Of a DNA stretch of 64,000 bases, positions 1-64,000 are shown piece after piece. The notes below the pieces were generated by a model. That model was not told the origin of the DNA and searched no databases. It saw only the letters and a list, made by a program, of their open reading frames with translations. Made by a program: the position numbers and the translations under genes. Source of the stretch: Deltaproteobacteria bacterium (GTDB lineage Bacteria > Desulfobacterota > Binatia > DP-6); the NCBI GenBank assembly GCA_005879795.1, contig VBKJ01000146.1:1-64000 (forward strand), given 5' to 3'. The first letter of the stretch is position 1; every line of letters starts with the position of its first letter.

Positions 1-464
1 TCAGGCGCGCAGAGGCGGTCGCCTTCGACGTGGCCGACTACGATCCCGAGACTGGCGCACTCACCATCCGGCGGGGCAAGGGTAACAAGGCTCGCCTCAT
101 GTACGCGACGAACGGCGCCCGCGATGCCCTTGCGGCCTGGTTGACGGTGCGTGGCTCGGAGCCGGGGCCGTTGTTCGTCCCGGTGGACAAGGCGGGCCGC
201 ATCATGCTCCGCCGGCTGACACCCGAGTCCGTGTTTGACCGCCTCGCCCATCTGGCGAAGCGCGCCGGCATCGCCCGCTTTTCCCCGCACGACATGCGCC
301 GCAGCTTCATCTCCGACCTACTCGATAACGGCGCCGACTTGGCCGTGGTGCAGGCAATGGCCGGGCACGCGAACCCGGCGACCACGGCGCGGTACGACCG
401 GCGGGGCGAGAGGGCAAAGCAGGGGGCCGCTGGGTTGTTGGTCGTGCCCTATGTGCCGGCGTGA
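1..464 (+). CDS. Tyrosine recombinase/integrase, C-terminal part (5' end outside window)
   Basis: C-terminal catalytic domain of a phage-type tyrosine recombinase, which cuts and rejoins DNA at attachment sites. The frame is already open at base 3 and begins with RRAEA, which fits the first catalytic Arg box, so the true start lies upstream of the window; the GTG at 30 is internal. Counting from that GTG, HDMRR (residues 87-91) supplies the H-x-x-R box, GH at 112-113 the next conserved His, and Tyr122 in TARYDRR is the expected nucleophile. The catalytic end is intact. It points toward tRNA-Gly 400 bp downstream, the usual layout of an integrated element whose body lies to the left. Its last 16 bases overlap a small reverse-strand gene. 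Confidence 0.9.
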   Translation, partial: RRAEAVAFDVADYDPETGALTIRRGKGNKARLMYATNGARDALAAWLTVRGSEPGPLFVPVDKAGRIMLRRLTPESVFDRLAHLAKRAGIARFSPHDMRRSFISDLLDNGADLAVVQAMAGHANPATTARYDRRGERAKQGAAGLLVVPYVPA

Positions 465-652
465 GGCTGTTCCTCGTCGTCCTCGTCTTCAACAGTGACC
501 GGCTCAACCTGCGTGGCAGATAGGCGTGCGTACAGCCGCCCACCGCTGGCGAAGAGAGCACGATCCCCGGCGCGCACGGTACCGTTGGTCCCGGTCAGGT
601 TGGGCGCGTCGGCGAGTTCCCGCAGGAGAGCGCGAAGCTGATCCCGTCGCAT
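449..652 (-). CDS. Small hypothetical protein (67 aa), antiparallel to integrase end
   Basis: Not recognised. The ATG at 652 is preceded by a clear Shine-Dalgarno sequence (GGGAGGA, about 6-8 bases upstream), which is why this start was preferred to the longer open frame reaching 811. The product begins MRRDQLRALLRELADAP, has a middle part rich in small residues, and ends with a strongly acidic stretch (EDEDDEE). No signal peptide or membrane segment is visible. It lies between the integrase and the decayed second integrase tail, so it is probably part of the mobile element. A regulatory or excision role is possible but nothing in the sequence proves it. Confidence 0.45.
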   Translation of the reverse strand: MRRDQLRALLRELADAPNLTGTNGTVRAGDRALFASGGRLYARLSATQVEPVTVEDEDDEEQPHAGT

Positions 653-697
653 CGTATGTCCTCCCGCGCCTGCTTCGCCTGACAAAACTGGCGTGTC

Positions 698-778
698 AAC
701 CCCAAGTCGGATGCGACCTCGAAGCGGCCCAAGCAGCGGGCGGTTGGGCTGCTCGTCGTGCCCTACGTGCCGGCGTGA
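698..778 (+). pseudogene. Remnant of a second integrase C-terminus
   Basis: The frame ending at the TGA at 776-778 reads KQRAVGLLVVPYVPA, nearly the same as the last residues of the upstream integrase (KQGAAGLLVVPYVPA). The final 48 bases differ from that gene's 3' end at only about seven positions. Upstream of this tail no recombinase motif survives (no HxxR or GH box), so this is the leftover 3' end of a related integrase gene. It sits about 95 bp from the 3' end of tRNA-Gly, which suggests that related elements used the site more than once. Confidence 0.7.
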
Positions 779-871
779 TCGGACAAACGGCCGGGGACGA
801 ACAGCCACCAAACAGCCACCAGCGGTCCGCAGCTTGAAGCGCGGTTGCGCCTAACTCCTCGAACTCACGAG

Positions 872-943
<72 letters not shown>

Positions 944-1048
944 AACGGCCCGAGACCGTAGCGCACTCGTCCTCGCCTCGCAACACTACCGCCCGCGCGC
1001 GCTTCCTTGACTGCCTGGGGACCCGCGCCTACGATCCCTCCGACCCGC

Positions 1049-1657
1049 ATGGCGACGCCCCGCGCGCGCTCGAGCTCCAGCCGGACGGCCATCCGGGCGC
1101 TGTTCGAGGCGAGTGCGCGCGCTCGCGAGGTCTTCCTGCAGGAGAACGCCGACACGCTCGAGCGTGCCATCGACCTGATCGCCGACGCGCTCGCGGCCGG
1201 ACGGAAGCTGCTCCTCTTCGGCAACGGCGGCAGCGCCGCCGACGCCCAGCATCTCGCGGCGGAGTTCGTCGGACGGTTCCAGCGCGAGCGGCGGCCGCTT
1301 CCCGCCATCGCGCTCACCACCGATACCTCGGCGCTCACCGCCATCGCCAACGATTACGGCTACGACGAGGTGTTCGCCCGCCAGGTGCGCGCGCTCGGCG
1401 CCGCGGGCGACGTCGCGCTCGCCATCTCGACCAGCGGCCGCTCGCCCAGCGTGCTGCGCGCGATCGACGTGTGCCGGGAGCTCGGCATCAAGACCATCGG
1501 GCTCACCGGGGGCGACGGCGGGACGCTCGCCGGCCTGGTCGATCTCTGCCTGCGCGTGTCCGCGAGCACCCACGCGGCGCGCATCCAGGAGACGCACATC
1601 CTGATCGGACACGTGCTCTGCGAGCTCGTCGATCGCCGCTTGTTCGGGGAGTCGTAG
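1049..1657 (+). CDS. gmhA: Sedoheptulose-7-phosphate isomerase (SIS domain)
   Basis: Predicted cytosolic isomerase converting D-sedoheptulose 7-phosphate to D-glycero-D-manno-heptose 7-phosphate, the first step to ADP-heptose for lipopolysaccharide inner core. The product is 202 aa, near the family's 190-200. Visible SIS-domain signatures are GNGGSAADAQH, the AISTSGRSPSV phosphate loop and, near the C-terminus, the E-T-H motif in IQETHILIGH that carries a catalytic/metal His. The ATG at 1049 fits the family length; a TTG at 1007 is also open. It heads a compact same-strand cluster; the next gene starts on the base after its stop. No other heptose gene is nearby. Confidence 0.85.
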   Translation: MATPRARSSSSRTAIRALFEASARAREVFLQENADTLERAIDLIADALAAGRKLLLFGNGGSAADAQHLAAEFVGRFQRERRPLPAIALTTDTSALTAIANDYGYDEVFARQVRALGAAGDVALAISTSGRSPSVLRAIDVCRELGIKTIGLTGGDGGTLAGLVDLCLRVSASTHAARIQETHILIGHVLCELVDRRLFGES

Positions 1658-2632
1658 GTGAGTCGTCCGCGGCGCCCGGGCCGCGCCCCCGTCCCGCTCG
1701 ACATGTCGCGCGTCCGCACGGTGCCGCTCGCCCGGCGGCCGAGCCTGGTGGCCGCGGCGAGCCTCGGTCGCCCAGTCGGGGCCGGGATGACGGTGCGCCG
1801 GCTCGTCGCCCGGCTGCCGGACATCCTCGCCGCGCGCGATCTCCGCGGCGCCGTCGAGCGCATCGCGGGGGCGCTCCGCCGCGGTCGGCCGGTCGTCCTC
1901 GGCATGGGCGCGCACCCGATCAAGGTCGGGCTCGGGCCCGTCATCGTCGACCTGATCGAGCGTGGCCGCCTCGCGGCGGTGGCGATGAACGGCGCCTGCC
2001 TGGTGCACGACTTCGAGCTCGCCTGGAACGGCCGGACCTCCGAGGACGTCGGCCCGGGCCTCGAGCGCGGCACCTTCGGGATGGCGCGCGAGACCGGCGA
2101 GTTCCTGAACCGCGCCACGCGCGAGGGCGTCGCGGCCGGGCGCGGGCTCGGGCGCGCGATCGGCGAGGCCATCCTGCGCGCGCGCCTTCCCTTTCGCCGG
2201 ACCAGCATCCTCGCCGCGGCGGCGCGGGCGGACATCCCGGCCACCGCGCACGTGGCGATCGGCACCGACATCGTCCACATGCACCCGAGCGCCGACGGGG
2301 CCGCGATCGGCGAGGGGAGCCTGCGCGACTTCCACCTGCTCGCGGGCGTGATGGCGCGGCTCGCGGGCGGGGTCTACCTTAATCTGGGCTCGGCCGTCGT
2401 ATTGCCGGAGGTGTTCGTCAAGGCGCTCAACCTGGCGCGCAACGTGGGCCATCCGGTGCGCGACCTCACCACGATCGACATGGATTTCAACCGTCACTAC
2501 CGCCCGGCGGTGAACGTGGTGGCGCGACCCACCGCGGCGGGCGGCCGCGGCATCCAGCTCACGGGCCACCACGAGATCATGTTCCCGCTCCTCTGGGCCG
2601 CGGTGGAGGACGCGCTCGCGCGGCGTCGATGA
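1658..2632 (+). CDS. Deoxyhypusine-synthase-like conserved protein
   Basis: 324 aa, GTG start directly after the gmhA stop with GGGGAG upstream. Motifs such as VVLGMGAHPIKVGL, MNGACLVHDFELA and the SEDV stretch resemble the Rossmann-like core of the deoxyhypusine synthase family, including the NG-A-x2-HD segment. True deoxyhypusine synthase modifies eIF5A, which bacteria lack, so the substrate here is unknown; homologues in bacteria are sometimes annotated as amine-transfer enzymes. Genetic coupling to gmhA (no gap) and to the SAM hydrolase gene (4-base overlap) suggests one transcript. Family assignment is from memory of motifs and is moderate; function is open. Confidence 0.5.
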   Translation: MSRPRRPGRAPVPLDMSRVRTVPLARRPSLVAAASLGRPVGAGMTVRRLVARLPDILAARDLRGAVERIAGALRRGRPVVLGMGAHPIKVGLGPVIVDLIERGRLAAVAMNGACLVHDFELAWNGRTSEDVGPGLERGTFGMARETGEFLNRATREGVAAGRGLGRAIGEAILRARLPFRRTSILAAAARADIPATAHVAIGTDIVHMHPSADGAAIGEGSLRDFHLLAGVMARLAGGVYLNLGSAVVLPEVFVKALNLARNVGHPVRDLTTIDMDFNRHYRPAVNVVARPTAAGGRGIQLTGHHEIMFPLLWAAVEDALARRR

Positions 2633-3408
2633 GTATCATCACGCTCACCACAGACTTCGGTGCCGCGGACCCGTTCGTCGGCATCATGAAGGGCGTGATC
2701 GCGGGCCGCGCGCCCACGGCGCGCGTGATCGACCTGACGCACGGCGTCCCGCCCCACGACGTACTGGCCGGCGCGCTCATCCTCCGCCATTCGGTGCCCT
2801 ACTTCCCGCGCAGCACGATTCACCTCGCGGTGGTCGACCCCGGCGTGGGGAGCGAGCGGCGGGCGCTGTGCGTCGAGACTGCCGGCACCCTGCTGGTCGG
2901 CCCGGACAACGGGCTGCTCTCGCTCGCCGCACCCCGCATCGAGATCCGCCGCATCATTCACCTGACGGCGGAGCACTTCTTCCTCTCCCCGCGCAGCGCG
3001 ACGTTTCACGGACGCGACGTGTTCGCGCCGGTCGCCGCCGCGCTGGCGGCGGGGACACCCGTCGAGAAGCTCGGGAGCGAGGTGCGGGACATGCAGCGGC
3101 TCGACCTGCCCCCGGTCGTGCGCGAGGGGCACGCGCTCCGCGGCCAGGTGATCTACGTCGATCACTTCGGCAACCTGGTGACCAACGTGAGCGCCGCCGA
3201 TCTGGCCGGCCTGACCGTCCGCGCGCCGTCGATCGGGATCGGGAACGTCCGCCTGCGCGGCGTCGCGCCTTCCTATGCCGCGGTCCAACGTGGCGAGCCC
3301 GTCGCCGTCGTGAACAGCTGGGGGCTCGTCGAGCTCGCGGTGCGTGAGGGCTCGGCGCGCGATCAACTGGGCGCCAGTGTCGGCGCGGCTGTCGTGATCG
3401 AGGCGTGA
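2629..3408 (+). CDS. SAM hydroxide adenosyltransferase / SAM hydrolase (DUF62)
   Basis: 259-aa member of the fluorinase/chlorinase/SAM-hydroxide adenosyltransferase family, which uses water to split S-adenosylmethionine into adenosine and methionine. Visible signatures are ITLTTDFG at the N-terminus (metal/SAM-binding Asp), VVDPGVGS, GPDNGLL and VDHFGNLVTN, all typical of the two-domain fold. Length fits the hydrolase rather than the halogenases. Start ATG at 2629 overlaps the previous stop by four bases, and its own stop overlaps the next start (GTGA), so translation is probably coupled through the cluster. Confidence 0.85.
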   Translation: MSIITLTTDFGAADPFVGIMKGVIAGRAPTARVIDLTHGVPPHDVLAGALILRHSVPYFPRSTIHLAVVDPGVGSERRALCVETAGTLLVGPDNGLLSLAAPRIEIRRIIHLTAEHFFLSPRSATFHGRDVFAPVAAALAAGTPVEKLGSEVRDMQRLDLPPVVREGHALRGQVIYVDHFGNLVTNVSAADLAGLTVRAPSIGIGNVRLRGVAPSYAAVQRGEPVAVVNSWGLVELAVREGSARDQLGASVGAAVVIEA

Positions 3409-4310
3409 TGGCGATCGACGAACGCTCGAGCGAGGGGGTGTCGCCGGCCGCGCTGGCGCGGCCGATGGCCGGCGCACGCTCCCCCGCCGTGCACGCCGTG
3501 CTGCTCGGGGCGACGATCTTCAGCGCCACGCTGGCTGGCGTCGACGTGGACCCGCTCGCGCTCGCTGCGCATCCCGCGCTCCTCCTCCGCGGGCTGCCGT
3601 TCGCGGCCACCCTGGTTTTCATCCTTCTCGTGCACGAGTCCGGGCACTACGTCGCCTGCCTCCGGCACCGCGTGAGCGCTTCCCTGCCCTACTTCATCCC
3701 GGCGCCGCTCGTGAGCCCGGTCGGAACGTTCGGCGCCTTCATCCGCATCCGCTCGCGCTTCCCCGACCGGCGCGCGCTCTTCGACATCGGCGCGGCGGGG
3801 CCGTGGGCGGGGTTCGTGGTGGCGCTGGTCGCCACCGTGGTCGGGCTCGCGCACTCGACCGTGCTCGCCGAGCCCCCCCGGTGGCACGGCGTCGAGTGCG
3901 GTGACTCGCTTCTGACCGCGTTCCTCACCCGCGCCGTCCTCCACGTGGACTCCGCCACGGTGGTCCTGCATCCCGTCGCCTTCGCGGGCTGGTTCGGGCT
4001 CTTCGTGACCTCGATCAACCTGATCCCAGTCGGACAGCTCGACGGCGGGCACGTGCTCTACGCGGCGGTCGGCCGTGGCGCCCCCTGGGTCCCGGCGCTC
4101 CTCATCGCCTTCCTCGCCTGGCTCGGCGTGCGTGGCTGGCCCGGCTGGCTCCTGTGGACGGTCATCATCAGCGTGCTCTGGTCGCTCGGCCATCCGCCGA
4201 CCGACGACGACCGGCGTGCGCTCGGCCGAGGCCGCCGGCTCGCCGCTCTCGCCACCTTCGTGATATTCGTCCTCACCTTCGTGCCCGAGCCCATCAAGCT
4301 TCTCCCATGA
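3405..4310 (+). CDS. Site-2-protease-family membrane metalloprotease (M50)
   Basis: Multi-pass membrane zinc protease of 301 aa. HESGH at residues 77-81 is the HExxH zinc site inside the first of several hydrophobic helices, and [12 protein letters not shown] near residue 210 gives the N-x-x-P-x-x-x-x-D-G motif with the third zinc ligand. There is no PDZ domain, as in compact S2P/SpoIVFB-like members that cut within membranes. GTG at 3405 (GTGA overlap with the preceding gene) or the adjacent ATG at 3408 may start it. The downstream gene overlaps its stop by four bases. The substrate cannot be predicted. Confidence 0.85.
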
Positions 4311-4759
4311 GCGAGCGCCCGAGCTGGCACCAGTACTTCCTCACCATCACGCGCCAGGTGGCGGAGCGCTCCACCTGCGCGCGCGCCAAGGTGGGCGCGG
4401 TGATCGTGCGCGACAAGAACATCCTGGCGACGGGGTACAACGGCTCGCCCGCCGGGCTGCCGCACTGCACCGACGTGGGGTGCCTCGTCTACACGTCGCG
4501 CACGCCGTCCGGCGAGACGGAGGAGAACTGCTTCCGCACCATCCACGCCGAGATCAACGCCATCGCGCAGGCGGCGAAGAACGGCGCCAGCATCCGCGAC
4601 GCCGACATCTACATCACGCACACGCCCTGCATTCACTGCCTGAAGGTGCTCATCAACACGGGCATCCGCCGCATCTTCTACGAGCGCGAGTACAAGCGAC
4701 AGACGCTCGACGAGCTGCTCCGCTACACGGAGGTTCGGCTCGAGCGCGTCGAGCCGTGA
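4307..4759 (+). CDS. comEB: Deoxycytidylate (dCMP) deaminase
   Basis: 150-aa zinc deaminase making dUMP from dCMP for dTTP synthesis. HAE at residues 80-82 (zinc His and proton-shuttle Glu) and PCIHC at 107-111 (two zinc Cys) form the standard cytidine-deaminase-type site; [13 protein letters not shown] near residue 42 is the typical substrate loop of dCMP deaminases. The ATG at 4307 was chosen because it overlaps the M50 stop as ATGA and gives the usual family N-terminus (SWHQYFL); an upstream frame extension to 4154 is an overlap artefact. Confidence 0.9.
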
Positions 4760-4905
4760 GCGGCGGCGGCCGGTGCGGCTGGCGGGGGTTGCCAGTCGAT
4801 CCGCACCAGGTAGACGAGGAGCGCGAGCAGCGCGAGAGCGACCAGCAGATCGAGGAGACTCAGGCCCTCCGCCCCTCGGCGTCCCACGCGGCGCAGGATA
4901 GCCAA
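4723..4905 (-). CDS. Possible small membrane/prepilin-like ORF
   Basis: 60-aa reverse-strand frame filling the gap between the dCMP deaminase and pgeF genes. Its core [20 protein letters not shown] is a single hydrophobic helix that looks like a type IV prepilin N-terminus (G, then hydrophobic residue, Ser, LL, acidic residue at +5), but with Asp instead of Glu and almost no globular domain after it. The start would be TTG at 4905 or a GTG further in; no good ribosome site is seen, and 37 bases overlap the dCMP deaminase. It may be a truncated minor pilin, a small membrane protein, or a chance frame. Confidence 0.25.
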
Positions 4906-4931
4906 GCCCGCCCGGCGCCGCCAGGCGGACC

Positions 4932-5609
4932 GTGCTGACGCACGCCCCCTGGGACGCCGTGCCGGGCCTGCGGCACGGGTTTCTCGGCGCCGCCGAGTGC
5001 GCCGCCGCCCCGGGCTGGGAAACGGTCCTCGCCCGCGTCGGCGTGCGCGTGCCGCTCGCCCTCCCGCGCCAGGTACACGGCAGACGGGTCGTGAACGCGA
5101 CCTCGGCCGGCGTGCAGCCCGAGGCCGACGGCCTGGCCAGCACGACGACGGGGCTCCTGATCGGCGTCGTCACGGCGGACTGCATGCCGGTCCTGCTCGC
5201 CCACCGCCGATGCCGCGTCGTGGCCGCGGTGCACGCGGGATGGCGCGGGGTGGCGGCCGGCGTACTCGAGTCCGCAGTGGCGCACCTCCGCGCGGCGTTC
5301 GGCACGCGACCGGGCGAGCTCGAGGCCGTGATCGGCCCCGCCATCGCCGGCTGCTGCTACGAGGTGGGAGCCGACGTCGTCGACGCCTTCCGTGCCCGCG
5401 CGGGCAACCCGGCGGCGCCCGCCTGGACGCCGCGCGGGAGCCGCCTTCACCTCGACCTGCGCATCGCCGCTCGCTGCCTCCTCCAAGCGGCAGGGGTCCG
5501 ATCGGTGGCTACGCTCGGCCCGTGCACCGCGTGCGGCGAGGGCTACCACTCCTACCGTCGCGACGGAGCGCGAACGGGCCGGCAGCTCAGCTTTGCTGGA
5601 TGGGAGTAG
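4932..5609 (+). CDS. pgeF: Peptidoglycan editing factor / purine nucleoside phosphorylase (YfiH/DUF152)
   Basis: 225-aa multicopper-oxidase-like (laccase-domain) protein. Members act as purine nucleoside phosphorylases/adenosine deaminases, and PgeF removes wrongly incorporated L-Ser from UDP-MurNAc peptides. Motifs RQVHG (near 47), TADCMPVLL, VHAGWRG, IGPAIAGCCYEVG and the C-terminal YHSYRRDGARTGRQLSF carry the conserved Cys/His zinc ligands. GTG start at 4932. It closes the gmhA-to-pgeF same-strand cluster after a 172-bp gap and converges with the next gene, overlapping it by 23 bp. Its link to adenosine chemistry fits the SAM hydrolase two genes upstream, though this is inference. Confidence 0.88.
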   Translation: MLTHAPWDAVPGLRHGFLGAAECAAAPGWETVLARVGVRVPLALPRQVHGRRVVNATSAGVQPEADGLASTTTGLLIGVVTADCMPVLLAHRRCRVVAAVHAGWRGVAAGVLESAVAHLRAAFGTRPGELEAVIGPAIAGCCYEVGADVVDAFRARAGNPAAPAWTPRGSRLHLDLRIAARCLLQAAGVRSVATLGPCTACGEGYHSYRRDGARTGRQLSFAGWE

Positions 5610-6444
5610 CGGCCGCGACCGGAACGACCTTGGGTTCGTCGAAGCGCGCGGGGTCTTCCAGGAAGGCGCGGAAGAGCTGGGCCATCGCCCCGCCGTGCCA
5701 GCCGTCCATGAAGCGGTGGTCGAAGGTGACGCCGAGGGTCATCATCGGCCGCACCACCACCCGGCCCGCCTCCACGACCGGCTTCTCCTGCACCTCGCCC
5801 ACCAGCACGACGAGGGGCGTGCGGCTGAACGGGACGAGCGGCGCGTAGGCCTGCGCCAGGCCGAACATGCCCACGTTCGTGACCATCGCGCTGCCGAACT
5901 CGTCCTTCACGACCCCGAGCCGCGTGAGGTCGAGGTCCAGGTCGTAGACCAGGTACGCTATGGTGCGCATGACGGGTCCGAGCAGGAGCAGCGGGATGCG
6001 GTCGAGGAGCGATTTGGTGCGCTCGACCTGGCGGTCCTGCCGCGCGCGCAGGCGCTCCACGCGGGTCTCCATCTCGCGCGCGATCTCGAGGACGCTCTTC
6101 ACGTCGGCGCGCGCGATCTTGATGCCCGAGAGCTCCGTCCCGCCTTCGATCGCCACCTGGAGGAAGATGTCGACGCTGTCGCGCAGCATGATGCGGCCGC
6201 GGGCCACGATCCCGTTCAGCTGGGGATACTGGCGCAGCGCCAGCGCGACCCCGCGCGCCACGAGATGCGTCACGGTGACGCGCACTCCGCTCTCCTCGCG
6301 CAACCGCTCGACGTAGGCGAGCGCCGACCGCATGGGGATGTCGAGCTGGGCGTAGACGCTCGGATCCCGGGGGGGCCGCCAGGCCTGCGTCGCCACCCGG
6401 CGCCAGCCGCGGAGCGGCTGGAGGGGCTTGAAGGTGCGCGGCAT
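5587..6444 (-). CDS. 2-oxoacid dehydrogenase E2-like acyltransferase domain, no lipoyl domain
   Basis: 285-aa protein matching the catalytic (chloramphenicol-acetyltransferase-like) domain of dihydrolipoamide acyltransferases. The active-site motif DHRFMDGWHGG near residue 245 gives the H-x-x-x-D-G pair. It lacks the N-terminal lipoyl and subunit-binding domains that true E2 enzymes have, and no E1 or E3 gene is near, so it probably acts as a stand-alone acyl-CoA acyltransferase. The ATG at 6444 starts the conserved part; a much longer open frame continues upstream only because of the high GC content. Residues 150-180 contain a hydrophobic stretch (LLLLGPVM) that may contact the membrane. Confidence 0.75.
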   Translation of the reverse strand: MPRTFKPLQPLRGWRRVATQAWRPPRDPSVYAQLDIPMRSALAYVERLREESGVRVTVTHLVARGVALALRQYPQLNGIVARGRIMLRDSVDIFLQVAIEGGTELSGIKIARADVKSVLEIAREMETRVERLRARQDRQVERTKSLLDRIPLLLLGPVMRTIAYLVYDLDLDLTRLGVVKDEFGSAMVTNVGMFGLAQAYAPLVPFSRTPLVVLVGEVQEKPVVEAGRVVVRPMMTLGVTFDHRFMDGWHGGAMAQLFRAFLEDPARFDEPKVVPVAAATPIQQS

Positions 6445-6600
6445 CACGTGGTGCCCGGGAAAGGCGCCGCACTCTAGCGAGCGCAGATCCGGGCTGTCAA
6501 CGCGCCGCCGGCCCGCGCGAGCGCGTTCTTGAGCGGGGACCGGACGGCTGCTAGCCTCCACGCAAGGCGGCCCGAACGTCCGGGCCCCGGGAGGTGTCCC

Positions 6601-6873
6601 GTGACAAGGTCTCTGTTCGCGCTCGCCCTCGCCGTCGTCCTCCTCGGTGCCCCAAGCGCCGCGCGGGCGCACGACGCCTACGACGACTCCGAATCGAACC
6701 CGCTCCGCCTGGCGGCGTACGGGCTCTACCCGGTCGGCTTCATGCTCGAGTGGATCGTCATGCGCCCGATGCACTTCGTGGTCTCGAACCCGCAGCTCGA
6801 GCGCGTCTTCGGGCACGTGCCCCACGAGAGCCCCTTCGGCGGGTACGAGGCCTACGAGCCCGCCTCCCAGTAG
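6601..6873 (+). CDS. Small secreted hypothetical protein
   Basis: 90-aa protein starting at GTG 6601 with GGGAGGTG just upstream. Residues 1-23 form a clear signal peptide (TRSLFALALAVVLLGAPSA, cleavage after ARA). The mature part is about 65 residues, begins HDAYDDSESNP, contains a semi-hydrophobic segment (YGLYPVGFMLEWIVM) and ends in a flexible GGYEAYEPASQ tail. No known domain was recognised. It is followed after 24 bp by rlmE on the same strand. Likely periplasmic or attached to the envelope. Confidence 0.7.
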   Translation: MTRSLFALALAVVLLGAPSAARAHDAYDDSESNPLRLAAYGLYPVGFMLEWIVMRPMHFVVSNPQLERVFGHVPHESPFGGYEAYEPASQ

Positions 6874-6897
6874 CGCCCGTCTCCGCGCGGGCGCGGC

Positions 6898-7503
6898 ATG
6901 AGCTACCGGCGGAAGGACGCCTACTACCGCCGCGCCCGGGCCACCGGCTACCGTGCCCGCAGCGCCTACAAGCTCGCGCAGCTGGACTCCCGCTTCCGGC
7001 TTCTCCGACGCGGCGACGCCGTCGTCGACCTGGGCGCATGGCCGGGTGGATGGCTTCAGGTGGCCCTCGAGGCGGTCGGCCCCCGCGGTCGCGTGGTCGG
7101 CGTCGACCTGGTCCCCGTCGAGCCGCTGCCGGCGCCGAACCTGCGCCTGGTGAGCGGTGATGTGCGGGATCCGTCCACGTGGCGGGTCGTGCTGGAGCAT
7201 CTGGGTCGGCCCGCCGATGTCGTCCTCTCGGACCTCGCGCCCAAGCTGACCGGAATCCGGGAGACGGACGATGCGCGCTCGAGCGAGCTCGTGGCGGCGG
7301 TGCTCGAGGTGCTTCCAGCCGTCCTGCGCCCCGGCGGGAACCTCCTGATCAAGCTCTTCATGGGTGGGGCGCTCGACGTCGCCACGGCCGAGCTGCGGCG
7401 CCGCTTCGAGGAGTTCCGAACGACGCGGCCCGACGCCACCCGGAAGGCATCGGCCGAGGTGTACGGGGTCGGACGCGGCCACCGCGGAGCACCCGCGCGC
7501 TGA
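6898..7503 (+). CDS. rlmE: 23S rRNA (uridine-2'-O)-methyltransferase
   Basis: 201-aa FtsJ/RrmJ-type SAM-dependent methyltransferase that methylates U2552 of 23S rRNA during late 50S assembly. The K-D-K-E catalytic set is visible: Lys in SAYKLAQ, Asp in LSDLAP, Lys in LLIKLF and Glu in ASAEVYGV. The SAM loop is VDLGAWPGGW (family usually DLGAAPGGW). ATG at 6898. Length matches the family (about 205). It probably shares a transcript with the secreted protein upstream. Confidence 0.9.
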   Translation: MSYRRKDAYYRRARATGYRARSAYKLAQLDSRFRLLRRGDAVVDLGAWPGGWLQVALEAVGPRGRVVGVDLVPVEPLPAPNLRLVSGDVRDPSTWRVVLEHLGRPADVVLSDLAPKLTGIRETDDARSSELVAAVLEVLPAVLRPGGNLLIKLFMGGALDVATAELRRRFEEFRTTRPDATRKASAEVYGVGRGHRGAPAR

Positions 7504-7793
7504 GATGCGGGGTTGGACCTGGTGTGTGGAAAACTTGTGGATATCGAAAATCCGTGCCGCACCAGGGGTATACGCCAGTGCTCCGGAGACACGCCGTCAA
7601 GACCCGGGCCGATCCCCATATAAGTGCCTGTTTCGGCTGGAGCAACGCACTTTGAACATCGTCGGCAAAAGGGCAGGGAGCGAACGCGTTCATTGGCCAA
7701 AACCGCGCCCAGCGCGGTGTTGACAAGTCGGTGCGTCGCGAAGCCGCGCTGGGCGAGGATTTGCTCGCGCGCGAGCGCGGAAAGGGGCGTGGA
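7504..7793. other. 290-bp gene-free interval with two DnaA-box-like sites
   Basis: No plausible gene. At 7525-7533 (TGTGGAAAA) and 7536-7544 (TGTGGATAT) there are two direct 9-mers, each 8/9 to the reverse DnaA-box consensus TGTGGATAA, eleven bases apart. At 7702-7718 an inverted repeat ACCGCGC/GCGCGGT with a 3-base loop is followed by TTGACA at 7720-7725, a possible -35 element for the M20 peptidase gene, although no good -10 follows. The stretch is less GC-rich than its surroundings. Confidence 0.45.
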
Positions 7794-9230
7794 ATGCTGC
7801 TCTGCGGCACGACCAGACCGAATCGCCCTACTCTGACGCGGCGCTCCGCGCCTGCAGCTCTCGGCATCGCGGCTGCCCTCGTCGGCGGTCATGTCGCCCG
7901 CGCGGCCGATCTCGACTGGCACCGTCTCGGGAACGAGGCGGCCGAGGTGCTGGCCGACGTGATCCGCATCGACACCCAGAATCCGCCCGGCGGGGAGACG
8001 GCGGCGGCGAACGCGCTCGCCCGCAAGCTCGAGGGCGAAGGCATCGAGGCCCAGGTCTTCGAGTCATCGCCGGGCCGCGGCAACCTCCACGCCCGGCTCC
8101 CGGGCAACGGCGGCGCGCCGCCCATCATCCTGCTCGCGCATTTGGACGTGGTCCCGGCCGACCCCCGGGGCTGGCGCGTCCCGCCCTTCTCCGGCGCACT
8201 GGAGCACGGTTACGTCCATGGGCGCGGCGCGCTCGACGCGAAGGGCGTGGCGGTGGTCGAGCTGATGGCGCTCGTCGCGCTCAAGCGGAGCGGGCAGCCG
8301 ATCGACCGGGACGTGATCCTGCTCGCCACCGCCGACGAGGAGACGGGCGGCAAGGCCGGCGCGGGCTGGATCGTGCAGCACCGGCCCGAGCTGCTCGGGA
8401 ACGCTGAGTACCTGCTGACTGAGGGCGATCACATCCACGTCGCCCAGGGCAGGAGAAAGGTGGTTCAGGTCGCCGTGGCGGAGAAGACGCCGTTTTGGGT
8501 GAAGGTGATCGCGCGCGGGGAGGGTGGTCACGGCTCGACGCCCCCCGCGCAGACCGCCGTCACGCGGCTCGTCCGGGCGCTCGACAAGGTCCGTCGGTAC
8601 CGGACCGCCGTGCGGCTCGTGCGGCCGGTGGAGGAATACTTCGCCGCCCTGGCGCCCCTCGAGCGCGAGCCGTTGCGTAGCAAACTCGCCCACTTGAGCG
8701 AGGCGCTCGAAGATCCCGCCTTCCTTGCCGAGTTCACCCGCAACCCGCGCCAAAATGCCCTCATCCGGAACACCATGACGCCCACCGTCCTCGAAGGGAG
8801 CCCCAAGACCAACGTCATCCCCGAGGAGGCGAGCGCGCAGCTCGACTGCCGACTCCTGCCGGGGGAGCGCCCCACGGAGTTCCTCGCGCTTCTGCGCGAG
8901 GTGATCGCCGACGACGCCATCCGGATCGAGACGCTGCTCTCGTTCCCAGCCTCTTCCTCCGACTCGGCCTCCGGGCTGATGGCCGCCATCCGCAAGCTCG
9001 CGGCCGGCGACCTGGGCGGGGCGCCGGTCGTTCCGAGCGTGATCACGGGTTTCACGGACAGCCACTACTTCCGGGAGCACGGAATCGCGAGCTATGGTTT
9101 CGTACCCTTCGTCCTGAGCGAGGATGACGAGAAGACGGTCCACGGCGTCAACGAGCGCGTCTCGGTCGAGAACCTCCGCGACGGCGTGCAGCGGCTCGTC
9201 GCCTTGCTGCGCGCGCTGCCCGCTCGATAG
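7794..9230 (+). CDS. Secreted M20-family metallopeptidase
   Basis: 478 aa with ATG at 7794 preceded by AAAGGGG. An N-terminal signal peptide (about residues 15-38, SAPAALGIAAALVGGHVARA) points to export. The M20/CPG2 di-zinc site is complete: LAHLDVVP (His and following Asp), GRGALDAKG (bridging Asp), DEETGG (catalytic Glu and ligand Glu), TEGDH, and a C-terminal HGVNERV His. Members hydrolyse peptides, N-acyl amino acids or related amides; the sequence does not say which. Residues about 230-350 form the lid/dimerisation insert. It is alone on the strand with a long upstream interval. Confidence 0.85.
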   Translation: MLLCGTTRPNRPTLTRRSAPAALGIAAALVGGHVARAADLDWHRLGNEAAEVLADVIRIDTQNPPGGETAAANALARKLEGEGIEAQVFESSPGRGNLHARLPGNGGAPPIILLAHLDVVPADPRGWRVPPFSGALEHGYVHGRGALDAKGVAVVELMALVALKRSGQPIDRDVILLATADEETGGKAGAGWIVQHRPELLGNAEYLLTEGDHIHVAQGRRKVVQVAVAEKTPFWVKVIARGEGGHGSTPPAQTAVTRLVRALDKVRRYRTAVRLVRPVEEYFAALAPLEREPLRSKLAHLSEALEDPAFLAEFTRNPRQNALIRNTMTPTVLEGSPKTNVIPEEASAQLDCRLLPGERPTEFLALLREVIADDAIRIETLLSFPASSSDSASGLMAAIRKLAAGDLGGAPVVPSVITGFTDSHYFREHGIASYGFVPFVLSEDDEKTVHGVNERVSVENLRDGVQRLVALLRALPAR

Positions 9231-9304
9231 AGCATTTTCCGCGCCCGCGCAGTTGCAATTCCGGCTCCCGCTTGCTCTAAAGGGCCATTTCCGGAGAAGG
9301 GTGT

Positions 9305-10465
9305 GTGCTTCGGGCGGGAGCGGGACTGTCGACAGAGCGAGATTCGGCGCGCGCCGCGGCCGATGCGGCCACCGCAGCACTTACCTCTGCGAGCCTCGAG
9401 CGCGCCGATGTGCTGCTCGTCTTCGCGACTACGCCACACGGGCCCGGCTTCACGCGCGTCACCCGCACCGCGGGCGAGGTGTGCGGGACGGCGCAGGTGG
9501 TGGGCTGTAGCGCCGCAGGCGTGCTCGCCGGTGAGGAGGAAGTCGAGGGCGGTCCGGCCGTGGCCGTACTCGCGCTCGGCGGCGACTTCGTCGCCCGTCG
9601 CTTCTTCGTACCCTTGACGCGCGGGCGAGCCGAGCACGTTGCCGACGACATCCTCGACGCCGTCGGGGAGGGCGGAGGGGGTGACCGCGTCCTCTTTCTC
9701 TTCGGGGACACGTACCATCTCGAGCCCGAGCCGCTGTTTCGCGGACTCCGGCAGCGGCTGCCCGGTGTGGTGGTGGTGGGCGGCGGAGCGTCGGAGGACG
9801 GGAGCGTCGGTGAGGTGTCCGTCTTCTCGGGCAACGCGGCCTCCTCGGCAGCGGTAGCCGGTGTGGCGCTGGAAGGCTCGCTGCGCGCGACGGTGGGCGT
9901 GACGCACGCCCTGCGGCGCGCGAGCCCCGTGTGGCGAGTCACCGCCGCGCGGGGCAACTGGATCCTCGCGTTGGATGGGCGACCCGCTTACGAGGTCTTC
10001 GCCTCTGTGGTCCCCTCCCCGCTGCTCGCGCATCCGCGCCGCGCGCTCGCCACCGTGCTCGCCGGCTTGCTGGTCGGCGAGGACGAGTTCGTCGCCCGCC
10101 ACCTGCTCGCGCTCGACGCCGAGCACGGCGCCCTTGCCGTCGCGGCTCCGGTCGCCGAGGGCCAGCGCGTGTTCTTCGGCGTTCGCGATCCGCTCGGGGC
10201 ACGCGAGGGTCTGCAACGCCTGCTCGCCGACCAGGCGGCGGCATGGCAGGCGCCGGAAGCCGCGGCCGCACTCTACGTTACCTGCGTCGGCCGGGGGCGC
10301 GGCTTCTACGGCGTCCCAGGCCTGGAGAGCGCCTATCTGCGGCAGCACCTCGGCAGGCTTCCGGTTGCGGGGTTCTTCAGCGGGGCGGAGTTCGGGCCGG
10401 GCGCGGACGGGACGCAGCTTCATCAGTACACCGGCGTGCTCACCGTGCTGGGCCCCGGCGCATGA
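9305..10465 (+). CDS. FIST-domain sensory protein
   Basis: 386 aa with FIST N-terminal and C-terminal (FIST_C) domains, a proposed small-ligand (amino acid) sensor module usually linked to signal transduction. The N-terminal part has VVGCSAAGVLAGEEE and VVVGGGASEDG; the C-terminal part has YVTCVGRGRGFYG and VAGFFSGAEFGPG, a typical FIST_C ending. GTG at 9305 has GGAGAAGG five bases upstream. There is no attached kinase, GGDEF or HD domain, so it is a stand-alone sensor. A coiled-coil protein gene follows on the same strand. Confidence 0.82.
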   Translation: MLRAGAGLSTERDSARAAADAATAALTSASLERADVLLVFATTPHGPGFTRVTRTAGEVCGTAQVVGCSAAGVLAGEEEVEGGPAVAVLALGGDFVARRFFVPLTRGRAEHVADDILDAVGEGGGGDRVLFLFGDTYHLEPEPLFRGLRQRLPGVVVVGGGASEDGSVGEVSVFSGNAASSAAVAGVALEGSLRATVGVTHALRRASPVWRVTAARGNWILALDGRPAYEVFASVVPSPLLAHPRRALATVLAGLLVGEDEFVARHLLALDAEHGALAVAAPVAEGQRVFFGVRDPLGAREGLQRLLADQAAAWQAPEAAAALYVTCVGRGRGFYGVPGLESAYLRQHLGRLPVAGFFSGAEFGPGADGTQLHQYTGVLTVLGPGA

Positions 10466-10529
10466 TAGGTACGGGGGAACAGGGAAGGACCGGGCGCGCG
10501 CGGGCGCGCCACTCGAGAAGGAGGACGTG

Positions 10530-11360
10530 ATGGGACGTGTGAAGGAGCAGTCGCGCGGGCGGCTCGCCGTGCTGCAGGACGTCCTGACGGGGGGCGGGAA
10601 GGCTCTGGTCGGCCAGGCGCAGAGCCTGGGCGCCGGGGTGCAGCGCCGCATCGTCGAGGTGGGGCGCGGCGTCGAGAGCCAGGTGACCACGCTCATCGCC
10701 GGGATCGAGGAGCGGCTCTCCGAGCGCCTGGACGTTCTCCTCGATCGCCTCGCGGTGTCGCTGCGGCGCGATCTAGACCGCGTCCGCGAGCGCGTCCGGG
10801 CGGTCGAGAATCGCCTGGCCGACGTGCCGAAGGAGGGAGTGCGCGAGCTGTTGGCTCCCCTGCAGTCGATCGCGAGCGGCGCGGGGGAGCGGGCATCCGC
10901 AGCCCTGGCGCGCATCGAAGAGCTCTCGCTCCGCCTCCAGCATGCGGAGCGGCGCGTCGCCGAGCTCACGCGCGAGGCCACGCGCGAGACGCTCGACGCT
11001 GGGGAGCTCCTGCAGCGGCTCGAGCGAACCGAGCAGCGTCTCACCGACCTCGGGCGTGAGGTCGGCACCAAGCTCGGCGAGCTGGGCGCGCTCCGCGAGC
11101 GTCTTACCAGGATCGAGGGGCGGGTGGTCGAGAGCTCCAAGGATCAGATCGCGCGGGCGGGCGAGGCGACGGGCTTCCGGGACCGCGTGACGCGCCTCGA
11201 GGGCCGGCTGAGCGATCTCTCCAAGGAGCAGGTCGCCCGCGCGGTCGAAACGGCGGGCCTCCGCGAGCGGCTCTTCCGCGTGGAGCAGCGCAGCGGGACC
11301 TCGGCAGCGGCCGGGGCGTTCGCCGAGCCCGAGCGCGCTCCCGTCTCGGTCGAGGATTAG
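10530..11360 (+). CDS. Long coiled-coil protein (276 aa), phasin-like in appearance
   Basis: ATG at 10530 has GAGAAGGAGG upstream. Apart from a short N-terminus and a Pro/Ala-rich tail, the product is almost entirely helical heptads with R/E/L content. Residues 192-219 (LTRIEGR...) and 220-247 (VTRLEGR...) are a tandem 28-residue (four-heptad) repeat. The region 12-65 (LQDVLTGGGKALVGQAQSL) is amphipathic, as in phasins or membrane-curvature proteins. No known family is assigned; a granule-surface, structural or scaffold role is possible. It ends six bases before gloB. Confidence 0.6.
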   Translation: MGRVKEQSRGRLAVLQDVLTGGGKALVGQAQSLGAGVQRRIVEVGRGVESQVTTLIAGIEERLSERLDVLLDRLAVSLRRDLDRVRERVRAVENRLADVPKEGVRELLAPLQSIASGAGERASAALARIEELSLRLQHAERRVAELTREATRETLDAGELLQRLERTEQRLTDLGREVGTKLGELGALRERLTRIEGRVVESSKDQIARAGEATGFRDRVTRLEGRLSDLSKEQVARAVETAGLRERLFRVEQRSGTSAAAGAFAEPERAPVSVED

Positions 11361-11366
11361 CTCGCG

Positions 11367-12146
11367 GTGGAGATCGTCCCTGTTCCTCAGCTCGCCGACA
11401 ACTATGCCTACCTGCTGGTCGATCCCGAGTCCCGCGAGGCCGCCGTCGTCGATTGCGCCGAGGCGGCGGCCGTGCTCGCCGAGGCGGAAAGCGCGGGCGC
11501 GCGGCTCACGGCTGTGCTCGCCACCCACCACCACTTCGACCACGTCGGTGGCAACCCGGACCTCCTGGCCGCCCTCCCTGGTCTTCACGTCTACGGCTCG
11601 GCCGACGACGCGCCCCGCATCCCCGGGATCACCCATCGCGTGCGGGACGGCGACCCGGTCCAGGTCGGCGCCTTCCCGGGCCGGGCGATCACGATCCCGG
11701 CGCACACCAGCGGCCACGTCGCGTACTACTTCCCGAGCGTGAGCGCCGTGTTCACCGGCGACACGCTCTTCGCGGCGGGCTGCGGCCGCCTCTTCGAGGG
11801 TGACGCGGCGCAGATGATGGCGTCGCTCGCCAAGCTCGCCGCGCTTCCCGACGACACGCGCGTCTACTGCGGCCACGAGTACACCGAGAAGAACCTCCGC
11901 TTCGCGGCCATGCTCGAGCCGGGAAACCGGGCGCTCGCCGCCAAGCTGGCCGCCGTGCAAGCGCTCCGCCGCGAGGGGAAGTGCACCGTGCCGAGCACGA
12001 TCGCCGAGGAGAAGGCGACCAATCCGTTCCTGCGCATCGACAGCCCCGAGCTTGCGGCCTCGGTCCGGGCACGGGTTCCCGACCTGCCGCCCGGAGACCG
12101 TGTGGCGCTCTTCGCCGCGCTTCGGGCTCTGAAGGACCGCTTCTGA
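11367..12146 (+). CDS. gloB: Hydroxyacylglutathione hydrolase (glyoxalase II)
   Basis: 259-aa metallo-beta-lactamase-fold hydrolase that releases D-lactate and glutathione from S-lactoylglutathione in methylglyoxal detoxification. Metal motif THHHFDHVGG (residues about 53-62), then HTSGH, GDTLFAAGCGR and CGHEYT, with the glutathione-binding C-terminal region ending in NPFLR. GTG start at 11367. It fits with a glutathione-synthesis gene (gshA) elsewhere in the window. The enoyl-CoA hydratase start shares one base with its stop. Confidence 0.92.
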   Translation: MEIVPVPQLADNYAYLLVDPESREAAVVDCAEAAAVLAEAESAGARLTAVLATHHHFDHVGGNPDLLAALPGLHVYGSADDAPRIPGITHRVRDGDPVQVGAFPGRAITIPAHTSGHVAYYFPSVSAVFTGDTLFAAGCGRLFEGDAAQMMASLAKLAALPDDTRVYCGHEYTEKNLRFAAMLEPGNRALAAKLAAVQALRREGKCTVPSTIAEEKATNPFLRIDSPELAASVRARVPDLPPGDRVALFAALRALKDRF

Positions 12147-12919
12147 TGCCCGACCTGATCCTGAGCCGTATCGCCGACCTTGTGTGCACCATTACCCTCA
12201 ACCGGCCCGAGAAGCGCAACGCGCTCAGCACCGAGATGATCGAGGCCCTCCACGCTACCCTCGCCCAGGTGGCCGCACGCGAGGACGTCCGCGTCGTGGT
12301 GCTGGCGAGCGCCGGGGGTGTCTTCTGCGCGGGCCTCGACCTGCGCGAGCTCGCGGCACAGCGGGAGGCCGGCCGGGTGGAGACGCACCCCCTCCAGGAC
12401 GCGCTCGAGAACCTCGAGCGCTGCCCGCATCCCACGATTGCCGCCGTCCAGGGCGATGCCATCGCCGGAGGCTGCGAGCTGGCACTGCACTGCGACCTCC
12501 GCGTCGCCTCCGACCGCGCCCACTTCGCGATGCCGCTCGCCCGTATCGGCATCGCGGTGCCCGTGACGCTCACCTGGAAGCTCGTCGACACGATCGGTGC
12601 GGCGGCGACGAAGGAACTGCTCTTCACCGGCGAGGGCCTCGGCGCCCCGGAGGCGCTCGCGCTCGGGCTCGTGAACCGCGTCGTCCCCCCCGGGAGTCTC
12701 GAGGCCGCCGTGGGGGAGCTGGCGCGCCAGATCGCTCACAATGCGCCGCTCTCGGTCCGCGCCATGAAGGCGTTCGTGCAGCGCCTGGCCGAGGAGCGGC
12801 GAGCCTACCGGCGGGACGAGCTGGAGGCCCTCTTCCACCGCGTGCAGGGCAGCGCGGACGCGCGCGAGGGCCTGGCCGCACAGCGCGAGCGCCGTTCGCC
12901 CGTGTTCCGCGGCGAGTAG
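12146..12919 (+). CDS. Enoyl-CoA hydratase/isomerase family protein
   Basis: 257-aa crotonase-fold protein. It shows the NRPEKRNALS N-terminus, the FCAGLDL oxyanion segment, QGDAIAGGCELALHCDLRVAS (second oxyanion-hole Gly) and the C-terminal GLVNRVVP region. The classical hydratase Glu pair cannot be placed with confidence (position near AMPLARIGIAVPV has Ala/Ile instead), so the exact reaction (hydration, isomerisation or another crotonase reaction) is uncertain. ATG at 12146 overlaps the gloB stop by one base. Confidence 0.85.
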   Translation: MPDLILSRIADLVCTITLNRPEKRNALSTEMIEALHATLAQVAAREDVRVVVLASAGGVFCAGLDLRELAAQREAGRVETHPLQDALENLERCPHPTIAAVQGDAIAGGCELALHCDLRVASDRAHFAMPLARIGIAVPVTLTWKLVDTIGAAATKELLFTGEGLGAPEALALGLVNRVVPPGSLEAAVGELARQIAHNAPLSVRAMKAFVQRLAEERRAYRRDELEALFHRVQGSADAREGLAAQRERRSPVFRGE

Positions 12920-12929
12920 GCCCCGAGTC

Positions 12930-15026
12930 TCAGGCGCCCGACTGGAGCAGCCGGGCGAGCTCCTCCGCTCGGGTGACGGGTGCCGCGCAGGTGAAGTTGC
13001 GGCAGACGTATGCCGTCGCCCGCCCGTCCACCGCCGGCCGCTCGCGAGCGGGGGCCGGCAGGTCGGGCTCATCCGGCTGGGTGGCGACCAGCACCCGGTG
13101 CGGCCAGTAGGCGCGGGCGACCTCGGCCCACAGGGCATCGGTGTCGGTCGCGCCGCGTCGCCCCACGACCACCACCTCGACCGGTCCCTCGAGGAAGAAC
13201 TCCAACCCCTGGAGGTACGTCGCGTAGGCGAACGGATTCTCGGCCGCTTCGTCGTGATAGAGGTGGAGGATCTCCTCGGCACGGGCGCGATGGCTGGCCT
13301 CCCCGGTCAGGTGATGCAGGCGAAGCAGCACGTGCGCCGCGACCGCGTTGCCGGAGGGTAGGGAGCCGTCGCCCGCCGGCTTGCTGCGCGCGATCAGCTG
13401 CTCCTCGTCGTGCGCGACGAAGAAGTAGCCCCCGCCCGCGCCGTCGTGGAAGCGGGCGTCGAGGGCGGCCACCAGCTCCTCCGCCCGCCCGAGGTGCACC
13501 CGCTCGCCGGTGGCCTCGTAGAGGTCGAGGAAGGCGCTAGCGAGGAAGGCGTGGTCGTCCAGGTAGGCGCCGTGCTTCGCGCGCCCGCTCACCCACCCGT
13601 GGAGCAGCTTCCCCCCGGCCCGCATGCGCGTCCAGACGAACTCCGCGGCCGCGCACGCTGCCCCGAGGAAGCGGGCGGCCCGGAGCACTCGGCCTGCCTC
13701 GGCCAGCGTCCCGATCATGAGGCCGTTCCAGCTCGCCAGGATCTTCTCGTCGCGCGCCGGCGCCGCCCGCTGCGCGCGAGCGGCCAGCAGCCGGGCGCGG
13801 GCGCGCTCGAGCGATGCCGCCACGTCGGCGGGGCTCCGGCCGAACATCCTCGCGACCTGCTCGACGGTCAGGGTGACGTGCGGAACGCTCCTCCCCTCGA
13901 AGTTTCCCTGGTCGGAGATGTCCCAGTAGCGGCAGACCAGGTCGACGTCGTTCGCGTCGACGACTCGGGCCACCTCCGCGGGGGTCCAGACGAAGTATTT
14001 CCCCTCCTCGCCCTCGCTGTCGGCGTCGGTCGCGGAGTAGAAGCCGCCTTCAGGGTGCCGCATGTCGCGCAGCACGTAGTCGAGTGTCTCCTCGACGACG
14101 CGGCGGAGCCCCGGCTCGCCGGTCACCTGGTAGGCCTCCAGGTACAGACGCGCGAGCTGCGCGTTGTCGTACAGCATCTTCTCGAAATGGGGCACGAGCC
14201 AGCGCGCGTCCACCGCGTAGCGGTGGAAGCCGCCCCCAACCTGGTCGTACACACCGCCCCTCGCCATCCGCTCGCAGGTGAGGAGCACCACGTCGAGCAA
14301 CGCGGGGTTGCCGGTCGCGCGGTGCTGCCGCAGGAAGAGCTGGAAGGCCGACGTGTGCGGGAATTTGGGCGCCCCGCCGAGTCCGCCGTCGGCGCGGTCG
14401 GCATGGGCGAGGAGAGCCTCCGCCGCACGGCGCGGGAGGGTCGGGTCGAGGGGACGCCCGGTGGCCTGGGCGTGCTCGAAGCGCGCCAGGCCGGAGACGA
14501 TCTGCTCGACCGACCTGGCCACGTCGGCCGGGCGCTCCCGGTAGGCCCGCGCCACCGCTTCGAGGACGCGCGGAAAGCCGGGTAGCCCGTGCCGGTCCAC
14601 GGGCGGGAAGTAGGTGCCACCGTAAAAGGGCTTGCCCTCCGGCGTCAGGAACACGGTCATCGGCCAGCCGCCGCGACCGGTCAGCGCCTGCACGGCCTTC
14701 ATGTAGACGTCGTCGATGTCGGGCCGCTCCTCGCGATCGACCTTCACGCTGATGAAGAGCTCGTTCATGAGACGCGCGATGTCCGGGTTCGCGAACGACT
14801 CGCGCTCCATCACGTGACACCAGTGGCAGGCGGAGTAGCCGACGGAGAGCAGGATCGGCTTGTTCTCCGCGCGGGCCCGCCCGAACGCCTCCTCGCCCCA
14901 CGCAAACCAGTCGACAGGGTTGTCCGCGTGCTGGAGGAGGTAGGGGCTGGTCTCGCGGGCGAGACGGTTCGGGGGCACCACGCCCGCATGGTGGCAGCGC
15001 GCCCGCGGCGGTGCAACGCCCGTCAT
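12930..15026 (-). CDS. DUF255 thioredoxin-like / cellobiose-epimerase-like protein (YyaL/SSP411 family)
   Basis: 698-aa cytosolic protein of the YyaL/SPATA20 family. The N-terminus has the family hallmark [21 protein letters not shown] and a thioredoxin-fold CHWC motif (in [14 protein letters not shown]), followed by [19 protein letters not shown] and a long alpha/alpha-barrel region like N-acylglucosamine epimerases. Function in bacteria is not settled. ATG at 15026 is the longest start, but GTG codons at 14981 or 14978 give the usual N-terminus, and neither has a strong ribosome site. Convergent with the enoyl-CoA hydratase gene and divergent from 15067. Confidence 0.85.
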
Positions 15027-15066
15027 CGATTGACAGCCGGGCGCCCCCGGCGCTAGCTACGCGCCG

Positions 15067-15297
15067 ATGCGGACGGTGTACGTGGCCGACTACCCCGCCA
15101 TCCAGCATCGCCACGACAACGGCGATGTCGTCACGGTCCGGTTGAAGCGCCGCAAGGGCGGCTTCCGCACCACCTGCGAGGGATGCAAGACGGAGTTCGT
15201 CTACCGCAAACCTGCACCCAGCACCATGCCACACTTCAAATCGCCGCTCCTGCCGCCGATCAAGGGCAACTGGGACAGCGGGGACGACGACCACTGA
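15067..15297 (+). CDS. Small hypothetical protein with Cys pair
   Basis: 76 aa. A single CEGCK motif (C-x-x-C) at residues 38-41 could bind a metal or be redox active. The rest is polar and basic (VRLKRRKGGFRTTCEGC) with an acidic GDDDH end. No signal peptide or membrane helix. ATG at 15067, divergent from the DUF255 gene; its stop precedes the D-2-hydroxyacid dehydrogenase frame by one base, so the two may be cotranscribed. Not recognised beyond this. Confidence 0.5.
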   Translation: MRTVYVADYPAIQHRHDNGDVVTVRLKRRKGGFRTTCEGCKTEFVYRKPAPSTMPHFKSPLLPPIKGNWDSGDDDH

Positions 15298-15328
15298 GGT
15301 GCCGACGTCGCTGCGCCGGCCTGCGCCC

Positions 15329-16342
15329 GTGAATATCCTCCTCAACTTCCATCTCGGGCAGGACGTACGCATCGCCGTGCCCGAGGGGACGCTCGCGACG
15401 CTGCGCGAGCGGTTCCCCGCCGTCACCTTCGTCGGCGCCGACGACGCTGAAACTTTGGTCCGGCAGGCGGCCGACGCCGAGGTGTTCTACGGCTTCCAGT
15501 TCCCCTCGGAGCTGGTTCCAAAGGCGCCGCGGCTGCGCTGGATCCAGTCGGCGTCGGCAGGCATCGAGGGCAACCTCTCGCCACCGGTCGTGGAGCGCGG
15601 GATCCTCCTCACCAACGGCGCGGGGATCGCATCGACGGGGATCGCCGAGCACGTGCTCGGCGTCATGCTGGCGTTCTGCCGTAATCTCCACGTCGCCGGC
15701 CGGCTGCAGCGCGAGGGGCGCTGGAACCGCCCCGCGGTCATGGCCGGCAGCGGCATCCCGATCCGCGAGTTCCGAGGGAGCGGCGTGGCCGTGCTGGGCC
15801 TCGGGCCGATCGGCGCAGCGGTCGCAGCCGACTCGGCGGCTCTGGGAGCCACTGTCCGGGGCCTACGACGCCACCCGCCTGCGCAGGCACCCCCGCCCTA
15901 CGAGGCGGTGGTCGGGCCGGAGGGGCTCCCGGATCTCCTGGGTTGGGCGCACTTCGTGGTGCTCGCGGTGCCGCACACGCCCGAGACCGAGGGCATGATC
16001 GGCGAGCGGGAGCTCGGGCTCATGCGCCGCGACGCCGTGCTCGTGAACGTCGCCCGAGGATCGGTCGTCGACGAGGCGGCGCTCCTCGACGCGCTCCGCC
16101 GCGGGTTGATCGCCGGCGCGGGACTCGACGTCTTCGCGGAGGAACCCCTCGCAGCGTCGAGCCCTCTCTGGGCCCTACCGAACGTCATCCTCACCCCGCA
16201 CGTCGCGGGGGCGACGCCCCGCTACCTCGAACGGGCTCTCGAGCTCTTCATCGAGAACCTCGGGCGCTATCTGGAGGGACAGCCGCTCCGGAACCTCGTC
16301 GACCACGCGCTCGGTTATCCCAGAACCAGTGATTCCGTCTAG
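15329..16342 (+). CDS. D-2-hydroxyacid dehydrogenase (NAD-dependent)
   Basis: Member of the D-isomer-specific 2-hydroxyacid dehydrogenase family, reducing 2-oxoacids with NAD(P)H. The Rossmann loop AVLGLGPIGAAVA lies about residue 155; VARGSVVDEAAL carries the catalytic Arg region, FAEEPL the Glu and LTPHVAG the catalytic His. Length is 337 aa from the GTG at 15329, which gives the normal family beginning (NILLNFHL). The frame is open to a GTG at 15299. The substrate cannot be told from sequence. A strong hairpin follows. Confidence 0.88.
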   Translation: MNILLNFHLGQDVRIAVPEGTLATLRERFPAVTFVGADDAETLVRQAADAEVFYGFQFPSELVPKAPRLRWIQSASAGIEGNLSPPVVERGILLTNGAGIASTGIAEHVLGVMLAFCRNLHVAGRLQREGRWNRPAVMAGSGIPIREFRGSGVAVLGLGPIGAAVAADSAALGATVRGLRRHPPAQAPPPYEAVVGPEGLPDLLGWAHFVVLAVPHTPETEGMIGERELGLMRRDAVLVNVARGSVVDEAALLDALRRGLIAGAGLDVFAEEPLAASSPLWALPNVILTPHVAGATPRYLERALELFIENLGRYLEGQPLRNLVDHALGYPRTSDSV

Positions 16343-16366
16343 TTGGGAGCGGGTAGCATTCGCTGT

Positions 16367-16391
16367 CGGGCCTGCGTGATTGACAGGCCCG
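16367..16391 (+). terminator. Terminator-like hairpin after the dehydrogenase gene
   Basis: Perfect 8-bp inverted repeat CGGGCCTG/CAGGCCCG with a 9-base loop, 25 bases after the dehydrogenase stop. No T-tract follows. It separates that gene from the riboswitch-rlpA unit. Confidence 0.45.
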
Positions 16392-16428
16392 CTGGTCCTC
16401 CGGCAATACGGCGGCAATTGGAAGCGAC

Positions 16429-16552
16429 ATACGCCTAATCCCCGCAGGGGAGCGGAGGACCCAGCGCCTGGGGTCAATCCGGGGCCACCTAGGTGGGCCC
16501 GGACGGGCTAGCTCTTTGAGCCCGAACCCGTCAGCTAACTTCGCCGGCGTTC
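16429..16552 (+). ncRNA. c-di-AMP riboswitch (ydaO-yuaA type) controlling rlpA
   Basis: The leader before rlpA carries the conserved core of the ydaO/yuaA riboswitch: CGCCTAATC at 16432-16440, GGGGAGCGGAGGACCC (from 16445), a GGGGTCAATCC block, and the near-invariant CCCGAACCCGTCAGCTAAC at 16521-16539 followed by TTCG. A P1 stem can form between ACGCC at 16431-16435 and GGCGT at 16546-16550. These aptamers bind cyclic di-AMP and usually turn off wall-hydrolase or K+/osmolyte genes. The ribosome site AAGGAG (16553-16558) follows directly, so control could act on initiation or termination. Identification is by conserved sequence blocks; no structure search was run. Confidence 0.9.
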
Positions 16553-16565
16553 AAGGAGCGGGATC

Positions 16566-17003
16566 ATGCAGACTGTGCCCCGTGGGGCCGGGGGAGCAAT
16601 CCCCCGGCACCCTTTTCATGCGCGAACGAGTGCGTCCTGGCTCTTCGCGGTGGCCGTCGCGTCGCTGATCGTCTGGGTGTGCCCCGCCCGCGCGGACATG
16701 GTTCCGGGCGAGCCCGTCGTCGGACACGCTTCGTGGTACGGAGGGGAGTTCGCGCGCCGTCCGACCGCGAGCGGCGAGCTCTTCGACCCATTCAAGCTGA
16801 CCGGCGCCCACCGCACGCTCCCGCTCGGGAGCAAGGTCAAGGTCACGAACCTGCTCAACGGTCGCTCCGTGATGGTCACGATCAACGACCGCGGACCCTA
16901 CAAGCGGCGCCGCGAGATCGACCTGTCCTACAGGGCGGCGAGCGTCCTCGGCATCGTGCGTCGGGGCGTCGCGCGCGTGCGCATCGAGCTGGTCGACTCC
17001 TGA
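16566..17003 (+). CDS. rlpA: RlpA-family (double-psi beta-barrel) septal wall hydrolase
   Basis: 145 aa. N-terminal hydrophobic helix at residues about 24-43 (ASWLFAVAVASLIVWVCPARA) is a signal peptide with a long basic front. The mature part is one double-psi beta-barrel domain: GHASWYGGEF, RPTASGELFDP, HRTLPLGSKVKVTNL and INDRGPYK, with the catalytic Asp in NDRGP. RlpA cleaves denuded glycan at division sites. It lacks the C-terminal SPOR domain of classical RlpA, as in many short members. ATG at 16566 with AAGGAG. Controlled by the c-di-AMP riboswitch just upstream. Confidence 0.9.
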   Translation: MQTVPRGAGGAIPRHPFHARTSASWLFAVAVASLIVWVCPARADMVPGEPVVGHASWYGGEFARRPTASGELFDPFKLTGAHRTLPLGSKVKVTNLLNGRSVMVTINDRGPYKRRREIDLSYRAASVLGIVRRGVARVRIELVDS

Positions 17004-17195
17004 CGAGGGGTGCCCCGGGCGTCCGAGCACGTGGACACGCTCGCCCGCCCCCTCGAGCCGGGCACGCCAGCCCCTCGGTGACCGAGCCGACCCCCGCCTG
17101 TCGCTCAGTGAGCCCCGGCATGGAGGCGGCCGAGTAGCCCCGGAAGGTGCGGGGCGCAAAGGTTCGCTCCGCGCCGCCGGACGGAGCGCGCAGAG

Positions 17196-17648
17196 TTACG
17201 CGGAGTGGCGCAGCCCGACGGGGCGTCCCGTGATGGAGTGTCGGCGGCCGTTCACACGACGGAACGGGAAGCGCACGACCTTCGCCGAGGACGGCACCGG
17301 GGCACGCTGCGCGTCGCGCCATCGCCTGAGGCCCCCGCCGAGGTACGCAGCGTCCAGGCCGAGGGCCTGGCAGATGCTCTCGAAGCTGAACGGCCACTCC
17401 GTAGCGGGCGCCGCGAACCACTCTTCTGCCTCGGCGAACAAACGCTGCCCGCGGCGCGTGGAAGAGGTCACGTACTTCTGAAAGGTGCCGACTGCATCCT
17501 CGAGCACGGCCAGCATGAGCCGCTTCTCGGGCTGCAGTGACGCGTCGAGCTGGAAGCGACCGAAGAACTGTGATGGAAGGATGGTCTCGGGCTCCAGCCC
17601 CGGACCACCGGCCGGTTCGTCGAGCCTTCTCGCTGCCTGCGTTTGCAT
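17196..17648 (-). CDS. Unrecognised helical protein A; paralogue of the gene at 59511
   Basis: 150 aa from ATG 17648 with GGAGGAG upstream. It aligns along its length with the 140-aa product at 59511-59933: LPSQFFGRF versus LPAQFFAAF, LMLAVLEDAVGTFQKY versus LMLAVLEDAIDCYQKY, EAEEWF versus EAREWV, and PFSFESICQALGLDAAYL versus LFSFENICDTLEINAEYV. The last block, ICQALGLDAAYLGGGLRRWR, has the spacing of a helix-turn-helix, so DNA binding is a reasonable guess. The C-terminus is basic (RFPFRRVNGRRH). It is the last gene of the minus-strand run hemL-atpZIBE-parB2 and converges with rlpA. No family name was recalled. Confidence 0.75.
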   Translation of the reverse strand: MQTQAARRLDEPAGGPGLEPETILPSQFFGRFQLDASLQPEKRLMLAVLEDAVGTFQKYVTSSTRRGQRLFAEAEEWFAAPATEWPFSFESICQALGLDAAYLGGGLRRWRDAQRAPVPSSAKVVRFPFRRVNGRRHSITGRPVGLRHSA

Positions 17649-17814
17649 GCGTGCTCCTCCTCCCCCCGGGGGTACCAGCAGCATGCAGCGTGCCATGCTC
17701 CCCAGCCGCGCAGAGCCACGATCGGGCGGAGAAAACGCTCCCCGTCGCATGAAACGGCGTAACAAAACGTGACCACACGCCGTAGCGAAGCGCGACAGCG
17801 ACGTGGCGCCTCGG

Positions 17815-18696
17815 CTACGACGGGCTCGGACCTGACGGGGGTGAGGTGGCGTCGAGCTGGCGGTCGATGAGCCGCCGGGTCCGCCTGAGTGCTCGGCTGA
17901 CACGAGGCGTCTCATTGGCGGGAAGCTCGTCGGCCAGGAGCCGCGCAAGGGCCCGGTTCATCCGTCGTGCCAGGGCGAGCACCTCCGCCACCGCCGCGCG
18001 CTCCCGGCGGCGGCCGGCCTTCTCCTCGCGGAAGCGCCGCACCGACAGCACCCCGAGCTGCAGGCGGCGCCAGAGCGCGAGCGCCGCCAGGGGATCCTCT
18101 TGGCGGGCGACCCCCATGAGCAGCTCGCGCGACACCGCCCCCCCGTCACGCTCGAGGTCAGCCTTCACGGCGTCCGGCAGGCGGGTGATCGCCAGAATGT
18201 TCGACACGTAGGGCCGGCTCTTGCCGAGCAACTCCGCCACCTCGCGGTGGCTGTAGCCGTGCCGTGCGATGAGGGCCGCCAGGCCCTCGGCTTCCTCGAG
18301 CGGCGAGAGGTCCTCGCGCTGCAGGTTCTCGATGAGGGCGAGCTCGAGCGGGTCCTCGACCTCGCGCACGAGCGCGGGTAGCCGGTCGACGCCGGCGAGC
18401 TGCGCCGCCCGGAAGCGCCGCTCGCCGGCCACCAGCTCGAAGCCCGCCGCGACCGGCCGCACCACGATCGGCTGCAGGAGCCCGTGCGCCTTGATCGACG
18501 CCGCCAACTCGCCGAGCTTCTCGTCGTCGAAGTGCTTGCGCGGCTGGTCGGGGTTCGGGTGCACGTCCCGGAGCCGCACGAGGGTCAGGACGGTGCGCTG
18601 CCGACGCTGGAGCGAGCCCGCTACCGCGAGCCGCCGTACCGGTGCCTTCTCGCCCTCCTGCTCCCCGGCTCCCGCCTCAGGCATGGTCCACCACAT
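17815..18696 (-). CDS. Second ParB/Noc-like CTP-switch DNA-binding protein (no ParA partner)
   Basis: 293 aa from ATG 18696, with GGAGGT five bases upstream. ParB N-terminal domain includes HPNPDQPRKHFDDEKL and the CTP-binding GERRFRAAQ; then ALIENLQREDLSPLEEAEG and a helix-turn-helix around GYSHREVAELLGKSRPYVSN. The C-terminal 70 residues are basic helical and differ from the classic ParB dimerisation end. A separate parB at 35360 sits with parA, so this copy is orphan. Nucleoid-occlusion protein Noc of Firmicutes is a ParB paralogue of this kind; whether this one has such a role is inference. It lies between atpE and paralogue A on the same strand. Confidence 0.85.
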   Translation of the reverse strand: MWWTMPEAGAGEQEGEKAPVRRLAVAGSLQRRQRTVLTLVRLRDVHPNPDQPRKHFDDEKLGELAASIKAHGLLQPIVVRPVAAGFELVAGERRFRAAQLAGVDRLPALVREVEDPLELALIENLQREDLSPLEEAEGLAALIARHGYSHREVAELLGKSRPYVSNILAITRLPDAVKADLERDGGAVSRELLMGVARQEDPLAALALWRRLQLGVLSVRRFREEKAGRRRERAAVAEVLALARRMNRALARLLADELPANETPRVSRALRRTRRLIDRQLDATSPPSGPSPS

Positions 18697-18813
18697 GACG
18701 CACCTCCGCCCTCCCCCCACCACCATCTCGACTAACGGAAAGTAGACCCGCAGGCGCGCCTCCGGAGCACCCATCACGGAGCGCGAAGAGCGTCGGACGG
18801 GAACGGGGCTCGA

Positions 18814-18843
18814 CCGGCCGGAGGCCGTGGACTCTCCGGCCGG
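18814..18843 (-). terminator. Terminator-like hairpin after atpE
   Basis: Perfect 10-bp inverted repeat CCGGCCGGAG/CTCCGGCCGG around a 10-base loop, just past the atpE stop. No U-tract follows on the transcribed strand. It may separate or attenuate transcription between atpE and parB2, 118 bp further on. Confidence 0.5.
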
Positions 18844-18855
18844 CGCGCCGGGCGA

Positions 18856-19188
18856 TCAGAGCGAGGGAACCTTCCCGTACAAGAGGATCGCGATCACGAA
18901 CGCGTACAACGCGAGAGCCTCCATGAGGGCAAGCCCGACGATCAGCGGCGTGAAGATGCGATCTGCGGAGTTCGGGTTCCGCCCGATCGACTCCATGGCT
19001 GCCGCGGTCGCCCGGCCCTGGCCCAGCCCGGCCCCGAAGGCCGCGATGCCTAGTCCGAGCCCGCCCGCGAGTGCGACAAGGCCCCTCCACCATGACGCTC
19101 CGCCCCCTTCCCCTGTCACCTCCGCCAGAGCGGGGTTCGCCGCCAGGAAGATCCCGACGGCGACCAGTGTTCCACCGATTCGCTTCAT
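18856..19188 (-). CDS. atpE: ATP synthase F0 subunit c
   Basis: 110 aa, longer than the usual 75-80 because of an N-terminal signal-like leader (residues 1-23, ending NPALA) known in several deltaproteobacterial subunit c proteins. Two helices are joined by the polar loop GRNP (69-72). The ion-carrying carboxylate is Glu90 in LALMEALALY. A Gln is present in helix 1 (GLGQGRA) as in Na+-type rings, but the residue after Glu90 is Ala rather than Ser/Thr, so proton coupling seems more likely. Part of the atpZ-atpI-atpB-atpE cluster. Confidence 0.93.
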   Translation of the reverse strand: MKRIGGTLVAVGIFLAANPALAEVTGEGGGASWWRGLVALAGGLGLGIAAFGAGLGQGRATAAAMESIGRNPNSADRIFTPLIVGLALMEALALYAFVIAILLYGKVPSL

Positions 19189-19275
19189 TCAGTTTCCCTC
19201 TTCTGAACCGCCGGCTCTCCCTTCCTCTCCTCTTATCCTCTTCCGCTCCCGCCGGGATGGCGGCCCAACCTGAAC

Positions 19276-19959
19276 TCAGTGCTCGTGACTCACGGCCAGC
19301 GCTATGTAGATCGCGCTCAGCATGGTGAAAATGAAGGCCTGCACCACGGCGACGAATGCCCCGAGGAAGTAGAATGCGACGGGGATCCCGATCTTCGTGA
19401 GGCCGGTGAAGATCTCCACCACCTCGTGGTCCGCCACCATGTTGGCGAACAGGCGGATGCCGAGCGACACGGGTCTGAACACGTGGGTGAACAGCTCGAC
19501 GACCAGCATGAGGGGGTACAGGAGAACGACGGAGCCGAGGAACTGCTTCACGTAGTGGAGCCCGTGCTCGCGCGCACCTGCAAAGTGGTACGCGATGAAC
19601 GAAACGATGCCCAGGCCGAACGTGATGTTGAAGTCGGACGTGGGAGGCGAGAAGCCCGGGACGAGCCCGATCAGGTTGCACGCCAGGATGAAGACGAAGA
19701 AGCTGGCGAGCAGCGGCACGTAGCGCTCGGCGCCATGGCCGATGACGCTCTCGGCAAGCCCCGAGATCCCCTCGACGACCGCCTCCGCCAGGTTGCGTGT
19801 CGTGATGCCGTCCTCGGGATCGAGAGCGGCTTCCGTCGCGCCGAGCTTGCGGCTCACGCGTACGGCGAACACGACCAGAAGTGCGGCGACGAGCCCTCCC
19901 GTCGCGATCTTCTCGGGAAGCCCGAGGGCCCCGATCCAGGTGAACGGCTCGTGTTCCAT
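19276..19959 (-). CDS. atpB: ATP synthase F0 subunit a
   Basis: 227-aa multi-pass membrane subunit forming the proton half-channels. The essential Arg sits in SLGIRLFANM (about residue 165) and the conserved last helices end FTMLSAIYIALAVSHEH. Start ATG 19959 has GGGGAAG upstream, chosen over a longer open frame. It overlaps the atpI stop by one base and is followed by atpE after 87 bp. Confidence 0.93.
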   Translation of the reverse strand: MEHEPFTWIGALGLPEKIATGGLVAALLVVFAVRVSRKLGATEAALDPEDGITTRNLAEAVVEGISGLAESVIGHGAERYVPLLASFFVFILACNLIGLVPGFSPPTSDFNITFGLGIVSFIAYHFAGAREHGLHYVKQFLGSVVLLYPLMLVVELFTHVFRPVSLGIRLFANMVADHEVVEIFTGLTKIGIPVAFYFLGAFVAVVQAFIFTMLSAIYIALAVSHEH

Positions 19960-20285
19960 CAACTTCCCCGCACCCGCATCGCCTCCCACACCGCCGCCGC
20001 GGGAAAGCAGGTGAGGCCAACTGCGAAACCGATCGGATCCGGACGGTGCTCTCGCCCCGAGGCGAAGGCCCACCAGCCAAGCCCCAGGAAGGCCAGAAGT
20101 TTAGCAAAGAGAAGAGCAATAGCAAGGCGCGGGCCGGCCCTCTGCAAGAGGGCACGGAGCCCGACGGAGTAGAGGAGGACGGAGAGCCCCATGATGCCGC
20201 CACCCACGACCACACCGCCCACGCCGGGGCGACCGGCCGCGCCGGAGGCGCTCGCCGCCAGAGCGACGAGCGTCCAGTGACGCAC
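19959..20285 (-). CDS. atpI: ATP synthase protein I
   Basis: 108-aa membrane protein with four hydrophobic stretches (for example GLSVLLYSVGLRALL, LAIALLFAKLLAFLGLGWWAF and FAVGLTCFPAAAVW). This resembles AtpI, the assembly factor of the c-ring or F0. Position between atpZ and atpB and a one-base overlap with atpB support the call more than sequence does, as AtpI is poorly conserved. Confidence 0.75.
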   Translation of the reverse strand: MRHWTLVALAASASGAAGRPGVGGVVVGGGIMGLSVLLYSVGLRALLQRAGPRLAIALLFAKLLAFLGLGWWAFASGREHRPDPIGFAVGLTCFPAAAVWEAMRVRGS

Positions 20286-20295
20286 CTGCAGCCGG

Positions 20296-20526
20296 CTAAG
20301 GCTCGGGCTCGTGGTCCCTCCGCTCGAGCTGTCTGAGCGCCTGGATGAGCCAGATGAGTCCGCCGACCAGGCCGAGCACGGTACACGTGAGAAGCGCCCA
20401 CGGCGCAGAGCCGAACCAGCGATCGATCACCCAGCCCAACAGCGCGCCTCCGGCGATCGTGCCCGAGAAGTTGATGCCGAGGGCCGTGTACCACCCGGCT
20501 CGTACGAATGGATTGGACTGCGCCAC
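20296..20526 (-). CDS. atpZ: AtpZ/AtpI-like F0 accessory protein
   Basis: 76-aa protein with two membrane helices: GINFSGTIAGGALLGWVIDRWF and ALLTCTVLGLVGGLIWLIQ, typical of AtpZ (Gly-rich first helix ending in GWxxDRWF). AtpZ proteins are linked to Mg2+/Ca2+ transport or F0 assembly. It leads the F0 cluster, 10 bp before atpI and about 100 bp after hemL on the same strand. The GTG/ATG choice is not critical; the given start matches family length. Confidence 0.85.
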   Translation of the reverse strand: MAQSNPFVRAGWYTALGINFSGTIAGGALLGWVIDRWFGSAPWALLTCTVLGLVGGLIWLIQALRQLERRDHEPEP

Positions 20527-20629
20527 TCAGTCAGGAGCCTGTCGGGGTAAGCAGGGTGAGCGACGCGAACGAACCGGGGAGCGGGAGCGGCTGGCGCAGC
20601 GACGATCGACGACGCGCAGCGCGCCGGGC

Positions 20630-21913
<1,284 letters not shown>

Positions 21914-22185
21914 CGCCTCGGCGACCGTTGCACCCGGCTGGCGGAGCGTCAAGCGCGCGGCCCCGCCGCATGTACCAAGATTTCGCTTGCAGCGCGATGG
22001 ACACATCGCCTATACGGAAGCGCTTCGAGCAAGTCTCGCCGGCGCAGACACCGTGCAGCAGGTCCACCCCCCCGTCGCAGGTTGCTCGGGTCGGGTCTGT
22101 TTCGCGCTCACCCGGGCCACTTGCGGCCCGCCGACGGACAGCGAACGGTCTGCGATTGCCGACGGTTGGCAGCTTCTGAACAGCT

Positions 22186-23541
22186 GTGGAAATGCGTGTG
22201 CGTAACTCGCCCGCCTCCGATCTCGAGCGTACGTGGGACCGCGTCCTCGAGCGGGTGGCGGAACGCGTGAGCATGGAGGATCTCCACCAGTTGATCCGCC
22301 CACTCAGGCCGACGGCGGTCACGCCGGCCCAGTTCCAGCTCGAGGCGCCGAATCGCCTGGTCCTCCATTGCATCAACGACAGGTACCTGCCCGCCATCCA
22401 TGCGAGCGTTGCCGCCGTTCTCGGGCCACGGCAGGTCGTCATCCAGCTTCCGCTCCGCAGCCAGGGAGAGCTCTTCCCGGATACCGGCCGCCGACGCGCC
22501 GAGCGCCGGGCTCGTCCCCTCCACGGCACCCTGAATCCCAAGTACACGTTCGCGAACTTCGTCGTCGGCGCCTCGAACCAGTTCGCCCACGCGGCGAGCA
22601 AGGCCGTAGCCTCTCAGCCCGGAGGCCACTACAACCCACTCTTCATCTACGGCGGGGTCGGCCTCGGGAAGACGCACCTGGTGAGCGCCATCGGCCACCA
22701 GATCCTCGAGCGCAACGAGCTCGCGCGCGTCGCCTACTTGTCCACCGAGGTCTTCATGAACGACCTCATCTCGTCGCTGCGACGGGACCGCATGGGGGAG
22801 TTCAAGGAACGCTTCCGCAGGGTCGACGTCCTCATCCTCGACGACGTCCAGTTTCTGGCCGGTCGCGAGCGCACCCAAGAGGAGTTCTTCCACACCTTCA
22901 ACGCGCTGTACGATCAGCGCCGGCTGATCGTGCTCACCTCCGACAAGGTCCCGAAGGACATCCACGGCCTCGAGGAGCGGTTGCGAAACCGGTTCGAGTG
23001 GGGGCTGATCGCCGACATCCAGCCGCCGGACGTGGAGACCCGTGTCGCGATCATCGAGAAGAAGGCCGAGATGGAGGGCATCCCCCTTCCGAACGAGGTG
23101 GCACTCTTCCTCGGGAGCGAGCTCGCATCCAACGTGCGCGAACTCGAGGGGTCGCTCACCCGGCTCGGGGCCCACGCATCGCTTGCCCGCCGCCCGATCA
23201 CCGTCGAGTTCGCGCGTGAGGTCCTGCAGACCGTGCTGAAGCCCCGGGTGCCCAGCGTGTCCTTCGACGCCATCGTCGACGCGGTCTGCACGCATTTCTC
23301 GCTCCGCCCGATCGACCTGCGCTCCAAGCGCCGTAGCCGGAACGTCGTGGTCCCCCGCCAGCTCGCCATGTACCTCTGCCGCCGCCTCATGAGTGCGTCC
23401 TTCCCGCACATCGGTGAGCTCTTCGGGCGTGATCACTCGACCGTGATCCACGCCACGGCGGTGACCGAGCGGCGTATCAAAGAGGACGCCGCCTTCCAGG
23501 CCACCCTCGAACGGCTCGAGCGCAGCTTACGAGAACACTAG
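22186..23541 (+). CDS. dnaA: Chromosomal replication initiator DnaA
   Basis: 451 aa. Domain I (residues 1-90) is DnaB/partner-binding and domain II is very short. Domain III is AAA+ with YTFANFVVGASN, Walker A YGGVGLGKTH (155-164), Walker B VLILDDVQFL and sensor/Arg-finger region LRNRFEWGL. Domain IV carries the DnaA-box signature as FGRDHSTVIHA. GTG 22186 or the ATG at 22192 may start it. It is followed by a 192-bp interval with DnaA-box-like sites and then dnaN. Confidence 0.97.
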   Translation: MEMRVRNSPASDLERTWDRVLERVAERVSMEDLHQLIRPLRPTAVTPAQFQLEAPNRLVLHCINDRYLPAIHASVAAVLGPRQVVIQLPLRSQGELFPDTGRRRAERRARPLHGTLNPKYTFANFVVGASNQFAHAASKAVASQPGGHYNPLFIYGGVGLGKTHLVSAIGHQILERNELARVAYLSTEVFMNDLISSLRRDRMGEFKERFRRVDVLILDDVQFLAGRERTQEEFFHTFNALYDQRRLIVLTSDKVPKDIHGLEERLRNRFEWGLIADIQPPDVETRVAIIEKKAEMEGIPLPNEVALFLGSELASNVRELEGSLTRLGAHASLARRPITVEFAREVLQTVLKPRVPSVSFDAIVDAVCTHFSLRPIDLRSKRRSRNVVVPRQLAMYLCRRLMSASFPHIGELFGRDHSTVIHATAVTERRIKEDAAFQATLERLERSLREH

Positions 23542-23567
23542 CCCGAGAGAACAACTCGTGAGCCCGC

Positions 23568-23635
23568 AGTGGACAACCGTGACGTACTCTTCTACATGGC
23601 ATTGGGCCGTTGCGGGCTTGTCCACGGGGTCCACA
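23568..23635. other. DnaA-box-like cluster, possible origin (oriC)
   Basis: The dnaA-dnaN interval (23542-23733) has three sites each 7/9 to TTATCCACA or its complement: AGTGGACAA at 23568-23576, TTGTCCACG at 23618-23626 and GGGTCCACA at 23627-23635. The following 60 bases are the least GC-rich part of the interval and could be an unwinding region. This is a usual oriC location, but the boxes are weak and no GC-skew calculation was made. Confidence 0.45.
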
Positions 23636-23733
23636 GCTCCTACGATGACAACGACTCTAGGAAGTAAAGAGAACACGGAGTACTCGGAGAGCCTCTGGGT
23701 AACCGGGAGAAGTCAGGAAGCGTGAGGTAGCGC

Positions 23734-24849
23734 ATGGAGGTTACGGTTCGGCGCGAGGATCTCGTTCGGGGTCTCCATCTGGCCCAGGGGGTCGTTGAGC
23801 GACGCAACACCTTGCCGATCCTCTCGAACGTCCTCGTAGAGCCTGCCGGTGAGGGGATTGCGCTCACGGCCACGGACATGGAGGTCGGTCTCCGTAGCCT
23901 GATCCCAGCCCAGGTCAGAAGGAAGGGTGTGGTGACGCTGAGCGCACGCAAGCTGTACGAGATCGTGCGCGAGGTCACAGCGGACGAGGTCGTCCTCAGG
24001 GTCGTACAGGGGGGCTGGGTGGAGATACTTGCCGGCCGCTCGAAGTTCAAGATCGTGAGCCTCGACGCGAAGGACTTTCCGGAGCTTCCGCTTGGGGCTG
24101 ACGCGCCGCAAGGGACCACCATGGCGATCGCGGTGGGGACCCTCCGCGAGATGATCGACCGGACGCTGTTCGCCGTGTCCTCGGACGAGACGCGGTTCAA
24201 TCTCTCAGGTGTCTTCCTTAGCAACGAGGATGATGGGGTGCTACGCATGGTGGCCACCGACGGGCACCGGCTCGCGCTGATCGACCGACGCCTGCCGAGC
24301 GCCAAGATGGAGCGGGGTGTCGTCATGCCCCGGAAGGGATTGATCGAGGCACGGAAGCTCCTCGACGAGGCGGAGGACGCCGAGGTGACGATGGTTGTGT
24401 CGCCCAAGGACGTCCGCTTGGTCCTGCGCTCGGTGTCCTTCTTCATGCGGCTCGTGGAAGGGGAGTTTCCGGACTACCGGCAGGTTATCCCCGGGGCGGC
24501 GAGCGTGCAGGCGCGCGCCAACCGCGACGACTTCCTCGCTGCGCTGCGGCGCATCTCGTTGCTGGCGAGCGAGCGCTCGCATGGCGTCAAGCTGCACCTC
24601 GAGCGTGGCAAGCTCGAGCTGTCGGCCAGCAACCCGGATCAGGGCGAGGCCTCGGAGGAGGTCGATGTGCAGTACACGGGGGAGCCGCTCACGATCGGTT
24701 TCAACGCGCGCTACCTGATGGACGTGCTGGCCGTGCACGCGGAAGGGGATGTCATCGAGCTCGGGTTCACGGACGAGGTCGGGCCGGGGGTCGTGCGGGG
24801 TTCGCAGGACCCCGAGTACACGTATGTCGTGATGCCGATGCGGCTCTGA
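23734..24849 (+). CDS. dnaN: DNA polymerase III beta subunit (sliding clamp)
   Basis: 371 aa, three repeated clamp domains of about 120 residues each. Signatures include RRNTLPILSNVLVEP in domain 1, ATDGHRLALIDR in domain 2 and a C-terminal YVVMPMRL ending, which forms the partner-binding pocket edge. ATG 23734 has GAGGT upstream. It encircles DNA to hold polymerases. Next gene is gyrB; recF, usually between, is absent. Confidence 0.96.
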   Translation: MEVTVRREDLVRGLHLAQGVVERRNTLPILSNVLVEPAGEGIALTATDMEVGLRSLIPAQVRRKGVVTLSARKLYEIVREVTADEVVLRVVQGGWVEILAGRSKFKIVSLDAKDFPELPLGADAPQGTTMAIAVGTLREMIDRTLFAVSSDETRFNLSGVFLSNEDDGVLRMVATDGHRLALIDRRLPSAKMERGVVMPRKGLIEARKLLDEAEDAEVTMVVSPKDVRLVLRSVSFFMRLVEGEFPDYRQVIPGAASVQARANRDDFLAALRRISLLASERSHGVKLHLERGKLELSASNPDQGEASEEVDVQYTGEPLTIGFNARYLMDVLAVHAEGDVIELGFTDEVGPGVVRGSQDPEYTYVVMPMRL

Positions 24850-24886
24850 TCCGCCCCCCTCCACCCCCCCCGTATCGAGCCCTGGG

Positions 24887-24918
24887 CCGCCGTTCTATTG
24901 GCCCCGCCAGAACGGCGG
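24887..24918 (+). terminator. Terminator-like hairpin between dnaN and gyrB
   Basis: Perfect 10-bp stem CCGCCGTTCT/AGAACGGCGG with a 12-base loop, 38 bases after the dnaN stop. No T-run follows. A TACAAT at 24983-24988 could be the -10 of a gyrB promoter, but a convincing -35 is not seen. Confidence 0.5.
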
Positions 24919-24992
24919 TAACATCTGAGAATGACGACGTAATTTTCGTCGCCGTGCTATGGCGTCGGACCTCTTTAGCGAGTACAATGTAG

Positions 24993-27446
<2,454 letters not shown>

Positions 27447-27451
27447 GCCGC

Positions 27452-29938
27452 ATGGACGAGAGGAGTCAGCGGGTTCCGGTCAACATCGAGGACCAGATGC
27501 GCGAGTCCTACATGGACTACGCGATGTCGGTCATCATCGGGCGCGCGCTGCCCGATGCCCGCGACGGGCTCAAGCCCGTCCACCGGCGGATCCTCTACGC
27601 CATGTTCAGCGAGGGACTCCTCCACAACCGCCGTTACTCGAAGTGCGCGGGCGTGGTGGGCGAGGTGCTCAAGCGCTACCACCCGCACGGCGACAGCGCG
27701 GTGTACGATGCCCTCGTTCGCCTCGCGCAGGAGTGGAACCTCCGCTACCCGTTGGTCGACGGGCACGGGAACTTCGGGTCGGTCGACCCCGACCCGCCCG
27801 CCGCCTACCGGTACACGGAGTGCCGGCTCACGGAGCTCGCGGAGGAGCTCCTCGCCGACATCGACAAGGAGACGGTCGAGTTCGTCCCGAACTTCGACGA
27901 TTCGACCCAGGAGCCGCTCGTCCTCCCGAGCAAGGTGCCGAACCTGCTCATCGACGGGTCGGCCGGCATCGCGGTCGGGATGGCGACGAACATCCCACCC
28001 CACAACCTGGGCGAGGTGTGCGACGCGCTCGTCGCCCTCGTCGACCATCCGGAGCTCACGGTCGACGAGCTGATGCGGTACATCCCGGGGCCGGACTTCC
28101 CGACCGCGGGCTTCATCTGCGGCCAGAACGCGATCCGGGAGGCGTACCGGGAGGGCCGCGGCATCCTGACGGTGCGCGCCCGGGCCACGGTCGAGACCGA
28201 CGAGAAGAGCGGGCGCTCCGCGATCGTGGTCACCGAGATCCCATACCAGGTCGGAAAGGCGCGGTTGCTCGACCGCATCGCGGAACTCGTGAACGAGCGG
28301 AGGCTCGACGGCATCGCCGACCTGCGCGACGAGTCCGACCGCGATGGCATGCGCATCGTGATCGACTTGAAGCGCGATGCGGTGGCCGAGGTGCTGCTGA
28401 ACCAGCTCTACAAGCACACGCCGCTTCAGGAGTCGTTCGGCGTGAACATGCTGGCGATCGTCGAGGGGCGCCCGAAGCTGCTCAGCCTGAAGGACGCCCT
28501 GCAGGTGTTCCTGAAACACCGCCGCGAGGTCGTCGTCCGCCGCACGAGCTACGATCTGCGCAAGGCCGAGGAGCGCCTCCACATCCTGGCCGGGCTCAGG
28601 ATCGCCATCGAGCACCTGGACGAGGCGATCGGCATCATCCGCGGGGCGCCCGATCCCGCCACCGCGCGCGAGCGCCTGATGGCGGCCTTCGCCCTCTCGC
28701 AGCTCCAGGCCCAGGCCATCCTCGACATGCGTCTCCAACGCTTGACCAGCCTCGAGCGCGAGAAGGTCGTCGAGGAGCACGCCGAGACCGAGAAGGCGAT
28801 CGCGCGCTACCGCGAGATACTGGGCGACGAGCGGGAGATCGCGAAGATCATCGCCGACGAGCTGCGCGCGCTGCGAGCGAAGTACGCCGACGAGCGGCGC
28901 ACGCGGATCGTGGACGAAGCGGCCGCGATCTCGGTCGAGGACCTGATCGTCGAAGAGGACATGGTGGTCACCATCTCGCATGAGGGCTACATCAAGCGGA
29001 ACGCCGTGGCCCTCTATCGCGCCCAGCGCCGCGGCGGGCGAGGGAAGATCGGGGCCACCACGCGCGACGAGGACTTCGTGGAGCACCTCTTCGTCGCCTC
29101 GACGCACTCCTACCTCCTCTTCTTCACAACCTCCGGGAACGTGTACTGGCTGAAGGTCCACGAGATCCCCCAGGCCGGGCGGGCGGCGCGCGGGCGGAGC
29201 ATCACGAACATGCTCAGCTTGAAGCCCGAGGAGAAGCTCTCGGCCTTCCTGCCCGTGCGCGAGTTCCAGGAAGGACGGTACGTGGTCTTTGCAACCCGCC
29301 GCGGCCTGGTCAAGAAGACGGACCTCATGCAGTACGCGAGCCCGCGGCCCTCGGGCATCATCGCCATCGCGCTCGAGGAGGGCGACGAGGTCATCGGCGT
29401 CCGCATGACCGACGGCTCGCGCGAGGTGATTCTCTCCACGCGCCTCGGCCAAGCGATCCGCTTCAAAGAGGTCGAGGCTCGAGCGATGGGCCGCGACACG
29501 TACGGCGTGCGGGGCATGAAGCTCGACCAGGGCGACGAGCTCGTCGCCCTCGATCTGGTCGAGCCGGGTGCGACGCTTCTGGCCGTGTCCGAGAACGGCT
29601 ACGGGAAGCGTACCGAGATGGACGAGTACCGTCTCACACGGCGCGGCGGCAAGGGCATCATCACCATGAAGACCACCGACAAGACCGGCCGCGTGATCGG
29701 CGTGCGCATGGTGACGGATGACGATCAGATCATGCTGGTCACGAGCGGCGGGAAGGTCATCCGCCTGCGCGTGAACGAGATCCGCGTGATCGGTCGCAAC
29801 ACGCAGGGTGTGCGCCTGATCGGCCTCGAGGAAGGGGAGCGCGTCGCGTCGGTTGCCCGCCTCGCCGAGCGCGAGGACGAGAGCGAGGCGAGGGACGAGC
29901 CCGTGGCGCCCGACTCCGATCCGGCGGCCGGCTCGTAG
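27452..29938 (+). CDS. gyrA: DNA gyrase subunit A
   Basis: 828-aa breakage-reunion subunit. The catalytic Tyr is residue 121 in [10 protein letters not shown]. The quinolone region reads [10 protein letters not shown] with Ser82 and Asp86, the susceptible-type residues. The C-terminal beta-pinwheel has the GyrA box QRRGGRGK (about 29026-29049), which marks it as gyrase rather than topoisomerase IV. The acidic end ([10 protein letters not shown]) is common. Start ATG 27452. Confidence 0.97.
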
Positions 29939-30013
29939 CCGCACAGGGTTTGGCGTCGAACCACCACCGCTTGCGCGGCGGCGGGCGTTCGTGCCAGCCT
30001 CCCAGCCCCAGCA

Positions 30014-30220
30014 ATGGTGAGGATCACTATCCTCGGAGCCGTCAGCGAGGGCGCGGCTGTGGCCACGCGTCTCGCTCGCCTCGGGCACGAGGTCGAGCTC
30101 CGGGCGCGGAACCGTAGTTCGCCGCCCAGCTGGCAGCGGCGGGGGAGAACGAGGACAGGCTGCCACGTCAGGCCGGCGTCGACCTGATGCCCCACGGCCT
30201 CAAGCGAGAGACGGGCTGAG
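30014..30220 (+). pseudogene. Fragment of a Rossmann-fold reductase (F420/NADP oxidoreductase-like)
   Basis: The ATG at 30014 opens a frame beginning MVRITILGAVSEGAAVATRL and continuing ARLGHEVELRARN, the pattern of the N-terminal dinucleotide-binding segment of F420-dependent NADP oxidoreductase-type proteins (the Gly-rich loop is degraded). It stops at 30187. A second frame over the next bases (QLAAAGENEDRLPRQAGVDL, to 30220) looks protein-like too, suggesting a frameshifted and truncated gene. It lies between gyrA and the small zinc-finger gene. No intact copy is in the window. Confidence 0.4.
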
Positions 30221-30232
30221 GAAGGAAGGCGC

Positions 30233-30481
30233 ATGCCCAAACGCTCCACCTCCTGCAAGCACGAGGGATGCACCCAGCCCGCCGACGGTGGGAAGGGCTA
30301 CTGCGGGCGCCATTACGCCAGGTGGAGACGCGGGGCGCTGCCCAAGGGTCGCTACAAGACGTGCCGCGTGGAAAGCTGTCGCAAGCGGGTCGTCGCGCGC
30401 GGGCGGTGCGAGGAGCACTTCGCGCGTGACTACCCGGGCAAAAGTCCCGCGCGGGCTGCGGAGGGGCAGGCGTCGGGTTGA
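30233..30481 (+). CDS. Small double Cys/His zinc-binding protein
   Basis: 82 aa with two tandem motifs of the form C-x4-C...C-x2-H: CKHEGC with YCGRHY, and CRVESC with RCEEHF. These are probably two zinc sites. The protein is basic between them (WRRGALPKGRYKTC). Similar short proteins are known in myxobacteria and relatives as vegetative-type proteins, but that is recalled rather than tested. ATG 30233, with AAGGAAGG upstream. Binding to nucleic acid is plausible. Downstream 30482-30682 holds a TCGCCC/GGGCGA hairpin and TTGACA at 30627-30632, a possible rpmH promoter element. Confidence 0.65.
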   Translation: MPKRSTSCKHEGCTQPADGGKGYCGRHYARWRRGALPKGRYKTCRVESCRKRVVARGRCEEHFARDYPGKSPARAAEGQASG

Positions 30482-30682
30482 GGCCCGCGGCTCGCCCCCC
30501 CTTGGGCGATCTGAGTGCCCTATCGCCTCCGCCTGACGGCAGGGTCCGTCGTCGCGATGGCGCTGTCCTCCAAGTCATGGTGCCTACCTCGGTTGCTGGC
30601 TTAATGCAGCCAGTACCCCTTCGAAATTGACATTCCTCGAGCGGTGTGTTCGTGTACGTCATCCCGTCGGACGCAGTGAGCG

Positions 30683-30841
30683 ATGAAGAGGACCTTCCAG
30701 CCGAGCAACCGTCGGCGCAAGCGAACGCACGGCTTCCGGGCACGAATGGCGACACCCGGAGGGCGCGGCGTCTTGAAGCGCCGTCGCAGCAAGGGGCGGC
30801 GGCGCCTGACGGTCACGATTCCCCCAAAGCAGCCCGGGTGA
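30683..30841 (+). CDS. rpmH: 50S ribosomal protein L34
   Basis: 52 aa, too short for most ORF filters, but unmistakable: [20 protein letters not shown], then [19 protein letters not shown]. The C-terminal extension ([11 protein letters not shown]) is a few residues longer than the common 44-46. ATG 30683, stop 30839-30841. The rnpA start follows four bases after the stop, the conserved rpmH-rnpA arrangement. Confidence 0.97.
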
Positions 30842-30844
30842 GCC

Positions 30845-31195
30845 TTGCCCGCCTCGCACAGCTACCCGAAGGCGGCCCGCTTGCGCCGGCGCGCTGAGTT
30901 CCTTGTCGTGCAGCGCGAGGGGCGCCGCCGGCACGGCGAGCACCTGGTGGTCATCCGCCGGGCGACTCCCGGGCCGTGCTCCCGCCTCGGCGTCACGGTG
31001 AGCAAGCGGGTCGGGAACGCGGTGGTCCGTAGCCGCGTCAAGCGGATCCTCCGCGAGGTTTTTCGCGCGCGCCGTGGCGACATCAGGCCGCCGGCCGACG
31101 TGGTGGTCATTGCGAAGCCTGGTGCGGACACCCTCACGTATGCCCAAGCGGCCACCGAGTTCGCGCGAGCCCTCGAGCTCGCCGCCGACGAGTGA
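30845..31195 (+). CDS. rnpA: Ribonuclease P protein component
   Basis: 116 aa. The conserved RNR-type motif is visible as [18 protein letters not shown], with the N-terminal [14 protein letters not shown]. It helps RNase P RNA to mature tRNA 5' ends. TTG start at 30845, directly after rpmH. The 3' end overlaps the yidD reading frame. Confidence 0.94.
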
Positions 31196-31436
31196 CAGAC
31201 CTCCCCCGCCGCTGTTCGCGCGGGCGCTGATCACGCTGCTCAAGACGTATCGTCTCGTGCTCGCTCCCTCGTTGCTGGCCACGTGTCGGTTCGCTCCGAG
31301 CTGCTCGGCGTTTGCCATCGGAGCTATCGAGGAGCACGGGGCGCTCCGGGGCGTATGGCTCGCCGCGCGGCGGGTCGCGCGCTGCCAACCATGGCATGAG
31401 GGCGGCTACGACCCGGTCCCTGCGCGGAGAACGTGA
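31140..31436 (+). CDS. yidD: Membrane protein insertion efficiency factor YidD
   Basis: The family core is [39 protein letters not shown] and [13 protein letters not shown], with the three conserved Cys. The only standard start in frame before the core is ATG 31140, inside rnpA (56-bp overlap), adding a proline-rich N-terminus of about 24 residues. Initiation at a non-standard codon nearer the core cannot be excluded. Product about 98 aa. It works with YidC in membrane insertion, whose gene begins four bases later. Confidence 0.88.
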
Positions 31437-31439
31437 GTC

Positions 31440-33002
31440 GTGGACCAGCGGCGACTCCTGGTCGCGACGGCGATCTCGCTGCTCCTGCTCTTCGCCTATC
31501 AGGAGCTCGTGTTGAGCCGGTACCAGAGGCGGCAAGCTGCCGCCCCGGGACCCGCTGCATCGAAGGCGGTGCCGTCACCCAAGCCAACCCCCCAGCCAAC
31601 CCCCCAGCTCGCCGGCGACCTGGCAGCCGACCCGACGACGGGCCGTTTTGTGAACGTCGAGACCGATGTCCTCCGGGCCGCCATCACTACGATCGGCGCG
31701 CGCGTCGTTCACCTCCAGCTCAAGGGGTATCGGCGCTCCGTGTCCGATGATAGCCCCCTGGATCTCGTGGAGGCGGACCCCGTACTGCCCCTCACGCTTC
31801 AGCTCGGCGCCGGTACGAGCGACGCACGCCTGGTATACCGCCCGTCGCTGACCGACGTGGTGGTCCGTGGGGGCGACGTCGCCGAGGTGGCGCTCACGGC
31901 CGAGTCGCCCGCGGGCATGCAGATAGAGAAGCGGTACCGCTTCACCGGGAACGGCTACCTCTTCAAGTTCGCCGCGACGCTATCGGGCAGCTCGCACCCG
32001 CCGCCCTCGCTCGGGCTCATCGTGACGCCGTTACCCCCCGACAGCCCGACTGCCACTGCGAGCGCCATCGCCCTGGTCGGGGATAGGCTGGTGGAGAAGG
32101 CGCTCAGCAAGACTGCACCGGCCGGCGAAACGCCATTCGAAGCGAGCGCTTGGGCGGGATTTGCCACGCAGTACTTCCTGGCCGTTGCAATGCCGGTGTC
32201 GGGCGCGATGTCCGCCGTACTCGCAGGGGCAGGAACCCTCCCGATCGTCAGGATGGACGCGGAGGTCGTCGGTCGAAGGGCGAAGTTCGCGATGTACGCC
32301 GGGCCGAAGGATCCCGAGGTGCTTGCGCGTGCCGGCCATGACCTGGGGCGCGCCCTCAACTTCGGGAAGTTCTGGTTCGTCGCGATCCCCCTGCTGCACG
32401 CTCTGCGCGCACTTCACCGGGTGACGGGGAACTATGGCGTCGCGATCATCGTGCTCACCGCCCTGGTCAAGGCGGCGACCGCTCCCCTGACCCGGGTGAC
32501 ATTCCGTAACATGCGGGAAATGCAGAAGATTCAACCCCAAATGACCAAGCTTCGAGAGCGCTTCAAGGATGATCAAGTCGCGCTTCAGAAGGAGGTCATG
32601 GAGCTCTACCGCCGGCACCATGTGAATCCGTTTTCCGGCTGCCTGCCGATGGTGCTCCAGCTCCCCATCTTCATTGGGCTCTACACCACCCTCTCGTTGG
32701 CTATCGAACTCCGTCACGCGCCCTTCGCGCTCTGGATCAACGACCTGTCGGCACCCGATCGGCTGGTCGTGGCTGGCGTCGGCGTCCCGGTGCTGACGGC
32801 CCTCATGGGGGCCAGCATGTTCCTGCAGCAGTGGCTCACACCGGCGCAGGGCGATCCCACCCAGCAACGGATGATGATGTTCATGCCACTGGTGTTCACC
32901 TTTATGTTCCTCAAGTTCCCCGCTGGCCTCGTTCTCTACTGGTTGGTGAACAACCTGCTCACCATCGGACAGCAGTACCTCATGTTGCGGTCCATGAAGT
33001 GA
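31440..33002 (+). CDS. yidC: Membrane protein insertase YidC
   Basis: 520 aa of the Gram-negative form: an N-terminal anchor (LLVATAISLLLLFAYQELVL), a Pro-rich linker, a large periplasmic beta domain up to about residue 320, and the five-helix insertase core from about 325 with FGKFWFVAIPLLHAL, GCLPMVLQLPIFIGLYTTL and FLKFPAGLVLYWLVNNLL. The hydrophilic-groove Arg is in ALVKAATAPLTRVTFRNM. GTG start at 31440. Followed by jag after 9 bp. Confidence 0.95.
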   Translation: MDQRRLLVATAISLLLLFAYQELVLSRYQRRQAAAPGPAASKAVPSPKPTPQPTPQLAGDLAADPTTGRFVNVETDVLRAAITTIGARVVHLQLKGYRRSVSDDSPLDLVEADPVLPLTLQLGAGTSDARLVYRPSLTDVVVRGGDVAEVALTAESPAGMQIEKRYRFTGNGYLFKFAATLSGSSHPPPSLGLIVTPLPPDSPTATASAIALVGDRLVEKALSKTAPAGETPFEASAWAGFATQYFLAVAMPVSGAMSAVLAGAGTLPIVRMDAEVVGRRAKFAMYAGPKDPEVLARAGHDLGRALNFGKFWFVAIPLLHALRALHRVTGNYGVAIIVLTALVKAATAPLTRVTFRNMREMQKIQPQMTKLRERFKDDQVALQKEVMELYRRHHVNPFSGCLPMVLQLPIFIGLYTTLSLAIELRHAPFALWINDLSAPDRLVVAGVGVPVLTALMGASMFLQQWLTPAQGDPTQQRMMMFMPLVFTFMFLKFPAGLVLYWLVNNLLTIGQQYLMLRSMK

Positions 33003-33011
33003 GGATACGAC

Positions 33012-33800
33012 ATGGGATCCATCGAAAGCGAAGGGGACACCATCGACCAGGCGATCGAGCGAGCGCTCCGCGCGCTCGATGTCACGCGGGAGCAGGTGCA
33101 GATCGAGATCCTGACTGACGCGACCCGCGGTCTGCTCGGGTTCGGCGGGAGGAAGGCCCGGGTCAGGGCCACGGTGCGGCCGCCGCTGGTCTCCCGGCTC
33201 GAGGGCATGAAGGCCGCCCCTTCCGCGATGGGTTCCCGGGAAACCCCGCCGGGCGCGGCGCACGCTCAGCCGGCAGCGCTCCAACTCGGAGGGACACCCA
33301 CCCACGTCCCGGCCACGGGAGCGTCTCAGCCGGTGAGGCCGTCTGAAGCGTTTCGACGCAAGTGCGAGAGCACCCTCGAGGATATCCTCTCGCGCCTTGG
33401 TATCTCCTGCACCGTCGAGGGGGGACCTGGCCCGGACCCGGAGACTGTCGTGCTCGAGGTGAGTGGCGATAGCGGGGGTCTGCTCATAGGCAGGCGGGGG
33501 CAGACCCTCGACGCTCTCGAGTACATCGTGAATCTGATCGTAGGCCGCCAGGATGGGTCCTCGGGCCGGGTGATGATTGACGTCGAACACTATCGGCGGC
33601 GGAGATCCGAGCATCTGACCGAGCTGGCGCGGCGGCTCGCCGAGAAAGCGAAGCAGATGGGGCGGCCCATCACGCTCAGCCCGATGAGCGCCAGGGAGCG
33701 ACGCGTGGTGCATCTATGCGGAGGTCCTTCCACCCGAAGCCAGGGGCGAGCTGAGCCGAGGTCTCATCCGCTGCCCGGCCCCATGGGTTGGCGGCCATGA
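33012..33800 (+). CDS. jag: Jag/SpoIIIJ-associated RNA-binding protein (KH-R3H), altered C-terminus
   Basis: 262 aa. Jag_N domain (GDTIDQAIERALRALDV...GLLGFGGRKARV), a linker, the KH domain with GGLLIGRRGQTLDALEYIVN, and the start of R3H (PMSARERRVVHL). After VVHL the expected R3H end (ALRDDP..RRVVI-like) is not there; instead the frame continues as CGGPSTRSQGRAEPRSHP. A neighbouring frame from there reads EVLPPEARGELSRGL, so a frameshift or deletion near 33713 is possible. Jag binds RNA and helps wall/division control in some bacteria. Confidence 0.9.
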   Translation: MGSIESEGDTIDQAIERALRALDVTREQVQIEILTDATRGLLGFGGRKARVRATVRPPLVSRLEGMKAAPSAMGSRETPPGAAHAQPAALQLGGTPTHVPATGASQPVRPSEAFRRKCESTLEDILSRLGISCTVEGGPGPDPETVVLEVSGDSGGLLIGRRGQTLDALEYIVNLIVGRQDGSSGRVMIDVEHYRRRRSEHLTELARRLAEKAKQMGRPITLSPMSARERRVVHLCGGPSTRSQGRAEPRSHPLPGPMGWRP

Positions 33801-34453
33801 CGCCCGTGGAGGCCCGCTTCGTGACCGCTGCGGCGCGGAAGCTCGGCGTCGGCGTGGGCGGTGACGCGCTCGACCGCCTTGGCCGCTTTCTCGAGATCCT
33901 CGGCGTGTGGAACCGCCGCATTCACCTGACGGGCATCCGCGACCGCGCGAGTCTGATACGGGACCATACGATCGATTCGCTCGCGCCCGCCCCGCATATC
34001 CCGAGGACGGGGCTCACCGTCGACGTAGGGAGCGGCGCGGGTTTCCCGGGAATCGTGCTGGGGTGCCTCCGCCCCGACTTGGAGATCGTCCTCATCGAGT
34101 CCCGTCGCCGGCGCGCGAGCTTCCTGCGCGAGGCGATTCGCGTGATCCCGCTTACTGCCGTCCGTGCCGTGGAGATGCGAGCCGAGGAGGCGGCGATCGA
34201 TTCCGAGCTGGCGGGTCGCGCCAGGGTGGCGATCGCGCGGGGGCTCCGGCTCGACGTCTTCCTCGGCTTGGCGGTGCCGCTCCTCACACCCCACGGCACG
34301 GCGATCGCCATGCAGACGCCGCGCACGTCACGGCTCGCTCCCGTGCTGGCAGCCTCGCATGGTCTTCGTCTTGCGGCGAGGCACGACTATTCCCTTCCTG
34401 GAGGAGCTGCGCGTAGCCTGCTGCTCTTCGACCGAGGCCGACCAGTTCCATAG
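33797..34453 (+). CDS. rsmG: 16S rRNA (guanine-N7)-methyltransferase RsmG
   Basis: 218 aa, modifies G527 of 16S rRNA. SAM-binding motif LTVDVGSGAGFPGIVLG (about residues 73-89), upstream WNRRIHLTGIRD and DHTIDSL typical of RsmG/GidB. ATG 33797 overlaps the jag stop (ATGA); a TTG at 33788 is also open. mnmE and mnmG, which usually precede it, are absent here. Confidence 0.93.
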   Translation: MTPVEARFVTAAARKLGVGVGGDALDRLGRFLEILGVWNRRIHLTGIRDRASLIRDHTIDSLAPAPHIPRTGLTVDVGSGAGFPGIVLGCLRPDLEIVLIESRRRRASFLREAIRVIPLTAVRAVEMRAEEAAIDSELAGRARVAIARGLRLDVFLGLAVPLLTPHGTAIAMQTPRTSRLAPVLAASHGLRLAARHDYSLPGGAARSLLLFDRGRPVP

Positions 34454-34532
34454 CGACCGCTCATGTGCTAGGGAGGCAAACGTGGCGTGGGGGCGGGGTC
34501 GCTTCCGCTCCGTCGACGGGTGGAGCTGGGTG

Positions 34533-35327
34533 ATGGGCCGGGTGATCGCGGTGGCGAATCAGAAGGGCGGGGTGGGGAAGACCACCACGGCCATCAATCT
34601 GGCGGCGGCCTTGGCGCTCCAGGGCCACGCCACCCTTCTCCTCGACCTCGATCCTCAAGGTAGCGCTACGACGGGTGTCGGCGCTCGTCCCGCCGAGGGC
34701 GCCGACACGGTCTACGAGGCGCTCCTCGGCGGTCGGACGCTGGCGGAGATCGTGCGACCGACCGGCATCGAGCAGCTCCACGTCGCGCCAGCGACGCGCG
34801 ACCTGGTGGGTGCCGAGATCGAGCTGGTCAGCCAGCTGGCCCGCGAGAATCGACTGAACGATGCCCTCATGAGCGTACGCACTCGCTACGACTTCATCTT
34901 GATAGACTGCCCGCCGTCGCTCACCTTGCTCACCGTGAACGCGCTACGCGCGGCGGATAGCGTCCTGGTCCCACTGCAGTGCGAGTATTACGCCCTGGAA
35001 GGACTCACGGCACTCCTCGATACGGTGGGCCGCGTGCGCGACGCCTTAAACCCGGCTCTGGCGCTGGAGGGCCTGCTGCTCACCATGTTCGACGGGCGCA
35101 ACAGCCTGGCTCGGCAGGTCCAGGATGAGGTCCGCGCCCATTTCGGGGACCAGGTGTTCCGTACGGTCATCCCTCGCAACGTGCGCGTCTCGGAGAGTCC
35201 GAGCCACGGCATCCCGGTGCTCCTCTACGATCCCAGTTCGCGCGGGGCTGCGGCCTACCGCGCGCTGGCGCGCGAGATCGCGGCGCCCGCGCTGCCCGAG
35301 CCCGTGCAACGCGACGCCGAGGCGTGA
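34533..35327 (+). CDS. parA: Chromosome-partitioning ATPase ParA (Soj)
   Basis: 264 aa. Deviant Walker A ANQKGGVGKTTTAINLAAAL begins at residue 8, DLDPQGSATTG and the Walker B IDCPPSLTLLTVNAL follow. No N-terminal HTH, so this is the chromosomal Soj type that binds DNA non-specifically. ATG 34533 gives the usual N-terminus. It moves ParB-parS complexes; parB is 32 bp downstream. Confidence 0.96.
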   Translation: MGRVIAVANQKGGVGKTTTAINLAAALALQGHATLLLDLDPQGSATTGVGARPAEGADTVYEALLGGRTLAEIVRPTGIEQLHVAPATRDLVGAEIELVSQLARENRLNDALMSVRTRYDFILIDCPPSLTLLTVNALRAADSVLVPLQCEYYALEGLTALLDTVGRVRDALNPALALEGLLLTMFDGRNSLARQVQDEVRAHFGDQVFRTVIPRNVRVSESPSHGIPVLLYDPSSRGAAAYRALAREIAAPALPEPVQRDAEA

Positions 35328-35359
35328 CCATGCCCCCCGACTTTAGAGAGAAAACCTGA

Positions 35360-36238
35360 ATGGAGAGCGGGGTGCGGAAGGCACTGGGGAAGGGTCTGGA
35401 GGCGCTCTTTCCGGCGCCGGAGGAACGGCGGGCAGCCGCAGCGGCGCCGGGCGAGCTTGCGGTGCCGGTCCACGAGATCGTGCCCAACCCCGAGCAGCCG
35501 CGGCGCCACTTCGACGACGAGGCGCTCGGCCTGCTCGCCGACTCGATCCGCCGCCACGGGCTGCTCCAGCCGCTGGTCGTGCGCCGCATCGCGGGCCGCT
35601 ACGAGCTGATCGCCGGGGAGCGGCGGCTGCGGGCGGCGCGGCGCGCCGGGCTCGAGCGGGTGCCGGTGATCGTGCGCGAGGCGCGGGTCGAGGACCGGCT
35701 GGAGCTGGCGCTGATCGAGAACGTGCAGCGCGAGAACCTGACCCCGCTGGAGGAGGCGGAGGCGTACCGCCACCTGATCGATACGCACGGGCTCACGCAG
35801 GAGGATATCGCGGCGCGGGTGGGGAAGAGCCGGCCGGCGATCACGAACACGCTCCGGCTGCTGGGGCTCCCGGACGCGGTGAAGGCGCAGCTCGAGAGCG
35901 GGGAGCTGACGGCGGGGCACGCGCGCGCCGTGCTCGCCATCGAGGGGGTGACGGAGCAGGTGAGCTTCGGGCGCGAGATCGTCACGCGCCGCCTGACCAA
36001 GAGCGCGGCGGAGGACCTGGCAGCCACCCGGCGGCAGCGTGTGGGAAGGCGCCCGGTCGGGGGCCCGCCCACCGACCTCCATCTGCGGGAACTCGCCGAA
36101 GAGCTCACGCGGGGTTTCGGCACGCGCGTGCGGATCACCCGTCACGCGCGTGGGGGCTCGATCGAGATCGAGTTCTACTCCGACGCCGAGCTCGACGGCC
36201 TCGTCGACCGTCTCCGGCAGGCTCTGCCGCGCGCTTGA
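35360..36238 (+). CDS. parB: Chromosome-partitioning protein ParB
   Basis: 292 aa. Begins with KALGKGLEALFP (the ParA-activating N-terminus missing from the other ParB), then NPEQPRRHFDDEAL, the CTP-binding GERRLRAAR, LIENVQRENLTPLEEAEAY, HTH at GLTQEDIAARVGKSRPAITN and a C-terminal dimerisation helix region with ARGGSIEIEF. Pairs with parA upstream. No parS site (TGTTTCACGTGAAACA) was noticed by eye. Confidence 0.96.
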   Translation: MESGVRKALGKGLEALFPAPEERRAAAAAPGELAVPVHEIVPNPEQPRRHFDDEALGLLADSIRRHGLLQPLVVRRIAGRYELIAGERRLRAARRAGLERVPVIVREARVEDRLELALIENVQRENLTPLEEAEAYRHLIDTHGLTQEDIAARVGKSRPAITNTLRLLGLPDAVKAQLESGELTAGHARAVLAIEGVTEQVSFGREIVTRRLTKSAAEDLAATRRQRVGRRPVGGPPTDLHLRELAEELTRGFGTRVRITRHARGGSIEIEFYSDAELDGLVDRLRQALPRA

Positions 36239-36341
36239 CTGCTTTGACACTGTCGGGGAACCGGTGCTAGAAGCGGCCCCGTTTTCTCGGGAGCCGACCA
36301 GCACGGCCGCCGGGCAAGGCCCGCGGCGCCTCGGAGTTTCA

Positions 36342-36905
36342 ATGGCGCTATTCGGGAAGGATCGGGAGCGGAGCGATCGGCCGCGGGGATTCGATCCCGA
36401 GGCTGCGCCGGTGCCGCGCCGGGATCCTGCGCCACGGGAGGGGGAGATGTTCGAGCGCGACAAGGCTCAGGTGGACGAGACCGGCGGCACGAGTGCGTTC
36501 CTCGGTAAGGGCAGTCGGGTCGCCGGCAAGCTCGCCTTCGAGGGTACGGTCCGCATCGAGGGTCAGGTAGAGGGCGAGGTCACCGTGCAGGACGCACTCA
36601 CCATCGGCGAGGGCGCGGTCGTCAACGCGCACATCACCGGGACCACGGTCGTGGTGCACGGCAAGGTGACGGGCGACATCACGGCGCGTAAACGCCTGGA
36701 GATCCGGGCGCCGGGCAAGGTCTTCGGCAACATCTCGACGCCGAGCCTCGTCATTCAGGAGGGCGTCATCTTCGAGGGGCAGTGCACGATGTCCGGCACG
36801 GAGGCCGCTCGAGTCGAAAGGGATCGAAAGGTCGCTTTCTTCCCCAAGGACGAGCGGCCGCAGGACGTCGCCGCGGTCAGGCTGCACTCCGAGCTCGCCA
36901 AGTAG
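36342..36905 (+). CDS. Bactofilin
   Basis: 187-aa polymer-forming cytoskeletal protein. The bactofilin beta-helix is seen at residues about 50-150 as alternating short repeats (FLGKGSRVAGKLAFEGTVRIEGQVEGEVTVQDAL given here in parts), with GTTVVVHGKVTGDITARKRLEI. N- and C-terminal tails are charged and unfolded-looking. ATG 36342 with CGGAG upstream. Downstream of parAB on the same strand, as in myxobacteria where bactofilins scaffold ParABS. Confidence 0.9.
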   Translation: MALFGKDRERSDRPRGFDPEAAPVPRRDPAPREGEMFERDKAQVDETGGTSAFLGKGSRVAGKLAFEGTVRIEGQVEGEVTVQDALTIGEGAVVNAHITGTTVVVHGKVTGDITARKRLEIRAPGKVFGNISTPSLVIQEGVIFEGQCTMSGTEAARVERDRKVAFFPKDERPQDVAAVRLHSELAK

Positions 36906-36980
36906 CCGCAGCTCGGGCCCCCTCGCTGGAATTACCGCGACGCGTCGGGTAGTTATGGCGGGTCGTAGCCGGACCGCGCG

Positions 36981-37403
36981 ATGAGTATCGACCATACGCT
37001 CCTGGTTCAGATCGCGATCTTCGTGGTGCTCTGGCTCGTCCTCAAGCGCCTGTGGTTCGACCCCGCCTTGCGCCTCATCCGCGAGCGCACGGCTCGCTCG
37101 GAGGGGGCCGTGAAGGAGGCCCGTGCGATCCAGGCGGAGGCCGAGCGCCTGCGGGCCGAGCATGCGGCGGCGCTCGACCAGGCGAAGATCGAGGCGCAGC
37201 GGGAGATGCAGGAGATGGTGCGCCAGGCGGAGGCGGAGCAACAGCGGCTGATCACCGAGGCGCGTGCGGACGCGCAGCGGACGCTCACCGACGTCCGTGT
37301 GCAGGTCGACGAGGAGGTGGAGCGCGCTCGCCTCGGGCTGCGCGACTCCGCGAGCGAGATCGCCCGCGTCGTGGCCGAGAAGATCCTGGGGCGCACCGCA
37401 TGA
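36981..37403 (+). CDS. atpF: ATP synthase F0 subunit b' (b-type)
   Basis: 140 aa with one N-terminal membrane helix (LLVQIAIFVVLWLVLKRLWF) and a long charged coiled coil (AEAERLRAEHAAALDQ...). It forms the peripheral stator. It is the first of two b-like genes, so b and b' probably form a heterodimer. ATG 36981. The next gene overlaps its stop by four bases. Confidence 0.88.
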   Translation: MSIDHTLLVQIAIFVVLWLVLKRLWFDPALRLIRERTARSEGAVKEARAIQAEAERLRAEHAAALDQAKIEAQREMQEMVRQAEAEQQRLITEARADAQRTLTDVRVQVDEEVERARLGLRDSASEIARVVAEKILGRTA

Positions 37404-37903
37404 ACGAGCACGCGGCGCATCAGGCGGCGGTCGGCCAGCTCCTCTGGCCGGCCCTCAACTTCGTCATCTTCGTCGCGGTTATCGCGCGCGTCGGGCGCGG
37501 TCCCGCGGTCGAGTACTTCCGCGCCCGTACGGCGCGCCTGCGCGCGGCGCTGCAGGCGGGGGCTCGGGCCCGCGCCGAGGCGGAGGCGCTGCGCGCCGCG
37601 ATCGCGCGGGACGTCGAGAACCTGCCGGCGCTGCGCGCCCAGCTCCGGGCGGACCTGAGGGCCACCGCGGAGCAGCAGTGCGAGGCGCTCCGCACGCTCG
37701 GGCGTGCGGCCGCGGAGCGTATTCGCACCGATGCCCGCCTGCTGGCCGCGCACGAGTTCGCCCTGGCCCGGGCGGCGCTGCGTTCCGAGGTGATCGAGGA
37801 GGCGGTGCGGCAGGCTACGGCGCTCGTCCGCCGGGCGATCCGGCCCGAGGATCAGCAGCGGTTCGTGCGCGAGTTCGTCGCCGGCGTCGGAGCGCCGGCG
37901 TGA
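37400..37903 (+). CDS. atpF: ATP synthase F0 subunit b
   Basis: 167 aa. N-terminal membrane segment LLWPALNFVIFVAVIARV with the P-A-L-N pattern typical of subunit b, then an Ala/Arg-rich coiled coil. The ATG at 37400 overlaps the upstream stop (ATGA) and atpH starts as GTGA over its own stop. Second stator subunit beside the b' gene. Confidence 0.88.
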   Translation: MNEHAAHQAAVGQLLWPALNFVIFVAVIARVGRGPAVEYFRARTARLRAALQAGARARAEAEALRAAIARDVENLPALRAQLRADLRATAEQQCEALRTLGRAAAERIRTDARLLAAHEFALARAALRSEVIEEAVRQATALVRRAIRPEDQQRFVREFVAGVGAPA

Positions 37904-38445
37904 CGGGCCGCCTCGCCAAGCGCTACGCGCGCGCGTTGCTCACCCTCGCCCGCGAGGTGGGGGCGCTCGAGGCGATGGGCGAGGAGCTCAATCGGGCGGC
38001 CGCCACTTTCGACGAGCCGCGGCTAGGCCCCGTCGTGCTGAGCCCCGCGATCGACGCCCGAGCGCGGCTGCGGACCGCCACGGGGGTCGCGGACGCGCTC
38101 GGGCTCTCGCCGATGGTCCGCAACCTGATCGGGCTGCTCGCGGAGCGGGACCGGCTGGCGATCCTCCCGGACCTCGCGCGCTGGTTCGAGGCCCTGCTCG
38201 ACGACGAGCTCGGGCGCGTGCGCATCGCGATCCGCTCGGCGACGCCGCTCAGCGCCGGCGAGCGAACCGAGCTCATCGAGCTCGCGCGCCGCCTGACGGG
38301 CCGGCGAGATATCCTTGCCGCCACCAATCTCGACCCAGAGCTGCTCGGGGGTGTGGTGCTCGACATCGGCGGGACGGTCTACGATGGGAGCCTGAGGACC
38401 CAGCTCGCTCGCCTGACGAAGGAGATGGCCGTGGGCGGCGGCTAG
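37900..38445 (+). CDS. atpH: ATP synthase F1 subunit delta
   Basis: 181 aa, typical delta length. It begins [16 protein letters not shown] and ends with the [21 protein letters not shown] block conserved in delta/OSCP. It joins the stator to the top of F1. GTG 37900 overlaps the atpF stop. Confidence 0.94.
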
Positions 38446-38470
38446 CCGCCGGCCCGGGGGGAACACAGCG

Positions 38471-42542
<4,072 letters not shown>

Positions 42543-42557
42543 GGTTCGGCGTCGAAC

Positions 42558-43304
42558 GTGGGTAAGCTCGAGGGCAGGACCGCGCTCGTGACCGGCGGCG
42601 GCCGGGGCATCGGACGCGGCATCGTGCTCGAGTTCGCGCGCGAGGGCGCGGACCTGGCGATCAACTATCGGCGTGACCGCGAAGCCGCGGAGGCCACCGC
42701 GGCCGAGGTGCGCGCCCTCGGGCGGCGAGCGGTGGTGGTCCAGGCCGACGTTGGCGAGGGGCAGGCGGTCGAGGCCATGGTGGCCCAGGCGGTTGCGTTC
42801 CTGGGTGGGCTCGACGTCGCGGTCGCGAACTCCGGAGTCGCGGCGCGAGTGGCGACGATCGCGAAGACCGATCCGGCCGAGTGGCGCCGCGTGCTCACGA
42901 CGGACCTCGACGGCGCCTTCTGGACGGCGCGCGCGGCGATCCCGCACGTCGTCGCGCGGAAGGGTGTCTTCCTCTTCATCTCCTCGATCGGCGCCGACGC
43001 GGCCCAAGCGGGCGGCGCGCCCTATCACGTCGCCAAGGCCGGGGTGAACGCCCTCGCCAAGGTGCTCGCCAAGGAGGTCGCGAGCGCCGGGGTGCGGGTG
43101 AACGTCATCGCGCCGGGCCTGGTACGTTCGGAGATGGGCGAGCGCCTGATCCGCTTCCACGGGGACGCGGTGCTCCAGACCATCCCGCTCGGCCGCGCGG
43201 GCGCGCCGGCCGACATCGGGCGGGCCGCCGTCTTCCTCGCCTCCGACGACGCCGCGTGGATCACGGGCAAGGTGCTGCGCGTCGACGGCGGCGCGTGGAT
43301 GTGA
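42558..43304 (+). CDS. Short-chain dehydrogenase/reductase (FabG-like)
   Basis: 248-aa SDR. TGGGRGIGRG cofactor loop, VANSG (N-A-G-like) motif, Ser in FISSIGADA and Y-x3-K in YHVAKAG form the catalytic set; the C-terminal WITGKVLRVDGG is typical of 3-oxoacyl-ACP reductase-like members. The residues after the loop (NYRRDRE) favour NADPH. GTG start 15 bp after atpC; it may read through from the atp cluster, though its role is unrelated. Confidence 0.88.
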   Translation: MGKLEGRTALVTGGGRGIGRGIVLEFAREGADLAINYRRDREAAEATAAEVRALGRRAVVVQADVGEGQAVEAMVAQAVAFLGGLDVAVANSGVAARVATIAKTDPAEWRRVLTTDLDGAFWTARAAIPHVVARKGVFLFISSIGADAAQAGGAPYHVAKAGVNALAKVLAKEVASAGVRVNVIAPGLVRSEMGERLIRFHGDAVLQTIPLGRAGAPADIGRAAVFLASDDAAWITGKVLRVDGGAWM

Positions 43305-43483
43305 ACGCGGCCTACGAAACAGGCCCCTTGCGCCGCTCCCAGGCGGGTGAGCTCCTCCCCTCCTCCCGCTCCAGGTCGGGTGGCGGGCGACCTCGCCGGG
43401 CGCCGGCACGGGCGCGATGCCGCCGGCCTCCTAGCTAGCCCAGCGAGGCTTCCAGCGTCTGTCCACAAGTTTTTCTACACCTG

Positions 43484-43523
43484 TTGACAGGGTGCGTCAG
43501 AGAAGATACTGAACGTTCAGTAT
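43484..43523 (+). promoter_or_regulatory. Probable tetR promoter with perfect 18-bp operator over the start codon
   Basis: TTGACA at 43484-43489 and TACTGA at 43507-43512 are spaced 17 bases and fit -35/-10 positions. The perfect palindrome ATACTGAACGTTCAGTAT at 43506-43523 overlaps the -10 and includes the first two bases of the tetR ATG (43522). The transcript would start about four bases before the ATG, so it would be almost leaderless. Such placement is expected for autorepression by the adjacent TetR. Interval 43305-43483 is otherwise without a gene. Confidence 0.7.
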
Positions 43524-44181
43524 GTCGCGCGGCCGCAAATCGCGGTCCGAGAGACCCGAGCCGTCGCGCAAGCAGCTCATGGCCGCCGCGATCGATTGCT
43601 TCGCGCGCCTCGGCTACCAGGGCACCACCATCGCTCGCATCGCGCGCGATGCCGGCGTCACCAAGGGCGCCGTCTACTACCACTTCCGCGACAAGGAAGA
43701 GCTCCTCTTCGAGACCGTGAAGGACCGCATCGGCGGCTTCGAGCAGCACGTCCTCGAGAAGGTGACGCCGACGCCCGACGCGCTCACGCGGCTGCGCGAG
43801 GTCGTCGACGCCTGCTTCTTCCACGCCACGGTCTCCAACCACCGGCGCTTCATCATCACGCTCATGATCGAGGCGCTCGACACGAATCCGCGCCTGTCGG
43901 GGGAGTTCCGCGACATCCTGCGCCGCATGCGGGGCTTCCTGGCCACCGTCATCCTGCGCGGGCAGCAGAAGGGCACGCTGCGCGCTGATGTGGCGCCCGA
44001 GGCAGCGGCAGCCGTCATCATGGGGGGCATCATCGGGGCGGAGGTTCAGCACTACCAGGATCCGGAGGAGATCGATCTCCGGCGGGTCCTCGACACGCTC
44101 GTCGAGCAGCTCAGCGCATGGCTCGCCACCGGGAGCTCGGGCACGGGCGTCGCAGTCTCGGGAGGCAAGCGGGCATGGTGA
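43522..44181 (+). CDS. TetR-family transcriptional regulator
   Basis: 219 aa. The N-terminal HTH is typical: MAAAIDCFARLGYQGTTIAR, IARDAGVTKGAVYYHFRDKEELL. The C-terminal domain resembles FadR/PaaR-like regulators of acyl-CoA metabolism. ATG 43522 overlaps the last bases of the palindromic operator. The two acyl-CoA dehydrogenase genes follow directly (7-bp overlap with the first), so acyl-CoA release of repression is likely. Confidence 0.92.
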   Translation: MSRGRKSRSERPEPSRKQLMAAAIDCFARLGYQGTTIARIARDAGVTKGAVYYHFRDKEELLFETVKDRIGGFEQHVLEKVTPTPDALTRLREVVDACFFHATVSNHRRFIITLMIEALDTNPRLSGEFRDILRRMRGFLATVILRGQQKGTLRADVAPEAAAAVIMGGIIGAEVQHYQDPEEIDLRRVLDTLVEQLSAWLATGSSGTGVAVSGGKRAW

Positions 44182-45266
44182 ACTTCAAGCCGACGGACGA
44201 GCAGGAGCTCATCCGTCAGACCATGGCAGGCTTCGCGCGCGAGGTCCTCCGACCCGCGGCGCGGGAGGCCGACGAGAAGAACGCGGTCCCGGAAACCATC
44301 GTCCAGCGCGGCTGGGAGCTCGGGCTGGTGCAGAGCGCGATTCCGGAGGCGTTCGGTGGCTACGGGGATGCCCGCTCGGCGGTCACCAGCGCCCTCCTCT
44401 TGGAGGAGCTCGCGTACGGTGACCTGGCTCTCACCCTTCATCTCCTCGCCCCCCGTCTCCTCACCATCCCGCTTCTCGTGGCAGGCACCGAGGAGCAGTG
44501 CGGGCGCTGGCTGCCGCGTTTCGCGGGCCACGAGTTCACGGTCGGGACGGCGGCCTTCGTCGAGCCGCGCTGGGACTTCGATGCGACGTCACTGGCCACC
44601 CGCGCCGAACGGCAGGGCGGCGACTACGTGCTCACCGGCGAGAAGTGTCTGGTGCCGCTCGCCGCGCGCGCCGAGGGGATCCTCGTCTATGCGGCCGCGC
44701 CCGAGGGGCTCGCGGCCTTCATCGTCGAACGCGGCACGCCGGGTCTCACCGTCCGCGAGCGCGAGAAGAACATGGGCATCAAGGCGCTCGACACGTTCCC
44801 CGTGACGCTCGAAGGCGTGCGCGTGCCGGTCCGAGCCCGCCTGGGTGGCGAGGGGGCGAACCTCCAGCCGCTCGTCGACGCGAGCCGCATCGCTGTCGCC
44901 GCGCTCGCGGTGGGGATCGCCCGGGCGGCCTTCGACTACGCCCGCGACTACGCCAAGGAGCGGCGCGCCTTTGGCGTGGCGATCGCGCAGAAGCAGGCGA
45001 TCGCGTTCAAGCTGGCCGACATGGCGATCGAGATCGACTCCATGCGCCTTCTCACCTGGGAGGCAGCATGGAAGCTCGACTCCGGCCAGCCGGCCACGCG
45101 CGAGGCCGTCCTCGTGAAGCAGTACGCCAGCCAGTCGGCCTTGAACATCACCGACAACGCCGTACAGGTCCTCGGCGGCCACGGCTACATCCGCGAGCAT
45201 CCGGTGGAGCTCTGGCTCCGCAACGCGCGCGGGTTCGCCACCTTCGATGGCCTCGCCATCGTCTGA
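44175..45266 (+). CDS. Acyl-CoA dehydrogenase subunit lacking the catalytic Glu
   Basis: 363 aa with the acyl-CoA dehydrogenase three-domain layout (DEQELIRQTMAGFAREVLRP, GYGDARSAVTSALLLEELA, ERRAFGVAIAQKQAIAFKLADM, VQVLGGHGYIREHPVELWLRNAR). Where active enzymes have YEGT or FEGT near the C-terminus, this one reads FATFDGLAIV and then stops, with Asp at the Glu position and the last helix absent. The alternative base site used by isovaleryl-CoA dehydrogenase (in the L-x-R region) also has no Glu. The neighbour at 45279 is complete, which suggests an unequal pair. ATG 44175. Confidence 0.88.
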   Translation: MVNFKPTDEQELIRQTMAGFAREVLRPAAREADEKNAVPETIVQRGWELGLVQSAIPEAFGGYGDARSAVTSALLLEELAYGDLALTLHLLAPRLLTIPLLVAGTEEQCGRWLPRFAGHEFTVGTAAFVEPRWDFDATSLATRAERQGGDYVLTGEKCLVPLAARAEGILVYAAAPEGLAAFIVERGTPGLTVREREKNMGIKALDTFPVTLEGVRVPVRARLGGEGANLQPLVDASRIAVAALAVGIARAAFDYARDYAKERRAFGVAIAQKQAIAFKLADMAIEIDSMRLLTWEAAWKLDSGQPATREAVLVKQYASQSALNITDNAVQVLGGHGYIREHPVELWLRNARGFATFDGLAIV

Positions 45267-45278
45267 GGAGGAGCGCCC

Positions 45279-46493
45279 ATGATCGACTTCGAGCTGTCCG
45301 AAGGCGTCCAGATCCAGCGACAGATGGTGCACGCGGTCGCCGAGCAGGCGATGCGCCCCATCGCGCGCGAGTACGACGAGTGCGAGCACGAGAAGCCCTG
45401 GGACTTCCTCAACATGATGTGGCAGGTGTCGAGCGGGAACCCGGTCGCGGGCGCCGAGAAAAAGCCCCGGGAGGAGCGGAGCGAACGGAACCTCGCCATG
45501 TGCGTGGCGATCGAGGAGCTGTCCTGGGGCGACGCGGGGCTCTATCTCTCGATTCCCAATACCGGCCTCGGCGGCGCCGCGGTGGCCGCTGCCGGCACCC
45601 CGGAGCAGAAGGAGCGCTTCCTCTCGCGCTTCAAGGGCGGTAAACCCAAGTGGGCCGCGATGGCGATCACCGAGCCGGGATGCGGCTCGGACAGCTCGGC
45701 CATCCAGACCACCGCCGTGCGCGACGGCGACCACTGGGTCCTGAACGGGACCAAGATCTTCTGCACCAGCGGTCTCATGGCGGCCGAGAAGTCGGAAGGT
45801 TTCGTGGTGGTGTGGGCGACGCTCGACCGCTCGGCCGGCCGGGCCGGCATCAAGGCGTTCGTGGTCGAGGCGGGCACGCCCGGCATGTACGTCACCAAGG
45901 TCGAGAACAAGCTCGGCATCCGGGCTTCGGACACGGCGACGCTCGTCTTCGAGGACTGCCGCGTGCCGCTCGACAACATCCTCGGCAGCCCCGAGGTCCC
46001 GAAGACGAGCGAGGGCTTCAAGGGCGTGATGGCCACCTTCGACGCCACTCGCCCGATCGTCGCGGCGAGCGCCATCGGCGTCGGCCGGGCCGCGCTCGAC
46101 TTCGTCAAGGACACGCTCGAGGAGCGCGGCATCGCGATCCGCTACGGCCTCGCCCCCCACAAGCTGACCGCCCTCGAGCGCGACGTGATGGAGATGGAGG
46201 CCCAGCTCGAGGCAGCCCGGCTCCTCACCTGGCGCGCCGCCTGGATGATGGACAACGGCCTGCGCAACAACCTCGAGGCCTCGATGGCCAAGGCGAAGGC
46301 CGGCCTCGTCGTGACCCAGATCACGCAGAAGGCGGTCGAGATGCTGGGCCCGCTCGGCTACTCGCGCCAGCTCCTCCTCGAGAAGTGGATGCGGGACGCC
46401 AAGATCAACGACATCTTCGAGGGCACGCAGCAGATCAACCAGCTGATCGTCGCGCGGCGCATCCTCGGCTACTCCTCGAAGGAGCTGTCGTAG
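45279..46493 (+). CDS. Acyl-CoA dehydrogenase, catalytic subunit
   Basis: 404 aa. FAD-binding TEPGCGSD and GTKIFCTSG, and the catalytic Glu in IFEGTQQINQLIVAR near the C-terminus. ATG 45279 has GAGGAGGAGC. It oxidises an acyl-CoA to the 2-enoyl-CoA; the substrate is unknown. Next to a subunit without the Glu, in one TetR-controlled unit, resembling mycobacterial FadE28-FadE29-type heterotetramers. Confidence 0.92.
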   Translation: MIDFELSEGVQIQRQMVHAVAEQAMRPIAREYDECEHEKPWDFLNMMWQVSSGNPVAGAEKKPREERSERNLAMCVAIEELSWGDAGLYLSIPNTGLGGAAVAAAGTPEQKERFLSRFKGGKPKWAAMAITEPGCGSDSSAIQTTAVRDGDHWVLNGTKIFCTSGLMAAEKSEGFVVVWATLDRSAGRAGIKAFVVEAGTPGMYVTKVENKLGIRASDTATLVFEDCRVPLDNILGSPEVPKTSEGFKGVMATFDATRPIVAASAIGVGRAALDFVKDTLEERGIAIRYGLAPHKLTALERDVMEMEAQLEAARLLTWRAAWMMDNGLRNNLEASMAKAKAGLVVTQITQKAVEMLGPLGYSRQLLLEKWMRDAKINDIFEGTQQINQLIVARRILGYSSKELS

Positions 46494-46528
46494 AAGACCC
46501 GCTCGATCTCGCGGCGCTCCTCGCCCGG

Positions 46529-47830
46529 GTGCCGGACCGTCGAGAGTTCCTGACCCTCGAGGAACTGCGGGAGAGCTCGCGCCGGTTGGTCGCCGAGTTC
46601 CCCGGGATCGCGCGCCTGGAGACCGTCGGCGCCTCGGCAGAGGGCCGGCCGATCGAGCTGCTCACGGTCGGCCACGGCGGGAAGGCCGCCCTCTTCCTCG
46701 GCGTGCCGCACCCGAACGAGCCGATCGGCACGCTCACGCTCGAGTTCCTCTGCCGGCTCCTGTGCGAAGACCCGGAGCTCCGCGCACGCCTCGACGCAAC
46801 CGTGTACGCCATCACGGTCGCCGATCCCGACGGGCTCGTGCTGAACGAGGGCTGGTTCAAGGGGGGATTCTCTCCGCTGCGCTACACCCTCAACTACTAC
46901 CGCCCGCCACACCGGGAGCAGGTCGAGTGGAGCTTCCCGATCGAATACAAGACGCTCCGCTTCACGACCCCGTCGCCCGAGACGGCGGCCGTGATGCGCG
47001 TCATGGAGCGAGTGCGCCCGCACTTCTTCTACTCGCTCCACAACGCGGGCTTCTGCGGGGTCTACTTCTACGTCTCGCACGAGCGGCCGGCGCTGTTCGC
47101 CGCGCTCCACCGCCTGGTTGCGCACCAGGGCCTGCCCCTCCATCGCGGCGAGCCCGAGGTGCCCTACCTCCGCACGCTCGCGCCCGCCGTCTACGCCCTC
47201 TTCGGCATCGACGAGACGTACGAGTTCATGGCGCGCACGCTCGGGGAAGATCCCGCCCCGCTGATCGAGGCGGGCACCAGCTCCGACGATTGGCTCCGGC
47301 GAGTCTGCGACGCCTTCTCGCTCGTCTGCGAGCTGCCGTACTACACGGCGCCGGGGCTCGAGGACACGAGGGCGGCAGGCATGTGCCGCCGGGACGCGCT
47401 CCTCGCCGGTCTCGGCCGCGCCGAGGCCCTGCACGCGGAGTGCGAGCGGGCGTTCGGCGCGCTTCGCGGACGCGCGCCCGCACACCGTCTCACCCGCTCT
47501 GTCGCCGACTACCTCGAGAAGACGCCGAAGCGCCTGGCCGCCGAGCGAGCCCACGCCCAGGATCCGGCGTACACCCGCGAGGCCACCCGCGCCGAGGCGC
47601 TCGACGCGACGACCTGCCGGGCGTTCCACCACATGCTGTACCTGGGCGAGGTGTACCGGCTGGCAGAGATGGTTGGAGAGCGGCGGCTCGCCGACGCGCT
47701 GCGCGACCGCCTCGCCGTGATCGGTGGCGAGGTCGAGAGCGAGAGTGCGCTCCGGGTCCTTCCGCTGCGGCCGCTGGTTTGCGTCCAGGCGGGAGCCGGG
47801 CTCCTCGCCATGGCACACCAGGCTAGTTAG
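46529..47830 (+). CDS. M14-family zinc carboxypeptidase-like protein
   Basis: 433 aa. GVPHPNEPIGTLTLEFL has the H-x-x-E zinc motif, VADPDGLVLNEGW the N/D-P-D-G substrate segment and YSLHNAG the third zinc His, as in carboxypeptidase A/M14. No signal peptide. The GTG at 46529 is the first standard start in frame near the region; the reading frame is open well upstream only because of base composition. Same strand as the acyl-CoA dehydrogenases, 35 bp after. It converges on pyrE with a 7-bp inverted repeat AGTTAGC/GCTAACT (47824-47839) over both stops. Confidence 0.78.
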   Translation: MPDRREFLTLEELRESSRRLVAEFPGIARLETVGASAEGRPIELLTVGHGGKAALFLGVPHPNEPIGTLTLEFLCRLLCEDPELRARLDATVYAITVADPDGLVLNEGWFKGGFSPLRYTLNYYRPPHREQVEWSFPIEYKTLRFTTPSPETAAVMRVMERVRPHFFYSLHNAGFCGVYFYVSHERPALFAALHRLVAHQGLPLHRGEPEVPYLRTLAPAVYALFGIDETYEFMARTLGEDPAPLIEAGTSSDDWLRRVCDAFSLVCELPYYTAPGLEDTRAAGMCRRDALLAGLGRAEALHAECERAFGALRGRAPAHRLTRSVADYLEKTPKRLAAERAHAQDPAYTREATRAEALDATTCRAFHHMLYLGEVYRLAEMVGERRLADALRDRLAVIGGEVESESALRVLPLRPLVCVQAGAGLLAMAHQAS

Positions 47831-47834
47831 CCAG

Positions 47835-48425
47835 CTAACTGCACCGACGCGCCGCTTGCCACGCCCGCTCGAGCTGGCCGCGGGTGAAGAGCGCCTCGAA
47901 GTCCCCGCCCACCTCGGCGAGGGCCTTCTCCGCCCGCGCGCACCCGCCGTCCTCCTCACGATCGACGAGCACGATGGCGCGGCGGACGCGGAGCCCTTCC
48001 TCGCGGCACTTGCGGACCGCCTCGATCAGCGAGGCGCCGCTAGTGATCACGTCTTCGACCACCACGACGGTGTCGCCCGGCTTGGCCGAGCCTTCGAGCC
48101 AACGCGCCGCGCCGTGCTCCTTGGCGGCTTTCCGTACCGAAAACCACGCCACCGGGTGGCCGGTGCCGGCGCTGTGGAAGGCGACCGCCGCGGCGATGGG
48201 GTCGGCACCCATGGTCGGACCGCCGATCGCGACGGCTTCGGCCGGGACCCGCGCGTGCACCAGCGCGCCGATGAGCGGGATCGCCGCAGGGTTGGTCGTG
48301 GTCAGCGAGCACTCGATGTAGTAGTCGCTCATCCGTCCCGACGCGAGCCGGAACTGCTTCCCGGGCTCGCGGAAGTACGAGAGCCGGACGAGCAGGCGGA
48401 GGAGCTCTTCCTCGTACGCCGTCAC
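47835..48425 (-). CDS. pyrE: Orotate phosphoribosyltransferase
   Basis: 196 aa. Makes OMP from orotate and PRPP in pyrimidine synthesis. PRPP loop VVVVEDVITSGASLIEAV is complete, along with FRLASGRMSDYYIE and GGPTMGADPIAAAVA. The GTG at 48425 overlaps the stop of the upstream membrane-protein gene (GTGA). Confidence 0.92.
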   Translation of the reverse strand: MTAYEEELLRLLVRLSYFREPGKQFRLASGRMSDYYIECSLTTTNPAAIPLIGALVHARVPAEAVAIGGPTMGADPIAAAVAFHSAGTGHPVAWFSVRKAAKEHGAARWLEGSAKPGDTVVVVEDVITSGASLIEAVRKCREEGLRVRRAIVLVDREEDGGCARAEKALAEVGGDFEALFTRGQLERAWQAARRCS

Positions 48426-48889
48426 GCGGCAGGCCGGGCGCGCCGGAGCGCCCGCAGCAGAACGATCGCGATCGGCAAGTCCACGAGCGCGATCGTCAGC
48501 AGCGGGAACGCACGTGTCCATTGCACGAAGAGGAGGAGCCCCGTGGCCGACGACGCCAGCTTCGAGACGACGACCGGGTAGACCAGGGCTCGCCGGCGGC
48601 GCACGTCGCCGGCGGCGAGCCACGCGGACGCGGTGATGGTCGCCATGTTGGCTACGGCGAGCGCGAGCCAGAAGTCGGACGCGACCGGAGCTCGGCTCGG
48701 CGGTAGCGTCGGGAGCCCGAGCAGCGAGCCCACCCAGTCGAGGTCCCGCACGATGTCATCCGGACGGAGGAGGAAGCCGAGCGCGCCGAGCGCGAACAGT
48801 ACGGCGAAGAGACGGAGCCAGCGCGCCAGCGCACGCTCAGGCGTGCTGAGCGGGGCTGCGTCGGGCAGCGACGAGACGGCGATCGCCAT
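48422..48889 (-). CDS. Small membrane protein (about four TM helices), unknown
   Basis: 155 aa from ATG 48889, with AGGGACA upstream. Hydrophobic stretches: LFAVLFALGALGFLL, FWLALAVANMATITASAWL, VVVSKLASSATGLLLFV and LLTIALVDLPIAIVLL. No recognised family. Translationally coupled to pyrE. Positive-inside residues lie at RRRRAL and the C-terminal RRARPAA. Its start lies just beyond a decayed alcohol dehydrogenase. Confidence 0.6.
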   Translation of the reverse strand: MAIAVSSLPDAAPLSTPERALARWLRLFAVLFALGALGFLLRPDDIVRDLDWVGSLLGLPTLPPSRAPVASDFWLALAVANMATITASAWLAAGDVRRRRALVYPVVVSKLASSATGLLLFVQWTRAFPLLTIALVDLPIAIVLLRALRRARPAA

Positions 48890-48911
48890 TTGTCCCTGGG
48901 CGTCCACGATC

Positions 48912-49181
48912 GAGCGTTCCGGGTGTCGCGGCATGGGTGAAGGCCGCGACCGCGTCGCCGAGCGGATACACCGCGTCGATGAGCGCTGCAACCGACACGC
49001 GGCGGGCGGCCAGCGGGCGGAAAGCGCCCCCCGGCGTGAGCCCAGGATGGTCACCTCGTTGATCGGCGCGGCTGATGCCGCCGAGGTGGACGCGGACGAG
49101 CGCCTCGCCCGAGGCGGGTTCTGGATCGGGGAGACCGAGCGCGAGCGCCAGCCGGACTCCGTCCCAGCGCAGCGCCCGCAT
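48912..49181 (-). pseudogene. Zn alcohol dehydrogenase, collapsed to its two ends
   Basis: From an ATG at 49181 the frame begins MRALRWDGVRLALALGLPDP and continues EPASGEALVRVHLGGIS, the N-terminus of a zinc-type medium-chain dehydrogenase. It then runs directly into LAARRVSVAALIDAVYPLGD and AVAAFTHAATPGTL, which matches the C-terminus of the same family (normally about 270 residues later). The catalytic and cofactor domains are missing, so it is an internal-deletion pseudogene. The intact gene at 53923 has a different sequence and is not the source. Confidence 0.75.
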
Positions 49182-49191
49182 TGGTCGCGCG

Positions 49192-49815
49192 CTATTTCCG
49201 CACTCCGCGGTGAAACTCGCTCTCCGCCTTCGCGGCGACTGCCTCCGCGCGCTCGGCCGCGTGCTCGGCCGAGTCGGCGGCCGTTTCGAGGCGCCCCGCG
49301 GCGTCCTCGGCGCGCCCAGCCGCCCGCTCGGCGCGCTCGTCGGGACCGAGGCCGGCCGTCTGCTCGGCGCCGGAGGTCGTCCCGGGGGGGGCTGGCACGG
49401 CGGGAGGATCACCGGGCGGGGCACCCGCAGCGGGCGCCGCTGGCGCCTGCTTGGCACGCGCCTTCACGCGGCTCGCGAGCGTCGCCACCTGCTCGTCCGT
49501 GAGCGGCCGCTCGTAGCGCCGGATATCGATCTCCGGGTTGCCCAGGATCCAGGCGCGCGCGAAGCCGATCTCCTTGCGCGCGTCGAGGTAGTAGAGAGTC
49601 ACCTCGTGATCGTCCCACGGCGGCTCGTCGGCAAGGAAGTGCGACTCCGCGACGTCCGGCTCGCCGTTGCGGGCCACGTACGCCGCCAGGGTCCGGTTCT
49701 TCGCCATCTCGGCCCGCAGCTCGTCGTTGGTGAGCTCGCGCTCGCCGCGCGCGTGCGCCGCCACCCCGGCGAGCAGCAGCGCGCATCCCATCCCCACAGC
49801 CACGCCACGTCGCAT
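49192..49815 (-). CDS. Secreted hypothetical protein with Ala/Glu-rich helical tail
   Basis: 207 aa from ATG 49815, with GGAGGAGG upstream. Signal peptide MRRGVAVGMGCALLLAGVAA, cleaved near AHA or possibly lipid-modified at the Cys. The middle (NGEPDVAESHFLADEPPWD, DHEVTLYYLDARKEIGFARA) is well structured and contains several Trp/Tyr; the end is a Pro/Ala linker and a charged helix (RAEDAAGRLETAADSAEHAA). Not recognised. Its 3' end nearly touches the ADH pseudogene. Confidence 0.65.
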   Translation of the reverse strand: MRRGVAVGMGCALLLAGVAAHARGERELTNDELRAEMAKNRTLAAYVARNGEPDVAESHFLADEPPWDDHEVTLYYLDARKEIGFARAWILGNPEIDIRRYERPLTDEQVATLASRVKARAKQAPAAPAAGAPPGDPPAVPAPPGTTSGAEQTAGLGPDERAERAAGRAEDAAGRLETAADSAEHAAERAEAVAAKAESEFHRGVRK

Positions 49816-49950
49816 GCAACCTCCTCCGGCGGCGTTCTCCGCCTGCCCTCGAGCAGCATACACGCGCCCGGCCGGAGTGTCATGCAGCGGCGCTTGCCTC
49901 CCCGGGCGCCGTTCCTCTAGCATCCCGGTGCGGGTTCGGGCCCGCCGCGG

Positions 49951-51279
49951 ATGGTCTCCGACCCCCTGCTCGTCGCGCTCGCCCTGGCGCTCGTCGTGGT
50001 GAACGCTTTCTTCGTCGCCGCGGAGTTCGCCATGGTGCGGGTGCGGGCGACGCGGGTGGCGACGCTCGCCGCGGAGGGCCACTGGCAGGCGCGCCTCGTG
50101 GCCGCGCTCCAGCGGCGCCTCGACGTCTTCCTCTCGGCCACCCAGCTCGGGATCACGCTCTCGAGCCTGGGACTCGGCTGGATCGGCGAGCCGGCCTTCG
50201 CGCACCTCCTCGTCCCCCTCTTCGCCGCGCTCGGAATCGAGTCGGAGCGCGTCATCGAGAACACGTCGATCGCGGTCGCCTTCGCGACCATCACGGTCCT
50301 GCACATCGTGCTCGGCGAGCTGGCGCCGAAGTCGTTCGCCATCCGGTTCACGGAGCGCGTGGCCCTCTGGGTGGCGCCCCCGATGCGTCTCTTCCAGCTC
50401 CTCTTCGCGCCTGCCCTCTGGTTGCTCCACCGGGCGTCGAGGGGCACCCTCGCGCTTCTCGGCATGACCGCCGAGACGAGCGGCGACCTCGCGCATTCCG
50501 AGGAAGAGCTCCGCATCCTGCTCGCCGAGTCGCACCGCGTGGGGGTGCTCTCGGGCGCGAAGCGCGAGCTCCTCGAGAACGTCATCGACTACACCGAGCG
50601 CACGGCGCGCCACGTGATGGTGCCGCGGGCCGATATCGCGTACCTCTCGCTCGCCCGGAGCCTCGAGGAGAACCTCGCCGTCGTCACCCAGACCGCTGCC
50701 ACGCGCTATCCTCTCGCCGCGACCGACATCGACCACGTGATCGCCATGGTGCACGTGAAGGACCTCTTCAACCGCCGCGACCAGCTCCGCTCCTCGGAGG
50801 ACCTGGCGGCGCTCAAGCGCGAGATCCTCTTCGTCCCCGAGACGCGACCGCTCGACGCGCTCCAGAAGGACTTCCAGCAGCGGCGCACGCACATGGCGAT
50901 CGTGGTGGACGAGTATGGCGGCACCTCGGGGCTGGTGACCCTCGAGGACGTGATCGAGGAGATCGTGGGCGAGATCCAGGACGAGTTCGACCGCGAGCCG
51001 CCGAACGTCGAGGAGACGCCGCAGGGCCTCGTCTTCGACGGCCTCATGCTGGTGGACGACGTCGCCGAGCGGCTCGGCGTCAAGCTCGCAGAGACCGCCG
51101 ACGTGAGCACCCTCGGCGGCTTCGTGACGGCGCAGGTGGGGCGGATGCCGCGCCCCGGCGACAGGGTGGCCGTCGAGGGGTATGACCTCTCCGTCGCCGA
51201 GGTGAAGGGGAGGCGAGTGACCAAGGTGCTGGCCGCACGCCGGCCGGGCGTCCGGGCGGAGACGGCCGCCCGCGGTTGA
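49951..51279 (+). CDS. CNNM/CorC-type membrane protein with CBS pair
   Basis: 442 aa of the hemolysin-family/CorC-like transporters. N-terminal CNNM membrane domain (three to four helices; VVNAFFVAAEFAMVRVR, ATQLGITLSSLGLGWIGEP), a CBS pair at about residues 210-330 (VMVPRADIAYL, HMAIVVDEYGGTSGLVTLED), and the C-terminal CorC_HlyC domain with RPGDRVAVEGYDL. Role in Mg2+/Co2+ transport is likely. The next gene's ATG (51279) overlaps its stop, but that gene is broken. Confidence 0.9.
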   Translation: MVSDPLLVALALALVVVNAFFVAAEFAMVRVRATRVATLAAEGHWQARLVAALQRRLDVFLSATQLGITLSSLGLGWIGEPAFAHLLVPLFAALGIESERVIENTSIAVAFATITVLHIVLGELAPKSFAIRFTERVALWVAPPMRLFQLLFAPALWLLHRASRGTLALLGMTAETSGDLAHSEEELRILLAESHRVGVLSGAKRELLENVIDYTERTARHVMVPRADIAYLSLARSLEENLAVVTQTAATRYPLAATDIDHVIAMVHVKDLFNRRDQLRSSEDLAALKREILFVPETRPLDALQKDFQQRRTHMAIVVDEYGGTSGLVTLEDVIEEIVGEIQDEFDREPPNVEETPQGLVFDGLMLVDDVAERLGVKLAETADVSTLGGFVTAQVGRMPRPGDRVAVEGYDLSVAEVKGRRVTKVLAARRPGVRAETAARG

Positions 51280-51546
51280 TGACGGTGCTGGCGTTCGACT
51301 CACGCCCGAGCAGGTGCGGCTCGAGCAAACCGCGCGCCGCTTCGCCGCCGCGGACATCATTCCGGTGGCGGCCCGCTGCGACGAGGAGCAGCGCTTCCCC
51401 GGGGACGTGGCGCGCAAGGCGTGGGAGCTCGGGCTCATGAACCTCGAGGTGCCGCGCGAGCTGGGCGGGCTCCGGCTCGGCGTGCTCGACACGTGCCCCT
51501 CGGGGTGCAGCGCGCGGTGATCGCGCGCAACCTGCTGAAGGTCTGA
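51279..51546 (+). pseudogene. Acyl-CoA dehydrogenase remnant: N- and C-terminal ends joined
   Basis: ATG at 51279 overlaps the CNNM stop and opens MTVLAFD; a one-base loss near 51298 then shifts the frame to LTPEQVRLEQTARRFAAADI, IPVAARCDEEQRFPGDVARK and ELGGLRLGVLD, a clear acyl-CoA dehydrogenase N-terminus. After about 30 bases a third frame reads QRAVIARNLLKV and stop (51544-51546), the standard C-terminus of the same family. About 300 residues are lost between, so this is a non-functional pseudogene. Confidence 0.85.
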
Positions 51547-51599
51547 GCGCGCGGCGGCGGTTGACGGCGGCGCGCGCAGCCCGCTAAAGGGACGGCCCC

Positions 51600-52982
51600 G
51601 TGGCCAAGCGACCCACCAAGCACGGCAACTTCCTGGAGGACTTCCGCCCCGGGCAGGTCTTCCGCCACAAGCGCGGCAAGACGATCACCGAGGGCCTCTT
51701 CGCCGTCTTCACGGACTTCTGCTTCACCACCAACGCCCTCGCCAAGAACCGGCGCTACGCCGAGGCGTACGGGTTCCGCGGCCTGGTCGCGCCACCCGGC
51801 CTGGTGATGAACGTCGTCTTCAGCCAGAGCGTGGAGGACGTCTCCGAGAACGGGCGCGCGAACCTCGAGTACATCGACATGCGCTTCGGCGCGCCGGTCT
51901 GCGTCGGTGACACGATCGAGGCGACGTCGACCGTCCTCGGCGTGAAGGCGTCGTCGCGCGAGCGCGACCGCGGCGTGGTGCACGTGCAGACCGTCGGGCG
52001 CAACCAGGATGGCGAGGTCGTCCTCGCCTACCAGCGCAAGGTGCAGGTGTGGAAGGGCGACCCCGAGACGCCCGTCGCCGAGGGCGAAGCGCCGGCGCGC
52101 GACATCCCCGTCGCGCTCACGCTCCCGCCCTACGACCCGCGCCGCGACTACCGCGCGCTCGCGCATCTCACCGGCGACGACACCTATCTCGAAGACTTCC
52201 AGGCGAGCGACGTGTTCGAGCACTCGCGCGGGCGCGTGATCACCACCGAGCACATTGCGCTCACGGGGATGCTCGACAACACCTCGCAGGTGCACTGCAA
52301 TCAGTGGATGATCGACCAGGATCCCGAGCGCTTCCTGGGCGGGCAGCTGATCGTCTACGGGGGCATCCCTTTCTCTCTCTGCCTCGGGCTCTCCTCGCCC
52401 GACGTCGCCGACAACGCGCTGGCCGACGTCCGCTACGCGACCGGGCGGCACACGGCGCCGGCGTTCGCGGGCGACACCGTCTTCGCCACCACCGAGATCC
52501 GCGGGGTGAGCGACCTGCCCGGCCGCCCCGATCTCGGCGTGCTCGACACCGTGCTCCGCGGCCACAAGTTCGTGCGCAAGGGCGGGGCGGCGGAGAAAGT
52601 CGAGATCTTCTACCTCGAGCGCGAGATCGAGCGCGACCGGCGCACCGTCTGGGACGGGGTGAAGAACGCGCTCGCCCTGAAGCACCTGGCGGCCGTCGCG
52701 ACCGGCGACGAGGTGCTCGTCTACCACACCGGCGAGGAGAGGGCCGTGGTCGGCATCGCGAAGGTCGTGCGCGGCGCGTACCCCGACCCGAAGCAGAAGG
52801 ACACGCGGCTCCTGATGGTCGACCTCCAGCCGGTCAAGCCCCTCGCGCGTCCGGTCGCACTCGGCGAGATGCGCGCGAACCGCAGGCTCGCCGGCTTCGA
52901 CCTCCTGCGGCTGCCGCGCCTCTCGGTGATGCCGGTGTCGGCCGAGCAGTGGGCGGCCATCATGGAGATGGCGCGGCGCTAG
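51600..52982 (+). CDS. Fusion: double MaoC hotdog (Mch-like hydratase) with C-terminal EVE domain
   Basis: 460 aa. Residues 10-150 and 190-345 are two MaoC hotdog domains matching mesaconyl-CoA hydratase/beta-methylmalyl-CoA dehydratase (NFLEDFRPGQV, GLVAPPGLVMNVVFSQSV, RFGAPVCVGDTIEATS, YLEDFQASDVFEHSRGRVIT, RHTAPAFAGDTVFATTEI). From about residue 348 (RRTVWDGVKNALALKHL, VLVYHTGEERAVVGIAKVV, AYPDPKQKD, LLRLPRLSVMPVSAEQW) it matches an EVE/PUA-like domain without its first ~22 residues (the KSEP block). The DNA junction lies near 52625-52645. MaoC acts on acyl-CoAs and EVE on modified bases, so this is either a chimera made by deletion or a novel protein. Confidence 0.85.
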   Translation: MAKRPTKHGNFLEDFRPGQVFRHKRGKTITEGLFAVFTDFCFTTNALAKNRRYAEAYGFRGLVAPPGLVMNVVFSQSVEDVSENGRANLEYIDMRFGAPVCVGDTIEATSTVLGVKASSRERDRGVVHVQTVGRNQDGEVVLAYQRKVQVWKGDPETPVAEGEAPARDIPVALTLPPYDPRRDYRALAHLTGDDTYLEDFQASDVFEHSRGRVITTEHIALTGMLDNTSQVHCNQWMIDQDPERFLGGQLIVYGGIPFSLCLGLSSPDVADNALADVRYATGRHTAPAFAGDTVFATTEIRGVSDLPGRPDLGVLDTVLRGHKFVRKGGAAEKVEIFYLEREIERDRRTVWDGVKNALALKHLAAVATGDEVLVYHTGEERAVVGIAKVVRGAYPDPKQKDTRLLMVDLQPVKPLARPVALGEMRANRRLAGFDLLRLPRLSVMPVSAEQWAAIMEMARR

Positions 52983-52986
52983 CTAG

Positions 52987-53355
52987 GTGCGTGCCGCGGG
53001 AATCGTGACCGGCGTCATCGGCCTCGCGCTCGCGGCGCGCAGCGGGCTTCTGCTCGCCGGCCGCGGCCGGCCGCGGCGCGGCCCGCGGCCCGCGTTCGTC
53101 CTGGCAGGGCCGTATCTCCGCACCCGCAACCCGCTCTACGCCGGGCTCGTGCTCGCGCTCGGGGGCGCCGCGCTGGCGGCCGCCTCGTGGGGCCTCGCGC
53201 TCGTCGCGCTCGCGGCCGGCGTGGGCGCACACCTCTGGGTGGTGCGGGTCGAGGAGCCGCGCCTCCAGGCGCGCTTCGGGGCGGCCTACGCCGAGTACCT
53301 GCGGCGCGTACCGCGCTGGATGCCGACGCTCAGGCGCGGCAGCCTGTCCGAGTAA
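52987..53355 (+). CDS. Isoprenylcysteine-carboxyl/phospholipid methyltransferase-like membrane protein
   Basis: 122 aa. Two to three membrane helices (GLALVALAAGVGAHLWVV) and the methyltransferase signature GPYLRTRNPLYAGLVL followed by VEEPRLQARFGAAYAEYLRRVPRWMP, as in short ICMT/PEMT-like enzymes. N-terminal half is shorter than usual. GTG at 52987, four bases after the MaoC-EVE stop. Confidence 0.75.
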   Translation: MRAAGIVTGVIGLALAARSGLLLAGRGRPRRGPRPAFVLAGPYLRTRNPLYAGLVLALGGAALAAASWGLALVALAAGVGAHLWVVRVEEPRLQARFGAAYAEYLRRVPRWMPTLRRGSLSE

Positions 53356-53922
53356 CCGGCGACCGCGAGGCGGCCACGGTCGTGCCGACGCTCTCCGAGC
53401 GCGGAACGAACTACCTCGAGCGACAGCGGCAAGCGCAGCGCCGAGCGAGGAGGTTAACAAGCACCGCCGCTCGAGTGGGGTGCGAGCAGGCCGCTCGCAG
53501 CCGCCCGGTCATTCGCCGCAGCCGGAGGGGTGCTCGGACAGGCTTCCGGGGCCGGCTACGGAGTCGGGAAGGGGTGGCGGCGCCGGCGGCGCCGCCACCC
53601 TCCCAGGGGGTTCACGGTCATCGCGTCCCATCCAGCCACGTCCACCGCCCAACCACACCCACCACGCCACAGCCCGGCGATCGACTCGTACCCATCCCGT
53701 CCGGTGCCATGCTCAGGAGCAGGTTCCGTGCCGGCCCCCGGGGCCGATGCCTCGGGTCCCGAAATCCAGCCGGGGCGCGGCCATGACGCGGGCCGCGTGG
53801 CACCTGCCCGGGCAGGCGAGCGTCGATCGACTGACGCTCCCGTTCGGCGCTGCACCGCAGGACCCCTTGCCCCGGAGGGCGCTGCCGCCGTAATTGTTCG
53901 CCACCCCAGGAGGAGGTGCCCC
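53356..53922. other. 567-bp interval without a gene; strong hairpin
   Basis: No convincing gene in any frame. At 53572-53600 a perfect 13-bp inverted repeat (GGGTGGCGGCGCC with GGCGCCGCCACCC) around a 3-base loop forms a very stable hairpin; no T-tract. Near the end AGGAGG (53909-53914) is the ribosome site of the next gene. The region could contain a promoter and untranslated leader for the alcohol dehydrogenase gene. Confidence 0.5.
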
Positions 53923-55011
53923 ATGCCGACCGCCCAGGCCGCCGTCCTGAACGCGGTCCGCGAGCCGCTCTCGGTCGAGCCGCTGGCCGTCCGCGACCCG
54001 CGCGACGGCGAGGTGCTCGTCCGCCTCGGCGCCAGCGGCGTGTGCCACAGCGACCTGCACGCCATCACCGGCGACCTGCCCATGCCGCTCCCCTGCGTGC
54101 TCGGCCACGAGGGCGCGGGCGTCGTCGAGGCGGTCGGGGCCGGCGTCCAGCGCGTCAAGCCGAAGGACCACGTGGTCCTCAACTGGGTGCCGTTCTGCGG
54201 CTCCTGCTGGTACTGCAACTCGGGCAACGCCTACCTGTGCGAGATGGGCTACGTGAAGGCGCTCGGCGCCGAGGTCTTCCGCCGCAACGGCACCAGCATC
54301 AGCCAGTTCGCGGGCATCGGATCGATGGCGGAGTTCACCGTCGTGGCGGAAACCGCCTGCATCCCGATCGACGCGGACGTGCCGCTCGACCGCGCCTGCC
54401 TGATCGGCTGCGGCGTGATGACCGGCGTCGGCGCGGTCATCAACACGGCACGCGTGCAGCCGGGGCAGTCGGTCGCCGTCTTCGGCGCGGGCGGCGTGGG
54501 CCTGAACGTCATTCAGGGCGCGGTGCTGGCGGGTGCGAACCCGATCATCGCCATCGATCTGAACGAGCGGAAGCTCGCGTTCGCCAGGCAGTTCGGCGCG
54601 ACACATGCCGTGAACGCCGGGTCGACGGACGCGGTGAACGCAATCCTCGATCTGACCGGGATGCGCGGCGCCGACTACGCCTTCGAGGTGATCGGCCGCC
54701 CCGAGGTGGTGACGCAGGCTTTCATGGCCGTGCGCCGTGGCGGGAAGGCGATCGTGGTGGGCGTGCCGCCGGCGACCGCGACGGTCTCGGTCCCCGGGAT
54801 GCTACTCCCGCTCGCCGAGAAGTCCCTGGTCGGCTCGCTCTACGGCTCGGCCAACATGGCGCGCGACGTCCCGCGCCTGATCGACCTCTACCGCGCCGGG
54901 AAGCTCAAACTCGACGAGCTCATCACCCGCCGCTACAAGATCGCCCAGGTGAGCGACGCGTTCACCGCGATGGAGAAGGGGGAGGTGGCGCGCGGCGTGA
55001 TCACGTTCTGA
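53923..55011 (+). CDS. Zn-dependent alcohol dehydrogenase (class-III-like MDR)
   Basis: 362 aa. Catalytic zinc: Cys in GVCHSDLH, GHEGAGVVEAVG (His-Glu), and later Cys in LIGCGVMTGVG. Structural-zinc Cys cluster in FCGSCWYCNSGNAYLC. Cofactor loop VFGAGGVGLNVIQGA and Asp in IAIDLNERK favour NAD. ATG 53923 with AGGAGG. Substrate not predictable; formaldehyde or longer alcohols are possible. DoxX follows 35 bp later. Confidence 0.92.
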   Translation: MPTAQAAVLNAVREPLSVEPLAVRDPRDGEVLVRLGASGVCHSDLHAITGDLPMPLPCVLGHEGAGVVEAVGAGVQRVKPKDHVVLNWVPFCGSCWYCNSGNAYLCEMGYVKALGAEVFRRNGTSISQFAGIGSMAEFTVVAETACIPIDADVPLDRACLIGCGVMTGVGAVINTARVQPGQSVAVFGAGGVGLNVIQGAVLAGANPIIAIDLNERKLAFARQFGATHAVNAGSTDAVNAILDLTGMRGADYAFEVIGRPEVVTQAFMAVRRGGKAIVVGVPPATATVSVPGMLLPLAEKSLVGSLYGSANMARDVPRLIDLYRAGKLKLDELITRRYKIAQVSDAFTAMEKGEVARGVITF

Positions 55012-55046
55012 CGGCGCCGTTCCCCCGGACGGCGGAGGAGGCTCGC

Positions 55047-55487
55047 ATGGCACGCCTGGGACCGTTCGTCATCCGGCTCGCGCTGGGGGTGATCTTCTTC
55101 GCGCACGGGGCGCAGAAGATGCTCGGCTGGTGGGGTGGCGCGGGGTTCAGCGGCACGGTCGAGGCCTTCACCAAGCAGGGCATGCCGGCACCCATGGCGA
55201 TGCTCGTGATCGCGGCCGAGTTCTTCGGCGGCCTGGGCGTCTTCTTCGGTTGTCTCACACGCCTCGCCGCCTTCGGGATCGCGGCCGTCATGACCGGCGC
55301 AATCTTCCTGGTGCACATCCAGAACGGCTTCTTCCTGAACTGGTTCAACGTGCCGGGAAAGGGTCACGGCTTCGAGTGCAACCTGGGCTATCTCGCGATG
55401 GCCGCGTCGCTCATGCTGACCGGCGCGGGACCGGTCTCGATCGACGCGCTCCGGGGTGGGAAGCGGACCGACCTGGACGCCGGGTGA
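55047..55487 (+). CDS. DoxX-family membrane protein
   Basis: 146 aa with four membrane helices. The family signature FFAHGAQKMLGWWGG and GFSGTVEAFTKQGMPAPMAM is present. DoxX proteins are linked to redox stress or quinone-related functions, not firmly defined. ATG 55047 with GGAGGAG. Same strand as the alcohol dehydrogenase. Confidence 0.9.
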   Translation: MARLGPFVIRLALGVIFFAHGAQKMLGWWGGAGFSGTVEAFTKQGMPAPMAMLVIAAEFFGGLGVFFGCLTRLAAFGIAAVMTGAIFLVHIQNGFFLNWFNVPGKGHGFECNLGYLAMAASLMLTGAGPVSIDALRGGKRTDLDAG

Positions 55488-55638
55488 GAGCGCGCGTCGC
55501 GAGCGGCCTTGCCGCCGCGACGTTCGCGGGTGGCGTGTCCCGCGGCGCGGGGCATCGACCTGGCTGATCGGCGAGCGGCGCGCCCGTGACTTACCTTGCG
55601 ACAGCGGTAGCGCCTGGCTAAACGTTACGCCGGCCCCG

Positions 55639-57009
55639 ATGACCGACTTCCACGCCAGCGCACAGGCGGTCCCGATCGAGTCGGTCGACCAGCTCGTCGA
55701 GCAGTTCCACGGCGCGGGCAAGCCGCGCGAGCGCTGGAGGATCGGCACCGAGTACGAGAAGGTCGCGGTCGAGCGCGCCACCGGTAGGGCGGCACCCTTC
55801 TCCGGCCCGCACGGCATCGAGGCCGTGCTGCGCGGGCTCGCCGAGCGCTACGGCTGGGAGCCCAAGGAGGAGGACGGGCGCGTGGTCGCCCTCGTGCGCG
55901 AGGGCGCGTCGATCACTCTCGAGCCGGGGGCGCAGCTCGAGCTCTCGGGCGAGCAGTGCCCGACCATCCACTGCACGCAGGAGGAGCTCGCCACCCACGT
56001 GCGCGAGGTGGTGAGCGTCGGGAGCGAGCTCGGCATCGCGTTCCTCGGTCTCGGCATGCAGCCGATGAGCCCGCCCGACGAGATCGAGTGGGTGCCGAAG
56101 CAGCGCTACCGCATCATGGGCCCGTACATGACGCACGTGGGCACGCTCGGCCAGCGCATGATGAAGCAGACGGCCACGGTGCAGGCCAACATCGACTATG
56201 GCGACGAGCGGGACGCGATGCTGAAGCTGCGCGTCGGCATGGGGATCGCGCCGCTCGTGAACGCCATGTTCGCCAACTCCTCGATCTCCGATGGCCGCTT
56301 GAACGGCTACATGAGCTTCCGGGGCCACATCTGGACCGAGACCGATCCCGCGCGCTGCGGGCTCCTGCCCTTCGTCTTCCGGGAGGGCGCGAGCTTCGCC
56401 GACTACGTCGAGTGGGCGCTCGCCGTGCCCCTCTATTTCATCCTGCGCGGCGGCCGCTACCGGACCGAGGTGACCGGCATCCCGTTCCGCCGCTTCCTGA
56501 CCGAGGGCGCAGCCGGGGAGCGCGCGACCCTCGACGACTGGAACCTGCACCTGACCACGCTCTTCCCCGAGGTGCGGCTCAAGGGCTACATCGAGGTGCG
56601 CTCCGCCGACAGCCAGCCGCCCGAGCGCATGCTCGCGCTGCCCGCGCTGGTGAAGGGCGTGTTCTACACCCAGGACTGCCTCGAGGCCGCCTGGGACCTG
56701 GTCAAGCGCTGGACCTTCGCGGAGCGCCTCGAGCTCTGGCGCGACGTCCACCGCGAGGCGCTGCTCGCGCGCTTCAAGGGTGTCAAGGTGATCGAGCTCG
56801 CCCGCGAGCTCTACGCGATCGGCGAGGAGGGGCTCCGCCGCCAGCAGGCCCTCGACCGTGCCGGGCGCGACGAGCGCGTCTACCTCGAGCGGATGGGCGA
56901 GCAGCTCGCGATCGGCCGTTCCCCGGCCCGGGTCATCGCCGAGAAGTGGAGCGGTGTATGGGACCGCCGGGTGGAGCGGCTGATCGAGTTCGCGGAATAC
57001 AGGGGCTGA
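55639..57009 (+). CDS. gshA: Glutamate-cysteine ligase (plant-type/GCS2)
   Basis: 456 aa. First step of glutathione synthesis. Family motifs: RIGTEYEKVAVER, LELSGEQCPTIHCTQEEL (quoted in part), GPYMTHVGTLG, MMKQTATVQANIDYG, MFANSSISDGRLNGYMSFR and EVRSADSQPPERM. This is the proteobacterial/plant-type ligase also related to EgtA. ATG 55639. Consistent with gloB at 11367. Confidence 0.92.
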   Translation: MTDFHASAQAVPIESVDQLVEQFHGAGKPRERWRIGTEYEKVAVERATGRAAPFSGPHGIEAVLRGLAERYGWEPKEEDGRVVALVREGASITLEPGAQLELSGEQCPTIHCTQEELATHVREVVSVGSELGIAFLGLGMQPMSPPDEIEWVPKQRYRIMGPYMTHVGTLGQRMMKQTATVQANIDYGDERDAMLKLRVGMGIAPLVNAMFANSSISDGRLNGYMSFRGHIWTETDPARCGLLPFVFREGASFADYVEWALAVPLYFILRGGRYRTEVTGIPFRRFLTEGAAGERATLDDWNLHLTTLFPEVRLKGYIEVRSADSQPPERMLALPALVKGVFYTQDCLEAAWDLVKRWTFAERLELWRDVHREALLARFKGVKVIELARELYAIGEEGLRRQQALDRAGRDERVYLERMGEQLAIGRSPARVIAEKWSGVWDRRVERLIEFAEYRG

Positions 57010-57162
57010 CGCCGGGCAAATGCGCCGGGGTCGCAGGGCCTCGGAGCCAGGCGGGGCCGCGATCGTGGGACTCGCTGGCGCTGCTGGCCGGGCCGAAGGG
57101 CCTCACGGGTTGACTTTCGCCATTTATTCGCCTACGAGAACGTGCCGGGAAAGAGGGGAATC

Positions 57163-57882
57163 ATGCGGGCGGCGGCGAAGGCTGGATGGGCGGCGGTCGA
57201 GCTCGAGCTGGCGCCGGCGGTGACGATCCCCTTCCTCGGCACCGTGGCGGCGGGCATGCCCCTCCGCGCCTTCCCGGTCGAAGGCGCCCTCGAGCTGCCC
57301 GCGGCGCTCTGGGGCGGGCGCAAGGTCTTCGTGCTCCGCGCGCGCGGCTCCTCGATGATCGACGAGGGCATCCGCGACGGCGACTACCTGATCATCGCGC
57401 CGCGCAAGACGGCCGAGGTCGGGCAGACGGTGATAGCGGAGGCCGAGGGTGGCGTCACCGTGAAGCGCCTCGGCGGGGAAAGGGACGAGCGGCTTCGCCT
57501 CGAGCCCGCCAACGTCGAGATGCTGCCGCTCGTGGTCGCCGCGGAGCGCGTGCGCATCGTGGGCGTCGTGGTGGGCGTCCTTCGCCGGCGGGGATTCCGC
57601 ACGCCGGCTCCGATCCGTCCGCGCGCGGCCGCGGGCGGCGGCGACGGGCGGACGCTCGACCTGGCGCTGCGGGTGATCGAGCAGCGGGTGGGCGAGGCGG
57701 AGGCGCTCGGCGCCGCACGCGCCGGGCGGCCCGGCGCGCGGCTTCGCGAGCTCGCGCGCAACCTGCGCGCGCTGCGCGACTGCTACCTCGAGACGACGGC
57801 GCCGCGGCTCCGCGCGGCGCTCTTGCGCGAGGCGGGCGAGATCATCCGCCGCCTGCGCCGGTTCGGCGCCGAACGAAGCTGA
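57163..57882 (+). CDS. LexA-like S24 peptidase without the N-terminal HTH
   Basis: 239 aa from ATG 57163, supported by AGAGGGG upstream. Residues 20-140 match the LexA/S24 self-cleaving domain: cleavage-type Ala-Gly in FLGTVAAGMPL, nucleophile Ser in RGSSMIDEGIRDGDYLII and the Lys in VTVKRLGG. The usual 70-residue DNA-binding domain is missing; the protein starts at what would be the linker. It has instead a C-terminal helical extension of about 80 residues (LDLALRVIEQRVGEAEAL, RELARNLRALRDCYLE). TTGACT at 57111-57116 is a possible -35. Function is unknown; it could be UmuD-like or bind LexA-type partners. Confidence 0.8.
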   Translation: MRAAAKAGWAAVELELAPAVTIPFLGTVAAGMPLRAFPVEGALELPAALWGGRKVFVLRARGSSMIDEGIRDGDYLIIAPRKTAEVGQTVIAEAEGGVTVKRLGGERDERLRLEPANVEMLPLVVAAERVRIVGVVVGVLRRRGFRTPAPIRPRAAAGGGDGRTLDLALRVIEQRVGEAEALGAARAGRPGARLRELARNLRALRDCYLETTAPRLRAALLREAGEIIRRLRRFGAERS

Positions 57883-57943
57883 CGCGGGGGCGCACGCGCG
57901 CGATCGGCTTGACTGCCCAGGACCTTTACGGTTTCCTCGCGCG

Positions 57944-59173
57944 GTGTCGCGCCTCGCATCGTCCGGCCGCTCGCCCCTCGTCGTCCTCTTCCTGACCGTC
58001 TTCATCGATCTCATGGGCTTCGGGATCGTGATCCCGCTCCTCCCCATCTACGCGGAGCAGATGAAGGCGACGCCGTTCACCGCCGGCGTGCTGATCGCGG
58101 TGTACTCGCTCATGCAGCTCATCTTCGCGCCGGTGTGGGGGCGCGTTTCGGACGACATCGGGCGGCGACCCGTCCTGCTCTTGTGCCTGGCGGGGTCGGC
58201 GATGAGCTATCTTTTGCTCGCCGCCGCGTGGCGGCTCGAGGTGCTCTTCCTGGCACGCGTGCTCGCCGGTGTGGCGGGCGCGAGCATCCCGGTCGCGCAG
58301 GCGTACATCGCCGACGTTACCGGCCCGGGCGAGCGCGCGCGAGGCATGGGGCTCATCGGCGCGGCCTTCGGGCTCGGGATGGTGATCGGGCCGGCGCTGG
58401 GCGGCGGGCTCTCGCTCCTCGGACCGCGGGTCCCCGAAGGCTTCGCTGCCGGGCTCTGTCTGGCCAACGTGCTGGTGGCCGTCTACCGCCTGCCCGAGTC
58501 GCTGCCGCGCTCTGTGCGCCGGCCGGCGCCTTTCCGTCATCCACTGTCGCTCGCCTCCCTCCGGGACGCGCTGGCTCGGCCCGGTGCGGCCGCCCTGCTC
58601 GCGGTCTTCTTCCTCGTGACCCTCGGCTTTGCGATCCTCGAGGGGACGTTCTCTCTCGCGGCGACCGACCGCCGCTACTACGGCTACAGCCAGGCACAGG
58701 TAGCCGGCCTCTGGCTCTACATGGGTGTCGTGGCGGTCGTCGTCCAGGGCTGGCTGGTGGGCCGTCTCGCCCAGCGGCTGCCGGAACGGGCGCTGGTTGT
58801 CCTGGGCACCGCCGCGCTGGGCCTGGGGTTTCTCTGGATATCCTTCGCGGGGCCGGCGGTCGGGCTGCTCGCGGCGCTGGCGCTCGTGGTGGGGGGGCAG
58901 GGCCTCGCCGGCCCCTCGCTCTCGAGCCTCATCTCGAAGACGGTCGAGAAATCAGTGCACGGCGAGGCGCTCGGAGTTTCGCAGTCGCTGTCGGCGGGTG
59001 CGCGCGTGCTCGGGCCGGCGGGCGGTGGCCTCATCTTCGACCGCTTCGAGGTCTCGGCCACCTACCTCGCCGCCGCGGCCTGCGCCGCGGCTGCCCTCGG
59101 TCTCTCGCTAACGCGGGTGCGCCCCGTCCGCCAGGAGGAAGGGGAGGTCATGCGCGTCCGCAGATCGGTATAG
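57944..59173 (+). CDS. MFS transporter (TetA/multidrug-type)
   Basis: 409 aa with about 12 hydrophobic helices. The loop motif GRVSDDIGRRPVLL after helix 2 (G-x-x-x-D-x-x-G-R-R) and DLMGFGIVIPLLP in helix 1 are typical of the DHA1 drug-efflux group, and motif C-like GPALGGGLS in helix 5 supports an antiporter. GTG start 57944. Substrate unknown. Does not overlap neighbours. Confidence 0.88.
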   Translation: MSRLASSGRSPLVVLFLTVFIDLMGFGIVIPLLPIYAEQMKATPFTAGVLIAVYSLMQLIFAPVWGRVSDDIGRRPVLLLCLAGSAMSYLLLAAAWRLEVLFLARVLAGVAGASIPVAQAYIADVTGPGERARGMGLIGAAFGLGMVIGPALGGGLSLLGPRVPEGFAAGLCLANVLVAVYRLPESLPRSVRRPAPFRHPLSLASLRDALARPGAAALLAVFFLVTLGFAILEGTFSLAATDRRYYGYSQAQVAGLWLYMGVVAVVVQGWLVGRLAQRLPERALVVLGTAALGLGFLWISFAGPAVGLLAALALVVGGQGLAGPSLSSLISKTVEKSVHGEALGVSQSLSAGARVLGPAGGGLIFDRFEVSATYLAAAACAAAALGLSLTRVRPVRQEEGEVMRVRRSV

Positions 59174-59510
59174 CAAGTCTCGAGCCGACGCCGGAACCTC
59201 GTGCTGGGCCTGCTCGCCCATTCAATTGTGAGTGGCGCCGGGCACCGGTCCCGGACGGAGGAGGGCGGTCGTCGGCTTCACCGCCGCTCCCTCTCGAAAG
59301 CCGGTCCCCCCGGACGGCGCCCCGGCGAGCCGTGGCGTGGCCGAGGAAATCCTTGCCTTTCTCGTCGCCCTCGGATAAGAGGCGCTAACTTCTTTACGCA
59401 GGTTTTTTCATGCCGGAGGTGGTTCTTTTGCAACTCGGGGGCATGGTAGTGGTGGGCCGACGTCGCCCGTCCGGTCGGGGGCGCTCGGTGCCCGCGGGAG
59501 GGGGAGGAAG
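59174..59510. other. 337-bp interval before paralogue B; shared leader element
   Basis: No gene seen. From 59394 it contains TTACGCAGG...TTTCATGCCGG, resembling the reverse strand at 17762-17725 (TTACGCCG...TTTCATGCGACGG) before paralogue A. The distance from TTACGC to the start codon is 117 and 114 bases, and both have a GCATGG farther down. This may be a common regulatory site. T-run GTTTTTTC at 59403-59410. Confidence 0.4.
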
Positions 59511-59933
59511 ATGGTTGCAAAAGGAAAGCGTGGCTTCTCGGCCGGACATGATCGGCTAGCCGGCCTGTTCGAGCCGGACGTCCTCCTGCCTGCGCAGTTC
59601 TTCGCGGCCTTCCGGCGCGAGGGCGGGCTCGAGCGCGAGCGCCTCCTGATGCTGGCCGTCCTCGAGGACGCCATCGACTGCTACCAGAAGTACGCGCACG
59701 CGCGGGATCCCCGCGGCCGTCAGATGTACGAAGAGGCGCGCGAGTGGGTCACGTCCGAGGACCGCGCCTGGCTCTTCTCCTTCGAGAACATCTGCGACAC
59801 GCTCGAGATCAACGCCGAGTACGTGCGCCGCGGGCTGAGGGACTGGCGCGAGAAGAACCAACAGGGCCGCCGTCCCCCGGTGCTGGTCACGCCCGAGGCG
59901 GCGCCCGCCGACCTGCGCAAGGCGACGGCGTAG
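59511..59933 (+). CDS. Unrecognised helical protein B; paralogue of the gene at 17196
   Basis: 140 aa from ATG 59511, with GGAGGAAG upstream. Same architecture as paralogue A: LLPAQFFAAFRREGG, LMLAVLEDAIDCYQKYAHA, YEEAREWVTSEDRAWLFSFE, and a putative HTH in NICDTLEINAEYVRRGLRDW. The most conserved parts are LMLAVLEDA and F-S-F-E-x-I-C. N- and C-terminal tails differ. DNA-binding is suggested by the HTH-like spacing, not shown. Converges on yjbQ. Confidence 0.75.
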   Translation: MVAKGKRGFSAGHDRLAGLFEPDVLLPAQFFAAFRREGGLERERLLMLAVLEDAIDCYQKYAHARDPRGRQMYEEAREWVTSEDRAWLFSFENICDTLEINAEYVRRGLRDWREKNQQGRRPPVLVTPEAAPADLRKATA

Positions 59934-59950
59934 ACCGCCCGGCGCAGGTC

Positions 59951-60346
59951 TCAAACGACGGTCACCACGACGCGGCGGTCGCGTGGGCCGTCGAGTTCGA
60001 CCAGCATCACCGCCTGCCAGGTGCCGAGGCAGAGCTTCCCGGCGCGCACCGGGATGGTTTCGCCCGGCCCGAGGATGGCTGCCTGGATGTGCGAGGCGCC
60101 GTTGCCGTCGACCCTGTCGTGGCGCCACACGCCGGCCGGGATCAGCCGGTCGAGCGCGTCGAGCACGTCCACGCACACGTTGGGGTCGTCGTTCTCGTTG
60201 ATCACGATCGCCGCCGTGGCGTGCGGCGTGTAGACGCTGCAGAGCCCCTCGGCCGTGTCGGCCCGGGCGACGATCGCCGCCACGCGGGCGGTGAGATCAA
60301 TCATCTCCCGCTTCGTGGTCGTCCGTATGCGAAACTCGGTCAGCAT
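59951..60346 (-). CDS. YjbQ family protein (UPF0047)
   Basis: 131 aa from ATG 60346 (a GTG at 60367 is also possible). Small single-domain protein with metal-binding-type His motifs: VYTPHATAAIVINEND and HIQAAILGPGETIPV, LCLGTWQAVMLVELDGPR, the UPF0047 signature. Thiamine-phosphate synthase activity has been reported for members. It overlaps the L,D-transpeptidase gene's 3' end by about 50 bp on the same strand. Confidence 0.9.
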   Translation of the reverse strand: MLTEFRIRTTTKREMIDLTARVAAIVARADTAEGLCSVYTPHATAAIVINENDDPNVCVDVLDALDRLIPAGVWRHDRVDGNGASHIQAAILGPGETIPVRAGKLCLGTWQAVMLVELDGPRDRRVVVTVV

Positions 60347-61376
60347 CGCTGTCTCGGAGCCGGCCACCCGTGCTCGCCGCGATCGGGAGCACCTGCGCCG
60401 GCGGGTTCTCCTCGGGCGTGATGCGGATCGGCATGCCGCCTTCGTCCTCGAGGGCCGCGAGCAGGAGGTCCTCGGCGACGCGGCCGGCGACCCCCGTCCG
60501 CGCGATCGCCAACGTCGCCTCGCGGTAGAGGGCGGGCGAGTAGCCGTAGATGTCCCGGTGCGTCTCCAGGTAGACCGCGCCGCCCCGCACGCCGATCTTG
60601 ACCGGCTGGTAGACGAACTCCCCCGGGGCGCCGACCGGCACGAGCGGGAACAGGCGCTGGATGTCCTCCGGATAGAGACGCACGCAGCCGTGGCTCACCT
60701 GCATTCCGACTCCCCACGGGATGTCCGTCCCGTGGATGCCGTAGAGCGGCAGGGTGAGCTCGAGACGGTACTTGCCGAGCGGGTTGTCCGGCGCGCCTCC
60801 GGGGATGAAGGTGCGCGGGTCGCCGCGCTCGGCGATGTGCTCCTTCCGGATCGACTCGGGGATGTTCCACTGCGGGTTGACCGTCTTGCCCCGAATCTTG
60901 AACTTCCCGCTCGGCGTGCGCCAGTCGTCGCGGCCAAGGCCGACGGGGTACGTGTAGATGATCGTGGTGTGCGGGTCCCCCGGCGCGCGGTGGTAGAAGA
61001 AGAGCCGCATCTCGGGGATGTTCACCACGATGCCCTCGTAGGTGCAGCAGGGGAGCACCCACTGGGTGGGGAGCAGGATGGTCGCGCCGGCCGGGGGCAC
61101 CCACGGGTCGATCGCCGGGTTCGCGTCGACGATCTCGTTGTAGCCGAGGTCGTAGTAGCGGGCGAGATCGATCAGCGTGTCGCCCTTGCGGATGCGGTAG
61201 GGGCGGACCTGGCCGATGACGCTTTCGGCCGGCTGCCCGCCCCGCGCCGGCGTCGGGATCGAGTAGGCGGGGATCGACTTCCGCTCGAACGTGTCCTCGT
61301 CGAAGTTCGCGGCACGGGAGCCGAGCGGCCCCGCCAGCGTCGCGACGAACGTGGTCAGAATCACAACCGAGCGCAT
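60297..61376 (-). CDS. L,D-transpeptidase with LysM-like domain (ErfK/YbiS)
   Basis: 359 aa with signal peptide (RSVVILTTFVATLAGPLGSRA). A LysM-like wall-binding segment (YRIRKGDTLIDLARYYDLGY, near residue 60) is followed by the YkuD domain with the catalytic HGTDIPWGVG...VSHGCVRLYPED; the SHGCVR Cys is the nucleophile. It makes 3-3 cross-links or anchors proteins to peptidoglycan. The C-terminal ~70 residues after the domain are a variable charged tail. Start ATG 61376. Confidence 0.92.
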   Translation of the reverse strand: MRSVVILTTFVATLAGPLGSRAANFDEDTFERKSIPAYSIPTPARGGQPAESVIGQVRPYRIRKGDTLIDLARYYDLGYNEIVDANPAIDPWVPPAGATILLPTQWVLPCCTYEGIVVNIPEMRLFFYHRAPGDPHTTIIYTYPVGLGRDDWRTPSGKFKIRGKTVNPQWNIPESIRKEHIAERGDPRTFIPGGAPDNPLGKYRLELTLPLYGIHGTDIPWGVGMQVSHGCVRLYPEDIQRLFPLVPVGAPGEFVYQPVKIGVRGGAVYLETHRDIYGYSPALYREATLAIARTGVAGRVAEDLLLAALEDEGGMPIRITPEENPPAQVLPIAASTGGRLRDSDADRVSHTDDHEAGDD

Positions 61377-61443
61377 GATCCGCCTCCCTGCCCCTCCGGC
61401 ACCAGCCGCCCAGCGTAACGGGCCGGGGGCGGCGACTCAAGGT

Positions 61444-62757
61444 TCAGAGGGGGACGCCGAGCGCGGCGAGCCGCGCGCGCAGCTCCGCCAGGTCGACGTC
61501 GGGGAGCCCCGTGGCCCTCGGGTGCGCGATCGCGACCGCGAGCGCGGCCGCCTGCCCCTCGCCCATGCACGGGCCGATGACGCGCGCCGAGGCGAAGCCC
61601 TCGCGCGTCGCGGAGAGACAGCGGCCGCCGGCGAGCAGGTTGCGCACGCCCACCGGCACGAGGCAGCGGTACGGCACCGTGTACCAGAGGCCGTCCTCGA
61701 GGAAGCGCCAGTCGGTGAGCCCGCCCGCGACGTGCAGCTCGACCGGCCAGGCAGCACGGCAGATACCGTCCTCGAACTTCCGCCCGCCGAGCACGTCGTC
61801 CTCGGTGAGCGCGTAGCGGCCGCGGAGGCGGCGTGTCTCCCGCACCCCGAGCCGCGGGGCGGTGTCCGAGATGAACGCGGCCTCGAAGCCCGGCATGTGG
61901 CTGCGCAGGAAGTCGGCGCAGCGCTCGGCCTGCTCACGCCCGAGCATCTCGCCGAGCGTCAGCTCGGCCGCGTCGCTCGCGTCGAGCGGGCGGCCCGCGA
62001 TCCCGACCCGGCTCATCGCGACCAGCACCTCGCCCGGGCGGCCGGTCGGGATGATGTTCCCCGAGCGGCGCGGCAGGCCGGCCGTGTCGAAGTGCTTGTC
62101 GAGGAGGTCGCTCAGCTCGAAGAGGTGCGGCAGCGCCGTCTCGAGGTCGACGCGCTGCATGTAGAACATCATCGACGGGTACTGGAGTGTCTCGCCCTTC
62201 TCGGTGGGCGCGCCCGCGGCCAGGGCGAGCAGGGAGTCACCGCTCGCGTCGATGAAGTAGGCGGCCTGCATCGCCACCGGACCGCTCCGCGTGGCGACGG
62301 TCACTGCGTCGATGGTGCCGTCGTGCACGAGCGCGCGCACGAAGCGGGCGTGGAGGTAGACGGTCAGTGAGCCCTCGGCGCGCGCCATCCGATCGTAGAG
62401 CGTCTTCAGCCCCCACGGGACGTAGGGGAGCGCCGCCGTCGTCTTGAACGGCACCGGGCCATAGCAGAGGCTGCGTGCAGCGAGGCGGTCCGCGACCTCG
62501 GCGGGGAAGCCGCCCACGAGGCGCACGAGGTCGCCGCTCCTCTCGCGGTAGTAGAAGCCGCAGAACGTCCCGACGCAGCCGCCCGTGGACATGCCGCCCA
62601 GGAAAGGCGAGTCCTCGACCAGCACGGTGCGGAGCCCGGCGCGCGCCGCGGTGATGGCCGCCGCCGTGCCCGCCGAGCCGCCGCCCACGACCACGAGGTC
62701 GGCCTCCTCGGCGACCGGGATTCGCTCCTCGGGCACGACGAGGGTCGCGTGCGCCAT
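61444..62757 (-). CDS. FAD-dependent oxidoreductase (FAD_oxidored family)
   Basis: 437 aa. N-terminal FAD-binding [20 protein letters not shown] (about residues 25-44), then [19 protein letters not shown]. The C-terminal [19 protein letters not shown] matches the family end. Enzymes of this family often act on unusual or conjugated substrates; none can be named. ATG 62757. The upstream small gene ends seven bases before this start. Confidence 0.85.
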
Positions 62758-62764
62758 GGGTGGG

Positions 62765-63256
62765 CTAGGCGCCGGGCGCGGGCTCGCCCGAGGCTGCCGC
62801 GGCTCCCCGGAGGCGCTCGGCCACGTCGGGCACCGCCTTGAGCAGCATGTCGAGGCGGGCGATCTCCGGCCCGGTCGTCGCAGCGAGTGCCTCGCGGTAC
62901 GCCGCGAGCGCGCGGTCGAGGTCCGCCTCCTTGCCGGGCACGATCGCGTCGCGCTCGCCCAGGCAGGCATTCACCTGATCGACGAGCGCCTCGAGCCGCT
63001 TTTCGCCCTCCTCGCCGAGGCGCGCGCCGATCATCTCGCCCCAGACCTGCGAGAAGGCGTAGGTCGCCGGCACCTGGCGCCGGAGACCGCCGGTCAGGAG
63101 ATGGAGCCGCTCGGCGATCGCCGCCACCGTGTTGAGGCCGCGGCGCGAGGTGAAGGCGTTCAGGCGCGCCAGCCGCTCGCGCAGCCGCTCGACGCCGTAG
63201 TGCGCGGCGAGCGCGCTCACCGCCTCCGTGAACTCGGCCTGCGTCAGGAGGGCCAT
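62765..63256 (-). CDS. Hypothetical helical protein upstream of the FAD oxidoreductase
   Basis: 163 aa, ATG 63256. All-helical, charged, with no membrane segment ([60 protein letters not shown]). No family recalled. It lies immediately before the FAD oxidoreductase on the same strand, so the two are probably cotranscribed and may act together. Confidence 0.6.
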
Positions 63257-63348
63257 GGACGCGCCCCGTCATGGCCGGTCGGCCGGAGGCTGTCAACGGC
63301 CGTTGCGTCGTGGTAAGCGGGACCGCCCAACCCACCGGAGGTGATTCC

Positions 63349-64000
63349 ATGGCGCAAGAGGTCGCGCTCGTCACCGGCGCCTCGAGCGGAATCGGCGAGG
63401 CGCTCGCCCGCCGCCTCGCGCGTGACGGCCGGCATCTCGTACTGGTTGCCCGGCGCGGCGACCGGCTGGAAGCCCTGGCGCGCGAGCTGACGGACGTGCA
63501 CGGAGTGGCCGCCCACGTGATCGCCAAGGACCTGGTCGAGCCCGGCGCGGCGCGCGAGCTGCTGGACGACGTCGGCCGCCGGGGGTTCACCGTCGACTGG
63601 CTCGTGAACAACGCCGGCTTCGGGACGGTCGGCCGCTTCGACCGCCTGCCGGTCGACGGTGAGCTGAACGAGGTCCGCCTCAACGTCGAGGTGCTGGTCG
63701 AGCTCACCGGCCGCTGCCTGCCCGCGATGGTCGCGCGCAAGGCCGGCGTGGTGATGAACATCGCCTCCATGGGCGCCTTCGCGCCCGGACCGTACATGGC
63801 GACCTACGCCGCGACCAAGGCGTTCGTGCTCAGCTTCTCGGAGGGCATCGCCGCCGAGCTACGCGGCACGGGAGTACAGGTGCTCTGCGTCTGCCCCGGC
63901 TTCACGCGCACCGAGTTCCAGGAGAAGGCCGCGGTCGACGTGAGCGGCGTCCCGAGCTTCGCCTGGATGTCGGCGGAGCAGGTCGCGGACCAGGCAGTGC
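63349..64000 (+). CDS. Short-chain dehydrogenase/reductase (3' end outside window)
   Basis: ATG 63349 with CGGAGGTGATT upstream. Partial SDR, 217 codons visible and open to the end of the window. TGASSGIGEALA cofactor loop, LVNNAGFG (N-N-A-G), catalytic Ser in NIASMGAFA and the Y-x3-K in YAATKAFV. LVARRGDRLEAL after strand 2 suggests NADP(H). Similar to the DltE/YqjQ-like group of classical SDRs. Divergent from the gene at 62765. Confidence 0.9.
   Translation, partial: MAQEVALVTGASSGIGEALARRLARDGRHLVLVARRGDRLEALARELTDVHGVAAHVIAKDLVEPGAARELLDDVGRRGFTVDWLVNNAGFGTVGRFDRLPVDGELNEVRLNVEVLVELTGRCLPAMVARKAGVVMNIASMGAFAPGPYMATYAATKAFVLSFSEGIAAELRGTGVQVLCVCPGFTRTEFQEKAAVDVSGVPSFAWMSAEQVADQAV

Follow-up and report, generated by a model that had tools for sequence, protein, structure and literature searches.

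The window analysed here is a stretch of 64,000 nucleotides, in which positions 51600–52982 of the plus strand form a single unbroken open reading frame of 460 amino acids, running from a GTG start codon (51600) to a TAG stop codon (52980–52982). The N-terminal part of the product matches the MC_hydratase family (PF19315, residues 7–311, E 1.5e-18, 67.5 bits against a Pfam cut-off of 26.5) and MaoC (PF01575, residues 17–127, E 1.6e-11), carries the DNTSQVHCN motif of the double-hotdog body in alignment, and matches PDB 4e3e at an E-value of 2.9e-53. The C-terminal part (residues 343–457) matches positions 17–145 of the EVE profile (PF01878, E 9.4e-32, 110.4 bits against a cut-off of 23), the best match among solved EVE structures being PDB 2gbs (E 2.5e-25). 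Both domain matches are far beyond chance. The MaoC/mesaconyl-CoA-hydratase-type body occupies 51600–52625 (+; 342 codons) and lacks its last ~10 residues, the junction falls at 52625/52626, and the EVE domain follows at 52626–52979 (+), without its first ~18 residues as judged by alignment with 19 intact EVEs. The sequence-only reading of this DNA had described a hydratase body joined in frame to an N-truncated EVE domain, and the reading frame and Pfam matches confirm this. Its figure of ~22 lost EVE residues is revised to ~18 by comparison with the 136-aa EVE of relative G005, and the MaoC part, where no truncation had been noticed, also ends short of a conserved C-terminal tail. The fused gene is flanked by two intact neighbours that are shared with relatives by synteny, a CNNM/CorC-type CBS-domain transporter upstream (49951–51279, +; PF01595, PF03471) and a PEMT-family methyltransferase downstream (52987–53355, +; PF04191).

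Three genomes of the sister genus are available (G005, G002 and G006), together with two more distant relatives from the same family (G001 and G003). The gene order is the same in all three sister-genus genomes, but there MaoC and EVE are two separate, adjoining genes in different reading frames, and the MaoC body of the window is 75–78% identical to their separate MaoC genes. These end in ...YLERELVVKRRSHYA/T-stop (...LVVKRRSHYA-stop); the ATG of EVE overlaps the MaoC stop codon in G005 and G006 (TGATG) and directly follows it in G002. Relative to these genomes, the window differs at the junction only by the absence of one stretch, of 86 bp when compared with G005 and G006 or 88 bp when compared with G002. 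Both breakpoints carry in-register microhomology of 4–5 bp (CTCG in G005 and G006, CTGGT in G002), the pattern that a deletion would be expected to leave at direct repeats of very small length, and a random deletion would have about a one-in-three chance of bringing the two frames together. A deletion fusing neighbouring genes in frame was the first of the two explanations offered by the sequence-only reading, and the complete side-by-side genes of the sister genus bear it out; with two separate complete genes and no fusion, the sister genus also presents just the case that this reading had named as refuting the pairing. In G001 and G003, PEMT directly follows MaoC and EVE lies elsewhere in the genome, so the adjacency of MaoC and EVE is local to this pair of genera and provides no evidence of a functional link.

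The join costs each partner a conserved end, the tail of MaoC and the first strand of EVE. Among the MaoC homologues from the genome collection (L030–L083), every one of the 53 complete sequences carries a C-terminal tail of the KRRSHY type, 47 of them having exactly KRRSHY, and in an alignment of 32 of these R347, R348, S349 and Y351 are invariant. The deletion took the last ~10 MaoC residues, this tail included, and it is absent from the window protein. Most of the KRRSHY-tailed homologues come from Deltaproteobacteria and Myxococcota MAGs. On the other side, the first EVE strand (WLxKxEP, or WLLKTEP in the sister genus) is found in all 19 other aligned EVEs and is gone from the window. Strand 1 is part of the defining five-strand core of the domain, and strand 6 adjoins it (PMC7897488). 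The five-strand PUA-type core is incomplete in the window protein, where strand 1 has no match and the profile alignment begins at position 17.

What is left of the EVE domain is well preserved. It keeps 17/17 residues that are invariant among the other EVEs and 36/38 that are near-invariant. The tryptophan of its WDG motif (W26 in PDB 2eve) is retained as well. It is about as near to outgroup sequences as the intact EVEs of G005 and G002, and mostly nearer, and the GC3 of the segment is 0.98. Conserved residues, outgroup distance and GC3 show none of the decay that would mark an old pseudogene. This means that the event is recent, or is absent from the organism, or that the segment is still constrained, and by its conservation the fragment may retain a residual function. 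AlphaFold2 models of the EVE segment and of an intact control, made from two sequences each, are both of low confidence (pLDDT 65.6 and 62.0, respectively); within these low-confidence models a strand at 3–8 is predicted in the control and not in the window segment. The fused copy is the only EVE in the genome, a 4.1-Mb draft of 280 contigs.

The junction is not the only damage in this region. When ~60 kb of the window is compared with the five relatives, three sharp, window-specific, gene-damaging deletions of more than 40 bp are seen, all within 49063–52627, so that two deletions besides the one at the MaoC–EVE join break genes inside a 3.6-kb cluster. One has left an alcohol-dehydrogenase-like remnant (48837–49185, −) with an internal deletion of ~640 bp at 49063 and its C-terminal end out of frame; the gene is intact in G005 and G006. 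The other has reduced an acyl-CoA dehydrogenase, intact in G001 and G003, to a remnant at 51287–51546 (+) that consists of ~71 N-terminal codons followed by the last ~13 in another frame, with ~300 codons missing. A search for the missing body elsewhere in the genome gave nothing beyond remote paralogues, none of them more than 44% identical. Neither the acyl-CoA dehydrogenase remnant nor the N-terminal part of the alcohol dehydrogenase remnant shows visible decay. With three deletions clustered and their remnants so fresh, a local assembly problem becomes more likely, and from the sequence comparison the cluster would be either recent or such a problem. In the sister genus an XRE-type gene stands in place of the acyl-CoA dehydrogenase. 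Sharp differences in the rest of the ~60 kb, outside 49–52.7 kb, are mostly insertions in the sister genus or intergenic. The genome is small (4.1 Mb against 5.3–5.7 Mb in near-complete relatives of the family), and an explanation of this size by widespread small deletions was rejected on the ~60 kb compared. A DoxX-like gene, named from its own sequence, lies at about 55090–55500 (+) between an alcohol dehydrogenase and a glutamate-cysteine-ligase-like gene, and the stretch is missing at the corresponding place in G002 and G005.

A search of relatives for the same domain pair had been proposed in the sequence-only reading, and it uncovered no other case. Of 148 class genomes searched, 105 contain EVE, and an EVE that lies within a MaoC frame and whose match begins at profile position 17 occurs in the window's genome alone; a search with the fused protein found no further fusion among 395 genomes of the phylum, and EVE searches at 54 MaoC loci from the GTDB collection found none either. 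A recurrent MaoC–EVE architecture is accordingly rejected, the fusion being confined to a single genome in family, class, phylum and GTDB-wide searches. A literature search for a link between MaoC and EVE likewise found none among the papers listed. EVE is absent from 26 of the 95 good genomes of the class, which indicates that it is dispensable there, and other damaged EVEs occur in the class. The EVE at the same locus in G006 (G006:C83, about 29190–29540; L024 7195–7540) is damaged by a deletion of about 41 bp and a frameshift, suggesting that EVE at this locus may be dispensable, or that the locus is hard to assemble.

With two functionally unrelated neighbours fused and a conserved end of each lost, the join is most likely accidental, or may be a slip of assembly; a new kind of protein is the less likely reading. 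The preferred explanation, held with fair confidence, is a recent deletion of ~86 bp at the 4–5 bp direct repeats, giving an accidental fusion in one lineage with no selected architecture. Taking accidental and functional outcomes together, a real deletion is likely, and we infer that it is present in the organism itself. The contig may instead have dropped short pieces in three genes, while the organism carries hydratase and EVE as ordinary, unfused genes; this is unlikely, but it would account for gene damage that is confined to one short segment and leaves the remainder of the ~60 kb clean, for the undecayed dehydrogenase remnants and EVE tail, and it would suit a draft in so many contigs. 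Against such an artefact, the window contains no Ns, the GC content of the piece deleted between MaoC and EVE is 63%, which is not extreme, and the homology at the junction in the relatives is just 4–5 bp. A short-read assembler would need far longer homology than this to make a k-mer misjoin.

A functional fusion, in which the EVE part folds or has acquired a new role and tethers nucleic-acid sensing to the CoA hydratase, is very improbable. The open frame, the conserved EVE core residues, the high GC3 and the position of the fused copy as the sole EVE left in the genome are in its favour, but they have to be set against the loss of the first core strand and of the hydratase tail, the occurrence in one genome only, the separation of MaoC and EVE outside the sister genus, and a published census of EVE proteins that makes no mention of MaoC (PMC7641849). 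Slimmer still is the chance of an expressed and useful fusion protein, seen shortly after a deletion gave rise to it, in which the hydratase bears a remodelled EVE fragment that still binds nucleic acid or acts as a new tail for oligomerisation or regulation. The second explanation in the sequence-only reading, a new role connecting base sensing with metabolism, loses its footing on the same points: a single genome, two lost ends, and genes that are not neighbours beyond the sister genus. A functional link between hydratase and base reader is not supported.

Under the preferred explanation of an accidental deletion, misaligned replication or end-joining at the short repeats would have removed the 86 bp, taking the end of MaoC, its stop codon and the start of EVE, with frames that happen to match. 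Translation would yield a hydratase with its conserved C-terminal tail swapped for an EVE fragment without its first core strand. The new tail would presumably be useless or misfolded, and the EVE part has probably lost the ability to read modified bases; the hydratase could either suffer from the exchange or put up with it.

Stand-alone short EVE proteins (PF01878; solved relative RPA0253, PDB 2gbs) share the domain with the window protein from its TVWDGV(K/R)N motif through to the C-terminal end, whereas the EVE of the window lacks the WLxKxEP strand and has its N-terminus attached to another protein. Hydratases of the MaoC/mesaconyl-CoA (beta-methylmalyl-CoA) family (PF19315; PDB 4e3e, 8hgn) share the double-hotdog body, and the window MaoC is near-identical to its relatives in sequence and gene neighbourhood, except that its KRRSHY-type tail has been exchanged for EVE sequence. 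Among defence systems, EVE is fused to other domains in EVE-HNH proteins such as VcaM4I, in GNAT-EVE and in MmcQ/YjbR-EVE (PMC7641849, PMC7897488). The window protein resembles these in having EVE attached to another domain; in contrast to their recurrence, mostly in defence contexts, it is a one-off that joins a metabolic enzyme to a truncated EVE. On any connection of acyl-CoA metabolism with base reading, the fusion gives no reliable information. One short deletion between adjacent genes can be enough to produce a striking pair of domains in a draft genome, and comparison of gene order with sister taxa resolves such pairings. If the deletion is real, the locus would represent a nearly breakpoint-resolved fusion gene at its birth.
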